DNA of 64,000 nt from an uncultured Gemmatimonadota bacterium (lineage in GTDB: Bacteria > Gemmatimonadota > Gemmatimonadetes > Gemmatimonadales > Gemmatimonadaceae). A model generated the notes under the pieces. It searched no databases. It was not told the origin of the DNA and saw only the letters and a list, made by a program, of their open reading frames with translations. A program made the position numbers and the translations under genes. Of the stretch, positions 1-64,000 are shown piece after piece (the first letter of the stretch is position 1; the number at the start of each line of letters is the position of its first letter). Location of the stretch: positions 1 through 64,000 of the forward strand of contig CADEFN010000008.1 in NCBI GenBank assembly GCA_902826615.1, in the 5' to 3' direction.

Positions 1-14
1 TGGGCGAGAGACCT

Positions 15-211
15 GCCTAACACGAGGGTGCGCTTGACCGGCGCGCCCAACGAGCGGCGGTCGGCACCGCGCCCGACGGTCGGCGGCTGGCGCCCCCCAG
101 TGGACGGTGCAATCTTGAGGGGCGGCGGTTTTGGGGCGCCAGCCGCTTCTATATGATTGGGCGCTCAGGGGCGGTGCTGGCGCGCCGGCAAGCGACCCTT
201 ACACGTTAGCC
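15..211 (+). other. attC site 1 (long)
   Basis: R'' is GCCTAAC at 15-21 and the putative crossover heptamer is GTTAGCC at 205-211, slightly off GTTRRRY. The arms pair well: GGCTGGCGCCCC near 80-95 matches GGGGCGCCAGCC near 132-145, and the outer CGCTTG/CCGGCGCGCC block is repeated in inverted form before the end. At 197 bp it is the longest site in the array. The cassette it belongs to lies mostly left of the window. Confidence 0.7.
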
Positions 212-233
212 GGACCCACAACCGATTGCCTCA

Positions 234-707
234 GTGCGCTTTCCCATCCTGTTCGCTGCGGCCGTGTTGCTCACTCTGACCTGCGCGCCACGTGAGGAGC
301 GGTCAGACGGCGCACCCGACCCAACACCCCGCATCGTGATCGATGGCCCCACCGTGGTTGGCTACTTCCCGCCCGCTCTCGATTCGGCAGCAGCGGAAGA
401 AAGCGGGTACGCTGAGGGACTCGCCCATGTGGGGTTCGCCTTGCAGGATGCGAAGGCCTGCACGGGCCTTGAATCTGCCGCGTTCCAGATGGTCGTGGAC
501 ACACAGATCTACGTAGTGCTAGCGGGGCGCACCGACATGGTACCGTTTCCGCGCACCGACGCGACCACCTTCGGCATCTACCTGTTTCGGTCCGATCGGC
601 CTCCACATTTGGTCACAGCGCTCGCGCCGAGTGCGCTCAATGCGGCCGTGCTCGAAACGCTGCCAGCGTACTTCGAGGGCGTCTCATGTGCCCCGCGCGA
701 GCCATGA
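234..707 (+). CDS. Cassette lipoprotein, function unknown
   Basis: A 157-residue protein with a GTG start 23 bases after the attC 1 core. Residues 1-17 form a short hydrophobic signal ending in a lipobox-like LTLTC, so the mature protein probably begins at Cys17 as a lipoprotein. The rest has no family I recognise; two further cysteines (about residues 76 and 152) could form a disulfide. Its stop overlaps the next start as ATGA, so the two genes of this cassette are probably translated together and may work together at the membrane. The two-gene layout suggests a functional unit captured as one cassette. Confidence 0.65.
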   Translation: MRFPILFAAAVLLTLTCAPREERSDGAPDPTPRIVIDGPTVVGYFPPALDSAAAEESGYAEGLAHVGFALQDAKACTGLESAAFQMVVDTQIYVVLAGRTDMVPFPRTDATTFGIYLFRSDRPPHLVTALAPSALNAAVLETLPAYFEGVSCAPREP

Positions 708-1159
708 GCGGTTCACCGCAACGAGGCGTTGGAGGCGTGCAGGTGCTCCGCCGTCGCTCCCTGGCCGCAGCGATCGCTCTTGCGGCGTTCGGCGCGGTGA
801 TCACAACGTGGCTAGGAACAGCACTCTTCGGGGCTCTCGTCGCGCCAGGCACCTTCGGCGGAGTGCTGAACATGTTCCCGTTCTATTTCCTCTTCGGCCT
901 GCCGATCGCGCTGTTCGTGCTTTACCTCTGCGCGCCGTTGTATGCGCACCTACGGGCGGCGGGCCGCGCCCCGCGCAGCGCGGTGGTCGGCTTCGGCGCC
1001 GCAGTGGGGTGCGCGACGGCGGTGATCGCCGGCTGGGTGTTCGGCGGCTTCGCCCCGGCGTGGCTCGCTGGCGTCGCGAGCGTCGGCGCAGCCGCCGGCG
1101 CCGTGGCCGGACTCACGCTCTACAGTGTCCACATTCCCGCGGTGCGGCCGACCGAGTGA
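704..1159 (+). CDS. Cassette membrane protein, function unknown
   Basis: A 151-residue integral membrane protein with about four hydrophobic segments, rich in Ala and Gly. I place the start at the ATG that overlaps the upstream stop (ATGA); an upstream start at 686 would add six residues. The frame ends 22 bases before attC 2, the usual tight spacing of cassette genes. No conserved catalytic motif is seen. It may be a partner of the upstream lipoprotein, for instance as an immunity or envelope pair, but that is only suggested by coupling. Confidence 0.65.
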   Translation: MSGSPQRGVGGVQVLRRRSLAAAIALAAFGAVITTWLGTALFGALVAPGTFGGVLNMFPFYFLFGLPIALFVLYLCAPLYAHLRAAGRAPRSAVVGFGAAVGCATAVIAGWVFGGFAPAWLAGVASVGAAAGAVAGLTLYSVHIPAVRPTE

Positions 1160-1181
1160 TGGCGCCTGCGCACCCGGGGCC

Positions 1182-1316
1182 GGCTAACAGAGCGTTGCAC
1201 TTGTCGGGCTGCTGGGGCTGGCCAACCCGCCCGGGCCGCGGTAGACTGTGGAAGAGGCGGCCCGGGCGGGTTGGCTTGTATTTAGATAGCCCGCAACTGA
1301 ACGCAAAACGTTATGC
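1182..1316 (+). other. attC site 2
   Basis: R'' GGCTAAC at 1182-1188 and R' GTTATGC at 1310-1316, an exact GTTRRRY core. Between them a strong inverted repeat (GGCCAACCCGCCCGGGCC with its near complement about 30 bases later) gives the cruciform expected of a folded attC. Length 135 bp. Confidence 0.85.
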
Positions 1317-1482
1317 CGTCCACGCGTCAGCCAATGCGTTGCTCCAGGTAGCCGCTCATGTGCCGTGGCCGATGGGGGCTCACGCAGTCGAGCATTAGGG
1401 ACACGACGCCGCGACGTTCGCCGACCCGAGATCCCGCCGTCGACGGGCTGGCGCGGGGTGCGCCAATGGCTTATAGTCCCGG

Positions 1483-1800
1483 ATGCGGTTCATTGAATCA
1501 CCCGTGTTCACGGCCAGCCTGCGCCGTCAGCTGGACGACGACGCGTACCGCGCGCTCCAGATTTCGCTCGCGTTGCGGCCGGAGCAGGGCGCGCTGATCC
1601 CCGGCGGCGGCGGGCTGCGCAAACTGCGATGGGGCGCCAAGGGGCGGGGCAAACGGGGCGGCGTGCGGGTGATTTACTACTGGGCGGTGGACGAGAACGT
1701 GTGCTACTTGGCCTACCTGTACGCCAAGAATGCCCAAGGCGACCTGACACCCACACAGCTCCGCGTGCTCGCGCGCGTGGTGCGGGAGGAGTTCAAATGA
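1483..1800 (+). CDS. RelE/HigB-type toxin
   Basis: A 105-residue protein of the RelE/ParE toxin superfamily, HigB-like branch. These are ribosome-dependent mRNA interferases held silent by a paired antitoxin. Family features are a short N-terminal helix pair, a central GGGGLRKLRW strand, the basic KGRGKRGGVRVIYYW segment and the YLAYLYAKN strand near residues 80-88. The toxin gene comes first and its stop overlaps the antitoxin start (ATGA), the higBA order. The pair fills cassette 2. Toxin-antitoxin modules are well known in chromosomal integrons, where they are thought to stabilise arrays. Confidence 0.85.
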   Translation: MRFIESPVFTASLRRQLDDDAYRALQISLALRPEQGALIPGGGGLRKLRWGAKGRGKRGGVRVIYYWAVDENVCYLAYLYAKNAQGDLTPTQLRVLARVVREEFK

Positions 1801-2108
1801 AGGCAGCGGCATTCGAGGAGTTGCTCACCAGCGTGCGGCAACTCGGGGCGATTCGGCGGGGCGAACGCAAACCGTCGCGCACCACCACCTTCAAGCCGGC
1901 GGACGTGAAAACCGTGCGCGCGGAACTCGGCCAGTCGCAGGCGGAGTTCGCCCTGATGATCGGGGTAAGCGTCGCCACGCTGCGGAACTGGGAGCAGGGG
2001 CGCCGGACGCCGGACGGGCCCGCGCTCGCGTTATTGCAGGTCGCCGCGCACAATCCCGAGGCCGTCGTCGCCGCGCTGCACCGGCCGCGGCGCCGCGGGG
2101 CGGCATAA
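1797..2108 (+). CDS. HTH antitoxin (HigA/NadS-like)
   Basis: A 103-residue antitoxin with a Cro/CI-type helix-turn-helix at about residues 38-75 (VRAELGQSQAEFALMIGVSV followed by TLRNWEQGRRTP). Such proteins bind the toxin through one end and repress their own operon through the HTH. The ATG overlaps the toxin stop, so this is the start chosen. The stop codon TAA lies inside the R'' heptamer of attC 3 (GCATAAC), so gene and recombination site abut. Partner: the toxin just upstream. Confidence 0.85.
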   Translation: MKAAAFEELLTSVRQLGAIRRGERKPSRTTTFKPADVKTVRAELGQSQAEFALMIGVSVATLRNWEQGRRTPDGPALALLQVAAHNPEAVVAALHRPRRRGAA

Positions 2109-2205
2109 CAAAGCGTTGCTGCCGTCGAGCGCCCCGTGTTCGGAAGCGTCCGCTGCGCGGACGCATTTCATTCGAGCGCTCGCGGCAGAACGCGAGTCGT
2201 TAGGC
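2103..2205 (+). other. attC site 3
   Basis: R'' GCATAAC at 2103-2109, shared with the antitoxin stop codon, and R' GTTAGGC at 2199-2205. The inner arms pair imperfectly, for example GCGAGCGC near the right end against GAGCGCCCC on the left. It is one of the shorter sites in the array (103 bp). Confidence 0.8.
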
Positions 2206-2297
2206 AGCACAGTTACGACCGAAGCAAGCTTCGACTCTCAGCACCACAACTGTTCACCCCGGCCACCGCGCAAGCACAGAAGAGGAGACCTGTAGCG

Positions 2298-2711
2298 ATG
2301 ACCTACGACGAGAAGATTGCGATCGTCCTGAGGGAGGACCTTCCAACTTGGCAGAAGCTCAACGTTGCCGCATTCTTGGCCAGTTCGGTCGCCATCAGGT
2401 TCCCCGAGACACATGGCGCCGAGTTCGTCAATGCTTCAGGCTCCGCCTACCTTCCCTTCGTCAAGCACCCAATGCTTGTCTATGCAGCGAACACACAGGA
2501 AGAAATCCAGCGAGCGTTCAAACGTGCCAAGGAGCGTGGCCTGAGCATCGGCATCTACACCGAACCGCTGTTCTCGACGAAGAACGAAGAAGAAAACCAC
2601 ATCGAGATCGCCAAGTGCACTGACGAAACCCACGTCTTGGTCGGCATCATCGTCTACGGCGAGAACAGGAAGGTCAACAAGGCACTTGATGGCTTGAAGT
2701 TTCATCAATAG
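2298..2711 (+). CDS. DUF2000-like cassette protein
   Basis: A 137-residue soluble protein. The ATG at 2298 follows a GGAGA ribosome binding site about 10 bases upstream; longer readings of the frame run through the attC and are rejected. The opening KIAIVLREDLPTWQKLNVAAF, the LPFVKHPMLVY segment and the GIYTEPLFSTKNEEEN block resemble DUF2000 proteins, which share a fold with archaeal-type peptidyl-tRNA hydrolase (Pth2) but have no settled function. It is the only gene of cassette 3. Family assignment is from memory of the pattern and is moderately sure. Confidence 0.65.
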   Translation: MTYDEKIAIVLREDLPTWQKLNVAAFLASSVAIRFPETHGAEFVNASGSAYLPFVKHPMLVYAANTQEEIQRAFKRAKERGLSIGIYTEPLFSTKNEEENHIEIAKCTDETHVLVGIIVYGENRKVNKALDGLKFHQ

Positions 2712-2775
2712 CGCGCTCTGCTTAGCCCGTGCTCGAGAGCCCATTCACCAGTCCACAGGCTCAGATGCAAGTGCT

Positions 2776-2903
2776 GCCTAACTGGTCGTTCAACCGGAGC
2801 GCCAACGGCAGGCCACCAAGCCCGGGCCGCAGGTACGCGGTACATTGTCTGCGGCCCGGGCTTGGCGTCCTGCCGCTGTCGCCCGGTTAACTCTGCGTTA
2901 GGC
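2776..2903 (+). other. attC site 4
   Basis: R'' GCCTAAC at 2776-2782 and R' GTTAGGC at 2897-2903 are perfect complements. The centre holds a near-perfect palindrome (CCAAGCCCGGGCCGCAG against CTGCGGCCCGGGCTTGG), and an outer arm GGCAGG matches CCTGCC. Length 128 bp. Confidence 0.85.
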
Positions 2904-3013
2904 AGTCTAGGAGACCATGGACGGTGCGCGATAGTTGAGCTTGGCGTGCCGGGCGGGGACGACCTCAGCAGTCCCAGAGTGACGCCGGTGGCTTATGTGA
3001 GGGTCTACCCGGC

Positions 3014-3619
3014 ATGACTGTCCTCCGCGGACAACTCCTGTTGGTGGTTGGGCTCGCCCTTTCGACGGCCGGGGCCCAAGACACGGTGGCAGTCCGCGAA
3101 GGCGATGTGCTCCGGATCCTCCGGGCTCCAGCGATGCTCCCCGCCGGGGAGGCCCGAGTCCGACGGCTGACCGCTGACTCGGTCTGGTTGGGAGTGCGCC
3201 CCTACGGCGAGACGTTCGGCTTCGCGGCGCGCGAGGTGACGCCGGTGGAGGTCCGGCGCCCTCGCAGCGGTGTCTGGCGCCGTCGCTTGCTGTGGACCGG
3301 CGTGAGCGTGGGCCTGGGGGCTGGTCTCGGCGCGCTGGTTGTCCACCAAACGCGGTGTCGCTCGGGTCCGGTCGAGCCCGGAGTGATAGACTTGTCCTGT
3401 GACACCCCGGAGCCCTCGATCCGCCTTGGAGTGGCCGTGGGGGCGGGCGTCGGCGCGGTACTCGGCGCCATCTCGCACCTCGCGTGGGAGCGCCCGAAGT
3501 GGCTGCCGGGGGCTCTCCCCGCGGGCGCGCTGCAAGGGCGACCGAACCGCACGGTGCCCTCGGCGTCGCGAGACGATAGGACAAGCGGCCCGAAAGCCGC
3601 GGCAGGTACGCGGGAGTAG
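3014..3619 (+). CDS. Cassette secreted/membrane protein with glycine-rich segments
   Basis: A 201-residue protein. Residues 1-21 look like a cleavable signal peptide ending in AGA-Q. A small beta-rich region with R-x-L-R motifs follows, then two glycine-rich hydrophobic segments (about residues 93-113 and 138-156) resembling glycine-zipper membrane spans. Between them two cysteines lie 22 residues apart. The C-terminal 40 residues are low complexity. No family recognised. A long antisense frame over the same DNA is a compositional shadow. Sole gene of cassette 4, ending 22 bases before attC 5. Confidence 0.6.
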   Translation: MTVLRGQLLLVVGLALSTAGAQDTVAVREGDVLRILRAPAMLPAGEARVRRLTADSVWLGVRPYGETFGFAAREVTPVEVRRPRSGVWRRRLLWTGVSVGLGAGLGALVVHQTRCRSGPVEPGVIDLSCDTPEPSIRLGVAVGAGVGAVLGAISHLAWERPKWLPGALPAGALQGRPNRTVPSASRDDRTSGPKAAAGTRE

Positions 3620-3640
3620 TCAGCCCCGCCGCGAGGCGCT

Positions 3641-3774
3641 GCCTAACAGCGTGTAGCTCGCGTCGGGCCGTCGGGCTGGCCGCCGCACCCGGCGGCTGAT
3701 AGTGTAAGGCAAGGTCCGCCGCCGGGTGCGGCGGCTCTATTGGATGGCCCGCGCGAGAACACGGGTCGTTATGC
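3641..3774 (+). other. attC site 5
   Basis: R'' GCCTAAC at 3641-3647 and R' GTTATGC at 3768-3774. The central arms GCCGCCGCACCCGGCGG and CCGCCGGGTGCGGCGGC are nearly perfect complements around an AT-richer loop. Length 134 bp. Confidence 0.85.
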
Positions 3775-3798
3775 GGCCAACCAAGTCTCGACGTGCTT

Positions 3799-4473
3799 AT
3801 GACCAAGTCACGAGCCAAGACTGTGCAGCCACCCCTCGGAGAGTTAGTAGAGCTCTTCCTGCGAGAGGCGTCCGCCGCCCTTCACCCGTGGGCGTTGGCG
3901 CACGGGGGCACGTGCGCAACAAAGCTCACGCATGCCAACGCTCAAGGACGCTTTGAGGCGACGACACCTGATGCACTGCACGGCTTCTTCTTGGCGGAGG
4001 TGGAGTTTCGCACAACCTCCCTGATCGGAGAGCTTAGCTACGGTGACCGCGAGCTGTTCATCAACACTGTGGTCAGTCCGTTCGGGCGACCCCTTCGTCA
4101 CGGGCTCTGGGAGTGGGCCGACGCAGTGGGGGAACACACGATCCCGCCTCGCGAAACGCAGTGGGTGACTCAAGCGGACCGGGTGAGCGACATCGTACGC
4201 GGGATGGCCGGTGCTCTAACCAAGCTTGCTGACGTCATTGCTACTGCAGAGGACACCGTCGTCGCCCGGATGACTGCGGCTCGTGCGAAAGTGCGCGCGG
4301 AACAGGATGCGCTTTGGCGAGAGGCCGAGCACAGCGGAACGGTGCGCCTGGCTGATGCTGCGTTCAGAGCACGCGATTGGCCTCGCGTAGTCGAGCTGTT
4401 GACATCGGTGCACGACCTGCTGTCCCCCGCCGAAATGGCCAAGCTCCGATACGCGGAAGCGCAGCTCAGGTGA
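3799..4473 (+). CDS. Cassette protein of unknown function
   Basis: A 224-residue soluble protein with an ATG start 25 bases after the attC 5 core; a GTG six bases earlier is an alternative. The N-terminal half looks globular (LGELVELFLREASAALHPWA, then FFLAEVEFRTTSLIGELSYGDREL). Residues 130-190 are helical and charged and may form a coiled coil. The C-terminus (FRARDWPRVVELLTSVHDLL and after) resembles a single TPR-like helix pair. No family recognised and no transmembrane segment. Sole gene of cassette 5. Confidence 0.6.
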   Translation: MTKSRAKTVQPPLGELVELFLREASAALHPWALAHGGTCATKLTHANAQGRFEATTPDALHGFFLAEVEFRTTSLIGELSYGDRELFINTVVSPFGRPLRHGLWEWADAVGEHTIPPRETQWVTQADRVSDIVRGMAGALTKLADVIATAEDTVVARMTAARAKVRAEQDALWREAEHSGTVRLADAAFRARDWPRVVELLTSVHDLLSPAEMAKLRYAEAQLR

Positions 4474-4564
4474 CGCTGCGCGTCCGTGCAACGCCAGCAA
4501 GCACCACGGACGCACGCAGATGTTTTGCTGTCGAGTTGGTGCGCCAGCGTTGGGCGCCAAGGCC

Positions 4565-4700
4565 GCATAACCCGTGGCTGCACTGGACCGGGCCGAGGGG
4601 GTGGCCGACCCGCCCGGCGCTCCGTAGGATATCAGAGGCCCGCGCCGGGCGGGTCGGCTTTGTTCAGCTGGCCCGGCAAGTGAGCCACAAGTCGTTATGC
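4565..4700 (+). other. attC site 6
   Basis: R'' GCATAAC at 4565-4571 and R' GTTATGC at 4694-4700 are exact complements. Next inward, TGGCT and CACT pair with AGCCA and AGTG, leaving the unpaired bases typical of attC bottom-strand folding. The core is GGCCGACCCGCCCGGCGC with its complement. This is the apparent parent type of attC 7. Confidence 0.87.
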
Positions 4701-4778
4701 CGACGTCGTGCAGGAGCTCGCGATGGAATGGACTCGCGGTTCTCAGCGGGCTGCCCTACAGAGTGACGGGAATGACGC

Positions 4779-5261
4779 ATGGCCATTATCGGCGGGCTTA
4801 ACGAGTTCACACGACGTGCCGGGGATTTTCGTGATCTGCACGTCGATGCCGTGCGGCTGACGCGGGCGCACGATGGAGTGAGCGCCGACCTTGAGCTGGT
4901 GATGCCGCCCGGGGTCGGCAAGCCGTGGCCGGAACGCAGTGCAGACACCGAGACTGTCTTCGTGTTCCGATTCTCGCGAGTGAGCTACTTCCAGTGGGGC
5001 GGACTCCAAGGCACAGATATCGTTGAGTCAGTCATTGACGAGCTTGTGACTGCAATAGAGCGCCTTCCTGGGGACCGAGGCGAATGCCTCAGCGTGCGCA
5101 TCGACTTACGGAACGTGGAGATGGATATGCGAGTCTGGTGCTCCTCGATGGATCTGATCGCATGCGTGGAACGTCCGGCGGCCGAGGAGCGCCGGACGCT
5201 TGGCCGTTCGCAGGCGGACGAGCCACCCCCTGAGGGTCCCCCCGCGAATCCCTCCAGTTGA
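4779..5261 (+). CDS. Cassette protein, paralogue A, 3' end altered by IS
   Basis: A 160-residue unknown protein, clearly paralogous to the protein at 6531-6947. Shared blocks include F-D-ER/RR-A-DFRDL-VDAVRLT, DTETVFVFRFS-V-YF-WGG, a V-ID-V-IE segment, L-RGECL-V, and VERPAAEERR. No fold or function is recognised; there is no signal or membrane span. The IS left end begins at 5231, so the last ten codons and the stop come from the IS and the natural C-terminus is lost or replaced. The core domain, ending near residue 140, is complete. Confidence 0.65.
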   Translation: MAIIGGLNEFTRRAGDFRDLHVDAVRLTRAHDGVSADLELVMPPGVGKPWPERSADTETVFVFRFSRVSYFQWGGLQGTDIVESVIDELVTAIERLPGDRGECLSVRIDLRNVEMDMRVWCSSMDLIACVERPAAEERRTLGRSQADEPPPEGPPANPSS

Positions 5262-5316
5262 AGGTTGACAGTCGGGCCTCCACCGGTCGTTTATGACGAC
5301 CACCAAGGAGTTCCCG

Positions 5317-5583
5317 ATGCGCAAGTCCCGATTCACCACCGAGCAGATCATCGGTATTCTGCAGGAGCATGCCGCCGGCGCCGTCGTGGCCGATCTGCTC
5401 CGTCGCCACAACATCTCGCGGCCGACGCTCTATGCCTGGAAGAAGCAGTACGGGAATCTTCAGGTCAGTGACGCCAAGCGCCTGAAGCTGCTCGAAGACG
5501 AGAATCGGCGGCTCAAGCGACTGGTGGCCGACCAGGCGCTCAATCTGCAGGTGCTCAAGGACGTGCTGGGAAACGGGCGATGA
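5317..5583 (+). CDS. IS3-family transposase OrfA
   Basis: An 88-residue DNA-binding subunit. It starts MRKSRFTTEQIIGIL, a helix-turn-helix follows (AAGAVVADLLRRHNISRPTLYAWKK across residues 17-43), and then a leucine-zipper-like helix (RLKLLEDENRRLKRLVADQAL). This matches OrfA of the IS407 subgroup. The ATG at 5317 is preferred over an in-frame ATG at 5293 because family members start MRKSRF and GGAG lies a few bases upstream. Its TGA overlaps OrfB ATG as ATGA, so OrfB is probably made by reinitiation or frameshifting. Confidence 0.88.
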   Translation: MRKSRFTTEQIIGILQEHAAGAVVADLLRRHNISRPTLYAWKKQYGNLQVSDAKRLKLLEDENRRLKRLVADQALNLQVLKDVLGNGR

Positions 5584-6413
5584 CCACGGCGATGCGCCGC
5601 GCCGTGGTCGCGGAGGTTCAGGGGCGCTGTGCCGTCAGCGAGCGCACCACCTGCCGGTGGTTAGGGTTCGATCGCAGCGTCATGCGGTACACGCCCCAGC
5701 GTCCGGTCGCGGATGCGCCCCTGCGAGCGCGCTTGCGCACGCTGGCCGCGGCATACCCGCGCTGGGGAGTGCCGCGGCTCCATTGGAAGCTGACGCGCGA
5801 CGCCACCGTAGTGAATTACAAGCGTGTCGAGCGCCTCTATCGCCTCGAAGGACTCGCCGTGCGTCGCCGGACGCGCAAACGGTTGGCCGTCCCTCGAGTG
5901 CCGCGGCCCGCGGCCGAGCGACCGAATGACACGTGGGGCATCGACTTCGTGAGCGATCAGCTGGCGTCCGGCCGTCGCATTCGCTGCTGCACCGTCGTAG
6001 ATGCGTGCACGCGGGAGAGCGTGTGCATCACGGTCGATCACAGCCTGGCGAGCGACGCCGTCATCACCGCGTTAGAGCAGGTCATCACGGCGCGCGGCCA
6101 ACCGGTGCGCCTGTCCTTGGACAATGGGCCGGAGTTCCGGAGTATCGCCTTCGACGCCTGGGCGGCCGCTCGCGGCATCACCCTGGCCTTCATCCAACCC
6201 GGCAAGCCGAGTCAGAACGCGCACATCGAATCCTTCAACGGTCGCTTCCGGGACGAGTGCCTGAACCAGCATTCCTTTCTGTCGCTGCTCGACGCCCGGT
6301 ACCGCATTGAGCGGTGGCGCCAGTCCTACAACGAGGAGCGCCCCCACGAGGCCTGCGCCCCCCTCACCCCCAGCGAGTACGCTTGTACCTTTCTTCCCTC
6401 ACCTCCGGTCTGA
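5580..6413 (+). CDS. IS3-family transposase OrfB (DDE integrase core)
   Basis: A 277-residue catalytic subunit with the rve integrase core. The DDE triad is visible as WGIDFVSD (first Asp, about residue 120), DNGPEF (second Asp, about residue 181) and HIESFNGRFRDEC (Glu, about residue 218). An N-terminal HTH_21 region (YPRWGVPRLHWKL) precedes it, and the C-terminus carries the usual YNEERPHEACAPLTPSEYA. Length and motifs are complete, so the element may be active. Confidence 0.92.
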   Translation: MTTAMRRAVVAEVQGRCAVSERTTCRWLGFDRSVMRYTPQRPVADAPLRARLRTLAAAYPRWGVPRLHWKLTRDATVVNYKRVERLYRLEGLAVRRRTRKRLAVPRVPRPAAERPNDTWGIDFVSDQLASGRRIRCCTVVDACTRESVCITVDHSLASDAVITALEQVITARGQPVRLSLDNGPEFRSIAFDAWAAARGITLAFIQPGKPSQNAHIESFNGRFRDECLNQHSFLSLLDARYRIERWRQSYNEERPHEACAPLTPSEYACTFLPSPPV

Positions 6414-6530
6414 CTGTATGCCTAACACTGGATGAAGAACGGGGGGACCCTCACACCCACGTCGGCAGCTGCGAGCCACCGTTGCCTTACACAACCCCCG
6501 ACGGGAGTCGCCAAGACCCAAGTCACGGGC

Positions 6531-6947
6531 ATGGAGGAGTTCGATGAACGCGCTGACGACTTCCGGGACTTGTACGTCGATGCAGTCCGTCTGACTCAGG
6601 CCCGGAATGGCCTGTACGCCGAGATCGACATCGTGATGCTTCCTTGGGTCCGTCCCAAGCACCCCGACCAGCACGCAGACAGCGAGACAGTCTTCGTCTT
6701 CCGATTCTCTCAGGTCAACTACTTCGATTGGGGGGGGGATGAAGGCGTCCCTTTGGTCGATACCCCGATCGATGAGGTGCGGATCGAGAGTGCGGAACTC
6801 CCTCTGGAGCGCGGAGAGTGTCTGGACGTGGAAATCCTTTCGCGGAGTATGGAGGCCGATGTGAGCGTGCGGTGTTTGTCCATGGCGATGATCGCGGTGG
6901 TAGAGCGACCGGTGGCCAAGGATCGGCGCAGGCCCTCGCCATTGTGA
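6531..6947 (+). CDS. Cassette protein, paralogue B
   Basis: A 138-residue unknown protein, paralogue of the one at 4779-5261 with the same conserved blocks (DDFRDLYVDAVRLT, DSETVFVFRFSQVNYFDWGG, RGECLDVEI, VVERPVAKDRR). I choose the ATG at 6531 because conservation with paralogue A begins there. The frame is open upstream to an ATG inside the IS end (6432), and a longer product or an ancestral fusion is possible. The stop lies 40 bases before attC 7. No function is recognised. Confidence 0.6.
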   Translation: MEEFDERADDFRDLYVDAVRLTQARNGLYAEIDIVMLPWVRPKHPDQHADSETVFVFRFSQVNYFDWGGDEGVPLVDTPIDEVRIESAELPLERGECLDVEILSRSMEADVSVRCLSMAMIAVVERPVAKDRRRPSPL

Positions 6948-6987
6948 GGCGATGACCCACCGCCGACATAAGTTAGGTCCTTCCGCG

Positions 6988-7070
6988 GCCTAACCCCCGG
7001 CTGCACTTGACCGGGCTTGGGGCGGGTCGGCTTTGTTTACGTGCCCGGCAAGTAAGCCGAAACGCTATGC
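6988..7070 (+). other. attC site 7, shortened and core-mutated
   Basis: R'' GCCTAAC at 6988-6994, and GCTATGC at 7064-7070 where other sites have GTTATGC. Both flanks align with attC 6: CGGCTGCACTTGACCGGGC on the left, and GGCGGGTCGGCTTTGTT plus GTGCCCGGCAAGTAAGCC on the right. About 40-50 bases of the central stem are missing. The changed crossover triplet (GTT to GCT) predicts an inactive site. It marks the distal end of the array. Confidence 0.7.
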
Positions 7071-7139
7071 AGTCTTCTTCTTGAGAGCCGTTGGATGTCG
7101 CGTCGTATCAGCTGGCGGAGCGTGCTAGCCACGCTCGCA

Positions 7140-8147
7140 CTAGTCCCAACGACCGCTCAGACGTACTTCGCACAACTCCGAGGGACGCGCCGGATCGTCG
7201 GCGTCGATCACCACCCAGAGTCGGCTTGCATCGTCGCTCGATAGCGCGAGTCCCTCCACCTTGTCGCGCACTACACGGCCACGCGCATCGGCAAGCCGAA
7301 CGTATCGTGGCTCTGTGGCATCGGTCATGACCCCGATGACAGAGCCCGCCACCTCGCCATCGGTTGACGCGTCCTCCGACGCTTCAGCGCTCGCGGTGAA
7401 GTAGATACGTCCCCCGCGCTCGGCGGCGTCGGTGAAGCCGAGGGCAATGCCATCGATTTCGCCAAGGGTGTATTGGACGATGTCGGTGGGTCTGGGCATC
7501 CTCGCCTCGTCGGGGTCGTCGAGCCAGCGCAGGAGGTCGTGAAGTGAGAGATCGCAGGTCGCATCGAGTGGCCGCGCTCCGTCACGTGCCTTTCCGTTGC
7601 CTCGACCAAAGATGCGCAGCCGATCTCCGATCGACACGACGCCTTCGATGTTCATGTCACTACCGGCAAACTCACGAACCGTCTCGAGATCTTCATAAAG
7701 CGCCGTGGCGTCCGTGAGATTCACGCGTGGACTTCGGCTGGACCAGCGGTCAACGCGCAGCACCTGGCGGCGCCGCCGCGTCGATCCCGAGCCAAAGGCC
7801 AGCAGCACCGGTCCGTGTGGCCCAGCCACCGAACAGCATGCCTCGAGGTCGAGCTTGAACTTCTTGTTGCCACGCCCGTCGTCGAATTGCCGGGCGTCAT
7901 CCTTGCCTGCCGGGAGCGTGACCGATTCCACTGCTCCCGATTCCGGATCCACAAGTGCAACGAAGTTGGCGTCGTCCTGGACGAGCGCCAGCCGTTCTCC
8001 TATCCACGCCATGCTCGACCCTGCCCGGACGTGGGTTGGGCGGTCGAGCGATGCGTCACCTCCCCCGGCATAAAACAGCGCTCGCCGCGAGATGATTCGC
8101 GCGTCGAGCGCTGAGTCTGCTGTTGCCCTTCTGACTTCTGTGCTCAC
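7140..8147 (-). CDS. Predicted beta-propeller protein
   Basis: A 335-residue protein without an obvious signal peptide. Repeated blade-like segments are visible (SSMAWIGERLALVQDD, SVAGPHGPVLLAFGSGST, MNIEGVVSIGDRLRIFGRG, GRIYFTASAEAS, VEGLALSSDDASRLWVVIDADDP). The NIEG-V...GDRL and KVEGLALS...LWVV-D-DDP pattern resembles phytase/esterase-like propellers often annotated as hypothetical. No catalytic assignment is made. It is the first ordinary chromosomal gene after the array, and its 3' end lies 69 bases from attC 7. Confidence 0.6.
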   Translation of the reverse strand: MSTEVRRATADSALDARIISRRALFYAGGGDASLDRPTHVRAGSSMAWIGERLALVQDDANFVALVDPESGAVESVTLPAGKDDARQFDDGRGNKKFKLDLEACCSVAGPHGPVLLAFGSGSTRRRRQVLRVDRWSSRSPRVNLTDATALYEDLETVREFAGSDMNIEGVVSIGDRLRIFGRGNGKARDGARPLDATCDLSLHDLLRWLDDPDEARMPRPTDIVQYTLGEIDGIALGFTDAAERGGRIYFTASAEASEDASTDGEVAGSVIGVMTDATEPRYVRLADARGRVVRDKVEGLALSSDDASRLWVVIDADDPARPSELCEVRLSGRWD

Positions 8148-8175
8148 GCTCCCTCGTTGCTCCCGTGTACCAACG

Positions 8176-9807
8176 CTACTGCGCGACGGGTTTCACCGTC
8201 GGGTACTTGATCCCCAGCTGCTCCAGGTACGTCTTGTACTTCGTGGGATCGTAGTAGAACTTCGCCATGGCCGGCCGGTACTTTGCCATGATGTCCTCGT
8301 TGAGCCAGATGGGGGGACCATCGTTAGGTCCGAGGAAGCTCTTGTACTTGGTGATTTTCGTCTGCTCGTTGCTGAAGTAGTCCCAGGCGTCGGCCACGAG
8401 CTTTGGTGTCAGCAGGATGTCGAGCAGGGTGAGGGCCTGCACCTTGGCCCCGGCCACGCCACCCTTGTGGGCAATCGGCGTGGCCATCGAGATCCCATTG
8501 GCCCAGTTGTGCCCTGGCAGCCCCGGAATGTTTGACGGATACCGCAGCGTGACCGTCGGCACGTTCCATGACACGTCTCCGATGTCATCGGAGCCACCAC
8601 CTAACGATCGGCTCTGATCGACCGGTCCTTCGAGGTTGCCGGGCAGGTCCACGAGTCCCGTTTCGGGGAAGTTCAATTCACGCTGGATGCCCTTGGCGAG
8701 GGCCTGATCGTTGGCGTCCCACTTGGGATTCCCCACTCTCTTGATGTTGTCATACGTTGCCGTCGCGATGGCCTTGTTGAAGTGACCACTCCACGCCGAG
8801 CCGAGGATCATGACAGTATCGAGCTGCGTGTCGGTCATCATCGCGGCGCCGCGCGCAATGCGTTTGGCCGCCTCGAAGTTGGACATCACGCGGTCATAGT
8901 CTCGCTCGCGAATGTAGAACCAGATGCTGGCCGTTTGGGGCACCACGTTCGGCTGGTCGCCGCCATCCTTGATCACGTAGTGCGAACGCTGCGCCGGCTC
9001 GAGGTGCTCGCGTTTGTACTCCCAGCCCTGACCCATCAGCATCACGGCGTCGAGTGCTGACTTGCCGCGCCATGGCGCGCCTGCCGCGTGGGCCGTCTGC
9101 CCCTTGAACTTGAAGAGCGCTGTCACGATGGCATTGGAACCCGACTGTCCCCACGACACACCGAGGTTGTTGCCCACGTGGGTGAACATTGCGACATCCA
9201 CGTCCTTGAAGACACCCGCTCGCACCAGGTGGGCCTTGCCGGCCACCTGCTCTTCGGCGACGCCGGGCCAGATCTTGAGCGTGCCCTGAATCTTGTCGCG
9301 CTCCATGATCTCCTTCACCACGAGCGCGGCGGCGATGTTCACGGCCTGACCCGAGTTGTGTCCTTCGCCGTGTCCCGGTGCACCAGGCACCATCGCCTCG
9401 AAGTACCCGAATGCCGGCTTCTGGCTCGACTGCGGGATACCGTCGATGTCCGAGCCTAACGCGATGACCGGTTTGCCCGAGCCCCAGGTTGCGACAAACG
9501 CGGTGGGCATTCCGGCCACACCACGCTCGACACGGAACCCGTTCTTTTCCAGCAATCCCGTGAGGTATTTGGACGTCTCGAACTCCTGCATGCCGAGTTC
9601 GCCGAACGAGTAGACCTGGTCGATGATTTCCTGAATCATCTTGGCGCGCTCATCAATCTTGATGAGTGCCTCGGCCTTGAGTTTCTCGAGCCGGGGATCG
9701 GGTTTTGGGGCCGCAGCCGACTTGGCTTGAGCCAGGGTGCCTGTGGGGAGGGCAAGAACGGCCATGGTGAGGGCCAGAACAGCGCGAAACGGTCGGGGCA
9801 TGGGCAT
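8176..9807 (-). CDS. Secreted M20-family amidohydrolase (AbgB-like), copy 1
   Basis: A 543-residue metallohydrolase resembling p-aminobenzoyl-glutamate hydrolase subunit B. The start at 9807 gives a signal peptide (MPMPRPFRAVLALTMAVLAL up to LAQA), so it is exported; a longer frame to 9888 adds a non-conserved extension. Motifs include LGSDIDGIP, GAPGHGEGHNSGQAVN, WPGVAEEQ with the catalytic Glu pair, KFKGQTAHAAGAPWRGKSALDAV (dimerisation domain) and PGLPGHNW near the C-terminus. AbgB has HGCGHN where this protein has HGEGHN, so a metal ligand appears to be Glu instead of Cys. Probable role: cleaving amide or peptide-like substrates in the periplasm. A close paralogue lies at 11793-13394. Confidence 0.85.
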   Translation of the reverse strand: MPMPRPFRAVLALTMAVLALPTGTLAQAKSAAAPKPDPRLEKLKAEALIKIDERAKMIQEIIDQVYSFGELGMQEFETSKYLTGLLEKNGFRVERGVAGMPTAFVATWGSGKPVIALGSDIDGIPQSSQKPAFGYFEAMVPGAPGHGEGHNSGQAVNIAAALVVKEIMERDKIQGTLKIWPGVAEEQVAGKAHLVRAGVFKDVDVAMFTHVGNNLGVSWGQSGSNAIVTALFKFKGQTAHAAGAPWRGKSALDAVMLMGQGWEYKREHLEPAQRSHYVIKDGGDQPNVVPQTASIWFYIRERDYDRVMSNFEAAKRIARGAAMMTDTQLDTVMILGSAWSGHFNKAIATATYDNIKRVGNPKWDANDQALAKGIQRELNFPETGLVDLPGNLEGPVDQSRSLGGGSDDIGDVSWNVPTVTLRYPSNIPGLPGHNWANGISMATPIAHKGGVAGAKVQALTLLDILLTPKLVADAWDYFSNEQTKITKYKSFLGPNDGPPIWLNEDIMAKYRPAMAKFYYDPTKYKTYLEQLGIKYPTVKPVAQ

Positions 9808-10004
9808 GGTGTGCGAAGATTCGGCGATGGGTACACCCGCTACGGAGCGGGCGGCCGCAACGTTGGCGCGCGCAACGTCTCGGGGCAAGGCGACACGACC
9901 CGCCCACCCGGCGGGTTAGGACTCGATTAAGCCGGGCGCGCACACATTGCGCCCCCCGGATCCGGTCCCGAGAGTGTAGCGCGTCCAAACCCGGGAGAGC
10001 AGGC

Positions 10005-11222
10005 ATGCGCCTTCAGGTCGTTGCCGCGCTGACCCTCGCGGCCCTCACCTCGCCGGCGATGTCGGCCCAGGAGGTCCGTGACAGCGCCGGTGGAAAACTC
10101 GTTAGGTACGGGTCGGCGGCTCGGCCATCCGGTCGCTGGGTGATGGACACCGTTCCGCAGTTTGCCGTGGGAGGGACCCAGGGGACCGGTCCGGCCGAAC
10201 TCGCTCGCGTGATTGCCGTGGTCAGACTTTCGAATGGCCGCGTTGCCGTGGCAACCAGGGCCTCCAACGAGCTGCGGTACTTTGCGCCAGACGGTCGGCA
10301 CGTCGCAACGGTGGGGCGGCGAGGGCAGGGCCCGGGAGAGTTCGACCAAATGGTGGAGGTCCATCGGTCCGCAGACACTCTCGCGGTGACGGATCGATCA
10401 GGGCGGCTTCAGTTTTTCTCCCCGGCGGGCGTACTGCTGCGGGGATACACTCGGGCGAGCTACCCTGGCGCATCCGTTTTCGGTTGGGCCGGCACCCTGC
10501 CTGGTGGCGTATCATTGCTGCGGGCGCTCGACCCCCCGACCGACACCACGGGAGAGGAGGTAACGGCCACCATGTCGTTTGTTGCGCGTCCGGCCGCGTC
10601 TGACTCCCTCCGTTGGGTTGCCCGTTTCCCGTATGTGCGCACAAGGCGCATGTCGGGCGCTGTCAGCGCCGGGCAGCGTGGTTTTTCGCCGCTCTGGCTA
10701 GGCGGGATGCTCAAGGCCGTCGTGACCGGCACCAGGTTGTGCGCGGGAGACCTGGACGTGTGGGCAGTCACGTGCCTGAGCGCCGATGGTCAGTTGATCT
10801 GGCGCACAAGCCGGGCGGTGCCCAGGCGACCCGTCGGTGACAGGGAGCGGCGACGATTCGAACAGGTGTTTCGGGAGAACGTCGGCAAGGGAATGCCCCC
10901 GGCCCAGCTGGAGGCTACGCTGCGAACTTTTGCCTTCGCCGAATATCAAGCCCCGATCGGACGCGTGGTGCCGGGTGCTGCGGGCGAAGTGTGGGTCGCA
11001 GAGTTCCGCATCGAAGACGAGGTGCCTCGCGGTGATGGGGAGTTCCCCTCGCCAGGGACCGCATCGCGCTGGAGTGTGCTTGGCTCAGACGGCCGGTGGC
11101 TGGCCGATGTCTCATTGCCCGCCCGGTTTGCGCTGATGGACGCCGGGCGAGACTACGTCGCTGGCGTGCGTCGAGACGAGGACGACGTGGAGCAGGTGGT
11201 CGTGTATCGACTGCGTCGTTAG
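10005..11222 (+). CDS. Secreted six-bladed beta-propeller protein
   Basis: A 405-residue protein with a signal peptide (residues 1-21, ending MSAQ). NHL-like repeats follow: GRVAVATRASNELRYFAPDGRHVATVGRRGQGPGEF and DTLAVTDRSGRLQFFSPAGVLLRGY are typical blades. Later blades are more divergent and end in WSVLGSDGRWLADVSLP. Such proteins are abundant in Gemmatimonadota and their roles are unknown; ligand or protein binding at the cell surface is plausible. It is divergent from copy 1 of the amidohydrolase (197-base gap) and convergent with the CBS gene, its stop overlapping that stop inside a CGTTAGGC word. Confidence 0.75.
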   Translation: MRLQVVAALTLAALTSPAMSAQEVRDSAGGKLVRYGSAARPSGRWVMDTVPQFAVGGTQGTGPAELARVIAVVRLSNGRVAVATRASNELRYFAPDGRHVATVGRRGQGPGEFDQMVEVHRSADTLAVTDRSGRLQFFSPAGVLLRGYTRASYPGASVFGWAGTLPGGVSLLRALDPPTDTTGEEVTATMSFVARPAASDSLRWVARFPYVRTRRMSGAVSAGQRGFSPLWLGGMLKAVVTGTRLCAGDLDVWAVTCLSADGQLIWRTSRAVPRRPVGDRERRRFEQVFRENVGKGMPPAQLEATLRTFAFAEYQAPIGRVVPGAAGEVWVAEFRIEDEVPRGDGEFPSPGTASRWSVLGSDGRWLADVSLPARFALMDAGRDYVAGVRRDEDDVEQVVVYRLRR

Positions 11223-11656
11223 GCTGCCGCAGTCGCGCTTCTCGGCTGACTGAGATGGTGGCGCTCCAGCATGGCGACCAGGTTGCTGGCCGTGACAAGC
11301 CCGGCAACACGCTCTCCGTCCACGACCGGAAGGCAGGTAATCCCGTGCTCGCTCATGAGCTGCGCCGCATGCCACACACGGCTTTCCGTGGTGACCGACG
11401 GGGTGTCCGGCACAATGGCGTTTGACACCGGAGTGGACGCGAACCGGCGGTCGCGCTCGGCACGCGGGAGCGTCTCGTCTGGAGGAACCGCTGTCTGGAT
11501 CGACTCGCGCGTGAGCACCCCGACGTAGTTGCCGGCAGAGTCAACCACTGGCAGGTGATTGAGGTGCGCCCAGTCCATGATCGAACGGGCGGCGGCAAGT
11601 TTCTTGTCCACACGAATGGTGGGGACATTCTTGAGCATGGCTTCACGGACCAGCAT
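11219..11656 (-). CDS. CBS-domain pair protein
   Basis: A 145-residue protein made of two CBS domains (about residues 2-60 and 75-135) with the usual V-D-AGNYVGVLTRESI and VVDGERVAGLVTASNLV signatures. CBS pairs bind adenosine nucleotides and act as energy or ligand sensors, here as a stand-alone module. The start MLVREAM at 11656 matches where CBS proteins normally begin; a longer frame to 11719 adds an unlikely extension. Its stop codon overlaps the stop of the convergent propeller gene. Confidence 0.88.
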   Translation of the reverse strand: MLVREAMLKNVPTIRVDKKLAAARSIMDWAHLNHLPVVDSAGNYVGVLTRESIQTAVPPDETLPRAERDRRFASTPVSNAIVPDTPSVTTESRVWHAAQLMSEHGITCLPVVDGERVAGLVTASNLVAMLERHHLSQPRSATAAA

Positions 11657-11792
11657 GGCGTGACCTGGGAACGGGGTTGCTTTGTGGGATGCATCACAAA
11701 GCTTCGGCCGCCACGGCATTCTCTGAAGGGGGAGTTTCCCGACACTCCCCCCGGGCCATTTCCGGCCCCCGCCTCGCCAGCGTGTCGTCGCC

Positions 11793-13394
11793 CTACTGGG
11801 CGACCGGTTTCAGCGTCGGGTACTTGATGCCGAGCTGTTCCAGGTAGGTCCGGTACTTGGAGGGATCGTAGTAGAACTTCCGCATTTCGGGGCGGTACCG
11901 TGCCATGATGTCAGCGTTGAGCCAGACGGGCGGACCATCGTTAGGCCCGAGGAACGACTTGTACTTGGTCACCCGGGTCTGGTCGTCGGTGAAGTACTTC
12001 CATGCCGATGCCACGTGGGTCGGGGTCACCATGAGATCCAGCAGGGTGAGCGCCTGCACCTTGGCGCCGGCCAGGGCTCCCTTGTGGGCGATCGGGGTGG
12101 CCATGGCAATCGTGTTGGCCCAGTTGTGGCCGGGGAGTCCGGGGATGTTGGAGGGGTAGTTGAGTGTCACCGTCGGCACATTCCAGGAGACGTCGCCGAT
12201 GTCGTCCGATCCCCCGAAGACCACGCCGTCCGGCGCGGGACCCTGCAGGTCCTTGCTGGTCTGGGTCAGCAGTCCGGTTTCGGGGAATGACAGCTCTCGC
12301 TGCAGTGCTTTGGCCAATCCCTGATCGTCGGCGTCCCACACCGGGAGCCCGACACGCTGGATGTTGGCATGTGTTACTTCGGCGATCGGCTTGTTGAAGT
12401 GGATGTCCCACGCCGAGCCGAGCATAAGCACGGTGTCGAGCTGCGTGTCGGTCATCATGGCAGCGCCGCGTGCGACACGCTTGGCGGTCTCGAAGTTGCG
12501 CATCACATTTTCGTAATTGCGCTCGCGGAAGTAGTACCAGATGCTGGCCGTTTGTGGCACCACGTTCGGCTGATCGCCGCCGTCCTTGATGACGTAGTGT
12601 GATCGCTGGACCGGCTCGAGGTGTTCGCGCCGGTACTCCCAGCCCTGCGCCATGAGCATGACGGCGTCGAGTGCCGACTTGCCACGCCATGGAGCACCGG
12701 CCGCGTGGGCCGTCTGGCCTTTGAAGCGGAACTCGGCCGACACCATGGCCAGGGCTCCCGAGCCACCCCACGACACCTGGAGGTTGTTCCCCACGTGAGT
12801 GAAGAGCGCGGCGTCGACGTCCTTGAACACGCCGGCGCGCACGAGATGTGCCTTGCCTGCCAGCTGTTCTTCAGCCACACCGGGCCAGAGCATCAGGGTG
12901 CCCGGGATCTTCTCCCGCTCCATGATTTCCTTGACGCTGATGGCGGCGACGATGTTCACCGCCTGCCCCGAGTTGTGCCCTTCGCCATGCCCCGGCGCTC
13001 CGGTGACCATCGCTTCGCGGAAGCCGTAGGCGGGTTTCTGGTTGGCCTGGGGAATGCCGTCGATATCGGAGCCTAACGAGATGACGGGCTTGCCGCTGCC
13101 CCATTTCGCAATCCAGGCGGTGGGCATGCCGGCGGTGCCGCGCTCGACGGTGAAGCCGTGTTGCTCGAGGATGCCCGTGAGGTATTTCGAGGTCTCGACC
13201 TCCTGGAACCCCAGCTCGCCAAATGAGAAGAGCATGTCGACGATTTCCTGCACCATCTTCGCACGCCCTTCGACCTTGGCGAGCACCTCGGTCTTGAACT
13301 TCTCGAGGCGTGGATCGGCGGCCACCCGGGGCTGAGCAATCGCCGGGGTGGCGAGGAGAGAGAGACAGAGGGCGAAACGCAGCGAACGGCGCAT
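11793..13394 (-). CDS. Secreted M20-family amidohydrolase (AbgB-like), copy 2
   Basis: A 533-residue paralogue of the protein at 8176-9807, nearly collinear with it. It has the same signal peptide pattern (MRRSLRFALCLSLLATPAIA-Q), LGSDIDGIP, GAPGHGEGHNSGQAVN, WPGVAEEQ, QTAHAAGAPWRGKSALDAV and the ending GIKYPTLKPVAQ. It too carries Glu in place of the AbgB Cys. The start at 13394 was chosen for the signal peptide. Two copies about 2 kb apart suggest duplication with possible division of substrate range. Confidence 0.85.
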   Translation of the reverse strand: MRRSLRFALCLSLLATPAIAQPRVAADPRLEKFKTEVLAKVEGRAKMVQEIVDMLFSFGELGFQEVETSKYLTGILEQHGFTVERGTAGMPTAWIAKWGSGKPVISLGSDIDGIPQANQKPAYGFREAMVTGAPGHGEGHNSGQAVNIVAAISVKEIMEREKIPGTLMLWPGVAEEQLAGKAHLVRAGVFKDVDAALFTHVGNNLQVSWGGSGALAMVSAEFRFKGQTAHAAGAPWRGKSALDAVMLMAQGWEYRREHLEPVQRSHYVIKDGGDQPNVVPQTASIWYYFRERNYENVMRNFETAKRVARGAAMMTDTQLDTVLMLGSAWDIHFNKPIAEVTHANIQRVGLPVWDADDQGLAKALQRELSFPETGLLTQTSKDLQGPAPDGVVFGGSDDIGDVSWNVPTVTLNYPSNIPGLPGHNWANTIAMATPIAHKGALAGAKVQALTLLDLMVTPTHVASAWKYFTDDQTRVTKYKSFLGPNDGPPVWLNADIMARYRPEMRKFYYDPSKYRTYLEQLGIKYPTLKPVAQ

Positions 13395-13512
13395 GTGGGG
13401 CGGGGCAGAGGGGTCGGCGTGCGGCGACATAAGTAGCCCCACGGCAAGAGAGTCGGTAGCCCCATTTTCACCGCACTTCGTCGCGTCTGCCCTCTACCAT
13501 CTACCCTCTACC

Positions 13513-13905
13513 CTACCGCTCCCGCACCACCTTCGCACCCCACGGGCAGAACTGCTTCACCGAGCCGAACCAGTAGCTCTTGTCCGCCTCCACCATGCTC
13601 GGTCGCCCGTCACAGAGTTCGATCGCGAGGTCGGGGGCCTCCACGGTCTGCGGATCCAGATGCCATCCCCAGGCGCTGTTAAAGCCCCCATCGCCCGCGA
13701 GAAGCCGACCGGTAACAACTCCTCGATTCCCACTCCGGAGGCGGGCACGCAACCCCTCGGCCTGCGCCACCGTGGCCACCCGCACGGTGAATATCTCCGT
13801 AGAGACCTCGATGTCGAATTGCGCGACAAAGGCGGTGTCAGGTTCAGTCGGTGTGCTGCACGCTGCCGCCAGGATCATTCCAGTCATCAGGTAACGAAAC
13901 CGCAT
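13513..13905 (-). CDS. BP74-like lipoprotein
   Basis: A 130-residue lipoprotein with signal MRFRYLMTGMILAAAC (lipobox LAAAC). A clear GGAGGGG ribosome binding site a few bases before the ATG at 13905 decides the start. The mature part (FVAQFDIEVSTEIFTVRV, then AWGWHLDPQTVEAPDLAIEL, CDGRPSMVE and FCPWGAKVVRE) matches the small domain known from BP74-related proteins, including its paired cysteines. Function is unknown; it is probably an envelope-attached beta-rich domain. Confidence 0.7.
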   Translation of the reverse strand: MRFRYLMTGMILAAACSTPTEPDTAFVAQFDIEVSTEIFTVRVATVAQAEGLRARLRSGNRGVVTGRLLAGDGGFNSAWGWHLDPQTVEAPDLAIELCDGRPSMVEADKSYWFGSVKQFCPWGAKVVRER

Positions 13906-14171
13906 TATCCCCTCCTCACTTCTGTATGTGACCAAACGTGTCGCTGCAGCCGGGTTTGGCCGGCGCTGCGCTGTGTACGGGAAAGACACACTGGTGCTGG
14001 AACGCCCCTGATCAAGGCCAGTCCCGGAGGGCCTCGATCCCGTTCCGTCGATCAATGTGTCATCGGAACATCGGATGTGGACGTAAACGTTTACACCGCA
14101 ACTATCTGCCGTTGCCCGCGTCAGGCTGACAGGGGCAGATTTACCCAACTACATATCTCCCAAAAAACCCC

Positions 14172-14744
14172 GTGAAAACTCTCGCTGGAATCCTGGCCTT
14201 TTCTGCTGCCGCCGCGCTGCCCGTGGCCGCGCAGACCAACCTCAAGTCGGCTGCTTCCACTCGCGCGACTATCGAAGTCACGCTGGCCCCGCCTCGGGTG
14301 CAGGGACAGCCCGCTCCGACTCCGGCGAAGATCAAGATCGACTACGGCCAGCCGCATGCCCGTGGGCGCGTTGTTGCGGGTGCCCTCGCCGACGATCTCG
14401 GCAAGGTCTGGCGTCTTGGGGCGAATACCTCCACGACCATGACGACCGATGTGGACCTCGTCATCGGCGGTGTCGCCGTCCCCAAGGGTTCCTACTCCCT
14501 GTATGCCGAGACCACGCCGGCAGGCGCCTGGAAGCTGATCATCAACAAGAACACCGGGCAGTGGGGCACTGAGTATCTCGCCGACAAGGACCTCGCTCGG
14601 GTCGCCCTCACCGCAAAAACCCTTTCCGCGCCGGTCGAGTCGTTTTCGATGTGGCTGGTTCCTGGCGCCGACGGTGCCGCCAAGGGCGATCTGCGCTTTG
14701 CGTGGGGCACTCGTGAGTTCACCACCACCTGGGCCGTGAAGTAA
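14172..14744 (+). CDS. DUF2911 secreted protein
   Basis: A 190-residue protein with a GTG start and signal peptide (MKTLAGILAFSAAAALPVAA-Q). The DUF2911 signature is present: IKIDYGQPHARGR, LGKVWRLGANTSTTMTTDVDL, VPKGSYSLYAE, and W-LIINKNTGQWGTEY. DUF2911 proteins are secreted or periplasmic, common in Bacteroidota and Gemmatimonadota, and of unknown function. No ribosome binding site is obvious. It ends five bases before the transaldolase start, so it may be cotranscribed. Confidence 0.85.
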   Translation: MKTLAGILAFSAAAALPVAAQTNLKSAASTRATIEVTLAPPRVQGQPAPTPAKIKIDYGQPHARGRVVAGALADDLGKVWRLGANTSTTMTTDVDLVIGGVAVPKGSYSLYAETTPAGAWKLIINKNTGQWGTEYLADKDLARVALTAKTLSAPVESFSMWLVPGADGAAKGDLRFAWGTREFTTTWAVK

Positions 14745-14748
14745 CCAC

Positions 14749-15843
14749 ATGAATCCTCGCTTCCGTGACCTGCTGGCGGCCGGCCAATCGGTGTGGCTGG
14801 ACTACATCGACCGGCGCATGTTCGCCGATGGTTCGCTCGATCGCCTGATTGCCGAGGGACTTCGGGGCATGACCTCGAACCCCACGATCTTCGAGAAGGC
14901 GCTGGCGGAGAGCTCGGCCTACGACGCGCAGGTCGCGGGAGCACCGGAGGAATTGGCACCGGGCGCATTGTTCGAATTGCTCGAAACTGAGGACGTTCGC
15001 CGGGCCTGCGATGCCTTTGCCGGTGTCTACACGGCCTCACGCGGCGACGATGGATATGTCTCCATCGAGGTGTCTCCCGACGTGGCCAACGATGCGCAGG
15101 GTACCATCGACGAGGCGCGCCGCCTCTGGGCTGCGGTGGATCGACCTAACGTGATGGTGAAAGTGCCGGGAACAACCGAGGGCGCGCGCGCTGTGCGCAC
15201 GCTCATTCGTGAAGGGATCAACGTCAACGTCACGCTGCTCTTTGCGATCGCCGCACATGATCGGGTGATCGAGGCGTACCTCGGTGGACTCGAGGATCGG
15301 CTCGCCGCCGGACATCCGATTGATGGTGTGGCATCGGTGGCGTCATTTTTTGTGAGCCGCGTGGATTCCGAGATTGACAAGCGGCTCGACGCCATCGGGG
15401 GCTCTGCAACAGAGCTCAAGGGCCAGGCCGCCATCGCCAACGCCCAGCTGGCCTATCGCTTGTTTGCCACCCGTTTTGCCGGGCCACGCTGGGATGCACT
15501 CGCCGCGCGTGGAGCCCGTGTGCAGCGGCCGCTTTGGGCCAGCACCAGCACCAAGAACCCGGCCTATCGCGACGTGTTGTATGTCGAGACGCTCATCGGC
15601 CCGCACACGGTCAACACCATGCCGCCCGCCACGCTTGATGCCTTCCGCGATCATGGGGAGTCGGCACGGACAGTCGATGCGGGGTACGCCAGGGCCGAGG
15701 CCACCATCGCGGCGCTCGCGGCGCAGGGCATTCACCTCGACGAGGTGACAGACAAACTTTTGCGTGAAGGGCTGGCCTCATTCCAGAAGTCCTTTGATAC
15801 GCTGATCGCCGGCCTCGAGCGGAAGCGCGCGCAGGTCGTGTAG
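14749..15843 (+). CDS. tal: Transaldolase
   Basis: A 364-residue enzyme of the pentose phosphate pathway, transferring dihydroxyacetone units between sugar phosphates. TSNPTIFEKALAESSAYD lies near residue 42, and the Schiff-base lysine is in NVMVKVPGTTEG (about residue 140). N-V-TLLFAI and SVASFFVSRVDSEID follow, then the WASTSTKNPAYRDVLYVETL and NTMPPATLDAF blocks. This long bacterial form fits the family. It starts a run of central carbon genes with pyk, pgi and an aldolase. Confidence 0.95.
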   Translation: MNPRFRDLLAAGQSVWLDYIDRRMFADGSLDRLIAEGLRGMTSNPTIFEKALAESSAYDAQVAGAPEELAPGALFELLETEDVRRACDAFAGVYTASRGDDGYVSIEVSPDVANDAQGTIDEARRLWAAVDRPNVMVKVPGTTEGARAVRTLIREGINVNVTLLFAIAAHDRVIEAYLGGLEDRLAAGHPIDGVASVASFFVSRVDSEIDKRLDAIGGSATELKGQAAIANAQLAYRLFATRFAGPRWDALAARGARVQRPLWASTSTKNPAYRDVLYVETLIGPHTVNTMPPATLDAFRDHGESARTVDAGYARAEATIAALAAQGIHLDEVTDKLLREGLASFQKSFDTLIAGLERKRAQVV

Positions 15844-15950
15844 GAAACATCGGCCGGTGAATGTCCGGGCGCGCGTCACACGGCGCGTCCGGGATTGCAG
15901 GCCGCCCGTTCGTCTTGCTGCACGTCCGACTCACCCGACAGCCACACTCA

Positions 15951-17357
15951 ATGTCATCGCACATCCCCCGCACCAAAGTGGTCTGCACGCTCGGCCCCGC
16001 CACCACAAGCGCCGAGGCGATCGGCGCGCTCATGGACGCGGGGCTCAACGTCGCACGCATCAACTTCTCGCATGGTACGCACGAGCAACACGCGGAAAGG
16101 ATCCGGATCGTGCGTGAGCAGGCGGCCGCCCGCGGGCGCCCGGTGGCCATCCTCGGCGACCTGCAGGGACCACGCATCCGCATCGGCGATCTTTCGACGC
16201 CGATCATGGTCGAGACGGGGCAGGACCTCGTGTTGTGTTATGAAGCCTCCGCCAGGGGCGACGACGTACCGGTCACCTATGACGCGCTGCACACCGACGT
16301 TCATGTCGGCGACCGCATCCTCGTCGACGACGGGCTGATCGAGCTTGTTGTCATGGACATCACGGGACTGCGGGTGAAGGCTCGTGTGGTATACGGCGGC
16401 CCGATCAAGAGCCACAAGGGGCTGAATCTGCCAGGGGTCGCGGTGTCCGCGCCCTCCATCACGGAGAAAGACATCGCCGATGTGCAGTTTGCCATCGAGC
16501 AGAACGTGGACTACCTCGCGCTGAGCTTCGTGCGGCGCGCCGAAGACATCCATGCGCTGCGGGCGATGCTCCCCAAGGGGATGCTCATCGTGGCAAAGAT
16601 CGAGAAGGACACGGCGCTCACCCAGATCGAGGGCATCCTGCGCGCGACCGATGCCGTGATGGTCGCACGAGGCGACCTCGGAGTCGAACTTCCTTTCGAG
16701 GAAGTGCCCCTCGTGCAGAAGCGCATCATTCGGCTGGCCAACGCCATGGGTCGCCCCGTGATCACGGCGACCCAGATGCTCGAGTCGATGATTCAGAACC
16801 CGCGTCCAACACGCGCCGAAGCCAGCGACGTGGCCAACGCAATTCTCGATGGTACCGACGCCGTCATGCTCTCGGCGGAAACGGCGTCAGGGTCGTATCC
16901 GAAGCTGGCGGTGCAGGCCATGCAACGCATCATCACGGAGATCGAGCAGCACCCGGCGCCCAAGCGCGACGATCGACGGATCTCTCCCGGGTCGGCGAGC
17001 ACGGAGGAAACCATCGCCGCCGCCACGGCTGCGGCGGTCCGACTCCTTGGATCGCCCATGGCCATTGTGTTCACCAAGAGCGGGTTCAGCGCCCGTATTG
17101 TCGCCGCACAGCGTCCGGGCGTTCCACTCCTGGTGCTCACAGATGTGGAGCGCACCTACCAGCAACTCGCCCTCGTCTGGGGTGTTATTCCGGTACAAGT
17201 GTCGCGAAGTGAGACATACGTGGAAATGTTCGCCAAGGCGCGTACGGCGCTCCTGGAACGTGGCCTGGCACGTGAGGGCGATCGGGTCGTGGTTACAGCG
17301 GGGGTTCCGTTCGACGTGCCGGGCAGTACGAACCTCATGAAGGTCGAGGTGATCTGA
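15951..17357 (+). CDS. pyk: Pyruvate kinase
   Basis: A 468-residue glycolytic enzyme converting phosphoenolpyruvate and ADP to pyruvate and ATP. The start at ATG 15951 gives MSSHIPRTKVVCTLGPAT, the usual N-terminus; an upstream in-frame ATG at 15861 adds 30 residues with no homology. Key motifs are NVARINFSHGTHEQH, KIEKDTAL (catalytic Lys), VMVARGDLGVELPFEEVPLVQK and ITATQMLESMIQNPRPTRAE. A C-terminal allosteric domain is present. Confidence 0.95.
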   Translation: MSSHIPRTKVVCTLGPATTSAEAIGALMDAGLNVARINFSHGTHEQHAERIRIVREQAAARGRPVAILGDLQGPRIRIGDLSTPIMVETGQDLVLCYEASARGDDVPVTYDALHTDVHVGDRILVDDGLIELVVMDITGLRVKARVVYGGPIKSHKGLNLPGVAVSAPSITEKDIADVQFAIEQNVDYLALSFVRRAEDIHALRAMLPKGMLIVAKIEKDTALTQIEGILRATDAVMVARGDLGVELPFEEVPLVQKRIIRLANAMGRPVITATQMLESMIQNPRPTRAEASDVANAILDGTDAVMLSAETASGSYPKLAVQAMQRIITEIEQHPAPKRDDRRISPGSASTEETIAAATAAAVRLLGSPMAIVFTKSGFSARIVAAQRPGVPLLVLTDVERTYQQLALVWGVIPVQVSRSETYVEMFAKARTALLERGLAREGDRVVVTAGVPFDVPGSTNLMKVEVI

Positions 17358-17367
17358 CAATTTTGTT

Positions 17368-18159
17368 GTGGCAGGAAAGTTGCCAAATGTGACCGTCGAT
17401 CACCTGTCCCCGGTGCCTCGGTCACAATTCCGGCAACTGCCCTTGTCCACGTCGCTACTTCGCACGCTCATCCTTGTCGACCTCGCCGTCGGGGTCCCGC
17501 ACCTGGTGAACGCATTCCTGGGGCGGCGATTCGGGCGATTCGACCGTCTGGTGGATATGGACCAGGAAGCAAACCTCCCCACCTGGATTGCCTCGACCCA
17601 GTGGTTCGTGGCTGCTGCGCTCCTGGCATTCGTGGCGATGCGCCTCAGGTCACGTCGGTCGGCCGCCGCGATGCCCATGACGTTCCTGGCCGCCTTGTTT
17701 GCCGCGCTCTCGCTCGACGAGACGTCGCGCATTCATGAGAAAGTGGAGAGCTTCCTGGGTGATGTCACGGGGATCTTTGCGGGAGCGGAAATGAGTCTCT
17801 GGCTCCCGGTACTGGGCGTCATTGTGCTTGGTTCAGGCGCCTCACTGATTCGGCGGGCGACGGAGGCCTTTGCGGAAGTGCCCGGAAGCACACGCCTGAT
17901 GCTTCTCGGCCTTGGAGTGTTCGCGGTCGCGGCTACGGTCATCGAACCCGTGCTGTTGGTTACGTACGGTAAGCCGGGGGCACTCCTGGTGTATCTCGAG
18001 GAGACACTCGAGCTCTTCGGGGTCTCGGTCATGGTGGCTGCGTCCAACGAGCTCGCTCTGGCGCATGGGCTCTCCGTCCTGTCGACCGCCCCGGCCCCGG
18101 TCGCGGCAACCTCCGCATCTCGCGCCCCTTCACGGCCTCGATTGGCGCCTTTGGGATGA
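17368..18159 (+). CDS. Multi-pass membrane protein, function unknown
   Basis: A 263-residue protein with about six hydrophobic segments (near residues 31-50, 75-92, 103-118, 143-162, 177-200 and 215-235). A recognisable motif, LSLDETSRIHEKVE, lies after the third segment; similar acidic D-E-x-x-x-x-H-E motifs occur in uncharacterised bacterial membrane proteins and could bind metal. The C-terminal 30 residues are Ala/Pro-rich. GTG at 17368 is the furthest start, but one nearer residue 20 is possible. Function not assigned. Confidence 0.65.
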   Translation: MAGKLPNVTVDHLSPVPRSQFRQLPLSTSLLRTLILVDLAVGVPHLVNAFLGRRFGRFDRLVDMDQEANLPTWIASTQWFVAAALLAFVAMRLRSRRSAAAMPMTFLAALFAALSLDETSRIHEKVESFLGDVTGIFAGAEMSLWLPVLGVIVLGSGASLIRRATEAFAEVPGSTRLMLLGLGVFAVAATVIEPVLLVTYGKPGALLVYLEETLELFGVSVMVAASNELALAHGLSVLSTAPAPVAATSASRAPSRPRLAPLG

Positions 18160-18203
18160 TTGGCTAGGTTGCGCACCATGCGCACGCCTCCCGGACCCCG
18201 CTC

Positions 18204-18986
18204 GTGAGACTGGTTTTCCTCGGGACGGGCACGAGCTTTGGTGTGCCGCAGATCACCTGCATGTGCGCGGTCTGCCGGTCGACCGATCAGCGAGACAAGC
18301 GAACCCGGTGCGGGGCGGTGGTGGAGTCCTCCAGCGGGACACGTGTGCTCTTCGACACCCCGCCCGAGCTCCGGCTCCAGTGCGTCGCGTGCGGGATCGA
18401 CCGGGTCGACGCCGTCTTCTTCACACACGATCACGCCGACCACATCCACGGGATCGACGACGTCCGGGCCTTCACCGTCAGGCGTCGTGATCCACTCCCG
18501 ATGTACGGCCCGGCCGACACGCTGGAGCGCCTCCGGCAGCGCTTTCGCTACGTCTTCGACGACGGGATGCGTCCGCTCCCGGGCACATCGAAGCCGGAAG
18601 GACGGGCCATCGCGTTGCAGGACGGAGAGCACGCCACGGTAGGAGACCTCGCCGTCGAGGCCATCGCCGTGCCCCACGGCCTGGTCACCGTGTTCGGCTA
18701 TCGCATGGGACCGATTGCCTACATCACCGATGCCAAATCGGTCCCCCCTGAAACGGTTGAGCGACTTCGCGGTGTGCAGGTCCTGGTGCTCAACGCCCTC
18801 TTCCGGCGTGAACATCCCACCCACCTGAGCCTGTCCGAGGCGATCGAGGTCGCCAGGCAGGTTGGGGCGCCACGAACGTATCTCACTCACCTCACCCACG
18901 AGAACTTCCACGCCGCCCTCGAAGCCGAGCTCCCCGACGGGATCAAGCCGGCCTTTGATGGTTTGGTCGTGACCGTGGACACCTGA
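18204..18986 (+). CDS. Metallo-beta-lactamase-fold hydrolase (PhnP-like)
   Basis: A 260-residue enzyme of the MBL superfamily. The N-terminus MRLVFLGTGTSFGVPQITCMC carries the GTGTS turn typical of PhnP and related cyclic phosphodiesterases, with a C-x-C...C cluster (CMCAVC) that in PhnP binds a structural metal. The dinuclear site is HDHADHIHG (about residues 75-83), with later ligands at PHG, ITDAK and the final H of THLTHENFH. Likely a phosphodiesterase; the exact substrate is unknown. The start is a GTG. Confidence 0.85.
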   Translation: MRLVFLGTGTSFGVPQITCMCAVCRSTDQRDKRTRCGAVVESSSGTRVLFDTPPELRLQCVACGIDRVDAVFFTHDHADHIHGIDDVRAFTVRRRDPLPMYGPADTLERLRQRFRYVFDDGMRPLPGTSKPEGRAIALQDGEHATVGDLAVEAIAVPHGLVTVFGYRMGPIAYITDAKSVPPETVERLRGVQVLVLNALFRREHPTHLSLSEAIEVARQVGAPRTYLTHLTHENFHAALEAELPDGIKPAFDGLVVTVDT

Positions 18987-19003
18987 TCACTTCCCCCCTT
19001 CAC

Positions 19004-20383
19004 ATGCTCACGCTCGACTACACCTTCATGCTCGACGACGCCGTGCCCGGAGGGGTCGGCACGGCCGATTGGATCGCAGCGCAATCGGCGTTTGCTGCCG
19101 CTCAGGCCAGCGCAGAGGCGCGCCGCCGCTCCGGCGAGCTGGGGTTCTTTGACCTGCCGTCAAATACGGCGTTGCTCGAGCAGGTGGAAGGCTTTGTCAC
19201 CCGTACCCGTGGCCGGTTCCGTGACGTGGTGCTGCTGGGCATCGGCGGGTCGGCGCTCGGGCCCATTGCCCTGCGGAATGCGCTGCGCCCGCCGCAGTGG
19301 AATCTGCTCGACGAGACCTCACGGGGTGGCTGGCCCCGTCTCCACGTGCTCGACAACGTCGATCCCTCCACGATCGCCGCCATTCTCATGCGCGTCGATC
19401 TGCGCGAGACGCTGTTCCTCGTCATCTCCAAGTCCGGCGGCACCGCGGAGACGATGGCGCAGTACCTCATTGTGCGGGCCCGGCTGCTCGAGGCGGGGCT
19501 CCCGCTCACAGGTCACCTCGTCTTTGTCACCGATCCGTCAAAAGGGGCGTTGCGCCCGATTGCAAACGCCGAGGGCATTCCGGCGCTCGACATTCCGCCT
19601 AACGTGGGAGGACGTTTCAGTGTCCTGTCGCCGGTAGGGCTGTTGCCCGCCGCTCTCACGGGGATCAACGTCGCCGCGGTGTTGCGCGGTGCCGGTGCAC
19701 TCGAACGCCGCTGTGCCACCACCGACCTGGCCCGCAATCCCGCCGGCGCATTTGCCGTGCTGCAATGGCTGGCGGACACCAAACGTGGCAAGCCGATTCA
19801 TGTCCTCATGCCCTATAGCGATCCCCTGCGTGATATCGCGCTCTGGTTTGTGCAGCTCTGGGCAGAGAGCCTCGGCAAGGTCCTCCCCGGCGGTGGCCAT
19901 GTGGGCCCCACTCCGGTGCCGGCCCTCGGCGCCACCGACCAGCACAGCCAGGTGCAGCTGTTCATGGAAGGGCCCCTCGACAAAACCGTCACCTTCCTGG
20001 CGGTCGACGAATCCCCCAACGATCTCACGATCCCGCACCTGCACCAAGACGTGCCCGACCTGGCCTATCTGGGCGGGCACACCCTGGCCGAGTTGCTCAA
20101 CACCGAGCGGCGGGCCACGGCGGGTGCGCTGGCCTCGCGCGGCCGGCCTTCGTGCACCATCTCCCTCCCACGCGTCGACGCCGAAAACCTGGGCGAGTTG
20201 CTGATGCTCTTTGAAATCGCCACGGCCTACGCCGGGGCCCTCTACGGCATCAACGCCTTTGATCAGCCGGGGGTCGAACTCGGGAAGCTGTACACATATG
20301 GCATCATGGGTCGTCCCGGTTTCGGCGAAAGCCGCAAGGAGTTCGAGGCCCTCCCTCAGCCCTCTCCGGACCGCCGAGCCTGA
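19004..20383 (+). CDS. pgi: Glucose-6-phosphate isomerase
   Basis: A 459-residue enzyme interconverting glucose-6-phosphate and fructose-6-phosphate. Visible motifs are VVLLGIGGSALGPIALRNAL (sugar phosphate binding), LFLVISKSGGTAETMAQYL, NVGGRFSVLSPVGLLPAALTGI, the GHVGPTPVPALGATDQHSQVQ region with the active-site Glu/His environment, and NAFDQPGVELGK with the C-terminal catalytic Lys. The length fits the shorter bacterial form. Confidence 0.95.
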   Translation: MLTLDYTFMLDDAVPGGVGTADWIAAQSAFAAAQASAEARRRSGELGFFDLPSNTALLEQVEGFVTRTRGRFRDVVLLGIGGSALGPIALRNALRPPQWNLLDETSRGGWPRLHVLDNVDPSTIAAILMRVDLRETLFLVISKSGGTAETMAQYLIVRARLLEAGLPLTGHLVFVTDPSKGALRPIANAEGIPALDIPPNVGGRFSVLSPVGLLPAALTGINVAAVLRGAGALERRCATTDLARNPAGAFAVLQWLADTKRGKPIHVLMPYSDPLRDIALWFVQLWAESLGKVLPGGGHVGPTPVPALGATDQHSQVQLFMEGPLDKTVTFLAVDESPNDLTIPHLHQDVPDLAYLGGHTLAELLNTERRATAGALASRGRPSCTISLPRVDAENLGELLMLFEIATAYAGALYGINAFDQPGVELGKLYTYGIMGRPGFGESRKEFEALPQPSPDRRA

Positions 20384-20443
20384 CCGGTTAGTTTCCACAG
20401 GTCATACGTCATCACCGAACTCGTTCTCACACCAGCTCGCTCC

Positions 20444-21865
20444 ATGTCCAACTCGATTCCCGCGCATCCACTGTTTGGCGACGCCATCACCCGGACCGAC
20501 GCCAAGGTGACGGTGCACAATGAGTCCGTCATCGCCTCTTCGGCCATGGACGCCCTCGTCCGCGAGGCTGTCTTTGGAGAGGGGGCGGCGCGAGACTATG
20601 CGCGCTGGCTTATCTGGGAAATCGGGCAGGCAGTGGGAGTGCGGCCGTCGTCGATCCACGATCTCTACATGGCGCGCGGACGCGGCGAAACGGGTGGCTT
20701 TACCGTACCGGCCATCAATGTGCGCGGCGCGTCGTACGACACGGCCCGTTCGATCTTCCGGGTCGCCAAACGCATGGAAGCAGGCGCCTTCCTGCTCGAA
20801 ATCGCCCGCTCCGAAATCGCCTACACCGAGCAGCGTCCCACCGAGTATGTGGCCGTCATGCTGGGGGCCGCCTTGCGTGAGGGTTTCCGTGGCCCGGTGT
20901 TCATCCAGGGCGATCACTTTCAGGTCAACCACAAGAAGTACGCGGTCGATCCGGTCACGGAAGTGGATGGGGTGAAGAAGCTGGCCAATGAGGCCATCGA
21001 CGCCGGCTTCTACAACATCGACGTCGACACCTCGACGCTGGTGGATCTCTCAAAAGACACACTGCCTGAGCAGCAGCGGCTCAATGTCGACCACTGCGCC
21101 GAGATCACCCAGTACATCCGCTCGCGCGAGCCAAAGGGTGTGACCATCTCCATTGGAGGAGAAATCGGCGAGGTGGGCACCGAGAATTCCACCGTGCCCG
21201 AACTGCGCGCCTTCATGGACGGCTACAACGCCGCCATCGCAAAGCTCGACCCCGCCATGCCCGGCCTGAGCAAGATTTCCGTGCAGTCGGGTACCTCGCA
21301 TGGTGGGGTGGTGCTGGCCGACGGCAGCATGGCCGACGTCAAACTCGATCTCAACACGTTGCAGGAACTGTCCCTGATCGCACGCAAGGAGTACGGGTTG
21401 TCGGGGGCGGTGCAGCATGGAGCCTCCACGCTGCCTGACGACGCGTTCCACAACTTCCCGCGCACCGAAACCGCCGAGATCCACCTCGCGACCAACTTCC
21501 AGAACATGTTGTACGATCACATCCCGGCCGCTCTGCGGGACGAGATCTACGCCTGGTTGCGCGAGAACGCCAAAGATGAGCGCAAGGCCACCGACACCGA
21601 CGAGCAGTTCTTCTACAAGACCCGCAAGAAGGCCCTTGGTCCCTTCAAGAAGCAGCTCTGGTCGATGTCGCCCGAGGTCATGGACAAACTTGCGGCAGCT
21701 TACGACGCCAAATTCACCTTCCTCTTCACGCAGCTGGCGATTGGCGGCACACGCGCCGCGGTCAAGGCGCACATCAAGCCCCTGGCCGTCCATCGGCCGC
21801 TGCCCGGCACACCGGGGGCGGTCGTGGTCGAGGCAGCGCCGGATGATGCCACGCTGAGCGACTGA
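20444..21865 (+). CDS. Class II fructose-bisphosphate aldolase (long form)
   Basis: A 473-residue zinc aldolase, longer than the classical 300-360. The N-terminal 80 residues form an extra helical part. GGFTVPAINVRGASYDTARSIF leads into the barrel. GPVFIQGDHFQVN provides the GDH zinc ligand, NIDVDTSTLVDLS the next acidic motif, and ISIGGEIGEVGTEN, VQSGTSHGG and GAVQHGAST the remaining active-site loops. Probably cleaves fructose-1,6-bisphosphate, completing the local tal-pyk-pgi-aldolase set; tagatose-bisphosphate or another substrate cannot be excluded. Confidence 0.85.
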   Translation: MSNSIPAHPLFGDAITRTDAKVTVHNESVIASSAMDALVREAVFGEGAARDYARWLIWEIGQAVGVRPSSIHDLYMARGRGETGGFTVPAINVRGASYDTARSIFRVAKRMEAGAFLLEIARSEIAYTEQRPTEYVAVMLGAALREGFRGPVFIQGDHFQVNHKKYAVDPVTEVDGVKKLANEAIDAGFYNIDVDTSTLVDLSKDTLPEQQRLNVDHCAEITQYIRSREPKGVTISIGGEIGEVGTENSTVPELRAFMDGYNAAIAKLDPAMPGLSKISVQSGTSHGGVVLADGSMADVKLDLNTLQELSLIARKEYGLSGAVQHGASTLPDDAFHNFPRTETAEIHLATNFQNMLYDHIPAALRDEIYAWLRENAKDERKATDTDEQFFYKTRKKALGPFKKQLWSMSPEVMDKLAAAYDAKFTFLFTQLAIGGTRAAVKAHIKPLAVHRPLPGTPGAVVVEAAPDDATLSD

Positions 21866-21876
21866 CCAGGTCACGG

Positions 21877-22827
21877 ATGGGCGGCGCCACCCCTCGCTCC
21901 ACCCCGGTGGCGCCGGTGCCTCCCACCACGGGACGCGCCGTCCGGCTGCTGCGCGCCATTGGTGACTACGCGCGGCGTGTATGGACGAACAGTGGTGAGG
22001 ACCGGATCTTTTTTCTCGCCGGGGCCATTGCCTTCAACATCCTGCTCGCCGCCGTCCCGTTTGTGCTGCTCATCATCTCGGGGCTCACGTATGTCCTGGG
22101 ACTCTCGCCCGATGCCTCGCTCGCCGAGGTGGTGGCCCTGGTTGACCGCTTTCTCCCGCCGCACGGCGAGGGCCCCGAGGCGCCCGTGCATCGCCTCATC
22201 TCCGATGTTGTCGCGGCCCGAAGCTCGTTAGGTGTGTGGGGTGCGCTGATCTACGTCTGGTTTTCCACCCGCCTGTTCGGGTCGTTGCGCACCGTGCTCG
22301 CCGACATCTTCGACATCGAGGTCGATCGCAGTGTGCTCTCGGGCAAGTGGTTCGACATCCGGATCACCATCTACTCGAGTGTCCTCCTCGTCGCCTGGAT
22401 TGCCCTGAGCCTCTACCTGGCCGTCGCGCGTTCGCGCGGCATCGGCTACCTGGTGGACGTGGGTTTGCGGCAGGATGTCATGGGCTGGCTCGAGTACGCC
22501 GTCGGGCGTCTCATCGCATTTCTGTTTGTGGTGGTGATCTTTTTTTCGCTCTACAAGTACCTCCCCAATCGGAGAATCCGGTGGCGGCAGGCGCTGGTCG
22601 GCGCGGCCACCTCGGCCGTACTGCTCGAGCTCGCCCGGAACCTTTGGACCAGTTACACCAAGTCGTTCGACCCGGGGTCGGTCTATTCAGGGACACTGTA
22701 TGCCCTCGTGTCGGTGGTCTTCTGGGTTTACTACGCGGCGCTGATCTTCATCCTGGGCGGCGAAGTGGCGCAGGCGCACGAACTCCGGCGCGTTAGGCAG
22801 CTCCAGCGGGCAAGATTTGATGCGTGA
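21877..22827 (+). CDS. YihY/UPF0761 (BrkB-type) membrane protein
   Basis: A 316-residue inner-membrane protein with six predicted helices. The conserved first helix FLAGAIAFNILLAAVPFVLL and the later YKYLPNRRIRWRQALVGA and GSVYSGTLYALVSVVFWVYY segments are diagnostic of the YihY family. It was once misannotated as ribonuclease BN; its function is still unclear, possibly transport. It follows the aldolase by 11 bases. Confidence 0.9.
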   Translation: MGGATPRSTPVAPVPPTTGRAVRLLRAIGDYARRVWTNSGEDRIFFLAGAIAFNILLAAVPFVLLIISGLTYVLGLSPDASLAEVVALVDRFLPPHGEGPEAPVHRLISDVVAARSSLGVWGALIYVWFSTRLFGSLRTVLADIFDIEVDRSVLSGKWFDIRITIYSSVLLVAWIALSLYLAVARSRGIGYLVDVGLRQDVMGWLEYAVGRLIAFLFVVVIFFSLYKYLPNRRIRWRQALVGAATSAVLLELARNLWTSYTKSFDPGSVYSGTLYALVSVVFWVYYAALIFILGGEVAQAHELRRVRQLQRARFDA

Positions 22828-22919
22828 CGGTGCGGGGATCCGCACGTAGATTGGGTCTGCGTTCCAAAGACCCTGGGCTCTGACTTCCGTCAGGGTGCGT
22901 CGCTTCGCTCGCATCTGCC

Positions 22920-24023
22920 GTGTGCTCCACCTCCAGCGCGAAACCCTCCGTGATCGATCTCCGTTCCGACACCGTTACCAAACCGTCCGCCGGCATGCGC
23001 CGGGCCATTGCCGAGGCGGAAGTCGGAGATGACTACCTCGACGGCGATCCGACGACCGTAAAGCTGCAGGTGAAAGTCGCCGGACTTCTGGGCAAGGAAC
23101 GGGCGCTCTTCTTCCCGAGCGGCACCATGGCCAACCAGGCCGCCATCTGGGCGCTGAGCGAGCCAGGCACCGAGATGTATGCGGACTACAACTCGCATAT
23201 CGTCGATCGCGAGATGGCGGCGGCCGCCGCCTTTGCGGGCGTTCAGCTGCGCCCGGTGCTGGGCGATGGACCCATGATGGACAGCGTCGCCCTGGAAAAG
23301 GCCATGCGGCATCCCTCGCCCTATCTCCCCCGAGCCACCCTGGTCTGTCTGGAGAACACCCACAATTCGGCGGGAGGACTCGTCACCCCGCTGGCCGGTG
23401 TGAAGGCGATGGCCCAGGTGGCATGGAGCCGCGACTGCCGTGTGCATCTGGATGGGGCACGGCTCTGGAATGCCTGCTCGGTGACCGGCACGGCGCCCGG
23501 CGAGTTTGGCGCGTTCGCTGACACCGTCATGGTCTCATTCTCCAAGGGGCTTGGCGCGCCCGCCGGCGCGGTTCTGGCCGGCGATGAGGACGTCATGGAG
23601 AAGGCCAATGAGCAGCGGAAGCGGCTCGGGGGCGTCATGCGGCAGAGCGGCATACTCGCGGCCGGGGCGCTCTATGGCCTGGAGCACAACATGGGGCGTC
23701 TGGCGGAGGATCACGCTCATGCGGCTCAGTTCGCAGCGCTGGTCGACCGAGCCATCGCGGCGACGGTGATGCCGCCTGAGAGCAATATTGTGATGATCGA
23801 TCTCGCACCCGGCATGTCGGCGCACGATGTGGCTGCGAGGGCAAAGGAGGCGGGAGTGCTGGTCGGGGTGTGGACCCCAAGCCGGATCCGCGCGATCATG
23901 CATCTGGATGCATCAACAAGCGACGTCGATCATGCCGGACGCGTTGTGCTGGCCGCGCTGGACGAGTCGTGGCGTGCGCTGGGTGACACGTCGGAGTGGC
24001 CAACGGTGCCGGGGATCCGGTAA
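22920..24023 (+). CDS. ltaE: Low-specificity L-threonine aldolase
   Basis: A 367-residue PLP enzyme cleaving threonine or allo-threonine to glycine and acetaldehyde. Motifs are VIDLRSDTVTKPSAGMRRA at the N-terminus, DYLDGDPT, LFFPSGTMANQ, CRVHLDGARLWNA (Asp contacting PLP) and VMVSFSKGLGAPAGAVLAG with the PLP lysine in SFSKG near residue 205. The GTG start at 22920 precedes the conserved region by 10 codons. Confidence 0.93.
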   Translation: MCSTSSAKPSVIDLRSDTVTKPSAGMRRAIAEAEVGDDYLDGDPTTVKLQVKVAGLLGKERALFFPSGTMANQAAIWALSEPGTEMYADYNSHIVDREMAAAAAFAGVQLRPVLGDGPMMDSVALEKAMRHPSPYLPRATLVCLENTHNSAGGLVTPLAGVKAMAQVAWSRDCRVHLDGARLWNACSVTGTAPGEFGAFADTVMVSFSKGLGAPAGAVLAGDEDVMEKANEQRKRLGGVMRQSGILAAGALYGLEHNMGRLAEDHAHAAQFAALVDRAIAATVMPPESNIVMIDLAPGMSAHDVAARAKEAGVLVGVWTPSRIRAIMHLDASTSDVDHAGRVVLAALDESWRALGDTSEWPTVPGIR

Positions 24024-24027
24024 GTCG

Positions 24028-24057
24028 TTGCCCTCGTAGCCCTCGATGCCCTATCTT
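24028..24057 (+). promoter_or_regulatory. Probable promoter of the SRP RNA gene
   Basis: TTGCCC (24028-24033) and TATCTT (24052-24057) are separated by 18 bases, a good vegetative promoter match, and the RNA 5' end predicted from stem pairing lies 7-8 bases further on. Confidence 0.5.
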
Positions 24058-24064
24058 ACCTTCG

Positions 24065-24160
24065 CTCCAGGTCCCGGAGGGCGTTAGCGCGCCAACCCCG
24101 TCAGGACCCCGAAGGTAGCAGCGGTACGCGATGTCGAGCGTTGCTTCGTCAGACCTGGAG
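24065..24160 (+). ncRNA. ffs: Small signal recognition particle RNA (4.5S type)
   Basis: About 96 nt. The outer stem is perfect: CTCCAGGTC at the 5' end pairs with GACCTGGAG at 24152-24160. The apical domain IV reads CGTCAGGACCCCGAAGGTAG then CAGCGG, carrying the conserved GTCAGG, the GAAGG-type tetraloop region and AGCAGC that bind Ffh. The RNA forms the core of the co-translational targeting particle. It lies just upstream of dnaX, an order also known in other bacteria. Confidence 0.92.
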
Positions 24161-24164
24161 TATT

Positions 24165-24215
24165 GCGCGGGGAGTTGATCGCCAGCCAAGGCGCATCACC
24201 CCCGCGCATTTTTTT
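24165..24215 (+). terminator. Rho-independent terminator after ffs
   Basis: GCGCGGGG (24165-24172) and CCCCGCGC (24200-24207) form an 8-bp GC stem with a 27-base loop, followed by A and seven Ts. It starts five bases after the SRP RNA end. Confidence 0.75.
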
Positions 24216-24288
24216 GTTCGTCGACTGGAATCGCTTGCGCATTCGCGAGGCAGTTCCAAGTTGACATCTGCCATCTGCCCTCCAAGCC

Positions 24289-26070
24289 TTGCTCGCTCTC
24301 GCTCGCAAATACCGCCCGAAGAACTTCAAGACCGTCGCCGTGCAGTCGCACGTGTCCTCGACGCTCAAGGGCGCCATTGCGCGTGGACGTGTGGCCCATG
24401 GTTATCTCCTGTGCGGTCCCCGTGGGGTCGGAAAGACCACGCTCGCGCGAGTGCTCGCCATGGCCCTCAACTGCGAGAACAAGCAGGACGACGGCGAGCC
24501 CTGCGGGAAATGCCAGTCGTGCGAGCGCATCTGGTCGGGGGGAGCGAGTCTCGACGTGGTGGAGATCGATGCCGCCTCCAACCGCGGTGTCGACGATGCC
24601 CGCGAGCTGCGCGAGCGCGCGATGTACGCGCCGTCCGGCGACACCCGGTACAAGGTGTACATCGTGGACGAAGCACACATGCTCACGCGTGAGGCGTGGA
24701 ATGCGCTGCTGAAGATTCTCGAGGAGCCGCCGCCGCGCGTGGTCTTTGTCTTTGCCACCACGGAGCCGCAGAAGATCGCACAAGCTGCTGCGCCGGTGTT
24801 GTCGCGGCTGCAGCGCTTCGACTTCCGGCGCATGAGCCCGGCCGATATCCGCGCACGGCTCGGGGCGGTCCTCGAGGAAGAGGGTGTGGCAGCCGATGAG
24901 GACGCCCTCGGGATGATTGCCCGCGCCGCCGACGGGTCCATGCGGGACGGGCTCTCCCTCACCGACCAGGTGCTGGCGTTAGGCGACGGGCGCGTGACCG
25001 CGCAGGGCGTGCGCGATGCCCTCGGTCTCGTGGCCGAGGACGAATACCTCGCCCTGCTCGACATCATCGCCGAGCGGCGGGCCGGTGACATTTTCCCGGC
25101 GGTGACGCGGCTGGTAGAGCAGGGGATCGACCTCGGGCAGTTCCTCACCGGGCTCAGTGACATGGTGCGCGCCCAGCTGGCCATTTCGTTAGGCTCGGCG
25201 ACGGTGGAAGTGTCCGATGCGGCGCAGGCCGCGCTGCGTGAGCGTGCCGGGCGTCTGACCGCGGGTGACCTGCTGCGGATGTTGAGTGCGGTCTCGGAGC
25301 TGGAGGCGAAGTTCCGCAAGAGCACGCAGCAGCAGGTGCTGCTCGAGGCGATGCTGGTGCGGTTTGCCCTGCTGGATCGCACGGTCGACCTCGAGTCGGT
25401 GTTGCGCGAAATGGGGAGTGGCGGGTCGGGCGGCGCCCCAACTCGTCAGGCGGCACCCCAACGGCTCTCTGCACCCGATCGTCCCAGCGGGTATCGCGCC
25501 GATGGGGCGGCCGTCGTCCGCGAGACGACGTCGTCGGTGCCGCGGGCCTCGGAGCCGGCTCGCCCCGTCGCCAAAGACCGGGAGCCCTCGTCTCGAGCGA
25601 CGGCACCCGGCGGCATGACGGCGGTTGCCACCGAAGCACCCGTGGCCGATCGTCGCACCCCGACGTCCAGCACGCCGGTGCCGCGTCCCGTCTCGACCAT
25701 GGACATCAACTCCATCGTTGAGCAGTGGGATGACATCGGTGCCGCCACCCGGCGCGAGCGACCATTGGTGGCCGGCGTGCTCGAACATGCCATTCCGTCG
25801 GCGGTGACATCGAGTGGCGTCCTGACCCTCCAGCTCGATGGCGAGCTGCGTGGCCAGGCCCCCGTTCCCCCCAAGGATCTCCTGGCGGCGCTCACACCGT
25901 ATATCACCGGCCTCACAAAGGTGATCGTCAACGCCCCTGCCGGCACCGACCGGCCGGCGGCCGCGCGGATGACTGCGGAGTCGGTGAAGTCCGACACGCT
26001 GGCCTCGCTTCGCAAGAAGAGCCCTGTGATAGCGGCCGCCATCGACGCACTGGACCTGGAACTGCTCTAG
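24289..26070 (+). CDS. dnaX: DNA polymerase III subunit gamma/tau
   Basis: A 593-residue clamp-loader ATPase. A TTG start gives MLALARKYRPKNF, matching the usual N-terminus. AAA+ motifs are GPRGVGKTT (Walker A, about residue 44), the zinc cysteines C-x8-C-x2-C-x2-C (NCENKQDDGEPCGKCQSC), IVDEAHMLT (Walker B) and TTEPQKI. Domain III follows, then a Pro/Ala-rich linker near residues 380-480 and a C-terminal domain. I see no A-rich slippery site for a programmed gamma frameshift. It heads the dnaX-ybaB-recR cluster. Confidence 0.95.
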   Translation: MLALARKYRPKNFKTVAVQSHVSSTLKGAIARGRVAHGYLLCGPRGVGKTTLARVLAMALNCENKQDDGEPCGKCQSCERIWSGGASLDVVEIDAASNRGVDDARELRERAMYAPSGDTRYKVYIVDEAHMLTREAWNALLKILEEPPPRVVFVFATTEPQKIAQAAAPVLSRLQRFDFRRMSPADIRARLGAVLEEEGVAADEDALGMIARAADGSMRDGLSLTDQVLALGDGRVTAQGVRDALGLVAEDEYLALLDIIAERRAGDIFPAVTRLVEQGIDLGQFLTGLSDMVRAQLAISLGSATVEVSDAAQAALRERAGRLTAGDLLRMLSAVSELEAKFRKSTQQQVLLEAMLVRFALLDRTVDLESVLREMGSGGSGGAPTRQAAPQRLSAPDRPSGYRADGAAVVRETTSSVPRASEPARPVAKDREPSSRATAPGGMTAVATEAPVADRRTPTSSTPVPRPVSTMDINSIVEQWDDIGAATRRERPLVAGVLEHAIPSAVTSSGVLTLQLDGELRGQAPVPPKDLLAALTPYITGLTKVIVNAPAGTDRPAAARMTAESVKSDTLASLRKKSPVIAAAIDALDLELL

Positions 26071-26093
26071 CTCCCTCAGCCCTCAATCGACCC

Positions 26094-26423
26094 ATGGCCG
26101 ACATTTTCAAGATCCTGCAGCAGGCCCAGCAGGTGCAGAGCAAGATGGAACAGCTGCAGGAGGAGCTGGCCAAGCTCACCGTGACCGGCTCGTCCGGTGG
26201 CGGGATGGTCTCGGTGGAAACCGACGGCAAGGGGAATGTGAAGAAGGTCAAGATCGACCCGGCGGCGGTGAATCCGGCCGACGTCGAAATGCTCGAGGAC
26301 CTCATTGTCGTCGCCATGACCGAGGCGCAGAAAAAGGCGTCGGAAAAGGCGAAGGACGCTGCGCAGGCGGAGATGGGCAAACTCACGGGCGGTCTCAACC
26401 TCCCGTTCAAGCTGCCATTTTAG
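26094..26423 (+). CDS. ybaB: YbaB/EbfC nucleoid-associated protein
   Basis: A 109-residue DNA-binding protein of the YbaB family. MADIFKILQQAQQVQSKMEQ opens the first helix, ELAKLTVTGSSGGGMVSVET is the conserved G-x-G-x-G strand, and KKVKIDPAAVNPADVEMLED continues the fold. It sits between dnaX and recR as in most bacteria, starting 23 bases after dnaX. Probable role: nucleoid organisation or support of recombination. Confidence 0.93.
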   Translation: MADIFKILQQAQQVQSKMEQLQEELAKLTVTGSSGGGMVSVETDGKGNVKKVKIDPAAVNPADVEMLEDLIVVAMTEAQKKASEKAKDAAQAEMGKLTGGLNLPFKLPF

Positions 26424-26433
26424 GGGCGGAAGC

Positions 26434-26538
26434 ATGGGAGGCACGGGAGGCACGGGAAGCACGGTATTCTCGTCTGTCCCGCCAGCCTTTCGTGCCTCCC
26501 GTGCCTCCCGTGCTTCTCGTGCCTCCCGTTCCTCCCCC
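26434..26538. repeat. Inverted repeat built from a 9-bp unit (copy 1)
   Basis: The left arm has three or four CACGGGAGG/CACGGGAAG units and the right arm the complementary GTGCCTCCC/GTGCTTCTC units, separated by about 27 bases. The folded RNA would be a long GC hairpin between ybaB and recR. A second element of the same unit lies at 63155-63296. Confidence 0.75.
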
Positions 26539-27129
26539 ATGTCTGCCATCGACGACCTCGCAGGTGAACTGGCCAAACTCCCCGGCATTGGGCGCAAGAC
26601 GGCCCTGCGGCTGACCTACCACCTCCTCAAGCAGCCACCGGAACGGAGTCGTAAGCTGGCTCACGCGCTGGAGGTACTCCGGGACCGCGTTCACCCCTGC
26701 GGCGTCTGCGGAAACCTTACGGAGGACCCCGAATGCGCAATTTGCCGCGACCCAAGACGTGACCGAACGGTCATTTGTACAGTCGAAGAGGCGGCAGATA
26801 TCGGTGCCATCGAGCGGGCTGGGGAATTCCGGGGGCTGTATCACGTCCTGGGGGGGCGAATCTCTCCACTGGACGGGGTAGGGCCGGAGCATTTGACGGT
26901 GCGGGAGCTCGAAGCACGGGTGTCGGCTGGCGGGGTGTCGGAGGTCATCGTGGCGACCAATCCGAGTGTTGAGGGGGAGGCGACGGCGTTGTATCTGCAG
27001 CAGTCGCTGGTCCGGCTCGGCGTTCGGGTGAGTCGCATCGCTCGTGGATTGCCCGTGGGGGGTGATCTCGAGTACGCGGATGGGGGGACGATCGCGCAAG
27101 CGCTCTCCGCCCGTCGCGAGATGATCTGA
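26539..27129 (+). CDS. recR: Recombination protein RecR
   Basis: A 196-residue DNA-binding protein of the RecFOR repair pathway. MSAIDDLAGELAKLPGIGRKTALRLTYHLL is the helix-hairpin-helix region, CGVCGNLTEDPECAIC the four-cysteine zinc finger (about residues 54-69), and VEEAADIGAIER to VIVATNPSVEGEATALYL the Toprim domain. The start at 26539 is decided by this conserved N-terminus; an open frame further upstream only translates the repeat into Arg-Ala-Ser runs. Confidence 0.95.
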   Translation: MSAIDDLAGELAKLPGIGRKTALRLTYHLLKQPPERSRKLAHALEVLRDRVHPCGVCGNLTEDPECAICRDPRRDRTVICTVEEAADIGAIERAGEFRGLYHVLGGRISPLDGVGPEHLTVRELEARVSAGGVSEVIVATNPSVEGEATALYLQQSLVRLGVRVSRIARGLPVGGDLEYADGGTIAQALSARREMI

Positions 27130-27164
27130 GTCGCCTCGCGCGTTCCCTACCGCGCCTAACGACT

Positions 27165-27656
27165 ATGCATTTCGGAGCCACGAGCTGGTCACTGTCCGAG
27201 GCGGATCACGCCGCCATCGGGCATGTACTGCAGCGATTCCTGCACGACAGCGGTGCTCGCTGCGCTGTAGTGGTCGACAAAAGCGGGCAGCTGGTCACCA
27301 CCAGTGGCGAGCGGCCCACGTTTGATGTGACCGCCTTTGCCACCCTGGCCGCGGCCGACTTTGCCGCCAACGACCAGCTCGCCCGCCTCATCGGGGAGCG
27401 CGACTTCTCCACCCTCTTTCACCAGGGCGAACGTGAGTCGATGCTGCTGGCCGATGTGTCACATCGGGTGATCGTGGTCGCCCTCTTCGATCACCGCACC
27501 ACGTTAGGCATGGTCCGGCTCAAGATGAAGGGTGTGGTGGAGGAACTCGGGCGTGTCTTCGAGCGCATGTTCACGACCGCTGCATCGAAACCCGCCGGGC
27601 AGGCTCCGGCTCTCCTTGGCGATGTCGATGATGAAATCGACCGCCTCTTTCAGTAG
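27165..27656 (+). CDS. mglB: MglB-like roadblock/LC7 protein
   Basis: A 163-residue roadblock/LC7 domain protein (strands CAVVVDKSGQLVTTSGE, then LARLIGERDF and VIVVALFDHRTTLGMVRLKM). MglB is the GTPase-activating partner of MglA, setting cell polarity in Myxococcus and Thermus. The gene ends 21 bases before mglA, the usual order. Confidence 0.9.
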   Translation: MHFGATSWSLSEADHAAIGHVLQRFLHDSGARCAVVVDKSGQLVTTSGERPTFDVTAFATLAAADFAANDQLARLIGERDFSTLFHQGERESMLLADVSHRVIVVALFDHRTTLGMVRLKMKGVVEELGRVFERMFTTAASKPAGQAPALLGDVDDEIDRLFQ

Positions 27657-27677
27657 TCGCGAGACGGGACGCCACCG

Positions 27678-28355
27678 ATGTCGATGATCAACTACGCCTC
27701 GCGCGAGATCAACTGTAAAATCGTGTATTACGGGCCGGGACTTGGCGGGAAAACCACCAATCTCGAGCATGTGTACCAGAAGGTGTCGCCCAACACGCGC
27801 GGCAAGCTCATTTCCCTGGCGACCGAGTCGGAGCGCACCCTCTTCTTCGACTTTCTTCCGGTAGACCTCGGCACCATCCGCGGCTTCAAGACCCGCTTTC
27901 ACCTGTATACGGTGCCCGGCCAGGTGTACTACAACGCCAGCCGAAAGCTCATCCTCAAGGGGGTCGACGGCATCGTGTTTGTGGCCGATTCGCAGATGGA
28001 TCGCATGGAAGCGAATCAGGAGTCGATGCAGAACCTTTACGACAACATGCAGGAGTACGGGCTCGATCTCACGAAGATTCCCTTCGTGGTCCAGTACAAC
28101 AAACGCGACCTGCCCAACGCCGCGCCGCTCACCGATCTGCAGGCCGCCCTCAACCCGGGCTGGGAGATCACGGAGCCGGCACGGCAGCGTGTCACCCCGG
28201 ACCAGTTCAACGCCGGGGCCTACCTTGTCGAGCAGATCGCGACGGGGGAGTGGGTAGAGAAAGCACCATACTTCGAGGCCGTGGCAGTGACGGGCGAGGG
28301 CGTCTTCGATACTTTGAAGGCAGTGAGTAAACTCGTACTCAAATCGCTATCCTGA
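27678..28355 (+). CDS. mglA: MglA-type small Ras-like GTPase
   Basis: A 225-residue GTPase with [20 protein letters not shown], the P-loop [12 protein letters not shown] (about residue 20), switch region [26 protein letters not shown] (DxxG replaced by TVPGQ, typical of MglA), and NKRDLP as the NKxD guanine motif. It controls polarity, motility or envelope traffic with its partner MglB. The sequence is near full family length with intact motifs. Confidence 0.95.
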
Positions 28356-28365
28356 CGTCAGCGCG

Positions 28366-29076
28366 ATGAACCTCCCGAACGCGATCACAATGGCCCGCAT
28401 CGCCGCCACCCCCGTGATCGTGGCCCTGATACTGAATTCGGGATGGATGCCACGGCTGACCGCCTGGCTGCTCTTTCTTGCCGCCGCGATCACCGACTAC
28501 TTCGACGGCAAGCTCGCCCGGGAGCGCAACCTCGTCACCACGCTCGGGACGCTTCTCGATCCGATCGCCGACAAACTCCTCCTGGTCGCCACCCTGGTCC
28601 CGATGTACTGGCTGACCCGTGATGTCGAGCTCCTCGCCGCAGCGCCTGCCGCCGCCCAGTGGGCCGCCGCGGACACCGTCGGGCCGGTCCTTATGGGGCG
28701 GACGATCAGCTGGCCCTTTGTCACGCCGCTCGGTCTCGTGGGCGCCCCACTCTGGATTGTCGCTATCGTCTTGGGCCGAGAGGCCTTCATGACGATCTTC
28801 CGCGAGTACGCCAAACGGCGTGGTGTGGTTATCGCCGCCATCGGACCCGCCAAGTGGAAAACCACTTTCCAGTCCATCTGGGCGGGTGCGGCGCTGTTCT
28901 GGTTCTTCGCGGCCTCCGCCGCGGCCGAACACAAATGGCGAAACGGGGCGTGGCACGCCTTCGCGCATTTCAATGGCATCGTCGGCACGCTGTCGATGAT
29001 TGGAGCCGTGACCCTCACGCTGTACTCGCTCTGGCTCTACCTGCAGCGATACGGTGGCCTGCTGATCCGCCGGTAG
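28366..29076 (+). CDS. pgsA: CDP-diacylglycerol-glycerol-3-phosphate 3-phosphatidyltransferase
   Basis: A 236-residue membrane enzyme making phosphatidylglycerol phosphate. MNLPNAITMARIAATPVIV starts like PgsA. The CDP-alcohol phosphotransferase motif D-x2-DG-x2-AR-x8-G-x3-D-x3-D is visible as DYFDGKLARERN and GTLLDPIADKLL (residues about 43-72). A 30-residue insertion around residues 95-125 makes it longer than the E. coli enzyme (182). Confidence 0.88.
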   Translation: MNLPNAITMARIAATPVIVALILNSGWMPRLTAWLLFLAAAITDYFDGKLARERNLVTTLGTLLDPIADKLLLVATLVPMYWLTRDVELLAAAPAAAQWAAADTVGPVLMGRTISWPFVTPLGLVGAPLWIVAIVLGREAFMTIFREYAKRRGVVIAAIGPAKWKTTFQSIWAGAALFWFFAASAAAEHKWRNGAWHAFAHFNGIVGTLSMIGAVTLTLYSLWLYLQRYGGLLIRR

Positions 29077-29098
29077 CATCGCTCTCCACTCGCGCCCA

Positions 29099-30352
29099 TT
29101 GCCTGCCCTCGAGATCGTTACCATCGGCGACGAGCTGCTCCTCGGCCTGACGATCGACACCAATGGAGCCTGGCTCGCCCGTGAACTCGGGTCATTCGGT
29201 GTAACGGTCGCACGGCGCGCCTCCGTGGCTGACACGGCCGAAGAGATTGTCGATGCCTTGCAGTCCGCCCTCGACCGCACCGGCGCGGTCATCACCACCG
29301 GCGGGCTCGGGCCCACAGCGGACGATCTGACCAAACCCGCTATTGCAGGCCTCTTCGGGCGCCCGCTGTACTTCGATGAAAAGCAGTGGGAGCACATCCG
29401 TCAGCTCTGGCGCTCACGGCGCGGGACCGAACCCCCGGAGATCAACAAGCAGCAGGTCATGCTCCCGGAGGGGTGCACCGTTCTCACCAACCGGCATGGC
29501 ACCGCCCCCGGCATCCTTCTCGAAGATGAGCGGGGGCGATGGGTGGCGATGCTTCCTGGAGTGCCTCGCGAGATGCGCGGGATCTTTCGCGAGGAGCTGG
29601 CTCCCATCGTCCAGTCGCGCCTGGGCGGAAACGCGCCGCCCATTCGCACGCTCACCATCCGCACGACGGGGATTGCAGAGTCAGCACTCCCAGAGCGGCT
29701 GGGAGACGCGGTTCGAGGTTTCCCGGGTCTGTCGCTCGCCTACCTCCCCGGCCAGGAGGGTGTGGACCTCCGCCTCACGTCACGGCACTTCACTCCCGAC
29801 GAAGCGGATCGCGCTCTTCGTGCTGGCGCCGATACCATCACCTCGCGGGTGGGCACTCCGGTGTACGCCGAAGGCGATACCGATATGGCGGAGGTGGTGC
29901 TGGCCGCGCTCCGCGCGCGGGGCAAACGCCTGGCCGTGGCGGAGAGCTGTACTGGAGGCCTCCTCGGAGCACGCCTGACCGCCATCCCGGGCTCGAGCGA
30001 TGTCTTCCTGGGGGGGATCATCTCCTACGCCAACGAGGTGAAGGTGGGCCTGCTCGGCGTGACCCCCGAGAGTCTCGCACAGCTGGGCGCGGTCAGCGAA
30101 GAGGTTGCACGCGCGATGGCGGCTGGTGCACGGCGTCAAACTGGGGCGGAGGCGGGAATAGGCATCACCGGAATCGCCGGGCCCGGTGGCGCGACGCCCA
30201 CGAAGCCTGTCGGAACCGTTTGCATCGCCGTGGATATCGAGGGAGAGGTCGTGGCGATCACCAGCATGATGATTGGAGATCGCGCCGAGATTCGCTTTAG
30301 GGCGGCTCAGGCCGCGATGGACATGCTGCGTCGCCGTCTGGCCCAGACCTAG
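29099..30352 (+). CDS. cinA: CinA: competence/damage-inducible protein, NMN amidohydrolase type
   Basis: A 417-residue two-domain protein. The N-terminal MoaB/MogA-like domain (EIVTIGDELLLGLTIDTNGAWLARELG, ITTGGLGPTADDLT) precedes the C-terminal PncC domain (LAVAESCTGGLLGARLTAIPGSSDVFLGGIISYANEVK, GIAGPGGATPTKPVGTV). The PncC domain deamidates nicotinamide mononucleotide to recycle pyridine nucleotides. The start is a TTG giving MPALEIVTIGDE. Confidence 0.95.
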   Translation: MPALEIVTIGDELLLGLTIDTNGAWLARELGSFGVTVARRASVADTAEEIVDALQSALDRTGAVITTGGLGPTADDLTKPAIAGLFGRPLYFDEKQWEHIRQLWRSRRGTEPPEINKQQVMLPEGCTVLTNRHGTAPGILLEDERGRWVAMLPGVPREMRGIFREELAPIVQSRLGGNAPPIRTLTIRTTGIAESALPERLGDAVRGFPGLSLAYLPGQEGVDLRLTSRHFTPDEADRALRAGADTITSRVGTPVYAEGDTDMAEVVLAALRARGKRLAVAESCTGGLLGARLTAIPGSSDVFLGGIISYANEVKVGLLGVTPESLAQLGAVSEEVARAMAAGARRQTGAEAGIGITGIAGPGGATPTKPVGTVCIAVDIEGEVVAITSMMIGDRAEIRFRAAQAAMDMLRRRLAQT

Positions 30353-30467
30353 TCGTTGGGCCGCAGGCGTTGCCCCTGCGCAAGTAGCTGTCGAGATTTG
30401 AGTTAGCATCGGCCGCACAACAGGTCGGCCGAAACCGTGCGCACCAGATACCAGTAGTCGTTGCCAT

Positions 30468-31016
30468 ATGTCAGACACAGAAAACACGCCCCCGTCCGGG
30501 GACCCGATGATTGATACCGCGAGCATCTCCGAGGCTGGAGCTGCGGAAGCGGCCAACGTGGGTGGTGATGAGTGGCAGTCCGCGTTCGAAGACCAGCGTG
30601 ACAAGTACCTTCGCCTTGCGGCCGAGTACGACAACTTCCGGAAGCGTGCCAACAAGGAACGTGAAGAAGCGGGCTGGCGCGGCATGGGGCAGCTCATTTC
30701 CGGGCTCGTGGAAATGCTCGATGACCTGTCGCGGTTTGCCCACGTCGATCCTTCCACGACCGATGCCCGGACCCTGGTCGATGGCGTCGCGATGGTCGAG
30801 AAGAAGCTGCTCAAGTCCCTGGCTGGTCACGGCCTCGAGGTCGTGAATCCCGTGGATCATCCGTTCGATCCCAACCTGCACGAAGCGGTGAGCACCGATC
30901 CCGCGGAGTCGGCGGAGATGGATCACGTCGTGTCACGTGTGTTCCAGTCGGGGTATGTGTTTCGCGGTCAGCTGCTGCGTCCGGCCCGGGTGGTCGTACG
31001 GCAGTGGAACGGCTGA
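30468..31016 (+). CDS. grpE: Nucleotide exchange factor GrpE
   Basis: A 182-residue cochaperone releasing ADP from DnaK. An acidic disordered N-terminus is followed by the long helix (DQRDKYLRLAAEYDNFRKRANKEREEA) and the beta-domain ending GYVFRGQLLRPARVVV. It precedes dnaJ by 17 bases; dnaK is not adjacent. I looked for a CIRCE operator upstream and saw none. Confidence 0.94.
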   Translation: MSDTENTPPSGDPMIDTASISEAGAAEAANVGGDEWQSAFEDQRDKYLRLAAEYDNFRKRANKEREEAGWRGMGQLISGLVEMLDDLSRFAHVDPSTTDARTLVDGVAMVEKKLLKSLAGHGLEVVNPVDHPFDPNLHEAVSTDPAESAEMDHVVSRVFQSGYVFRGQLLRPARVVVRQWNG

Positions 31017-31033
31017 CGCCGCGTTAGGCACGC

Positions 31034-32173
31034 ATGGCCCAAAGCAAGGATTTCTACGCGGTACTCGGGGTGTCGTCCACGGCTGAGGCCGACGACATCA
31101 AAAAGCAGTATCGTCGTCTGGCCAAGAAGTATCATCCCGACGCAAACGCCAACGATCCAAAGGCGGCTGATCGCTTCAAGGAGATTTCCGAGGCGTATCA
31201 GGTGCTCGGCGATGCCGAGAAGCGCAAGCAGTATGATGACATGCGCCGGCTTGGAGCGTTTGGTGGATTCGGTGCCGGTGCGCAGCAGCGCCCTCGCGGC
31301 GCGAGCACACCGCCCGGGGCCGGGACGGCCGGCGCTTCGGGCGCGGGGGCACGCTACCAGGACTTTGATGTTGGTGGTCTCGGCGGACTCGGCGATCTTT
31401 TCAGTTCGATGTTCGGAGGGGGCGCGCGGAATCCGCGCCAAAAGCAGCCCGAGGCCGGTCAGACCATCGAGTCGACGCTCGAGGTGCCGTTCCGCATTGC
31501 CGCGACGGGTGGCAAGGTGCCCATCGAGCTCGACGTGAACGACGATTGCGAGACCTGTGCTGGAAGTGGCGCGGCACCCGGTGCCACGATCAAGATTTGC
31601 CCTGAGTGTACCGGTCGCGGTGTTGTGTCGTTTGGCCAGGGCGGGTTTGCGGTCAACCGCCCCTGCCCGATGTGCGCGGGACGTGGTCAGGTTCCGAGTG
31701 AGCGCTGCGCGACGTGTGGCGGCTCGGGCGAAGTGCGTGCGCGGCGCAAGGTGGTGATCACCGTGCCGCCAGGTTCGGACACCGGAACCAAGATCCGCCT
31801 CAAGGGGCAGGGCACCAAGGGCGAGAACGGCGGGCCACCCGGTGACTTGCTGATCACTCTGCAAGTGCAGGACGATCGCTTCTACAAACGCGACGGGACC
31901 GATCTGGTTGCTGAGGTGCCACTCAACCTGGCGCAGGCCACGTTAGGCACGCGTGTGACCGTCCGTACCCTCGACGGCAAGAAGGTCACGCTCAAGGTGC
32001 CGGCCGGCACGGCCAGCGGAAAGCGTTTTCGGGTGCGCGGACAGGGGATCGAGAAAGAAGGAGCCCGCGGCGACCTGATCGTCGAGGCGACGATTGTTCC
32101 GCCGGAGTCCCTCACGGAAGAGCAGGAGGCGCAGTTCAAGGCCTTCGCCGATGCTGTTGGTATGAAGTACTGA
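31034..32173 (+). CDS. dnaJ: Chaperone DnaJ
   Basis: A 379-residue type I Hsp40. The J-domain has the HPD triad in KKYHPDANAN (about residue 34), then a Gly/Ala-rich region. The zinc-binding part has four C-x2-C-x-G-x-G repeats (CETCAGSG, CPECTGRG, CPMCAGRG, CATCGGSG), followed by the substrate-binding beta domains. It stimulates DnaK ATPase and works with the adjacent GrpE. Confidence 0.95.
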   Translation: MAQSKDFYAVLGVSSTAEADDIKKQYRRLAKKYHPDANANDPKAADRFKEISEAYQVLGDAEKRKQYDDMRRLGAFGGFGAGAQQRPRGASTPPGAGTAGASGAGARYQDFDVGGLGGLGDLFSSMFGGGARNPRQKQPEAGQTIESTLEVPFRIAATGGKVPIELDVNDDCETCAGSGAAPGATIKICPECTGRGVVSFGQGGFAVNRPCPMCAGRGQVPSERCATCGGSGEVRARRKVVITVPPGSDTGTKIRLKGQGTKGENGGPPGDLLITLQVQDDRFYKRDGTDLVAEVPLNLAQATLGTRVTVRTLDGKKVTLKVPAGTASGKRFRVRGQGIEKEGARGDLIVEATIVPPESLTEEQEAQFKAFADAVGMKY

Positions 32174-32178
32174 GGGGT

Positions 32179-33204
32179 ATGCGCTCCCTCCTTGCCACCG
32201 TTCTTCTCTTCGCCTGCGCCCCGGCTCGCGCGCCGCTCCCAGTCATGAAACCGGCGACCCCCATCATCATTGCCCATCGTGGCGCCAGTGGTCACCTGCC
32301 CGAGCACACACTCGAGTCGTATGACCTGGCCATCACCATGGGCGCCGACTTTGTCGAACCTGATGTGGTGAGCACAAAGGACGGAGTGCTGGTCACGCGC
32401 CACGAAAACGAAATCGGCAGCACCACCGATGTGGCCACGCGCTTTCCCGAGCGCAAGCGCACGGTGGTGGTTGATGGTGAGACAATCACCGGCTGGTTTG
32501 TCGAAGACTTCACCCTGGCCGAGTTGCAGACCGTGCGCGCGCGGGAGCGTTTGCCCATGCGCTCACACACGAGTGACGGAAAGTTCGGTGTCCCCACCCT
32601 CGACGAGGTGCTGGCCCTGGTGCGGCGGCGCGAACGGGAAACGGGGCGGGTGATCGGTGTCTACCCCGAGACAAAACATCCCACATACTTCCGGTCCATC
32701 GGGCTTCCGCTCGAAGACCGGCTGCTGACCGTACTTGGTGCCCATGGGTATCGTGGGCGCAGCGACGCGGTGTTCATCCAATCGTTTGAGGTGGGCAATC
32801 TGCGTGCGCTCAAGTCACGCACCGCCATTCGTCTCATTCAGCTGATCAACGAAGGTGGAGCGGTCCCGGGGGACACGCGGCTTTACTCTGATCTGGTCAC
32901 CCCCGCCGGACTGCGCGACATCGCGACCTATGCTTTCGGCATTGGACCGGCCAAAGCGCTGGTGCAACCCGTGGAGCGGGACGGGTCGTTAGGCGCGCCG
33001 ACCACCCTGGTGCACGACGCGCATGCGGCCGGGCTCGCGGTGCATGTGTGGACCCTGCGATCCGACGCCGCGTTTCTGCCGAAGGCATACAAGAGTGATG
33101 CCGGGGCGGAATGGCGTCACTTCGCCGCCCTTGGCGTCGACGGTATCTTTGGCGACTTTGCCGATGCGGGGGTGCGGGCCCTGCGCGGGGCGGTCGGCCG
33201 ATAG
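32179..33204 (+). CDS. Secreted glycerophosphodiester phosphodiesterase
   Basis: A 341-residue GDPD enzyme with a signal (MRSLLATVLLFACAPARA, with a possible lipobox at LLFAC). Catalytic motifs: IIAHRGASGHLPEHTLESY with the HRG His and the E-T pair, and GADFVEPDVVSTKDGVLVTRHE with E-x-D and the second His. It hydrolyses glycerophosphodiesters to glycerol-3-phosphate and alcohol, probably for phosphate or lipid recycling. It follows dnaJ by five bases and resembles the GlpQ type. Confidence 0.9.
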   Translation: MRSLLATVLLFACAPARAPLPVMKPATPIIIAHRGASGHLPEHTLESYDLAITMGADFVEPDVVSTKDGVLVTRHENEIGSTTDVATRFPERKRTVVVDGETITGWFVEDFTLAELQTVRARERLPMRSHTSDGKFGVPTLDEVLALVRRRERETGRVIGVYPETKHPTYFRSIGLPLEDRLLTVLGAHGYRGRSDAVFIQSFEVGNLRALKSRTAIRLIQLINEGGAVPGDTRLYSDLVTPAGLRDIATYAFGIGPAKALVQPVERDGSLGAPTTLVHDAHAAGLAVHVWTLRSDAAFLPKAYKSDAGAEWRHFAALGVDGIFGDFADAGVRALRGAVGR

Positions 33205-33246
33205 GGGACAGCGCAGACGTTCGTCGGGCTGTGGCTGATGGCGGGC

Positions 33247-34647
33247 CTACCGTTCCTTGGGATGGATGACTCTGCGATCCTCGACACGGCGCAACGAGTC
33301 GAGTCGGGCGAGCACACTCGGCCTCGTCGCTGCCAGATCGCGCTGCTCACCGGGATCCTCGCGCACGTCAAAGAGACGGGCCGTATCGCTCATCCACACC
33401 GCTTTGAATCGGCCCTCCAGTACGGCGGCCTGATTGCGATCTGGCGAGTACCACACCTGATACGGTCGGAGCCCAAACGATCCGGACCCTGTAAGCAACG
33501 GAAGGAAGGACCGTCCATCGATTCCTGCGGTCGGCGGAAGCCCCGCCACCTGCAGGAGGGTCGCATGCAAGTCCGTAAAGTCCACCGGTGCAGCCGAGTA
33601 GGCGCCGCCTCGTGTGCGACCAGGCCAATGCATGATTCCCGGGACGCGGAGGCCACCGTCGAACAGATCGCCCTTGAATCCCCGGTACATCTGGGTGCCA
33701 TTAAACCACCGCCCGACGATATCACTGTTCCCGTCGTTGTCGCGACGGAGAAAGGTCGCGCCATTATCCGACAGGAACACGATCAGTGTGCGATCGGCGA
33801 TGCGCAGCGAGTCCAGCAGGGATCGCAGCTCGCCCAGGTGTGAGTCCAGCAGCCCGACCTGTGCTGCATAACTCCGTTTGGACTCCGGCCAGGGTCGGTT
33901 CGCGTATTGTCCCATCGAGGGCACCTCATAGCCACCGTCGGCCGATCCGCGGCTACCCTCGTTGTTGATATGCGGGAGATTGGTGGCCCAGAACAGAAAG
34001 AAGGGACGCTCCCGATTGGCCCGCACGAAATGGAAGGCCCGATCCCGCATGAGGGTCGGGGCATAGTCGAGGCGAGTGGTTGCGCGCCCCGCACCTCTGG
34101 GATGACCCCCCGGGACAACATTGCGAGTGCGTACGGAGTCCACGCCGTTGAGCAGCCACTCCGGGTAGAAGTTGTGTGCGTGCACCTGGTCCCGATATCC
34201 GAAGAAGGCATCGAACCCTTGTGCATTCGGCCAGCTCTCGGGTTTGCTGTCCCAGCTCAGCCCCCACTTACCAAAGAGCCCCGTGGCATATCCCCGCCTC
34301 TTGAGCTGTTCTGGCAGTGTCACGTCGTCGGGGCGCAGGTAGTCCACGTCGTTGTCGTCGAGGCGGCACCGGCCGTTGTGGAAGCCGGTCATCAGAGAGC
34401 ACCGGGCCGGGCCACACACGGCGGCGCTCGACCGAAACTCGGTAAACCGCATTCCGTCGCGTGCGAGCTGGTCGATGTTCGGTGTCGCGATGTCGCGCTG
34501 CCCCCAGGCTCCTATCTCGCCGATGCCCAGGTCGTCAGCAAGGAGGACCACGATATTCGGTTGTGAAGCTGAATTCGCGCGCGGACGATTGGGGGAAGCA
34601 ACGCAGCTCACCAACGCCAGCAGCAGAACGACGCCAGGTATTCGCAT
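33247..34647 (-). CDS. Lipoprotein sulfatase
   Basis: A 466-residue sulfatase. The start at 34647 gives signal MRIPGVVLLLALVSC with a lipobox, so it is likely membrane-anchored. NIVVLLADDLGIGEIGAWGQ supplies metal Asp residues. AAVCGPARCSLMTG carries the C-x-P-x-R motif, whose Cys would be converted to formylglycine by a modifying enzyme encoded elsewhere. FGKWGLSWDSK and LSDNG are the other active-site blocks. Substrate unknown; candidates are sulfated polysaccharides, which fits the nearby GH43 gene only loosely. Confidence 0.9.
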   Translation of the reverse strand: MRIPGVVLLLALVSCVASPNRPRANSASQPNIVVLLADDLGIGEIGAWGQRDIATPNIDQLARDGMRFTEFRSSAAVCGPARCSLMTGFHNGRCRLDDNDVDYLRPDDVTLPEQLKRRGYATGLFGKWGLSWDSKPESWPNAQGFDAFFGYRDQVHAHNFYPEWLLNGVDSVRTRNVVPGGHPRGAGRATTRLDYAPTLMRDRAFHFVRANRERPFFLFWATNLPHINNEGSRGSADGGYEVPSMGQYANRPWPESKRSYAAQVGLLDSHLGELRSLLDSLRIADRTLIVFLSDNGATFLRRDNDGNSDIVGRWFNGTQMYRGFKGDLFDGGLRVPGIMHWPGRTRGGAYSAAPVDFTDLHATLLQVAGLPPTAGIDGRSFLPLLTGSGSFGLRPYQVWYSPDRNQAAVLEGRFKAVWMSDTARLFDVREDPGEQRDLAATRPSVLARLDSLRRVEDRRVIHPKER

Positions 34648-34745
34648 GTCGCTAAGGTGCGCACTGTCGTGCTGCTTCGCCAGCGAGTAGCGCGGCGGCG
34701 GTGCGCCGCCATCGCCCATAATCGCCCTGAGCACGCTCGGAGTTG

Positions 34746-36611
34746 CTATCGTCGCTGATTGATCCCGCCAACGATGATGATGCCAACCTTGGCAACGCCG
34801 TCGACAACGGCGTCTGCCACCGAGGTGCTGACGTCGAGGATGTCCCGGAGTATCTCCTCGATGACACGCGGGCCAAAGCGATCGTCCGGCACCGGTACTC
34901 CCAGCTTTCGCCGAGGAATGCGCTTCATGTTCACCGCCCACAAGGCATCCCGACACTCCTTCTGCCGTCTTTTGTAGTTGTCGTCCCACACGAGCGACAC
35001 ACCCCGGATATTCAGGCTCGTTTCCAGCGTACGATCCTCGTACACATTCTTGAGCACTCCGGGTGAGGTCTCCGCTACTCGCACGCCCACCAGCAGGGAG
35101 AAGTTGCCTGCCACCGGGTCGCAGGAGAATTCCAGCCGGTCGGCACCAACGGTGTAGGCGACGTCAACCATCGCGGCAGCAACCGCAACGCCGGTCGGTC
35201 CGGGCAGTGAAGCCGTACAGGGAACCTTCGCCGAACGCAGCGAGGGATCCAGCACGACACCATTCAGCGACCACGTGTAGGTCGGACGTTCGTACCCAAA
35301 GGAATTGGCCACCAATGTGTACGTCTTGAACACGTACCGGTGGTGATAGTAGTACGTCCCGACGTCGTACATGAAGCAGGGACTCACTTCGGCGGATTGC
35401 GGGGCCGTTTGTGAGGTGTCGGTGATGGTCTCGCGCGGAGCCTCGAGGTCGAGCCCAAACTGGCGCCAGAAGTTGCGGCCGCCCACCGTGAGGTTGACGG
35501 TGCGCATGGCAGCCCCGATGCTGGTGACACGCACCGTAAAGCCGCCACCGCCAAACATGTGATAGTCGCGATCGCCGCGGTTGTCGACGAGTGGGAGTGT
35601 GTCGAGGTACACCACACGCTTGCGAGTGGCGTCGTATTTGTGAATCACGACCCCCACCGGAGGACGGGAGCTGTCCCCGGTCACGACACGCAGGCCGGCG
35701 TCGTAGCCAGCGGCGCGTCGCAACTCCAGGTAGTGCGTGTCGCCACCCGGCATGTCGGGCGGAATCACGGCAACCACGGGAAGGGCCTGGGTTGGATATC
35801 GCTCGATGGCATCGTCGAGGGCATGCAGCCGGAACGAGGCAGCGCCGGTGGCGTAACTCGGGGGGACGTTCACCACCAGTCCGGCCGCACCCAATCGCGG
35901 AAGGTCGTCTGCCGCGAGATGAGCTGCACTGATGTAGGGTCCCATGACAGCCTGCTGGTCAATGCCGTCAACAACGGTGCCCATCGGGAGGCGCGGATCA
36001 GCGGCACGGGTAAAGCCGGAGTTGAAAACGCCCCCGTACCAGGCCGACGCCATCGAATCGTAGGGATCGCCGTAGTCCTCGTAGTTCCGGTCGAGGGGAT
36101 GCTCAAATCCATACGCATGACCCAGCTCCTGACAAACAGTAGAAAACGGGCTGGCGATGTCGCTCACGGCGACAGGAATGTCTTTGTACGCCTGCGCAAG
36201 GAGCCCGACGATCTGGCCGAACGGGTCCGGGAGGGAGGAGGGAAGGGGCACCGGAAAGGCACCCCCGCCAAAGAGATCCGTGGGTTGTGCGAACCAGATC
36301 AGCATCCCGTCGATCTTGCTCCAATCCGGTTTGAAACTGGCCGTCACCCTGGCAGACACACCGTTCACGAGTGCCTGGCGCGACTTGCCGTTGTTCATTC
36401 GGTCCGCAGGACTCAGCTGAAGCCGGGGATCATCCATCACAATCGACGGAAAGATCTGGAAGTTCAGGTCGGCAAATCCGAACGACGACTTGCGCCAGTA
36501 GTGGCCGAGGCTGAAGGGAATGGTGGGATTCAGCCAATTGGCAAAGCTGGCGTCGCTCCACATCTGGGTCGCCGGCGTCGGCGTGAACCGTACGCGAATA
36601 GCCGCAATCAT
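34746..36611 (-). CDS. Metzincin-like metallopeptidase with QExxH motif
   Basis: A 621-residue protein. The zinc motif reads QELGHAYGFEH (about residues 168-178), followed by DYGDPYDSM, a likely Met-turn. Canonical metzincins have HExxHxxGxxH; here the first His is Gln. A QExxHxxGxxH motif is known in the gametolysin-type family M11 of green algae, where activity is retained. No signal peptide is seen from the ATG at 36611, chosen because upstream sequence is low in sense. The C-terminal half (WSLNGVVLDPSLRSAKVPC, and a beta-rich VNLTVGG region) looks like Ig-like or jelly-roll domains. Catalytic activity is uncertain. Confidence 0.65.
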   Translation of the reverse strand: MIAAIRVRFTPTPATQMWSDASFANWLNPTIPFSLGHYWRKSSFGFADLNFQIFPSIVMDDPRLQLSPADRMNNGKSRQALVNGVSARVTASFKPDWSKIDGMLIWFAQPTDLFGGGAFPVPLPSSLPDPFGQIVGLLAQAYKDIPVAVSDIASPFSTVCQELGHAYGFEHPLDRNYEDYGDPYDSMASAWYGGVFNSGFTRAADPRLPMGTVVDGIDQQAVMGPYISAAHLAADDLPRLGAAGLVVNVPPSYATGAASFRLHALDDAIERYPTQALPVVAVIPPDMPGGDTHYLELRRAAGYDAGLRVVTGDSSRPPVGVVIHKYDATRKRVVYLDTLPLVDNRGDRDYHMFGGGGFTVRVTSIGAAMRTVNLTVGGRNFWRQFGLDLEAPRETITDTSQTAPQSAEVSPCFMYDVGTYYYHHRYVFKTYTLVANSFGYERPTYTWSLNGVVLDPSLRSAKVPCTASLPGPTGVAVAAAMVDVAYTVGADRLEFSCDPVAGNFSLLVGVRVAETSPGVLKNVYEDRTLETSLNIRGVSLVWDDNYKRRQKECRDALWAVNMKRIPRRKLGVPVPDDRFGPRVIEEILRDILDVSTSVADAVVDGVAKVGIIIVGGINQRR

Positions 36612-36672
36612 TTTCGGATACCGGGTCCACAGGAGATCTGCGGGTGGTGGACGCACCCGGGAGTATCGTACC

Positions 36673-37086
36673 TCACTCTGCGCTCGGGAACCACTGGGGC
36701 AACCACGGGTGATCGCTACGCCACTGGTGGCGCACCCACCGGTGCCGTCTGGTCGCGACGATCCGCTGCCGACCTCCCTCTGGCCTAAAAATGACTGCCC
36801 CGAGTGATTGGAACTCCGTGACGCCACCGATACGGGGCATCAGGATGCCGTGCTCCCCGAATCGCTCCGGCGGCCCAAACTGAAGTGTGATGGGACCTTG
36901 TCGCGCCTGACGAGTCCTCGACACCACATCGGGAAGGCCAATTCCCGACAACTCGTCCTCTCGGCACAGTGTGACATGCGCGGGAATGAGGCGACTCTGC
37001 ACGGGATCCACGATGTGCCGAATCGCTTCGATCTCGGACCCGATTCTCGACGGCACGAAGAGGCCGAGCTGCGTCCGGATTGACAC
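36673..37086 (-). CDS. 2H phosphoesterase-like protein, possibly truncated
   Basis: A 137-residue protein with the opening of the 2'-5' RNA ligase/2H phosphoesterase family: LGLFVPSRIGSEIEAIRHIV, then RLIPAHVTLCREDEL with the first H-x-T motif (about residue 37), and ITLQFGPPERFGEHGILMP. The second H-x-T/S motif expected about 80-100 residues later is not seen, and the C-terminus turns Arg/His/Trp-rich, so a frameshift or truncation is likely. Start is a GTG. A fuller family member lies at 44374-44976. Confidence 0.5.
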   Translation of the reverse strand: MSIRTQLGLFVPSRIGSEIEAIRHIVDPVQSRLIPAHVTLCREDELSGIGLPDVVSRTRQARQGPITLQFGPPERFGEHGILMPRIGGVTEFQSLGAVIFRPEGGRQRIVATRRHRWVRHQWRSDHPWLPQWFPSAE

Positions 37087-37283
37087 GTGGCAGAGGGCGA
37101 AAGTGGTCGGGAAGGGTTTGTCCTTTGCCGAACGGGGGGCGCGGGCGGCTCGTCAGCTTGCAATTCTACAGTGAGAAATCCAGATCCACGTCTCCGTTAC
37201 TTGTGTGCGGGAGCGCCGCGGCGATGCCCTCATGGCAAACAATCGCTGGACTTCCATCACATTGTGCACAGAGGAGATCAGGA

Positions 37284-38330
37284 ATGCGGATCCGTACACT
37301 TGGCTTGTGGCAGATGGTCATCCTCGCCGCGGCTTGCACCCCAGAAGCAACCGTCGGGTCTCGTTCGAAAGCCGCCAGCGCGGCCGATGGAGGTGCCCTC
37401 GCCGCGGTCTTCCCCGCGTCGAAATACGCCGTGACTTATCTCAAGAATGAAGGTCGCTTCAACGACGTCAACGGCCGCAATCTCATTGTCGGGACCTTGG
37501 GGGGAAGAGCGGCGGCTATGCAACTTGGCACGAACGCACCCACGACTCTCTTCATCGGCCGCAACGTGGCATCGACGGCGGAAGCCGTGAACAATCAGGG
37601 CTCAATCGTCGGGGGCGTTACCCTCGCGGGAACGTCGCCTGTGGAAGTGCCGGCGTATTGGTCCGGGACGGGTGCGGCGCCGGTCCTTTTCAGCAAGAAG
37701 CCCGGCAGGGCCAACGACATCAGTGATCAAGGGCTGGCGGTTGGCACATTCACCACCGCGTTGGGCTACGGCGAGGCGTTCGCCTGGAACCCGAGGACCG
37801 GGGCCCTCGATCTCCTGCCCGGACTTCCCAACATGGTGCTTGGTACCGAAGCGTACGCCATCAACAACGACCACATCATCCTCGGTCGATCCGACGCCGA
37901 GACCGTGGTGTGGCAATTCAATGGGAGTGTCTGGGGTGTAGGCAAGGCGCGTTTCATCAATGGTCACGACATCGATGCAGGCTACGGTGTTGTAGGTGAA
38001 ACGGGACTGAGTGCGTCGTATGGCACGCCTGATTTCGCCGGTCACTTTGCGACCGTTGGGAGGTCCGTCGCAAATGCCGTGACACCCCGTGGCATTGTTG
38101 CAGGCGTCGACGACGGCGTCTTTCCGGCGGGTGTTGGCTACTTCTTCGGCGGTGGCACCGCCTTCGCTGCCGATCGTGCTGGTGTGACCACCTACCTGCC
38201 GTATCCATCAGGCACCTGGATCAGCAGCTTCGGCTTGGGCATCAACGAGTGTGGCGTGGTGGTCGGTGAGATCTGGAAGGGTGGATCGGTGCTTCTCGCG
38301 TACCCGGTGGTCTGGAATCCCGGCTGCTGA
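37284..38330 (+). CDS. HAF-repeat lipoprotein
   Basis: A 348-residue protein with signal MRIRTLGLWQMVILAAAC, so probably a lipoprotein. GAGGAG 8-13 bases before the ATG at 37284 sets the start. Repeats of the extracellular HAF type recur: AEAVNNQGSIVGGVT, ANDISDQGLAVGTFTT, AYAINNDHIILGRS, ANAVTPRGIVAGVDD and GLGINECGVVVGEIW. Each is a beta-propeller-like strand unit. Such proteins are exported; their function is unknown. Confidence 0.75.
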   Translation: MRIRTLGLWQMVILAAACTPEATVGSRSKAASAADGGALAAVFPASKYAVTYLKNEGRFNDVNGRNLIVGTLGGRAAAMQLGTNAPTTLFIGRNVASTAEAVNNQGSIVGGVTLAGTSPVEVPAYWSGTGAAPVLFSKKPGRANDISDQGLAVGTFTTALGYGEAFAWNPRTGALDLLPGLPNMVLGTEAYAINNDHIILGRSDAETVVWQFNGSVWGVGKARFINGHDIDAGYGVVGETGLSASYGTPDFAGHFATVGRSVANAVTPRGIVAGVDDGVFPAGVGYFFGGGTAFAADRAGVTTYLPYPSGTWISSFGLGINECGVVVGEIWKGGSVLLAYPVVWNPGC

Positions 38331-38763
38331 CCGTTCGTCGCGCGCCCTTTGGCCATATGCAGAGGGCGCGTGAACGCGCGCCGACCGGGAACACAGGCGA
38401 AGTGAAGCGGGTGCCGCACGCCCTGAACGCCCGCGTGTAGCTGCACGGCTCAGACAATAGCGGCCTGGACTACTGCAACGCCCAGCTATGCCACGTGCCT
38501 TGCCGGTTGTGGGCATCCGATGGTCGGTCAAGAGTGGACGAACCCCGCCGACGGTGGTGTCGACGTCGTCATGGCCGGTGCCCAGGACGAAAGACGGGGC
38601 AGGTCTCGAAGACCTTGTTGCGTTTGGTGCAGGCGTTGAGCGTGGTGACGACGCCCCTGGCCCATGCCCCGCTGTTGACTCCTATCCCGTGGACGACGTT
38701 CAGAACGCGTGCCAGGCGATCGCTCCGAGGCTTGAAGAGCAGCTCGAAACTGTGGGTGCCTAC
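38331..38763. other. 433-base stretch without an intact gene
   Basis: No complete gene is supported. On the - strand, directly after and in frame with the stop of the membrane ORF at 38764, a protein-like tail of about 62 codons continues to a TGA near 38566 (it includes GTHSFELLFKPRSDRLARVL and TLNACTKRNKVFETCPVF). It may be the lost C-terminus of that ORF. 38331-38560 shows nothing recognisable. Confidence 0.45.
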
Positions 38764-39120
38764 CTAAAGATTCGTGTCGAGATTGTCGTACAGCATCCAC
38801 CCGGTTATCAACAGCCATGGCACTTCTATAGCCAGGCCGGCGTTCGATGGCAGCCGTTCCAGGATTACGAGGGACGAGCCGTCCGCTAAGAGGAGAGAGA
38901 GGAGGGCGAGCAGGCCGTAATAGCCGACCCCCAAAAATGTCGTGAGGGAGATCGTCGTCCACGACGCCGATGCTGAGGTAGGTGCCAAGGTAGCCTTGAT
39001 GGTAACCGTGAACGCCAGAGCGCAGGCACAAACGATGACGAACAATGGAGCAGCAAGCCCTAGCAACCCGGCGAGCGCCGGAATAGCCGCCACAGACGCG
39101 CGTGCAAGGAGGACAGCCAA
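38764..39120 (-). CDS. Small membrane protein overlapping the caspase gene
   Basis: A 118-residue protein with three or four hydrophobic segments (LAVLLARASVAAIPALAGLL, LFVIVCACALAFTV, TTFLGVGYYGLLALLSLLLA, IEVPWLLITGWML). The only ATG/GTG/TTG start is TTG 39120, without a clear ribosome binding site. Open frame continues upstream (including HVGFSWYLTSC) into the caspase C-terminus in a different frame. It may be translationally coupled, or the membrane end of a caspase gene broken by a frameshift. Function unknown. Confidence 0.5.
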   Translation of the reverse strand: MAVLLARASVAAIPALAGLLGLAAPLFVIVCACALAFTVTIKATLAPTSASASWTTISLTTFLGVGYYGLLALLSLLLADGSSLVILERLPSNAGLAIEVPWLLITGWMLYDNLDTNL

Positions 39121-40718
39121 GCAACTTGTGAGGTACCAGGAGAAGCCGACGTGCCTCGTAGCAGCGTCCAGTTTGGTGGGCGACGCAGGTGCCGCCTTCG
39201 ATGCCCTGCGTGACCGGAGCTCCCCTTTTCCGTGGACTGCACGAGAGGTATCAGTCGATCCGAGCCTAGCCTCACCTTGACGTTGCTTTGATTCACCGTG
39301 GCCTTGCTTGGCTCCAGCTCGACCTTCGGCGCCGACTCCGGCAACTGAGGCACGCTCGCAGCGACCTCACTTGCCGACGGAGTCTGCCCTACCTCGACCT
39401 GCGGCCTTGCTTCGACGGCGGCCGATGAGGCGAACGCCGTACCAGCTACCGCCTCTCGAAAATGCGAAAGGTCGCACGCTCCGTCGAGGAGGTCGTGCAG
39501 GAAGGTCTGAATGAAACGCTCCTCTGGAGAGAGACGGGCCATCGGCGCATCAACGAGGGTACGTGCCACCTGATATTCGCCTGCCGTCAGTTGCTGCTCT
39601 CCGCGGAGGTAGCGCAATCGATGCTGGCGCGCGACGAGGCGCGCGCGTTCTGCCTCCGCAGCGAGCGCCCGGCGCTCCGCCTCTTCCCTTGCCCGACACT
39701 CCTCGAGTCCTTGCAAAGCGGCGGGGTGATCAGGCGCCTCGCGGAGGAGCGCCCCCCAGGCCGAAGCCGCTTCCGGGGTTGGTCCCCGCGACGCTTCCTG
39801 CGCTGCTGTCAGGAGTTGGCGAACACGGCGCTGCGTTGCCGTCTCGTACTGGGTCAGGTAGACACGGCCCCGGACCTCTCCCGAGCGCATCGGGCTCATC
39901 CGCCCCGCGCGACGCTGTGCCTCTTCTTCTACGTGTCGGGACACGTACTCGTAGAGTTCGTCCATGCTGACGATGCCATCGCCATCCCGGTCGGCTGCCC
40001 CGCCTAGCCCCTTGAGGAGGTAGTGGGTGAAGAGTCCGTGCCCGAGTTCCGGGAGTTCCATGGCACGCTCGTTAGGTGCGCAGGCCGTCACGACCAGCCG
40101 ACCTTCGGCACCGAGCGACGTTAGGAACTCCTCCGAGAGCATTCCGGGAGCGCGAAGCAAAGGACCGGGCGGCTCGATCCCGCGGCCGCTCGCCCCACCG
40201 CTATAGCAGCAGTCGAGGAACACCAAGACCTGCCGCGCCCTGATGTCATCAAAGACTTCCTGGAAGAGATCCATCCGGATGGCCGACGCACGGATTCGGC
40301 TGGCCTCGGCGTCATGGGGAAGGAGGAATTTGTCCATGCCATCTCGCGAGCCGCCTCGATTGCTGACCACCGGCGCGCCATGGCCCGCGAAATAGATGAC
40401 CACGGTGTCTGCCTGTCCCGCGCGGCGAACGAGGTCGTCGCGAAGGGCGGCCCGGATCTCGCGCTCCGTGGCCTGGTCATTCAAGAGCAATACCGCGTTC
40501 CTGGGTGGGATGCGTCCGAGTTTTGGATCGACCAGTGCAGCGTGCATCGCCCTGGCATCCGAGACCGCACATTGCAGGTCACGGATGCCAGGGTCCTCGT
40601 AAGCGTCGATGCCGATCACGAGCGCATGGGCATCCGTTCGGTACCCATCAGGCCCAACGCGGGGATTTTCAGCGCGTCCGGCCTCGTGCGGATCATCGCG
40701 TCCTAGGTCCCGGCTCAT
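39060..40718 (-). CDS. Caspase-like (family C14) peptidase with EF-hand-like motif
   Basis: A 552-residue protein. The N-terminal peptidase domain has HALVIGIDAYEDPGIRDLQC, VVIYFAGHGAPV (catalytic His) and VLVFLDCCYSGG (catalytic Cys), as in metacaspases and bacterial orthocaspases. DRDGDGIVSMDELYEY matches an EF-hand calcium loop, which suggests calcium regulation. Residues 290-400 are helical and charged. The last 50 residues, rich in Arg/His/Ser, look out of frame compared with the overlapping membrane ORF. The start at 40718 is preferred; TTG 40766 is possible. Substrates are unknown; related proteins act in regulated proteolysis or defence. Confidence 0.8.
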   Translation of the reverse strand: MSRDLGRDDPHEAGRAENPRVGPDGYRTDAHALVIGIDAYEDPGIRDLQCAVSDARAMHAALVDPKLGRIPPRNAVLLLNDQATEREIRAALRDDLVRRAGQADTVVIYFAGHGAPVVSNRGGSRDGMDKFLLPHDAEASRIRASAIRMDLFQEVFDDIRARQVLVFLDCCYSGGASGRGIEPPGPLLRAPGMLSEEFLTSLGAEGRLVVTACAPNERAMELPELGHGLFTHYLLKGLGGAADRDGDGIVSMDELYEYVSRHVEEEAQRRAGRMSPMRSGEVRGRVYLTQYETATQRRVRQLLTAAQEASRGPTPEAASAWGALLREAPDHPAALQGLEECRAREEAERRALAAEAERARLVARQHRLRYLRGEQQLTAGEYQVARTLVDAPMARLSPEERFIQTFLHDLLDGACDLSHFREAVAGTAFASSAAVEARPQVEVGQTPSASEVAASVPQLPESAPKVELEPSKATVNQSNVKVRLGSDRLIPLVQSTEKGSSGHAGHRRRHLRRPPNWTLLRGTSASPGTSQVAWLSSLHARLWRLFRRSPGC

Positions 40719-40732
40719 TCGGAGAGCATACG

Positions 40733-40755
40733 GGTTGCCGAGGAACTCGGCAACC
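40733..40755. promoter_or_regulatory. Perfect 10-bp palindrome upstream of the caspase gene
   Basis: GGTTGCCGAG (40733-40742) and CTCGGCAACC (40746-40755) are exact complements around a 3-base spacer. The site lies 15 bases before the chosen caspase start on the - strand. It could be an operator or, in RNA, a translation-controlling hairpin. No T-run follows on either strand, which argues against a terminator. Confidence 0.45.
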
Positions 40756-40949
40756 TTCTCTCGCAACGGGGTCCCGCTGACCTAATCGTGACCAACCGTT
40801 TGCCGAGTACGCGGGGGCGGTGGCCCCGACCACTCACGGCGCCAACAACTAGGGGCGTTCGTCCGGCGGCGCCCCACAAACGGTGGTCTGTCACGGTGTG
40901 GACGAACCGCTGCCCCGGTGCTGCGGACGGCTCATGACGCGGTTCGGGG

Positions 40950-41747
40950 TCACGCCTTGCCAATCAGGGAAGCGTACGCGCCATCCAATGTCGGTTCGTC
41001 CGCCGGTGCATGGGCGGAGATGAGGCCGGGCACTGTTCCCTCCGCCAACACGCGCCCCCGATCGATCAGCACGACACGGTCACACAGCTCGGCCACCGTC
41101 GCGAGCAGGTGCGAGCTCAGCAGGACGCCCACACCTTCATCGCGCCGCGCGCCGAGTGCCCGGGTGAGGCGACGAACCACGAGCGGATCCAGCGACTCGA
41201 AGGGCTCATCCAGTACCACGAGCGATGGCGCCGGGAGCAGCGCGCAAGCGAGTGCCAGTCGCTTGGCCATCCCGGTGGAGTAGCCTCCCACACGGCGGTC
41301 GCGTACCTCCTCCAGTTCGACAAGCGCCAGCAGCTCCGCCACCCGACGCGCTGCGCTCTCACCGCCGAGCCCATGCTGATCCGCCACGACATCGAGCGTT
41401 TCGGCAGCACTCAGGTAGGCAAACAGCGCGGGGTCAGACAGCAGGAAGCCGGCGTGTCGCATGATCTCCGCGGTCTCGCGAGCCGGGTCGCGCCCTACGA
41501 CGCGTACCGTGCCCGCACTGGGCGCGAGCAGTCCCGCGGCGGTGCGGATGAGCGTGCTCTTCCCGGCGCCGTTGCGACCGACGAGGCCCACGATCTCACC
41601 TGGGTGTACAACGAGGCTGACGTCCGCGAGTGCGGCCTGGTTCGCCTCGATCGTGTCAGGTGCGGAGGCATAGCGTACGGTGAGCGCCTCGCATGCGAGC
41701 AGGGGGGCAGGCGCCAAGCCTGAGTCGCGCGGGTGAGCGTGCGTCAT
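40950..41747 (-). CDS. ABC transporter ATP-binding protein
   Basis: A 265-residue ATPase of the ABC-2 exporter type. Walker A is GLVGRNGAGKSTL, the signature is YSTGMAKRLALACALL (a variant of LSGGQ), and Walker B is SLVVLDEPFESLDP. The start MTHAHP at 41747 overlaps the stop of the upstream permease gene (ATGA), so the pair is one operon. It powers the membrane protein at 41744-43282; substrate unknown. Confidence 0.9.
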   Translation of the reverse strand: MTHAHPRDSGLAPAPLLACEALTVRYASAPDTIEANQAALADVSLVVHPGEIVGLVGRNGAGKSTLIRTAAGLLAPSAGTVRVVGRDPARETAEIMRHAGFLLSDPALFAYLSAAETLDVVADQHGLGGESAARRVAELLALVELEEVRDRRVGGYSTGMAKRLALACALLPAPSLVVLDEPFESLDPLVVRRLTRALGARRDEGVGVLLSSHLLATVAELCDRVVLIDRGRVLAEGTVPGLISAHAPADEPTLDGAYASLIGKA

Positions 41748-43282
41748 GACGGCGCCTCCACGCGCATGGTGATTCGCGTCCTGGCCGCACGCAGCCACAC
41801 GCCGCTGAATGCGACGTGCGCACCACCAGCCACTCCAGCCGCCAGCAGCGTGGCGACGAGCCATGAGGTCTGGCTCACGGTAGCGCCCACCAGCGCGGTT
41901 TGCACTCCCGCTTGACAAACCGCCCAGAACATGCCGGCGATCAGCACCACTCCGGCCCACGCCGCGAGCAGACCGAGGGCCAGGTGTGCTGGGCCCGTGG
42001 GGCCCATTCTCGCCGGACTTCCCAAGTCGCTCAGGCCCTGAACAAACCGCTGCGGATAGCGACGCGCCCACCACCAGGTCGCCCGGCCGAACCAGGGGAC
42101 GAGGGACGCCGCGTAGAGCAGCATGGCAGGTGCGCCGAAGATGCCGCCGGTGGGCTGGCCAGCGGTCGAAGGGGTGGGAAGCGCGATGCCCACTGCCGCA
42201 CCCAGCAGGGCGGCCAGCGCCGTGGCGGCTCCCCACACCGTGAGTCGTCGGTCGCGCAGATGCACGAGGGACTCGGGCTGGAGCCGATGGCGCACCAGCC
42301 CCGAAAGCGGCACGTCAGCACCCAAAGCGTTCGCAGCGAGGATGATCATCGGCGACGCGGCGACGAGCGCGAGTCCGGGGACACGTCCGTAGGTCGCTGC
42401 GCAGGCCGACGCCGCGACGATTGCGAGTGAGACGCGCGGACCGACATGACGCGCGAGCAGCGCGACCTCGTGCGCAATGAGCGGCCGGACCATCCGCGGG
42501 AAGGATGCCCTGCTGAGCGACTGGAAGAGTCGCCACTGGCCTGCACTGCGCGCCGACCCGGTGAGTGGCTCTCCGGCAGCAGTGTGCGTGCGCACCCGTC
42601 GTGCGCTGAGGACCACGACGCCGAGTGTCAGGCTCAAAGCGACCACCGCGACCGCGACGAGCCACTCAGCCACACCACCACCACGCGGCAGCAGCGTCGG
42701 CAGCCAGGATGACGAGACACTCCCGGCCGTCGGCTGCGCTGCTCGAAGAGACCAGAGACACCACGCGCCGAGCGTGGCCAGCGCCGTCGCCAGCACGCGT
42801 GGGAGGATGGCGCGGGGCCGATGCCAGCGCTCCTCGAGGGCCGCACCTGCGAAAAATGCGGCGATGCCCCAGCCAAGCAGCGCGAGCACGGCCGCGAGCG
42901 ACGCCACCCGATACGCCGGCACGCCGCCGAGAATAGGCAGGAGCGCCGCGAGCGGCAGTCGAAGGGGGGCGCTGGCGATGACACGCGCTCGGCCAAGCAC
43001 GCGCGGTGACACTGGTAGTAGTGCCAGACGCGTGCTGCGGAGCGGGTCGTCGCCGGCAATTGCCACCGGCAGCACAATGGCGCAGGTGAGCGCGGCGACG
43101 AGCCAGCTGTTCAACGCGTGCGGTGTGACCACCCGTCGCGCGCCATCCGCCAGCAGGACTACGACGGCACTCACCCCGAGCAGTTGCGCTGAGTTCTCGA
43201 ACGCCGTCCTGCTCATCGCCAGGCCCGCGAGCCTAACGAGAGCTCGAAGCCGGTTTACGTCTGCCTGAGGTGGAGGCGTCAT
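41744..43282 (-). CDS. ABC-2-type membrane protein (permease)
   Basis: A 512-residue integral membrane protein with about ten to twelve hydrophobic segments, several in pairs (AALTCAIVLPVAIAG, ASLAAVLALLGWGIAAFFAG, WLVAVAVVALSLTLGVVVL, LALGLLAAWAGVVLIAGMFWAV). The start MTPPPQADVN at 43282 is chosen; upstream starts add 5-16 residues. No clear family motif is seen; it is assigned as permease because it is translationally coupled to an ABC ATPase. Confidence 0.75.
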   Translation of the reverse strand: MTPPPQADVNRLRALVRLAGLAMSRTAFENSAQLLGVSAVVVLLADGARRVVTPHALNSWLVAALTCAIVLPVAIAGDDPLRSTRLALLPVSPRVLGRARVIASAPLRLPLAALLPILGGVPAYRVASLAAVLALLGWGIAAFFAGAALEERWHRPRAILPRVLATALATLGAWCLWSLRAAQPTAGSVSSSWLPTLLPRGGGVAEWLVAVAVVALSLTLGVVVLSARRVRTHTAAGEPLTGSARSAGQWRLFQSLSRASFPRMVRPLIAHEVALLARHVGPRVSLAIVAASACAATYGRVPGLALVAASPMIILAANALGADVPLSGLVRHRLQPESLVHLRDRRLTVWGAATALAALLGAAVGIALPTPSTAGQPTGGIFGAPAMLLYAASLVPWFGRATWWWARRYPQRFVQGLSDLGSPARMGPTGPAHLALGLLAAWAGVVLIAGMFWAVCQAGVQTALVGATVSQTSWLVATLLAAGVAGGAHVAFSGVWLRAARTRITMRVEAPS

Positions 43283-43333
43283 GCCCGAAGTGTGCATGTG
43301 GCGCGCGCCCGGCCGCCAGCCCTTGTTCATGCG

Positions 43334-44236
43334 TCACTTGGGCAACGCGCCCAGACCCAGGAAGGCAAACACCACCGTGAGGAACGCTCGCGGTTGTGTG
43401 CGCGGTGCCCCGTGGCCGGCGTTCGGGATGACAGCCGTCTGTGCACGGGGGAGTACCCGCGCCAACTCGTCGGCGACGTAGATGTCCAGGGCATGCGTCT
43501 GCGCGCCCCGCACCACGAGCGCCGGCACCTCGACGCGGGCGACCGCGCTCTTCGATAGATCGGGGTATGGGTTGGATGCGGCCGTGATGGCCTTGAAGTA
43601 CCCCACGTTCTGCATGATGGAGGACCGACGCTCCGGCGGCAGCGCCGCGAAAGTGCCGGGGCCGTCGAACGCATCGATGAAGGCTCGAACTGCACCCTCC
43701 TCGTCGCCAGCTGCGAAGGCGGGCGCCGCGCGCTCATGCGTCTGAGCCAGGAACTCGCGATACAGCCCCGCGGCCGTAGAGTCGTGCAGGGCCCACCCGA
43801 GAATCGGGGCCTCCGCGAGGACGAGTGACCGCACCATGGTGGGGTGAGCCAGCGACAGGGCAAGGGCAGTCAAAGCGCCATACGAGGTCCCGACCAGGTG
43901 CACCGAGCCGAGGTGGAGTTCCGTGACGAGGGCGGCGAGGTCCTCCGCGTCCACGAACACGGAGTGATCCGACGCCAGGGCATTGCGGTTTGGATGGTGA
44001 TAGCGGCGACTGTACGAGATCACGCGAAAGTGCGGCGCGAGCGCCTCGAGATGCGGGGCCCACGCGCGATAGTCACCTTGGCCGCCATGCAGCAGGATCA
44101 AGGGCACACCCTGCCCACGTTCGATGTAGTGCAGCTCAACGCCCCGGACCACCACGCGCTGCGGCTCCACCGGTTGCGCGTGCACCGCCACGGTGCCGGA
44201 GATTGCCAATCCCAATGCGCACATCAGCAGTTTCAT
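43334..44236 (-). CDS. Secreted alpha/beta hydrolase
   Basis: A 300-residue hydrolase with a signal peptide (MKLLMCALGLAISGTVAVHA-Q) from the start at 44236. VPLILLHGGQGDYRAWAPHL carries the HGG oxyanion region. The nucleophile elbow is VHLVGTSYGALTAL (Ser about residue 115). The catalytic Asp candidate is in ARVEVPALVVRGAQTHALD and the His in IPNAGHGAP. A substrate cannot be inferred. Confidence 0.88.
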   Translation of the reverse strand: MKLLMCALGLAISGTVAVHAQPVEPQRVVVRGVELHYIERGQGVPLILLHGGQGDYRAWAPHLEALAPHFRVISYSRRYHHPNRNALASDHSVFVDAEDLAALVTELHLGSVHLVGTSYGALTALALSLAHPTMVRSLVLAEAPILGWALHDSTAAGLYREFLAQTHERAAPAFAAGDEEGAVRAFIDAFDGPGTFAALPPERRSSIMQNVGYFKAITAASNPYPDLSKSAVARVEVPALVVRGAQTHALDIYVADELARVLPRAQTAVIPNAGHGAPRTQPRAFLTVVFAFLGLGALPK

Positions 44237-44373
44237 GTGCCATCCCCCGGGTAGTCGATATGGGTTGATCAATGCGGACGCTACGCCTCTGTGGGGCGAC
44301 CGAGACTACACCCTAGCCGCGTCCGCAGCAAGCAGCGGTTAGGCTATGCTCCTCGACTGCGCGAGGTCCAGCG

Positions 44374-44976
44374 TTAGCCCCCCTGTGCCGCGGCCGCGCC
44401 GAGACGCCACACCGCCCGTTCCGTGAAGCGAAAGGTGGCATCCGGTACCGCATACGCCACCTCGGTGCACGCGAACTCGCCCTCCAAGTCCGTGCCGTGC
44501 AGCTCTGCGAGGATCTCGCCCGTGCGAGGCCCCGTGATGAACTCGGCCACGGTCATATGGGGGGAGAAGGGATGAGGGCGCGGGGCCGCGTGGGCGAAGC
44601 AGGCACAGCCTTCCAGAGCACGGACGAGCGCGTGGAACGGTTCGACGGGTTGAATGCGCAGGACGACGCCGGGAATCCCGGGATATTGGTATGGCGGTCC
44701 CCACCGCACCATGAAGGGCGGGATAGCGCCGACGACGTCGTGCAGCTCTGCCGCGGCGTTGTGCGAGAGCGGGGCTGGCAGCGGGACGGTGAGGCTGATG
44801 TGCGCATCACAGATGGCCTGTGAGCGCGGGTCATAGCGGTGCCGCAACGCGTTCACACGCGCGCGAAGGTCGGGCGGCGGGAAGACATACAGCGCGCCGT
44901 AGCGATAGGTCTCGTACCATGATTCCCAGCCTGGCTGCGGGGCGGGGTACGTGGTGATCCAACCGGCATCTCCCAT
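44374..44976 (-). CDS. 2H phosphoesterase (2'-5' RNA ligase-like)
   Basis: A 200-residue protein with both H-x-[ST] motifs: CDAHISLTVPLP (about residue 57) and FSPHMTVAEFI (about residue 140), the active pair of the 2H phosphoesterase superfamily. GALYVFPPPDLRARVNALRHRY begins the fold. The ATG at 44976 follows AGGAGA closely, which decides the start. Members cleave or ligate cyclic phosphate or 2'-5' linked nucleotides; exact activity unknown. Confidence 0.8.
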   Translation of the reverse strand: MGDAGWITTYPAPQPGWESWYETYRYGALYVFPPPDLRARVNALRHRYDPRSQAICDAHISLTVPLPAPLSHNAAAELHDVVGAIPPFMVRWGPPYQYPGIPGVVLRIQPVEPFHALVRALEGCACFAHAAPRPHPFSPHMTVAEFITGPRTGEILAELHGTDLEGEFACTEVAYAVPDATFRFTERAVWRLGAAAAQGG

Positions 44977-45093
44977 TCTCCTGCCTCCGCACATTGCCAA
45001 ACGTTAGTGGAGCAGCTGCGGGTCACTTGTCCGCTACCCTCTGCGGTTCGCGTCACGCGCCGCCGCCCTGACTTCCCCTTGCGCGGGGATTCG

Positions 45094-46953
45094 TTACCGA
45101 CGCCTTGCCGAAAAAGCCAACAACACGTTTCCTGGCATTTGGCCAAAGGTACCGTAGCCGCTATTCACGTACACAAAGCCGTTGGCAATCACCGGTCCCG
45201 GCCCATCAATCGCGCCGCCGCGACCCGCCACGCCATTCACCGTCTCGTACTCTCGCACGGTGTCAAAATCCCACAAGACTCGCCCATCGCTGGTGGCGTG
45301 CGCACGAATGTGCCCGTCCAGCCCACCCGCAAACACGGCACCCGGTATCACCGTCGGTGCTGCCGAGTTCGCGGCAAAACACCCTTGACGTCCGGTGCAG
45401 GTGTCCGCCGCGGCCGGCACCTTCCACACGGATTGTCCGGTCACGAGGTCGAGGGCATAAAGACCAGGTGACGACGGCATGGAGACGGTGTCGGGAGCCA
45501 CGATCGCCGCGCGATCGGAATTGGCGGCGTACACCAGCCGATTGTCGGCCGCCATTCCCCAGTGGATGCCGCCCAGAGCGCTGCCCTTGCCGACACGTGT
45601 TGACCAGAGCCTGGCGCCGCCGGCATCGGGATCGAGCGCAAACACCACACCCGACTTCTGCCCCACCACGAGTATCTCCTTGCCGTCGGCACGCGTGACA
45701 ATCAGGGGCGACATCCCGAAGTCGTGGTCGGGGCCGCTCGGGCTGGGACAGTTCTCGCGGTTGCGTTGTGCGGTGCACGCCATGGTGAAGGCGTCATCAC
45801 GCGTCCCCTGAAAGGACCAGGCCAGCGACCCATCGGCAAGACGCAACGCCAGAATGGCATCGCTTGTCCCGGATGCAGGGCGCGTGTAGTTCTCCCCGGT
45901 GCCCACGTACACCAACCCGCGCTTTGCATCAATGGTGGGGCTGGCCCACACCGGCGCACCCGACGGCGCAAACAGCGCGGTGCCCGCCGCGTTGGTGCCG
46001 GCCGGCCGCGCCGAGTCGGGGATGACACGATGGTACCACCGTATGGCGCCGGTCGCGGCGTCTACCGACGCCACACCACCGGACGACGTACAACACTCAT
46101 ACCTGGGGTTCCCGGCGGTGACTACCTCCATGCTGGAGATGGGCACGATGAGTTGGCCGGCATGGAGTGCGGGGCTGCCCGTGATGTTCGCCTCGGGATG
46201 CCGACCGACACGGGTTTTCCAAACGATCTCACCCGACGCCACGTCGAGGGCGTAGGCATTGGTGCGGAAGTCGGCAAAGTACACCAGCGTGCGACCGCCA
46301 CTGCCCGGCCCTACCAGAATGGTGCCGCGGACTCCTGCGTCGGCCTCATACATCCAGCGCATGCATCCTGTCGCCGCGTCGAGTGCCACCACTTCACCAA
46401 ACGATCCACCGACAAGAATCACATCACCCACCACCGTGGGATGCGTGCGCACCTGCACCGCCTCGGGAAAGGCAAAGGCCCATGCCAGCGTCAGTTTGGG
46501 CACATCCGTCGCCTCCAGCTTTGCCCGAACTGCGCTCTGGAAGCCAGTACCAGTCAGGGCACCACCGAACCCCATCCACGAAATGGACGAGAGAATGAGT
46601 GGCGCCGGCCCGCGCTGCGCACACCAGGCCCGCTCGGGAAAAGCCGTGCGCTCATACGCACGACCTGACAACAACTCGGCCACACCGATCCGCTGATCTC
46701 GAGTGAGCGCGGCACCCTCCGTTTTCATGACCCCATTTTCGAGCGCCTGAACGATCGCGCGCGGGGAGAGCTGGCCGAGCGAGTAACGGCTCGGTGTGCG
46801 CCCGCTCTGCGACTCACCATGGCACTCGGCGCAGACCGTGGTGAATGTCCTCGTGGCCTCGGCGCGCCGTGTGTCCTGACTGGCAGCAACGGTGGCGATC
46901 GCAAGGGACGCCAGTCCGATGCAGGGCGCGGCGACGGCAGAGCGGATGTACAT
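45094..46953 (-). CDS. Secreted cytochrome c / PQQ-propeller dehydrogenase
   Basis: A 619-residue protein with a signal peptide (to VAASQ). A cytochrome c motif TVCAECHG (about residue 40) lies in an 80-residue haem domain, followed by an eight-bladed PQQ-type propeller (VILVGGSFGEVVALDAATGCMRW, VYFADFRTNAYALDVASGEIVWK, LFALDPDAGGARLWSTRVG-like blades). A vicinal CC (YECCTSSGG) fits the disulfide of quinoprotein alcohol dehydrogenases. The order of domains resembles cytochrome polyvinyl alcohol dehydrogenase. It likely oxidises an alcohol or polymer in the periplasm; substrate uncertain. Confidence 0.83.
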   Translation of the reverse strand: MYIRSAVAAPCIGLASLAIATVAASQDTRRAEATRTFTTVCAECHGESQSGRTPSRYSLGQLSPRAIVQALENGVMKTEGAALTRDQRIGVAELLSGRAYERTAFPERAWCAQRGPAPLILSSISWMGFGGALTGTGFQSAVRAKLEATDVPKLTLAWAFAFPEAVQVRTHPTVVGDVILVGGSFGEVVALDAATGCMRWMYEADAGVRGTILVGPGSGGRTLVYFADFRTNAYALDVASGEIVWKTRVGRHPEANITGSPALHAGQLIVPISSMEVVTAGNPRYECCTSSGGVASVDAATGAIRWYHRVIPDSARPAGTNAAGTALFAPSGAPVWASPTIDAKRGLVYVGTGENYTRPASGTSDAILALRLADGSLAWSFQGTRDDAFTMACTAQRNRENCPSPSGPDHDFGMSPLIVTRADGKEILVVGQKSGVVFALDPDAGGARLWSTRVGKGSALGGIHWGMAADNRLVYAANSDRAAIVAPDTVSMPSSPGLYALDLVTGQSVWKVPAAADTCTGRQGCFAANSAAPTVIPGAVFAGGLDGHIRAHATSDGRVLWDFDTVREYETVNGVAGRGGAIDGPGPVIANGFVYVNSGYGTFGQMPGNVLLAFSARRR

Positions 46954-47074
46954 ACCGTTTGTCAGTTCAGTGGGGCGTTCGGGAAGCTGCGGGAGTTCCT
47001 GATTCCGTGAACATACCTCGCAAACGGCTTGACCGTGACGGGGGCAGCCGCGGATGAGCCGTTTGCCATTCGGC

Positions 47075-47240
47075 CCATGACTTCAGCAGCACACAGGACT
47101 CGCCTTGCGTCGCAGCCATTCGCACACTCCATCCCATCGATGTCCATCGCGAGGACATTGAAGCCACCACCTGGGTAGACGACGACCGCAGCGCTGCTGT
47201 TGCCGACTGTCGGGGAGTACACCGGATCGTCGGCTTCGTC
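47075..47240 (-). pseudogene. Frameshifted alpha/beta hydrolase fragment
   Basis: On the - strand one frame reads VYSPTVGNSSAAVVVYPGGG, then FNVLAMDIDGMEC, a typical oxyanion-region block of esterase-like hydrolases near xylanases. The expected following motif (CVLLK) appears in the neighbouring frame as ESCVLLKSW. Both ends are missing. It is a remnant, not a gene. Confidence 0.55.
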
Positions 47241-47264
47241 ACAATCTCGATGTACACATAGAGC

Positions 47265-47474
47265 TTGCCGCCGACCAGCTTCCTCCTTGGGCTGGAAGTG
47301 GCGCTCCTCGTGTCGCGGTTCCTGCAACCCCTCCTGTTCCGCATCTCGGCGCCAGATCCCGTCACCTACCTCGGCGTTGGACTGGCGATGCTGGGGGCTG
47401 CGGCTGTGGCGTATGCAATCCCTGCGCGGCGCGCTGGGCGTGCAGATCCGAATTCGGTGCTGCGAGCCGAGTAG
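47265..47474 (+). pseudogene. C-terminal fragment of an FtsX/MacB-type (ADOP-like) permease
   Basis: 69 codons reading FLQPLLFRISAPDPVTYLGV and AVAYAIPARRAGRADPNSVLRAE, the standard last transmembrane helix and tail of MacB-like and ADOP permeases (which end PARRA-R-DP--ALR-E). The rest of the gene, about 350-750 codons, is absent upstream. It lies back to back with the hydrolase fragment, so this is a deletion or rearrangement junction. Confidence 0.7.
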
Positions 47475-47502
47475 CGCCGGGGCAACCCTAGATAGGCGCA
47501 GG

Positions 47503-48483
47503 TCAGGGTCGGAGGTTGTCGGGGGCGACACCTTCGAAGGTGATCTTCACCGGACGGATGCGACCCGCAGCATCGAACGCCATCCGGTCAATGCTCACAA
47601 CCCGGTGATTGCGGTCCGTCTCCCCCAGTGGGCGGCGATGATAGACGATGTACCACTGCTCCGAAGCAGGCGACTGCAGCACCGAATGATGGCCGGCCCC
47701 TGTGGCAACACGCGGGTCCTGCGAAAGGATCTGTCCCGCACGTTCAAAGGGCCCAAACGGTGAACTGCCTACGGCATACGCCACCGCGTAATCGGGACCG
47801 GTCCACCCGCCCTCCGACCACATGAAGTAGTAGCGGCCGTCCTTCCGCAGCATGTAGGCACCTTCCACATAGCCCTTTGGCGTGATTTCCCGGAAGATCG
47901 AACCGTCAGGGAAAGGGACAAACCCCGTGAAGTCGGCGTTGAGTTTGGCAATGTTGCAGTGCCGCCAGCCGCCATACACGATGTAGAAACTGCCGTCGTC
48001 ATCGCGAAAGACCATTTGATCGATGGGTTGTGCGCCATTCTGAAAGCGATCGATCAGGGGTTTGCCGAGGTAGTCGACGAAGGGACCGGCAGGCGTGCGG
48101 GCGCGCGCCACGCCAATGCCACCATGTTCGCTATCCGACTGGATATCGTTGGCGCCGAAGAAGAGGTAATACCAGTCATCCTTCTTCACGATTGACGGGG
48201 CCCACATCGCGCGGCGCGCCCATTTGACCTGGGCCGTATCAAGAACGCGCGTATGTTTGGTCCAGGTCACCAGATCGGTGGACGAAAAGGCGTCGAGGTA
48301 CGTTTGCTGATCGTACGGCGCGGAGTAGGTCGGAAAGATCCAGTATTTTCCGTCAAAGACATGTGCTTCGGGATCGGCATACCAACCCGGGAAAATCGGA
48401 TTCCCGGACGTTCGCTGCGCTTGTAGCGGGCCGACGGGGACACCGATGAGCGCACAAAGCGCAAGAATAGGAGCGAGTCGCAT
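47503..48483 (-). CDS. Secreted glycoside hydrolase family 43 protein
   Basis: A 326-residue five-bladed propeller enzyme with a signal peptide (MRLAPILALCALIGVPVGPLQA-Q). IFPGWYADPEAHVFDGKYW holds the catalytic base Asp in ADPE, GAQPIDQMVFRDDDGSFYI the pKa-modulating Asp, and KGYVEGAYMLRKDGRYYFMW the acid Glu. GAGHHSVLQSP is the usual HxS. GH43 enzymes are arabinofuranosidases or xylosidases acting on plant polysaccharide; which one is not shown. Confidence 0.92.
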   Translation of the reverse strand: MRLAPILALCALIGVPVGPLQAQRTSGNPIFPGWYADPEAHVFDGKYWIFPTYSAPYDQQTYLDAFSSTDLVTWTKHTRVLDTAQVKWARRAMWAPSIVKKDDWYYLFFGANDIQSDSEHGGIGVARARTPAGPFVDYLGKPLIDRFQNGAQPIDQMVFRDDDGSFYIVYGGWRHCNIAKLNADFTGFVPFPDGSIFREITPKGYVEGAYMLRKDGRYYFMWSEGGWTGPDYAVAYAVGSSPFGPFERAGQILSQDPRVATGAGHHSVLQSPASEQWYIVYHRRPLGETDRNHRVVSIDRMAFDAAGRIRPVKITFEGVAPDNLRP

Positions 48484-48610
48484 GCGTCAAACTTCACCCT
48501 GAAGCTCCACGAGGAGAAGACGCAGCCCGGCGGCGATGCCTATCCTCTTTCATTCTCCCAGTCCATACGCACCAATGCGATTACCTGAGTTGGGCTCGGC
48601 CGGATCGAAA

Positions 48611-49159
48611 GTGTTCAGATTCACGAGCACTTCCTGGCTACTCGTCCTGCTTCTGGCGTGTCACCCACAGCTTCCAGATGCGGTTCGCACCGGGTCGGCC
48701 CTGGTAGACCGGGACCTGGTGAAGCTGCGTCAGGTGATACGGAGCTACGAGTCACTCGACTCGGCGGTGAGTGCCGGCTATCCGCGCGAGGTGAGCGAGT
48801 GTCTTGTTCATGAACACCATGGGGCGATGGGATACCATCACTTCAATCGCGCCAACGCCATCGCGGTCCCGCAGGTCGAACGACCGGCCATCCTGCTGTA
48901 TGAGCGCACGAAAGACGGCCGGTATCGGCTGAACGGCGTAGAGTACATCGTCCCATTCAGGCTTGTCTCACGTGACGCGACGCCACCGACGATTTTCGGG
49001 CAGCAGATGCACCGAGAGGACAATCTGAACTTCTGGTACCTGCACGTGTGGGCCCAGCGCGGCAACCGCGAGGGGGTGTTCGCCAACTTCAATCCCGATG
49101 TCGCCTGTCCAGGCGGTGGAACGATCTACCGACCCTTCGAGCGTCTACCGGGGTCGTAG
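48611..49159 (+). CDS. Lipoprotein of a recurrent unknown family
   Basis: A protein of 182 residues from GTG 48611, giving signal VFRFTSTSWLLVLLLAC with a lipobox. An ATG at 48536 would put 25 polar residues in front of the signal. Conserved-looking blocks are SAVSAGYPREVSECLVHEHH, GAMGYHHFNRANA, VERPAILLYERTKDGRYRLN, GVEYIVPF, FGQQMHRE, FWYLHVWAQRGNREGVFANF and NPDVAC. Several His and two Cys suggest metal binding, but no function is known to me. Confidence 0.6.
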   Translation: MFRFTSTSWLLVLLLACHPQLPDAVRTGSALVDRDLVKLRQVIRSYESLDSAVSAGYPREVSECLVHEHHGAMGYHHFNRANAIAVPQVERPAILLYERTKDGRYRLNGVEYIVPFRLVSRDATPPTIFGQQMHREDNLNFWYLHVWAQRGNREGVFANFNPDVACPGGGTIYRPFERLPGS

Positions 49160-49335
49160 GACGTCGGCAGAAGGGCGGGGCGAACCGGCGACAATCAGGC
49201 GCGTCGCGGGTGCCAGGGACATGGCCGAGGCGGTCACTTTTGAAGCAGTACTTGGGGGGGCGTCGAAAGGCATAGGGAGTTTCCAGGAGGAGGACGACCC
49301 TAAGAAGAACTCGAACCGTCGCCCCGCTCGCTCCT

Positions 49336-49920
49336 GTGACCCTGCTCCCCGTCCCTGCACGCCGTTCCGGCATAGATGAACCACCAGCTCCCGATGCGGA
49401 GCTGGTGGCGCGTATCCGGGCGGGGGATCACGACGCGTTCAACGCCACCTTCCGGGCGCACTATCCCCTTCTGCGTTCCGTGGCTGGCCGACTGGCCACG
49501 CCTGACCAGGCGGATGAGATCGTTCAGGATGTCTTTCTCTCACTCTGGGAGCGGCGCTCACTCCTCCACGTGCAGGGGGCGCTGCGGCCGTACCTCCTCT
49601 CGGCCATCCGCTTCGCGTCGGCGAGCCGAGTCCGCAGGGATCAGGTAGCGCGCCGTCATCAGCCCACGGTGCTGGAGCTGCACCAGCGGCCGCAACCGGC
49701 TGACGAAGCCATGCTCTCCGAAGAACGCACGCAGATGGTTCGCGCGGCGGTCGATCGGCTGCCACCGCGCTGCCGGGAGGTGTTCGAACTGGTCCGGCTC
49801 GAAGGGTTGTCTTACGCCGACACCGCGGCCGCGCTTGGCATCTCCCCGAAAACCGTCGACGCCCAGCTGGGCAAGGCGCTCCGGCGCCTGCGCGACGACC
49901 TTGCTCCCTTTCACCGGTAG
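49336..49920 (+). CDS. ECF-type RNA polymerase sigma factor (FecI-like)
   Basis: A 194-residue sigma-70 family factor. Region 2 runs AELVARIRAGDHDAFNATFR to ADEIVQDVFLSLWERR (about residues 20-75), and region 4 contains VDRLPPRCREVFELVRLEGL, then SYADTAAALGISPKTVDAQL (HTH). It is followed by FecR six bases later and a TonB receptor, the classical signal-transduction set. It probably drives this operon when the receptor binds ligand. The start 49336 is a non-ATG codon; uncertain. Confidence 0.9.
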   Translation: MTLLPVPARRSGIDEPPAPDAELVARIRAGDHDAFNATFRAHYPLLRSVAGRLATPDQADEIVQDVFLSLWERRSLLHVQGALRPYLLSAIRFASASRVRRDQVARRHQPTVLELHQRPQPADEAMLSEERTQMVRAAVDRLPPRCREVFELVRLEGLSYADTAAALGISPKTVDAQLGKALRRLRDDLAPFHR

Positions 49921-49925
49921 CAGCG

Positions 49926-51017
49926 ATGCCTTCACGTGAACAGCAGTTCGATGATGAAGACTGGAGCCGACTCGCGAGACACCTTGCCGGCGAACAGGAC
50001 GAAACCGCAGCCGCCGCGGTTCGGACTTGGCTCGCCCGTGAGCGCACGCCGGTTGCCGACGCCAATGAGGGTCTCTCGACCTGGCATGCGGTGGCCCCCC
50101 TGGTGCATGCAGCTGCACGCGACCGGCAGTCGTTTCAGGAGGAGACCGACCAGGCGCTCGCCAGGCTGAACTCGCGGCTGGCGATTGCACCCGCGCGTCC
50201 GGTGCGTCGCGTTGGGCGACTCGGCGCCGGGATTGCGGCGGCGTTGGTGATTGCGGTGCCACTTGCTTACCAGATGGGGAAACCCCGGATGGAGTGGCGC
50301 ACCTACACAACGGGAGCAGCGCAGCGCTCTTCGGTGGTGCTGCCCGATGGCTCTCAGGTCGAGTTGCGCGCGTCGAGCCGGCTTGACGTGCGGTCGGGGC
50401 GTCGCTCGCTGATGGCGTGGGCCACAAGGCAAGCAGCTCCGGAAGCGCGCATGGTGCGTCTGCAGGGAGAAGCCCGGTTTATCGTCACCCATGATCGGCA
50501 GCGCCCCTTCCGTGTCCTCGCGGGCAAGGCGGTGGCGGAGGATCTGGGCACCGACTTCTCTGTCCGGGCCTATCCCGATGACGCCTCCGTACGGGTGGCG
50601 GTCCGCGAAGGAGCGGTCGCCGTTCGGCCTCAGGCGGCGCGCGGTGATTCGGCTGACTACACACGACCAGCAGCCATGCTGGCACCGGGTGATGTGGCCA
50701 TGCTGGATGGGGCGGGGGTGATGGTGGTGACACGCAACGTCGACGTGGCGACACTCGACGGATGGGTCGGCGATCGGCTGGTGTTCCGCTCGCAGCCCCT
50801 GCACACCGTGCTGGCGCAACTCAACTGGACCTTCGATGGACGCGCCACCGTGCACGACGACGCGACCGCCGAACGCCGAGTGACAATCGACATTCCGGCA
50901 CGCACGCTGGAGGCGGCACTGCGAACACTGGCCGCTCTCCTTGACCTTGACCTCGTGACCCAGGGCGACTCGATCGTGTTGCGCCCGGCCTCGCGTCGTC
51001 CGACTCCTGCTCCCTGA
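49926..51017 (+). CDS. FecR-type anti-sigma transmembrane protein
   Basis: A 363-residue regulator. The N-terminal cytoplasmic part (residues 1-88) is followed by one membrane span (LGAGIAAALVIAVPLAYQMG) and the periplasmic FecR domain (RSSVVLPDGSQVELRASSRL, VRLQGEARFIVTHDRQRPFRV, DLGTDFSVRAY). The C-terminal DUF4974-like/STN-type region (RLVFRSQPLHTVLAQLNWTF) ends it. It relays receptor occupancy to the sigma factor encoded just upstream. Four bases separate it from the receptor gene. Confidence 0.9.
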   Translation: MPSREQQFDDEDWSRLARHLAGEQDETAAAAVRTWLARERTPVADANEGLSTWHAVAPLVHAAARDRQSFQEETDQALARLNSRLAIAPARPVRRVGRLGAGIAAALVIAVPLAYQMGKPRMEWRTYTTGAAQRSSVVLPDGSQVELRASSRLDVRSGRRSLMAWATRQAAPEARMVRLQGEARFIVTHDRQRPFRVLAGKAVAEDLGTDFSVRAYPDDASVRVAVREGAVAVRPQAARGDSADYTRPAAMLAPGDVAMLDGAGVMVVTRNVDVATLDGWVGDRLVFRSQPLHTVLAQLNWTFDGRATVHDDATAERRVTIDIPARTLEAALRTLAALLDLDLVTQGDSIVLRPASRRPTPAP

Positions 51018-51021
51018 CTGT

Positions 51022-53760
51022 ATGGCACGACTGAAGGTTTTTCATTCGCTGGTTACGGCGCTGCTGACCGGGATGAGTCTCCTCACGCCGGCAAAGGCGG
51101 CTGCCCAGCCCGAGGGCTACCGCACGCTGGAGTCGCTGGTAGCCGACGATCGCGCGGGTCGCGCGACACTCCCACGCATCCTGCGATCCCAGCTGGTATT
51201 TGCGGTGACGGCCCTCCCGCTTCCAAACGCCATCGACAGCCTGGCTCGGCAGTCCGGAGTTGGTGTTGCCTACACGGAAGAGGTAGGCCGCGCTTCCGGG
51301 ATCACCATTGACGCACGGCCAAGGCGCGTCGCTGATCTCTTTCTCATGCTGTTCAAGGACAGCGGCTGGCAACCCTGGGTGGATGCAGAGGGGCAGCTGC
51401 TGGTGCGGCGCGTACCGGCACGGCCCGTGACCTCACGTCCGGGCGGGGAACGTGTGCGGCTCAGCGGGTACGTTCGCGAAGCCAGCAGCGGAGAGCTGGT
51501 GCGGTACGCCACCGTGCTGGCGCTCTCGGACTCGACACGTGCTCGCACCAACGCTGACGGCTTTTTTGTGCTGGCGGTGCCACGGGGCGAGCAGCGGATC
51601 CGGTTGCAGGCCATCGGGTTCATTCCGCTCGACACAACCCTTCAGGTGCTGGAGTCGCGAACCGCGGAGTTCACGCTCTCCACGCAGGCAGTGGAGCTCC
51701 AGAAGGTGACCGTGGATGGCGCCGCCGAGCCGTCGGACACCGATCATCGTACGGCCGAAATGAGTGTTTCCCGTCTTGACCTGGCCACGATCAAGCAGAC
51801 CCCGTCCGCGTTAGGCGAAGTGGACCCGGTGCGGAGCCTCACGCTCCTCCCCGGTGTTACGCGTACCAGCGATGCGTCGACCGCATTCAATGTGCGTGGC
51901 GGCAGCCACGATCAGAACCTGATTCTGCTGGATGAAGCGACGATCTACAACGCGGCGCATATCCTCGGGTTTCTCTCGGTCTTTAATGCCGACGCCGTGG
52001 CCGACGCAACCTTGTACAAGGGCGCCATTCCCCCTCGGCTGGGCGGGCGCCTTTCGTCGGTGCTCGATGTTCGCCAGCGCGAGGGTAACGCCAAGGAGTT
52101 CAAGGGGTCGGCCTCTATTGGCATTCTCGCCGCGCGCGCAAGCGTGGAAGGGCCGCTGGGGTTTGGCAACGGCTCCTATCTCGTTACGGGGCGCCGGTCC
52201 TATGCAGATGCCTTTCTGAAGTTGTCGTCGGACACGTCACTGAATGACGTGAAGGCCTGGTTTTACGACCTCAACGCCAAGGCCAACATTCGCCTCGGGG
52301 GCTCGGGCGCCCTGATGGCAAGCGGGTATGTGGGGCGAGACAACTTTTCGCCGGGCACTGACCTCGGTGCCAACTGGGGCAACCTCTCAGGCACACTGCG
52401 CTGGAATCAGATCTTCAAGCAGCGCCTCTTCTCCAAGGTCTCGATGACCTCGGGGGACTACGACTACGCCATACGCTTTCCGCTGCTCAACTCGAGCACC
52501 ACCTGGTCCTCGCGCATTCGCAGCCAGGAGTTGCGCGTGGAAGAGCGCTTCTTCCTCACGCCTTCACAGTCACTCGAATTCGGGGCAGAACTGGCGAATC
52601 AGGAGATTCGGCCAGGCAGCGTGGCTGCATCAGATACCACGCTGATCAAGAGCTCCACCATTACGCCACGTCATGGGCGCGCCAGCGCACTGTATGTGGG
52701 CCATGTGGTGGATCTTGGCACGCGAGTCTCCCTCAACTACGGACTGCGCTATTCGCGCTACACGCGGCAGGGCGCTGGACTCATCTATCAGTATGAAGGG
52801 GGACGGCCGGTAGTCTGGAACGGGGCCCTCGGCACCTATCAGCCTGGGGTGCTGCTCGACAGCACGACCTACAAGTCGGGAGAGCAGATCTCCGACTACG
52901 GTGGATTCGAGCCGAGGGTGTCGCTGCGCTTCGGGCTGAACTCGCAGTCCAGCCTCAAGGCGAGTTATGCGCGGACACGCCAGCACCTGCTGCTTGCGTC
53001 GAAGACCAACTCGCCAACCCCGCTCGATGTCTGGGAGCCGGTGGGACCGTACTTCAAGCCACAATACGCCGATCAGGTGGCTCTGGGTTACGTCAGCAAC
53101 AGTCCGGGCGGCGCCTATGAATTTTCGATCGAGGGATGGGCGAAACGACTGTACAACGTCGTGGATTTTGTGGAAGGGGCGGACGTGGTGCTCAATCCAC
53201 GGCTCGAAACGGCCCTTGTGTCGGGCGTCGGCCGGGCCCGAGGTCTGGAGCTCTTTCTGCGCAAACAAACCGGAGCAACCACGGGCTGGATCAGTTACAC
53301 GCTGTCCCGTTCAGAGCAGCGCTTTCGCGCGCCTGACGGCCTCCCCGGGGGACTGGCAGGAGGGAAGTGGTACCCCAGCGTGTCGGACAAGACACACGAT
53401 CTGTCGGTGGTGGCGCTGCGACCGATTAGTCGGCGCTGGACTCTTGGCGGCACCTTTTCGCTCGCCAGCGGACTCCCCGTCAGCTATCCGGTGTCGCGCT
53501 ACTCCGTCGACGGTCTTGTCGTACCGGAATACGGCCTGCGCAATTCGTCGCGGCTCCCGCTCTATCACAAGGTGGATCTGAGCCTCACGCGGGCCACGGT
53601 GGTCGGCGAACTCCAGTTTGGTGTGTTCAACCTGTACAACCGCTTCAACGCGCAGTCGATGTCGTTTCGCCAGGTAAAGGGGAATCCGCTGCGCACGGAG
53701 GCGGTGCAGACATCGGTCTTTGGCATCGTGCCCAGCATCAGCTACACCTTTCGCTTCTGA
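51022..53760 (+). CDS. TonB-dependent receptor with STN signalling domain
   Basis: A 912-residue outer-membrane receptor. After a signal peptide (to AKAAAQ) comes an STN domain (FAVTALPLPNAIDSLARQSGVGVAYTEEV), a carboxypeptidase-like regulatory domain (VRLSGYVREASSGELVRYAT), the plug (LTLLPGVTRTSDASTAFNVRGGSHDQNLILLDEATIYNAAHILGF) and a barrel ending with the aromatic residue of SISYTFRF. The STN domain talks to FecR, so the receptor both imports and senses its ligand. Ligand unknown; siderophores or oligosaccharides are typical. Confidence 0.93.
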   Translation: MARLKVFHSLVTALLTGMSLLTPAKAAAQPEGYRTLESLVADDRAGRATLPRILRSQLVFAVTALPLPNAIDSLARQSGVGVAYTEEVGRASGITIDARPRRVADLFLMLFKDSGWQPWVDAEGQLLVRRVPARPVTSRPGGERVRLSGYVREASSGELVRYATVLALSDSTRARTNADGFFVLAVPRGEQRIRLQAIGFIPLDTTLQVLESRTAEFTLSTQAVELQKVTVDGAAEPSDTDHRTAEMSVSRLDLATIKQTPSALGEVDPVRSLTLLPGVTRTSDASTAFNVRGGSHDQNLILLDEATIYNAAHILGFLSVFNADAVADATLYKGAIPPRLGGRLSSVLDVRQREGNAKEFKGSASIGILAARASVEGPLGFGNGSYLVTGRRSYADAFLKLSSDTSLNDVKAWFYDLNAKANIRLGGSGALMASGYVGRDNFSPGTDLGANWGNLSGTLRWNQIFKQRLFSKVSMTSGDYDYAIRFPLLNSSTTWSSRIRSQELRVEERFFLTPSQSLEFGAELANQEIRPGSVAASDTTLIKSSTITPRHGRASALYVGHVVDLGTRVSLNYGLRYSRYTRQGAGLIYQYEGGRPVVWNGALGTYQPGVLLDSTTYKSGEQISDYGGFEPRVSLRFGLNSQSSLKASYARTRQHLLLASKTNSPTPLDVWEPVGPYFKPQYADQVALGYVSNSPGGAYEFSIEGWAKRLYNVVDFVEGADVVLNPRLETALVSGVGRARGLELFLRKQTGATTGWISYTLSRSEQRFRAPDGLPGGLAGGKWYPSVSDKTHDLSVVALRPISRRWTLGGTFSLASGLPVSYPVSRYSVDGLVVPEYGLRNSSRLPLYHKVDLSLTRATVVGELQFGVFNLYNRFNAQSMSFRQVKGNPLRTEAVQTSVFGIVPSISYTFRF

Positions 53761-53765
53761 GAGCA

Positions 53766-54626
53766 ATGTCTCGCTTGTCTTCCATAGTGGCAAAAGCCCT
53801 GATCCTCGCCCCGACGCTTGCCTGTGAGCGCGTCGTGGACCTGGATCTCCCCGAAGGGCCGCGCCGGCTGGTGATTGAAGCGCGGCTCGAGCGGGTGCAG
53901 GGTCGCGTCAGCGGAGAACAGCAGATTGCGCTCTCCACGAGTTCTGCCTACCTCGCTCCTGCGCATCCCGTCGGCGTGCGGGGCGCACGGGTGCAGGTGA
54001 CTGACGACGCGGGGCAAGTGACGGTGTTCACCGAGTCGGGTACGGCTGGGTTCTATGTCACGTCGTCGCTCCCGATCGTGATTGGCCGCAGGTACACGTT
54101 GCGGATCGACTATGATGGCAATCGCTTCGAATCTACGGAACGGGCGATGTCGGTTACCCCCATTGATTCGCTGTACTTTGCGGAACGCTCCTCGGAAGGC
54201 CCGGGATCAACGGTGGGCCTGCGCGCGACGCTGGACTTTCGAGATCCCGCAGGCGTCGACAACTATTACATGTGGGACCAGATCGTTGACGGCGTGCGGT
54301 TGGTGTCGCCGGACAGCACCGAAAAAACACGCGCTGTTCTCGAAGATGATCCGATTGACGGCCGCAATGTGCGGACCTTTCAGCCCTACGACGGTATTGC
54401 AGTGAATTCCGGCAACGTGGTCCGGATGCGTCAGTACGGACTCTCCGATGTGGTCTATCGGTATTTTCGTGCGCTCGGGGAACAGACCGCCAATGACGGG
54501 TCCATCTTTGCTGTCCCCCTGGCGAGTGTCCGGAGCAACGTGGTAAACCTCACGCGGCCTGACCTTCCGCCGCTAGGCTACTTCCAGGTGTCCGAAGTGT
54601 CGGAGGCCGCCGGGCGCGTGCCGTGA
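53766..54626 (+). CDS. DUF4249 lipoprotein-like protein
   Basis: A 286-residue protein with a signal ending in LILAPTLAC, a lipobox-like Cys. CERVVDLDLPEGPRRLVIEA is the usual DUF4249 opening. Ig-like strands follow, and the NYYMWDQIVDG block matches the family. DUF4249 genes commonly follow TonB receptors in Bacteroidota and probably act in the same uptake system as a surface partner. It begins five bases after the receptor, so it is the last gene of the operon. Confidence 0.85.
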   Translation: MSRLSSIVAKALILAPTLACERVVDLDLPEGPRRLVIEARLERVQGRVSGEQQIALSTSSAYLAPAHPVGVRGARVQVTDDAGQVTVFTESGTAGFYVTSSLPIVIGRRYTLRIDYDGNRFESTERAMSVTPIDSLYFAERSSEGPGSTVGLRATLDFRDPAGVDNYYMWDQIVDGVRLVSPDSTEKTRAVLEDDPIDGRNVRTFQPYDGIAVNSGNVVRMRQYGLSDVVYRYFRALGEQTANDGSIFAVPLASVRSNVVNLTRPDLPPLGYFQVSEVSEAAGRVP

Positions 54627-55263
54627 TGTATAGGCCTCCCCGAAGCGCTCAATCGGGGGCTCACCCACGGGTAACTCGGGGCTGCCCGAGGCTGTCGTCG
54701 CGTCATAGAATAGTCACAATCGTGGCTCCAACCCTCCATCACATTGCTTGCGGCGGCGGCGGTGCCCGCCTGGCGAGCGGCGCGCACGCATCCGGCTTTA
54801 GGGCTGCGCGGCAATTAGCGACCGCGTCGGCGGACACCAGCCACAGTACGCCTCACGAAGCCAGCCGGTGAGGTTGTCGCTGATGTTGACACACGCGCGA
54901 CTCGGGAAGCCGGCGGGTTCCGACGATGCGAGTTACACTCACCCAAGCCTCCTTGACCGATGAGGCGCTCCAAGTGTTACGTGCGGCCTCTTTCGGAACT
55001 GTAGACGGTCGGCGTTGCTGTCATTGTTGCACTGCTGATGGGTCGTCAACCAGATCGCAAGACACTGGGCCCCGGGTCGCCGCCCGCTGACGCTGCGCTT
55101 GCTCGGGGAACATCAGCCAGCGGCTGCCTCAGCTCCCCTGTCCGGGGCGCTCACTTTGTTTGCGTCTGCGCTCGCTGGCGCTGCGCTTGTCCGGGGGAAC
55201 GCGTAGAGCGCATGGAGACACGCGTGGCGCACAGGCACGGCGAAGGAACCGAGTGTCGCGACG
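54627..55263. other. 637-base intergenic region, no gene seen
   Basis: No convincing coding frame, tRNA or strong terminator. A weak hairpin (CCCCGA...TCGGGG, about 54639-54659) follows the operon. Near the right end an imperfect direct repeat of 27-28 bases occurs at 55085-55111 and 55173-55200 (CGCTG-CGCTGCGCTTG and GGGGAAC shared). Confidence 0.5.
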
Positions 55264-56364
55264 TCAGGCAGCCAGCACCGGCAGCCCCGACCGCACTCCC
55301 GCCGCGCGCGCAATGAATCCACCCCCCAGCACCTTCTCTCCATCGTACATTACCAGGCTCTGCCCCGGCGTGATCGCCGCTACCGGCTCGTCCAGCGCAA
55401 ACTCCACTTCGCCGTCGCCGCATCGCACCACCTCGGCGGCCGCCAGGGGAGACCGGTGACGCACACGCACACTCACCCGCGCGCCCACCGTTAGTGGCTC
55501 CGAAAGCCAGTTGACCTCCTGCACAATCACCCCGCTGCCTAACAACGCCTCTCGCGGGCCAATCACCACCGCCCGCGTCTCGGGCTGAATAGCCACCACG
55601 TACATGGGGTCACGAAAGCCGCCGGGCAATCCGCGACGCTGCCCGATGGTGTAACGCGCATACCCCTCATGCTCACCGACCACCGACCCATCGGCCAGCA
55701 GAATGGGCCCGCGGGCCAGGGCAGGGGTGTCGGCGCCTAGCCGCTGACGAATGATCTTCGTATGATCGCCATCCGGGACAAAACAGATGTCCTGGCTCTC
55801 CACCTTGTCGGCCACCACCTGCAGACCTAACGAGCGTGCGATCTCGCGGGTCTCGGCCTTGGTGCTTGATCCCACGGGGAGGATCATCCGCGACAGCACG
55901 GCGCGGTCGATGCCCCAGAGGAAATAGGTCTGGTCCTTGTTGGGGTCGAGCCCGCGATGCAGCGACCCATCCACCATCCGCGCGTAGTGACCGGTGGCGA
56001 TGTACTGCGCATCGATGGCGTCCGCCTTGCGCAGGAGGTCGCGGAACTTGGTGAAGGTGTTGCAGCGGACACAGGGAATGGGAGTGCGTCCCGCCGCGTA
56101 CTCATTCACGAAATTGTCGACGACGTCCTCGCCGAATCGTGTCTCGAGATTGAGCACGTAGTGCGGCACGCCGAGTCCCTCGCAGACACGCCGCGCATCG
56201 TTGATGGAGTCGAGCGAGCAGCAGGGCTTGTCAGGCACCTCATCGCCATAACAGAACAACTTCATCGTCGCGCCCACCACGTCATACCCCTGCTGCACCA
56301 GGAGCGCCGCCGCCACGGACGAATCCACGCCGCCCGACATGGCGACCAGCACGCGCTCGCGCAT
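55264..56364 (-). CDS. mnmA: tRNA-specific 2-thiouridylase MnmA
   Basis: A 366-residue enzyme putting sulfur on U34 of Lys, Glu and Gln tRNAs. RVLVAMSGGVDSSVAAALLV is the PP-loop, C-V-R-CN-FTKF (PCVRCNTFTKFRDLL) includes the first catalytic Cys, DQTYFLWGI is a tRNA/ATP block, and SQDICFVPDGDH the second Cys motif. The start at 56364 overlaps the cysteine desulfurase stop (TGATG), so sulfur donor and user are coupled. A longer open frame upstream is in the overlapping gene. Confidence 0.95.
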   Translation of the reverse strand: MRERVLVAMSGGVDSSVAAALLVQQGYDVVGATMKLFCYGDEVPDKPCCSLDSINDARRVCEGLGVPHYVLNLETRFGEDVVDNFVNEYAAGRTPIPCVRCNTFTKFRDLLRKADAIDAQYIATGHYARMVDGSLHRGLDPNKDQTYFLWGIDRAVLSRMILPVGSSTKAETREIARSLGLQVVADKVESQDICFVPDGDHTKIIRQRLGADTPALARGPILLADGSVVGEHEGYARYTIGQRRGLPGGFRDPMYVVAIQPETRAVVIGPREALLGSGVIVQEVNWLSEPLTVGARVSVRVRHRSPLAAAEVVRCGDGEVEFALDEPVAAITPGQSLVMYDGEKVLGGGFIARAAGVRSGLPVLAA

Positions 56365-57521
56365 CACATCGCTCCGCTGAGCCGCCGGGCCTTGGCGATG
56401 AGGGCAGGGAACAGCTCGGAGACGCGACGGACATCGTCCTCCGTGTTCAGCGAGCCTAACGACATGCGGATCGCCGAGGTGGCGATGTCGGGGCGAACCC
56501 CCATGGCCACCAGCACATGCGATGGCGTGATACTTCCGCTCTGGCAGGCAGAACCCGCGGAACAGGCCACCCCCTGCAGATCGAGCGCCATCAGCATCGA
56601 TTCGCTGTCCGTACCGGGCACCGAGATGTTCACGATGTGTGGAGCACGCGGGACGCCGCGCGCATGCACCACGGCATCGGGAATGCGCTCCAGCAGCGCG
56701 GTTTCGAGTGTGTCGCGCATCGCCGAGAGGCGGGCGCATTCGGTTGCGTGCTCCGCGAGACAGAGTTCAGCGGCCCGTGCAAATCCCACGGTCATGGCCA
56801 CGTTCTCGGTGCCAGGGCGTCGTCCACGATCCTGCGAGCCACCATGCATGAGTGGCTCGAGCGGTGTGCCGCGCCGGATGAACATGGCGCCGATGCCTTT
56901 GGGCGCGCCGATCTTGTGTCCTGAAATCGTGAGGTAGTCGACCGGGAGAGACTTGAGGTCGATGTGCACCTTGCCGAAGGCCTGCACGGCATCGGTGTGA
57001 AAGAGCGCGCCACGTGACTTGGCCAGCTCGGCCAACGCCGGCACGTCCTGCATGACCCCCACTTCATTGTTGATCCACATCACGCTCACGCAGGCGACCT
57101 GATCGCTGACGGTGGCGTCGTAGTGCTCGGGCACCACTCGACCATGGGCATCAACGTTGACGAGTCGCTCGACGGCTCCCTCTTTGGCGGCCTGATGGAC
57201 GGCTGCGAGCACTGCCTTGTGCTCGATGGGAGTGGTGACGACGACGTTGCGTGCGTCGCGCACGGCCCGCCAGCTCCCGAGAACGGCCAGATTGTCGCCC
57301 TCGGTGCCGCCGGACGTAAAGCAGATCTCATCGGCCGACGCGCCGAGGCAACGCGCCACCCGCTCCCGCGCCTCGTCGAGGGCCGCGCGGGCCTCACGCC
57401 CCCAGCGATGGACGCTGGAAGGGTTCCCGAAACGCGGCCCGAAAAAGGGCAGCATGGCGTCGAGCACTTCCGCCCGCACCGGGGTGGTGGCGGCGTGGTC
57501 GAGGTAAATGGGGGCTGGCAT
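56364..57521 (-). CDS. Cysteine desulfurase (IscS/NifS family)
   Basis: A 385-residue PLP enzyme taking sulfur from cysteine. YLDHAATTPVRAEVLDAML and FGNPSSVHRWGREAR open it, TSGGTEGDNLAVLG is the PLP phosphate loop, HTDAVQAFGK the His-Asp region, TISGHKIGAPKGIGAMFI holds the PLP Lys, and CSAGSACQSG the catalytic Cys loop. With mnmA downstream, its likely job is to feed tRNA thiolation, as in IscS or a dedicated NifS. Confidence 0.95.
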   Translation of the reverse strand: MPAPIYLDHAATTPVRAEVLDAMLPFFGPRFGNPSSVHRWGREARAALDEARERVARCLGASADEICFTSGGTEGDNLAVLGSWRAVRDARNVVVTTPIEHKAVLAAVHQAAKEGAVERLVNVDAHGRVVPEHYDATVSDQVACVSVMWINNEVGVMQDVPALAELAKSRGALFHTDAVQAFGKVHIDLKSLPVDYLTISGHKIGAPKGIGAMFIRRGTPLEPLMHGGSQDRGRRPGTENVAMTVGFARAAELCLAEHATECARLSAMRDTLETALLERIPDAVVHARGVPRAPHIVNISVPGTDSESMLMALDLQGVACSAGSACQSGSITPSHVLVAMGVRPDIATSAIRMSLGSLNTEDDVRRVSELFPALIAKARRLSGAM

Positions 57522-57584
57522 GTCCCGAAAAATGCCGGGTCTGCTGGGCAGACGGTAGGGAGCAGTCGGACTGTCCGTCCGCTT

Positions 57585-58322
57585 TCAGTCCTCCAGTGCC
57601 CGAGTGCCCCGCTGAAAGCGCCAGAGGGCCACGCCGATGAGCAGGGCGGCCAGGGCACTGGCAATCGCGCAGGCCCACAGGCCGATCCCTTCCACGCCTT
57701 GCTGCGCGATCCAGATGCTGAACGCCGCCTGACGTTCGGCGCCGGCAATGGCGATGGCGAGCAGGGGGAGCATGGTGGCCACCAGAAAGAAAACCCCAAA
57801 CATCTGCTGCGCCTGACGGACGGTGGCGGTGCGAAGCGAGACCAGGAGCCCCAGCCCTGCCACGAGCAGTGACGACGACCCAATAAGCCCGAGCAGCAGA
57901 AAGAAGCGCGACCAGGTCATGCGGGTGGCGTCATCGCCAAAACGCACCAGCACCGTCACCATGCCGATGCCGACGTTGGTGAGGGCAAAGGCATATCCGT
58001 AGAGCACGGCGGCAATCACTTTGCCAAGGAGGATCGCGCGGTCAGGAAGCCGCGTGGCAAGGAGTGTTTCGAGCGTGTGTCGTTCGCGTTCGCCAGCCAC
58101 GGCGTCGGAGACAATGGTCGACGTCATGCTGGCCGTCAAAAAGGGCCAGTAGAAAAACATCACGGTCGTCGTGGCCCACTCGGCGCCGATCTGGAGCGGG
58201 ACAAACACGCCAAGGAAGAAGATGACGAGGAGCACGGTCCAGCCGCCTCGCTTGAAGCGCATGAACTGATCGAGGATTTCGAGCCACTCCTTGCGCACGA
58301 CGGTCCAGAGGTCGGTGATCAT
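57585..58322 (-). CDS. ABC-2 transporter permease
   Basis: A 245-residue membrane protein with six hydrophobic helices. MITDLWTVVRKEWLEILDQF is a typical ABC-2 start, and TASMTSTIVSDAVAGERERHTLETLLATRLP is the conserved loop of CcmB/NatB-like exporters. Its ATG overlaps the ATPase stop (ATGA) and follows it in the operon. The substrate is unknown. Confidence 0.9.
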   Translation of the reverse strand: MITDLWTVVRKEWLEILDQFMRFKRGGWTVLLVIFFLGVFVPLQIGAEWATTTVMFFYWPFLTASMTSTIVSDAVAGERERHTLETLLATRLPDRAILLGKVIAAVLYGYAFALTNVGIGMVTVLVRFGDDATRMTWSRFFLLLGLIGSSSLLVAGLGLLVSLRTATVRQAQQMFGVFFLVATMLPLLAIAIAGAERQAAFSIWIAQQGVEGIGLWACAIASALAALLIGVALWRFQRGTRALED

Positions 58323-59263
58323 TTCCGTTCCTCCTGCCGGTCGATGAGGTCGAGGAAGGCGTCCTCGAAGGTGGCGCGCTCTCGGCGCACTTCGTGGATG
58401 CGCACCCCCTGTCCAACAAGCCACTCGACCAGTTCGGGCACACGCGCCGGATCGGCGAGGTCGATGCGCACATCGTTGTCGCCATTCCGGGCCGCTCGCG
58501 ACACACCCGGCGCCGAGCCTAACGCCGACCAGACTTGATCGGCGAGACCATCGGCGCGGAGGTGGAGTGCGGCCGTGGTACGGCGTTCGCGCAACTCGGC
58601 AGGGCTGCCGAGTCCGGCCAGACGTCCTGCACGGATGACGCCAACCTGCGCACACAACCGCTCCGCTTCGGCGAGGTTGTGCGTGGTGAGGAACACCGTC
58701 ACCCCTTCGTCCGTAGCCAAACGGGCGAGGTCGTCGCGGAGCGCGGCGCTGGCCACCGGGTCGAGACCGGCGGTGGGTTCGTCGAGGAAGACCAGGGGCG
58801 GGCGATGCAGCACAGAGCGCGCGATGGCGAGCTTCTGCTTCATGCCGCGGCTCCAGGTGCCCACCTTGTCATGCCGTCGATCCCAGAGCCCAAAGCGTGT
58901 GAGCAGCTCCTGCACCCGCGCGGAGCGTGTGGCAGGTGGGAGACGCCACGCCCGGGCAAAGAAGTCGAGGTTCTGCAGGGCGGTGAGCCGTTCGTAGAGC
59001 CCGTGGTGTTCGAGGAGCGCGCCACACTGGCGTCGCGCGGCATCTCCATCGCGAGCGGGATCGACACCAAACACTTCCGTGCGCCCCGTCGTTGGCATGG
59101 TCAAGCCGAGCAGGACGCGAATGAGGGTGCTCTTGCCGGCGCCGTTCGGCCCCAGGAAGCCGAAGACGATGCCTGACGGGACGTCGAAGCTGATGTGGTC
59201 GAGGGCGCGCACCGACTTGAAGTCGCGCACCACATCGACACAACGAATGGCGTACGGACTCAC
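58319..59263 (-). CDS. ABC transporter ATP-binding protein (exporter)
   Basis: A 314-residue ATPase. Walker A is GFLGPNGAGKSTLIRVLLGL, signature TWSRGMKQKLAIARSVL, Walker B PLVFLDEPTAGLDP, with the DrrA-like C-terminal part. GTG at 59263 is chosen because it overlaps the stop of the KynB-like gene (GTGA) and begins the conserved domain. It works with the permease at 57585-58322. Confidence 0.9.
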   Translation of the reverse strand: MSPYAIRCVDVVRDFKSVRALDHISFDVPSGIVFGFLGPNGAGKSTLIRVLLGLTMPTTGRTEVFGVDPARDGDAARRQCGALLEHHGLYERLTALQNLDFFARAWRLPPATRSARVQELLTRFGLWDRRHDKVGTWSRGMKQKLAIARSVLHRPPLVFLDEPTAGLDPVASAALRDDLARLATDEGVTVFLTTHNLAEAERLCAQVGVIRAGRLAGLGSPAELRERRTTAALHLRADGLADQVWSALGSAPGVSRAARNGDNDVRIDLADPARVPELVEWLVGQGVRIHEVRRERATFEDAFLDLIDRQEERK

Positions 59264-59883
59264 GACACCGGACGGAGGAGGGCTCGAACCGGGGCGGCGT
59301 CGAGGCCGAAGAGACGCATCGGGAGCGCCTGCAGTTCGTGCGGTCCCTGTTTGATGGCTCTCAGGTCGAGGTTCTCGAGGATCTGCGCGCCACCACTGAA
59401 GAGGGCGTGGTGCACGGCGAGTGTCTTGCTCTCCCGGTCGTCCACCGAAGGGGCGTCGACACCCAGGAGGAGCAATCCACGTTTGGTAAGTGTCGTAGCA
59501 GTCTCGGCGGAGAGGGCAGGCCACGCCGCCGGGAACGCACCCGAGGCGATACTCTGCCCGGTGCGAAGGAGAAGCCGGGTGATCGGTTCGTCGGGCAGGT
59601 TCAGCTGCGCGAGTGAGAGCGGTCCGGCGAAATGGCTGACGTCGACCACCCAGGCGCGCCCGCTGAATGCTTCGAGGGGGAGGTCGTGAGACGCCGGTGC
59701 GCCGTCGCGGACATGGAGCGGCGCGTCGGCGTGTGTGCCCACATGAGGGCTCCCCGAGATGCACGAGACATTCACACTCGCGCCCTCGGCCATCGACCAG
59801 GCCCAGCGGCAGTCGAAGGGCGTGTCCCCGGGCCATTCGGGCGTTCCCGTTTTCACGAGAATACTGATGTCGATCCAGTTCAC
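59260..59883 (-). CDS. kynB: Kynurenine formamidase-like cyclase family protein
   Basis: A 207-residue metal-dependent hydrolase of the KynB/cyclase family. SPHVGTHADAPLHVRDGA carries the H-x-G-T-H-x-D-x-P-x-H metal motif, DISILVKTGTPEWPGDTPF is the usual start, and LLGVDAPSVDDRESKTLAVHHAL and ENLDL complete it. KynB hydrolyses N-formylkynurenine in tryptophan breakdown. No other kyn gene is near, so the substrate is inferred from length and motifs only. It starts 19 bases after the deacetylase gene. Confidence 0.8.
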   Translation of the reverse strand: MNWIDISILVKTGTPEWPGDTPFDCRWAWSMAEGASVNVSCISGSPHVGTHADAPLHVRDGAPASHDLPLEAFSGRAWVVDVSHFAGPLSLAQLNLPDEPITRLLLRTGQSIASGAFPAAWPALSAETATTLTKRGLLLLGVDAPSVDDRESKTLAVHHALFSGGAQILENLDLRAIKQGPHELQALPMRLFGLDAAPVRALLRPVS

Positions 59884-59902
59884 GGAGTCATCGTGCGAAG
59901 GA

Positions 59903-60631
59903 TCAAAAGGTTGAAACGTCCAGCCGGGTGATGTCGTGCACCTGCATGGTTTCGGTGGTGAAAAAGGGCTCGCCGTATTTCACGCGAATGAGAGATCCGT
60001 AGTGCGCGGACTGGTGCCGAATGATATCAGCCAGCGGCTCTCCGTTGGGATACACCTCGCCGGCCTGGGTCGCCCCGCCGAACTGTGAGGCATAGGCCTC
60101 GATTGCGGCGAGTTTGCTGTCAAAGGTGTCGGTGATGTCCACGACGAAAGTTGGGCGAACGAAGTCTTCGCGGTAGGTGATGGCATGGACCACCTTGAAC
60201 GGACGAAAGGCTGGTGTCGACGTGTCGGTGCGGGCAAGACCGGCCATGAAGACGGCATCCCGAATGAGTTCCGCCGCCACCCGATGGTCCGGGTGCCGCC
60301 CGAAGGGCGCCGGGGCAGGGGCAATCACCACACGCGGTCGCAGGCGCCGAAAGACCAGGGCCAGTTGCCGTCGTGTGTCCGGGGTATTCACAATGCCGGC
60401 ATCGGGGAGCCCTAACGATTCGCGCGTCGTGACGCCGAGGATCGCCGCCGCCCGCGCCGCTTCTTCCGCGCGCAGCTCCGGGGTGCCGCGACTCGCCATT
60501 TCACCGCGAGTGAGGTCCAGGATGCCCACACTCCGTCCGTCGCGCGCGGCCTTGGCGAGTGTCCCGCCGCAAATCAGTTCCGCGTCGTCAGGATGTGGTG
60601 CAATGGCGAGGAGGTCGACGGGTTGGGTCAT
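59903..60631 (-). CDS. bshB1: BshB1-like N-acetylglucosaminyl-malate deacetylase
   Basis: A 242-residue PIG-L/LmbE deacetylase. AIAPHPDDAELICGGTLAKA has the PHPDD zinc motif, LDLTRGEMASRGTPELRAEEA follows, and FGRHPDHRVAAELIRDAVFMAG gives the third zinc ligand. The length and the LTRGEMASRGT block fit BshB1 of bacillithiol biosynthesis (deacetylating GlcNAc-malate). No bshA or bshC is in the window. Confidence 0.85.
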   Translation of the reverse strand: MTQPVDLLAIAPHPDDAELICGGTLAKAARDGRSVGILDLTRGEMASRGTPELRAEEAARAAAILGVTTRESLGLPDAGIVNTPDTRRQLALVFRRLRPRVVIAPAPAPFGRHPDHRVAAELIRDAVFMAGLARTDTSTPAFRPFKVVHAITYREDFVRPTFVVDITDTFDSKLAAIEAYASQFGGATQAGEVYPNGEPLADIIRHQSAHYGSLIRVKYGEPFFTTETMQVHDITRLDVSTF

Positions 60632-60657
60632 GTCACCTTTGTGTCTCCAGTTTGCCG

Positions 60658-61902
60658 CTACTCATATCGCAACGCCTCCACCGGATCCATTCGCGCCGCG
60701 CGCCGAGCCGGGATCATGCCGAAGGTCACACCAATGCCAATGGAGACGCCAACGGCCACCAGGGTGTAACTCAGGGGCACCGGCGCATCGACCTTGACGA
60801 ACAGTGTAACCAACCGGCCCACCACCAGACCGGTCAGCACGCCGAGTAGTCCGCCGATCCCGGTGAGGGTCGCCGCCTCGATCAGGAATTGCAGCAGGAT
60901 GTCGCGACGGGAGGCGCCTAACGCCTTTCGCACCCCGATCTCCCTGGTGCGGCTCGTGACCGAGACCATCATGATGGCCATCACGCCAATGCCACCGACC
61001 AGCAGCCCCACCGATGACAGCGCCACCATGACGAGGAAAAACGCACCGGTGAGTCTGTTGAAGACGTCCAGGATCTGCGCCTGTGTGATGAGCTCGAAGT
61101 TGTTCTTGTCGGCGGGGCGCAGTCTTCGCATCTCGCGCATGGCAATCGTCACGGCTTCCTGGGCTGCTTCGACCGTCACACCGGCTCTCGGCTTGATAGC
61201 GATGAAGAGTTCCTGTGTCCGGTTGATGTCGTACTGCGTGTCCATCATCCGGAACGGAATGATCGCGGCCGTCTCGGCGCTGGGCGGGTCGAAGATGTTG
61301 GCGGCGGGCGCATAGAGGCCGATGATGGTGGCAGGGCGACCACCCAGCCGCACCACCTTGTCGATCGGATTTTCACGGCCAAAGAGGCGCCGTGCGTATG
61401 ACTCATTGAGCACGACCACATTGGCGCCGCCCAGCAACTCCTGACGGGTGAACCAGCGGCCGATCACCAACTCGCCCCCGATGACCTCCGTGAATCGATC
61501 GTCGGCGCCGTAAATGCGATTGGGTTGCAGGCGTACGCCATTGTATTCCACGCGCCCCACCTTGATCGCCCACGGGGAGGCGTACGAAATCTCCGGGAGC
61601 CGGGCGAGGCGTTCAGCCTCGCGGGGCTGCACATCGGGCCGGATGCGCACCCAGGCCGGGAGTGCGTCGGGATTGAGCGGTGTTTGAGAAAACACCTTGA
61701 ACATGTAGATCGTCGTTGGGCCCGCACTCTCGATGGTGCGCACGATCTGCTGCTGCACACCATTGATCAGGGTAGCCATCGCCATGACCGTCGCGATGCC
61801 AATGACGACCCCGAGCACCGTGAGGGCGGACCGCAGTTTCGATGCCCGGAGTGTTTCCAGCGCAATGCCGACGTTTTCGCGGAGTTGGTCGCCAAGCCGC
61901 AT
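60658..61902 (-). CDS. MacB-type ABC transporter permease 1
   Basis: A 414-residue permease with four transmembrane helices. The first is followed by a large periplasmic domain (residues about 50-280, MacB_PCD), and the FtsX-like C-terminal half contains GGIGVMAIMMVSVTSRTREIGVRKALGASRRDILLQFLIEA and IPARRAARMDPVEALRYE. It ends the transcription unit. It probably pairs with permease 2 (4 bp away) and the ATPase upstream to form an efflux or lipoprotein-handling system. Confidence 0.92.
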   Translation of the reverse strand: MRLGDQLRENVGIALETLRASKLRSALTVLGVVIGIATVMAMATLINGVQQQIVRTIESAGPTTIYMFKVFSQTPLNPDALPAWVRIRPDVQPREAERLARLPEISYASPWAIKVGRVEYNGVRLQPNRIYGADDRFTEVIGGELVIGRWFTRQELLGGANVVVLNESYARRLFGRENPIDKVVRLGGRPATIIGLYAPAANIFDPPSAETAAIIPFRMMDTQYDINRTQELFIAIKPRAGVTVEAAQEAVTIAMREMRRLRPADKNNFELITQAQILDVFNRLTGAFFLVMVALSSVGLLVGGIGVMAIMMVSVTSRTREIGVRKALGASRRDILLQFLIEAATLTGIGGLLGVLTGLVVGRLVTLFVKVDAPVPLSYTLVAVGVSIGIGVTFGMIPARRAARMDPVEALRYE

Positions 61903-61905
61903 TTG

Positions 61906-63147
61906 CTACTCGGCTCGCATGGCCGTGATCGGATCGAGGCGCGCGGCGCGTCGCGCCGGATACACGCCGAAGATCACCCCGACACCAGCGCCTAACGCCA
62001 AGGCCAGCACGACCGACCAGGTGGTGACCCGCGCCGGGAGGGGCGACGCAGTGGCCACACCCGCGGCCATCAGCCAGCCCGTGAAGGCGCCAATCACACC
62101 GCCGCAGCAGGCCAGCGCGATCGACTCGACCAGGAACTGCCGCTCGATGTCGCGCGCCGTGGCTCCCATGGCTTTGCGAATCCCGATTTCGTGCGTGCGC
62201 TCGGTCACGGCCATGAGCATGATGTTCATGATCACGATGCCGCCCACGACAATCCCGATCGAAACGATGGCAGGAACGATTGCAAAGAGCACGCGAGTGA
62301 GCGTGCGCCAGAAGTCGACCAGCGCATCCGATGTTTCGAGCGAGAAGTTGTTCTCTTCGGAGGGCCGGAGATGCCGGGCGACGCGTAATGCTTCTTCCAC
62401 GCGGGCCATCCCCGGCGCCACATCCTCGGCCCGCGCCATCTTGATGGAGACGGTGGTCGTGCTGCGCTTTCCGTACACCAGCTCGAAACGTGTGATCGGC
62501 ATGAGCACAAAGCCGTCGAAGGACTGCCCGAGCACCTTACCCTTGCTGGCGTTCACCCCGATGACGGTGAATTGCTCGCCGAGAATGCGCACCACCTTGT
62601 CGATCGGGTCAGCGCCTTCGAAGAGTTTGTCCGCCAGCTCTGACCCGAGCACCACGACCGACCGGCGCTGTTCAACGTCGAGTTCGGACAGACCGCGTCC
62701 CTGGCCGATCCGGTAGTCCTGCACCACCTGGTAAGACGCGGTGACGCCAAAGATCTGGGCGTCACCAATGGTGCGATCGCGCCAGATGATGTCGGCCATG
62801 GGTGTGGGCCATCCCGATTGCATGGACACCGCTTCAGCGTCGGGAATCGCGGCCTGCACGGCAGCAGCGTCGTCGCGAGAGATGATGGGGCGCCGGGCCA
62901 TGCGGTCCATGTCACTGTCCGCGAAGCGTGCCACGTTGATCGGGCTGCGACGCACCTGAAAGGTGTTGCTCCCGATCATGGCGTCGGCCACACTCTCCTG
63001 CACGTACGCATTCATGCCCTCGATGATCGCCAGCACCGCCACCAGGAAGGTGACGGATACGATGATCCCGAGCAGCGTAAAGAAGGAACGCAGCTTGTTG
63101 GCGGCGATCTGTCCGAAAGCGGTGACGAGGACGTCAGCGAAGCTCAC
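61906..63147 (-). CDS. MacB-type ABC transporter permease 2
   Basis: A 413-residue permease of the same architecture as its neighbour: an N-terminal helix (LRSFFTLLGIIVSVTFLVAVLAII), the periplasmic MacB_PCD domain, and three C-terminal helices with IMNIMLMAVTERTHEIGIRKAMGATARDIERQFLVES and the closing YPARRAARLDPITAMRAE. Two distinct permeases suggest a heterodimer. A 9-bp-unit inverted repeat separates it from the ATPase gene. Confidence 0.92.
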   Translation of the reverse strand: MSFADVLVTAFGQIAANKLRSFFTLLGIIVSVTFLVAVLAIIEGMNAYVQESVADAMIGSNTFQVRRSPINVARFADSDMDRMARRPIISRDDAAAVQAAIPDAEAVSMQSGWPTPMADIIWRDRTIGDAQIFGVTASYQVVQDYRIGQGRGLSELDVEQRRSVVVLGSELADKLFEGADPIDKVVRILGEQFTVIGVNASKGKVLGQSFDGFVLMPITRFELVYGKRSTTTVSIKMARAEDVAPGMARVEEALRVARHLRPSEENNFSLETSDALVDFWRTLTRVLFAIVPAIVSIGIVVGGIVIMNIMLMAVTERTHEIGIRKAMGATARDIERQFLVESIALACCGGVIGAFTGWLMAAGVATASPLPARVTTWSVVLALALGAGVGVIFGVYPARRAARLDPITAMRAE

Positions 63148-63154
63148 GACAACA

Positions 63155-63296
63155 GAAGCACGGGAGGCACGGGAAGCATGAGAAGCACGAAGGAAAGTTA
63201 GCGGCAGGACACTAAAAGGCGCGGAGAGCTCTACATCCGCTCTTCCGCGCCTGTCGTGCTTCCCGTGCCTCCCGTGCTTCCCGTGCCTCTGCCCCT
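63155..63296. repeat. Inverted repeat built from a 9-bp unit (copy 2)
   Basis: Left arm AGAAGCACGGGAGGCACGGG and AAGCATG-type units, right arm GTGCTTCCC, GTGCCTCCC, GTGCTTCCC, GTGCCTCTG. The arms are complementary across about 75 bases, which also hold a smaller hairpin (GGCGCGGA...TCCGCGCC). Same unit as at 26434-26538. Confidence 0.75.
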
Positions 63297-64000
63297 AAGC
63301 TAACCCCATCTGCGCCTTGAAGGCCGCTCGGCGGTCGTCGGTGGCCACGAGGCCGTCGCGGAGCACCACCACACGGCGGGCATGCGCGGCGATGTCGGGT
63401 TCGTGTGTCACCATGATCACGGTTTGTCCCCCGCTGGCCAGCTGCTCGAACACCTTCATGATCTCGGTAGACGTGGCCGAGTCGAGGTTGCCCGTCGGTT
63501 CGTCCGCGAGAAGGATGGAAGGTTCGTTGACGAGCGCACGGGCGATCGCTACACGCTGCCGCTGGCCGCCCGAGAGTTCGTTAGGCCTGTGGTGCATGCG
63601 GTTGTCGAGCTGGACCGACGCGAGGGCGGCCTTTGCGCGCCGCTTGCGTTCGTCGCTCGAGATGCCGGCATAGACCAGCGGCAGTTCGACGTTGTGCAGT
63701 GCCGTGGCGCGGGGCAGCAGGTTGAAGGTCTGGAAAACAAACCCGATTTCCTTGTTGCGCACCCGGGCGAGGGCGTCGTCCGACATGGTCGATACCAGCA
63801 TGCCGTTCAGCCAATACTCGCCACCGTTTGGTGTGTCGAGGCAGCCGATCAGGTTCATCAGCGTGGACTTTCCGGAGCCCGACGGCCCCATGATGGCCAC
63901 GTACTCATTGCGCCGGATGGCCAGGTCGACCCCGCGAAGGGCGCGTACCACCTCGCCCCCCATGTCGTACTCGCGCTTGAGTCCGCGCGTGACGATGACC
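63295..64000 (-). CDS. MacB/LolD-type ABC ATPase, 5' end cut by window
   Basis: About 234 residues visible. Walker [22 protein letters not shown]-loop [15 protein letters not shown], signature [19 protein letters not shown], Walker [14 protein letters not shown] and the H-loop in [12 protein letters not shown] are all intact. A Met at 63963 is possible, but family members start about 15-20 residues earlier and the frame is open to the window edge ([10 protein letters not shown]), so the gene probably runs on. It powers the two adjacent permeases. Confidence 0.92.

Follow-up and report, generated by a model that had tools for sequence, protein, structure and literature searches.

How did two paralogous genes near the end of an integron cassette array come to lie on either side of an insertion sequence (IS), with a single attC site, beyond the second gene, for both? 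The initial annotation of this locus had raised two answers, namely one two-domain gene split by the element or two cassettes whose attC was damaged. The window, the whole stretch of DNA that we analysed, is the initial 64 kb of C8, one of 98 contigs that make up a genome of 5.9 Mb, and its first 7 kb form a cassette array of same-strand ORFs with attC-like sites between them. The relevant part of this array contains the following features.

4565..4700, forward strand: attC of the cassette preceding gene A, with R'' GCATAAC at 4565 and R' GTTATGC at 4694.

4779..5261, forward strand: gene A, an ORF of 160 aa whose last nine codons and stop lie inside the IS.

5196..5230, forward strand: 3' tail of A, whose homology with the end of B and the bases past B's stop (6930-6964) reaches the edge of the IS.

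5231..6453, forward strand: IS3-family insertion sequence of 1223 bp, whose 14 terminal bases all match and whose 4-bp flanks are unequal.

5293..5583, forward strand: orfA of the IS, 96 aa, with HTH_Tnp_1 (PF01527, E 3.4e-20).

5580..6413, forward strand: orfB of the IS, a 277-aa transposase in -1 frame overlap with orfA, also matching rve and rve_3.

6454..6530, forward strand: remainder before gene B, with no recognisable attC arm; approximately 6483-6511 weakly matches A's leader.

6531..6947, forward strand: gene B, an ORF of 138 aa from the ATG at 6531.

6988..7070, forward strand: attC of cassette B, short, with R' GCTATGC (49.3 bits and E 3.8e-10 with our attC model R1, which had this site in its training set).

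The surroundings resemble the cassettes of a chromosomal integron, in that small one-strand units stand in a row, most are followed by attC-like sites, and the genome carries integrase genes; they differ in that no separate attC can be recognised for A, so that A, the IS and B now have one in common. The attC-like sites and the integrase genes are located as follows.

R'' at 15, 1182, 2103, 2776, 3641, 4565 and 6988: the seven attC-like sites of the window, placed by their motifs.

G000:C2:944383-945321 and G000:C16:10602-11408: integron integrase genes, the former near a contig end and both on contigs other than C8.

Both integrase genes exceed the curated cut-off of TIGR02249 (401.7 and 314.7 bits against 265). 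The array after the C2 gene is interrupted by the contig end just past the first attC detected, and since C2 ends 47 nt past an attC and C8 starts 14 nt ahead of one, the arrays are broken by assembly gaps. R1 was trained on six of the seven window sites and four sites from contigs C2 and C16. It retrieves two of the seven window sites at E < 1e-9 and part of a third (4627-4700 of the attC at 4565..4700, E 0.72, a site with a perfect 17-bp inverted repeat at 4604-4620/4642-4658), and without filters the two well-found sites drop to 32.2 and 22.0 bits. Because so few window sites are recovered and the scores are low, R1 must be regarded as poor on longer attC sites. Across the genome it matches at least 20 places on many contigs, a lower bound given that sites which R1 itself detects on C2 and C16 are absent from that list. 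The cassette of gene A starts where the attC at 4565..4700 ends. B is followed immediately on its 3' side by the attC at 6988, which has R'' and R' motifs in addition to its R1 match and is the last attC detected in the array; by eye it resembles the attC at 4565-4700 without one hairpin arm. Other genes come after it, for example DUF6929 at 7140-8147 on the minus strand, and two similar long minus-strand ORFs at 8176-9888 and 11793-13442 (570 and 549 aa) appear by eye to be paralogous peptidases or amidohydrolases. Within the array, a cassette at 1483-2108 carries two genes, a RelE-like toxin and a NadS-type HTH antitoxin. A promoter scan of 4470-7150 found none, and an Rfam scan of 1-10000 returned nothing at the gathering score.

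The earlier claim that the proteins on the two sides of the IS share the same blocks is fully supported, as A and B are paralogues with 72 of 136 residues identical (53%, E 3e-49). Over 132 codons their nucleotide identity is 0.616, with dN 0.38 and dS 1.55, and from these rates the split appears to be old, with both copies having long evolved as proteins under constraint. An alternative start for B, the ATG at 6432 within the IS, would give a protein of 171 aa.

The limits of the IS were likewise borne out. Its inverted repeats are perfect over 14 bp, and relatives that align over its full length (positions 1-1223, 69-72% identity) occur in three genomes of the family, G087, G126 and G235 (loci L016, L018 and L019); the 14-base end TGAGGGTCCCCCCG is identical in two of them and present as a variant in the third. 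The two overlapping ORFs, the score of orfB against the IS3 transposase model NF033516 (227.6 bits, cut-off 160) and the inverted repeats with TG...CA ends place the element in the IS3 family, while its unequal 4-bp flanks set it apart. A 4-bp target-site duplication is a trait of the IS407 subgroup, and the initial annotation had assumed one here. In fact, the flanks differ (CCCC against CACC), and they are likewise unequal in each of the three full-length relatives (CTAG/CCAG, TTTG/CGAC and GCTG/GCCC), with the proviso that old duplications may have mutated. A match around CGAGCCACC between the two flanks was discarded, being equalled in 147 of 1000 shuffles. The right end of the IS contains an attC-like 7-mer, GCCTAAC at 6420-6426 (GTTAGGC on the other strand); because a related IS in G029 (L023) has the near-identical stretch CCAGTGTTAGGCA in its end, we consider it to be IS sequence rather than part of an attC. 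GTTAGGC also lies beside the IS in L019, and the idea that the element seeks out attC sites was set aside, as R1, whose sensitivity is limited, finds no attC in L016-L024 at E <= 1. Elsewhere in the source genome, a left-end fragment of a related IS lies right at a contig end (G000:C3:719718-720052, 80% identical across 288 positions), and after it comes another short piece, which matches IS positions 213-265.

Could A and B be the halves of a single two-domain gene that the IS split, in the manner of a polyimmunity protein? Proteins with multiple immunity domains do exist, according to PMC3482391, and the reading frames do join as the initial annotation had noted: without the IS and 4 bp a single frame of 313 codons results, while taking out the IS alone leads to a stop at codon 182. 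This joining is nonetheless near chance as evidence, because 3090 of 5000 shuffled linkers are open as well, which, multiplied by a 1-in-3 chance of phase, gives approximately 1 in 5. The composition of the linker is also unlike that of either gene. In B's frame its G+C at codon positions 1, 2 and 3 is 0.64, 0.72 and 0.68, as compared to 0.69, 0.45 and 0.71 for A, 0.69, 0.37 and 0.74 for B, and 0.68, 0.76 and 0.48 for A's leader; the second-position value (18 of 25) has a probability of 0.0004 if B's rate applies and 0.006 with that of A. Inter-domain linkers are often alanine- and proline-rich, which weakens this argument, and A's own tail also speaks against it with 7 of 11 at the second position. 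Taken with the unequal flanks and a weak trace of leader-like bases before B, these results make a split two-domain gene quite improbable. A polyimmunity protein has at least two immunity domains in one polypeptide, whereas A and B are at present two separate ORFs, and they probably never were one polypeptide.

The junction itself is better explained by two cassettes. The tail of A is homologous to that of B right up to the IS edge: when extension is anchored at the last shared residues it reaches a score of 18 that none of 1000 mononucleotide shuffles equals, and in an unanchored search 27 of 1000 dinucleotide shuffles do as well (5191-5230). Given that B's attC starts at 6988 and the homology ends at 6964, A breaks off approximately 23 nt ahead of where its own attC would be expected to start. 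Indeed, no attC is recognisable between the two genes. R1 finds none in 5196-6530 with default filters at E <= 1, and with filters off at E <= 10 its 37 places in 1-8200 include none in 5196-5230 or 6454-6530 and reach at most 8.5 bits inside the IS. A is thus left with no recognisable attC of its own, with the qualification that R1 fails to detect several of the window's attC sites and a divergent remnant could escape it.

One part of the two-cassette proposal did not hold, which was that the linker is like the right arm of attC 6. Its score of 15.5 is equalled by 420 of 1000 dinucleotide shuffles, and a weight matrix for right arms does no better (258 of 2000), with its best site falling outside the segment that had been named. 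In leave-one-out controls of this matrix on six attC arms, four were recovered clearly (0 to 2 of 2000), with weaker results for 4565 (5 of 2000), 6988 (107 of 2000) and, outside the model, 2776 (284 of 2000). Since some genuine arms score poorly in these controls, a divergent or damaged arm could escape it. Excluding the IS, A's tail and the ATG of B are 77 nt apart. Bases in this stretch match A's leader back to approximately 27 nt before A's ATG, at levels reached by 6, 17 and 25 of 1000 shuffles with three different anchors; homology between the two leaders is only suggestive, because it depends on the anchor and falls to chance when unanchored (412 of 1000).

We therefore favor, with a probability of roughly 0.62, the reading that A and B are two once-separate cassettes and that an intervening attC was lost together with an IS event. 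Two cassettes with paralogous genes would have occupied the far end of the array in a chromosomal integron. An element of the IS3 family would then have come to the 3' end of A, 4 nt ahead of the position matching the in-frame TAA after B, and A's attC, perhaps along with part of B's leader, would have been removed. A deletion beside the newly inserted IS may account for the loss. Alternatively, copies of the IS may have stood both downstream of A and upstream of B and recombined with each other, excising what lay between. Both routes predict unmatched IS flanks, and the data fit either. The flanks are unmatched in all four full-length copies of the element, a point that limits this reading as it may only reflect age. 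The outcome would be two ORFs with B's attC in common, able to move only as one unit that includes the IS.

Two further origins involve a single cassette from the start. In one, leader and gene were duplicated in tandem within one cassette, an attC never stood between the copies, and the IS later hit the junction. Such a duplication yields the observed order of A's tail and B's leader without any deletion, and the homology indeed spans the tail and perhaps the leader. It would, however, have to be old given the dS of 1.55, it requires that the IS landed on the junction itself, and it needs later mutation to account for the unequal flanks, so that we judge it unlikely. In the other, the IS simply entered between the two ORFs of a two-gene cassette, with no deletion. 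Two-ORF cassettes are noted in PMC8618304, which also counts Gemmatimonadota among the integron-bearing phyla, and the toxin-antitoxin pair in this array is an example. A and B, however, are paralogues rather than partners, and A's stop codon comes from the IS; this is the least probable of the origins considered. On our best reading, the locus is an ordinary IS scar in the tail of an integron, explicable by known processes.

Homologues of A and B proved to be scarce, and a version free of the IS, which would represent the empty site, was found in none of the genomes, plasmids, phages and viral contigs searched. The source genome holds no third copy at E <= 0.01. Searches of 395 genomes of the phylum with B and of 394 genomes of the class with an A/B profile, both at E <= 0.001, returned the source genome only, and the profile at E <= 0.01 against 179 genomes of the family, samples that overlap with one another, added two further genomes with weak matches (E 0.008 and 0.01). 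There was no match in plasmids (B only), phages (A only), viral contigs (B alone and the A/B profile) or genome contigs (the profile and A alone), records among which those close to the source genome may be left out.

What, then, might A and B do? Pfam, searched up to E 10, returned nothing for either protein other than a match between A and a viral matrix protein that is below threshold (E 0.098). In NCBIfam there is a single match, again for A and short of the threshold (E 0.045), and a sequence search of solved structures with the A/B profile gave no match up to E 10. An AlphaFold2 model of A built from the two-sequence alignment reached pLDDT 78.9 and pTM 0.73 (the five models had pLDDT 78.9, 72.2, 32.5, 28.5 and 28.3). 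Its best match is PIM7(Bc), the immunity protein of polymorphic toxin PT7, in 8owu, both by Foldseek (E 1.4e-3, probability 1.00) and by VIA (Z 10.3, rmsd 3.0 over 103 residues, 12% identity), followed in VIA by 5v77 at Z 8.8 and others at 4.5 and lower. Because models with no clear match typically reach a best Z of 7 to 8, we take this likeness as a good lead rather than proof. For B the model is of lower quality (pLDDT 73.8, pTM 0.65); Foldseek again places 8owu first (E 6.1e-3, probability 0.98, TM 0.38 or less), and in VIA that structure scores Z 3.6, tied with unrelated chains, which does not confirm the result for A. As judged from the predicted fold of A alone, the product is likely to be an immunity protein that would bind and block a rival's toxin; a common fold is in itself no proof of common function.

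A second immunity family, Imm50 (PF15594), shows a weak colinear profile match when A and B are compared to four Imm50 members from the family (hhalign P 0.071, probability 0.8%), whereas neither A nor B matches it in Pfam up to E 10, short of the curated cut-off. A sequence search with Imm50 returned no solved structure, so that PIM7 is not tied to this family. Searches of 118 genomes of the family and of 395 genomes of the phylum each detected Imm50 in 4 genomes and yielded an identical set of five genes. An attC match lies close by on the gene strand within the locus of all five, which are not independent (L056 and L057 are closely similar copies from a single genus, and L058 shares a contig with L060). 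As a control we used nine SMI1_KNR4 genes from 116 genomes, of which one is in an array (L070), one has a single attC match (L069) and seven have none. Fisher's test gives 0.003 when one control case is counted and 0.021 when both are, values uncorrected for related copies and for the unequal sensitivity of R1. The first 16 kb of G169:C35 (L072, 1-16000) contain 22 R1 attC matches at E <= 0.1, two Imm50 genes and the SMI1_KNR4 gene of L070. Among 20 chosen ORFs of this stretch, a set that leaves out the second Imm50 gene, four exceed a Pfam cut-off (Imm50, SMI1_KNR4, a CopG antitoxin and a ParE toxin). By analogy, one array can hold two cassettes of one immunity family, as the preferred reading supposes for A and B.

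Integrons are known to collect resistance genes and toxin-antitoxin genes. Immunity genes have been grouped in other settings: PMC3482391, in the part of its text examined, describes polyimmunity loci and polyimmunity proteins and does not use the word integron. The present locus resembles such loci, as described there, in having several adjacent immunity genes without their toxin, and differs in that there are two genes only, their immunity role is putative and they lie in an integron array. PMC5361080 likens the orphan immunity gene arrays of Vibrio cholerae to integrons and states that there is so far no evidence for integrase action on them. Our literature search found no paper joining integrons with Imm50 or with polyimmunity, and none for PIM7 combined with further terms.

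More broadly, integrons of this bacterial family might serve as movable stores of orphan immunity genes, with Imm50 cassettes on the one hand and A and B, as members of a new sequence family that shares this kind of fold, on the other; the IS would then have tied two such genes together as a single unit, a transitional stage toward a polyimmunity locus or protein. We hold this picture as a whole to be doubtful at present. In any case, the removal of an intervening attC through an IS event offers a plausible way for cassettes that could each move independently to become permanently linked. Should A and B be immunity proteins, this would also suggest that the integrons of the group gather defences against the toxins of neighbours, and it is the possible storage of immunity genes in these integrons that is the part worth following.
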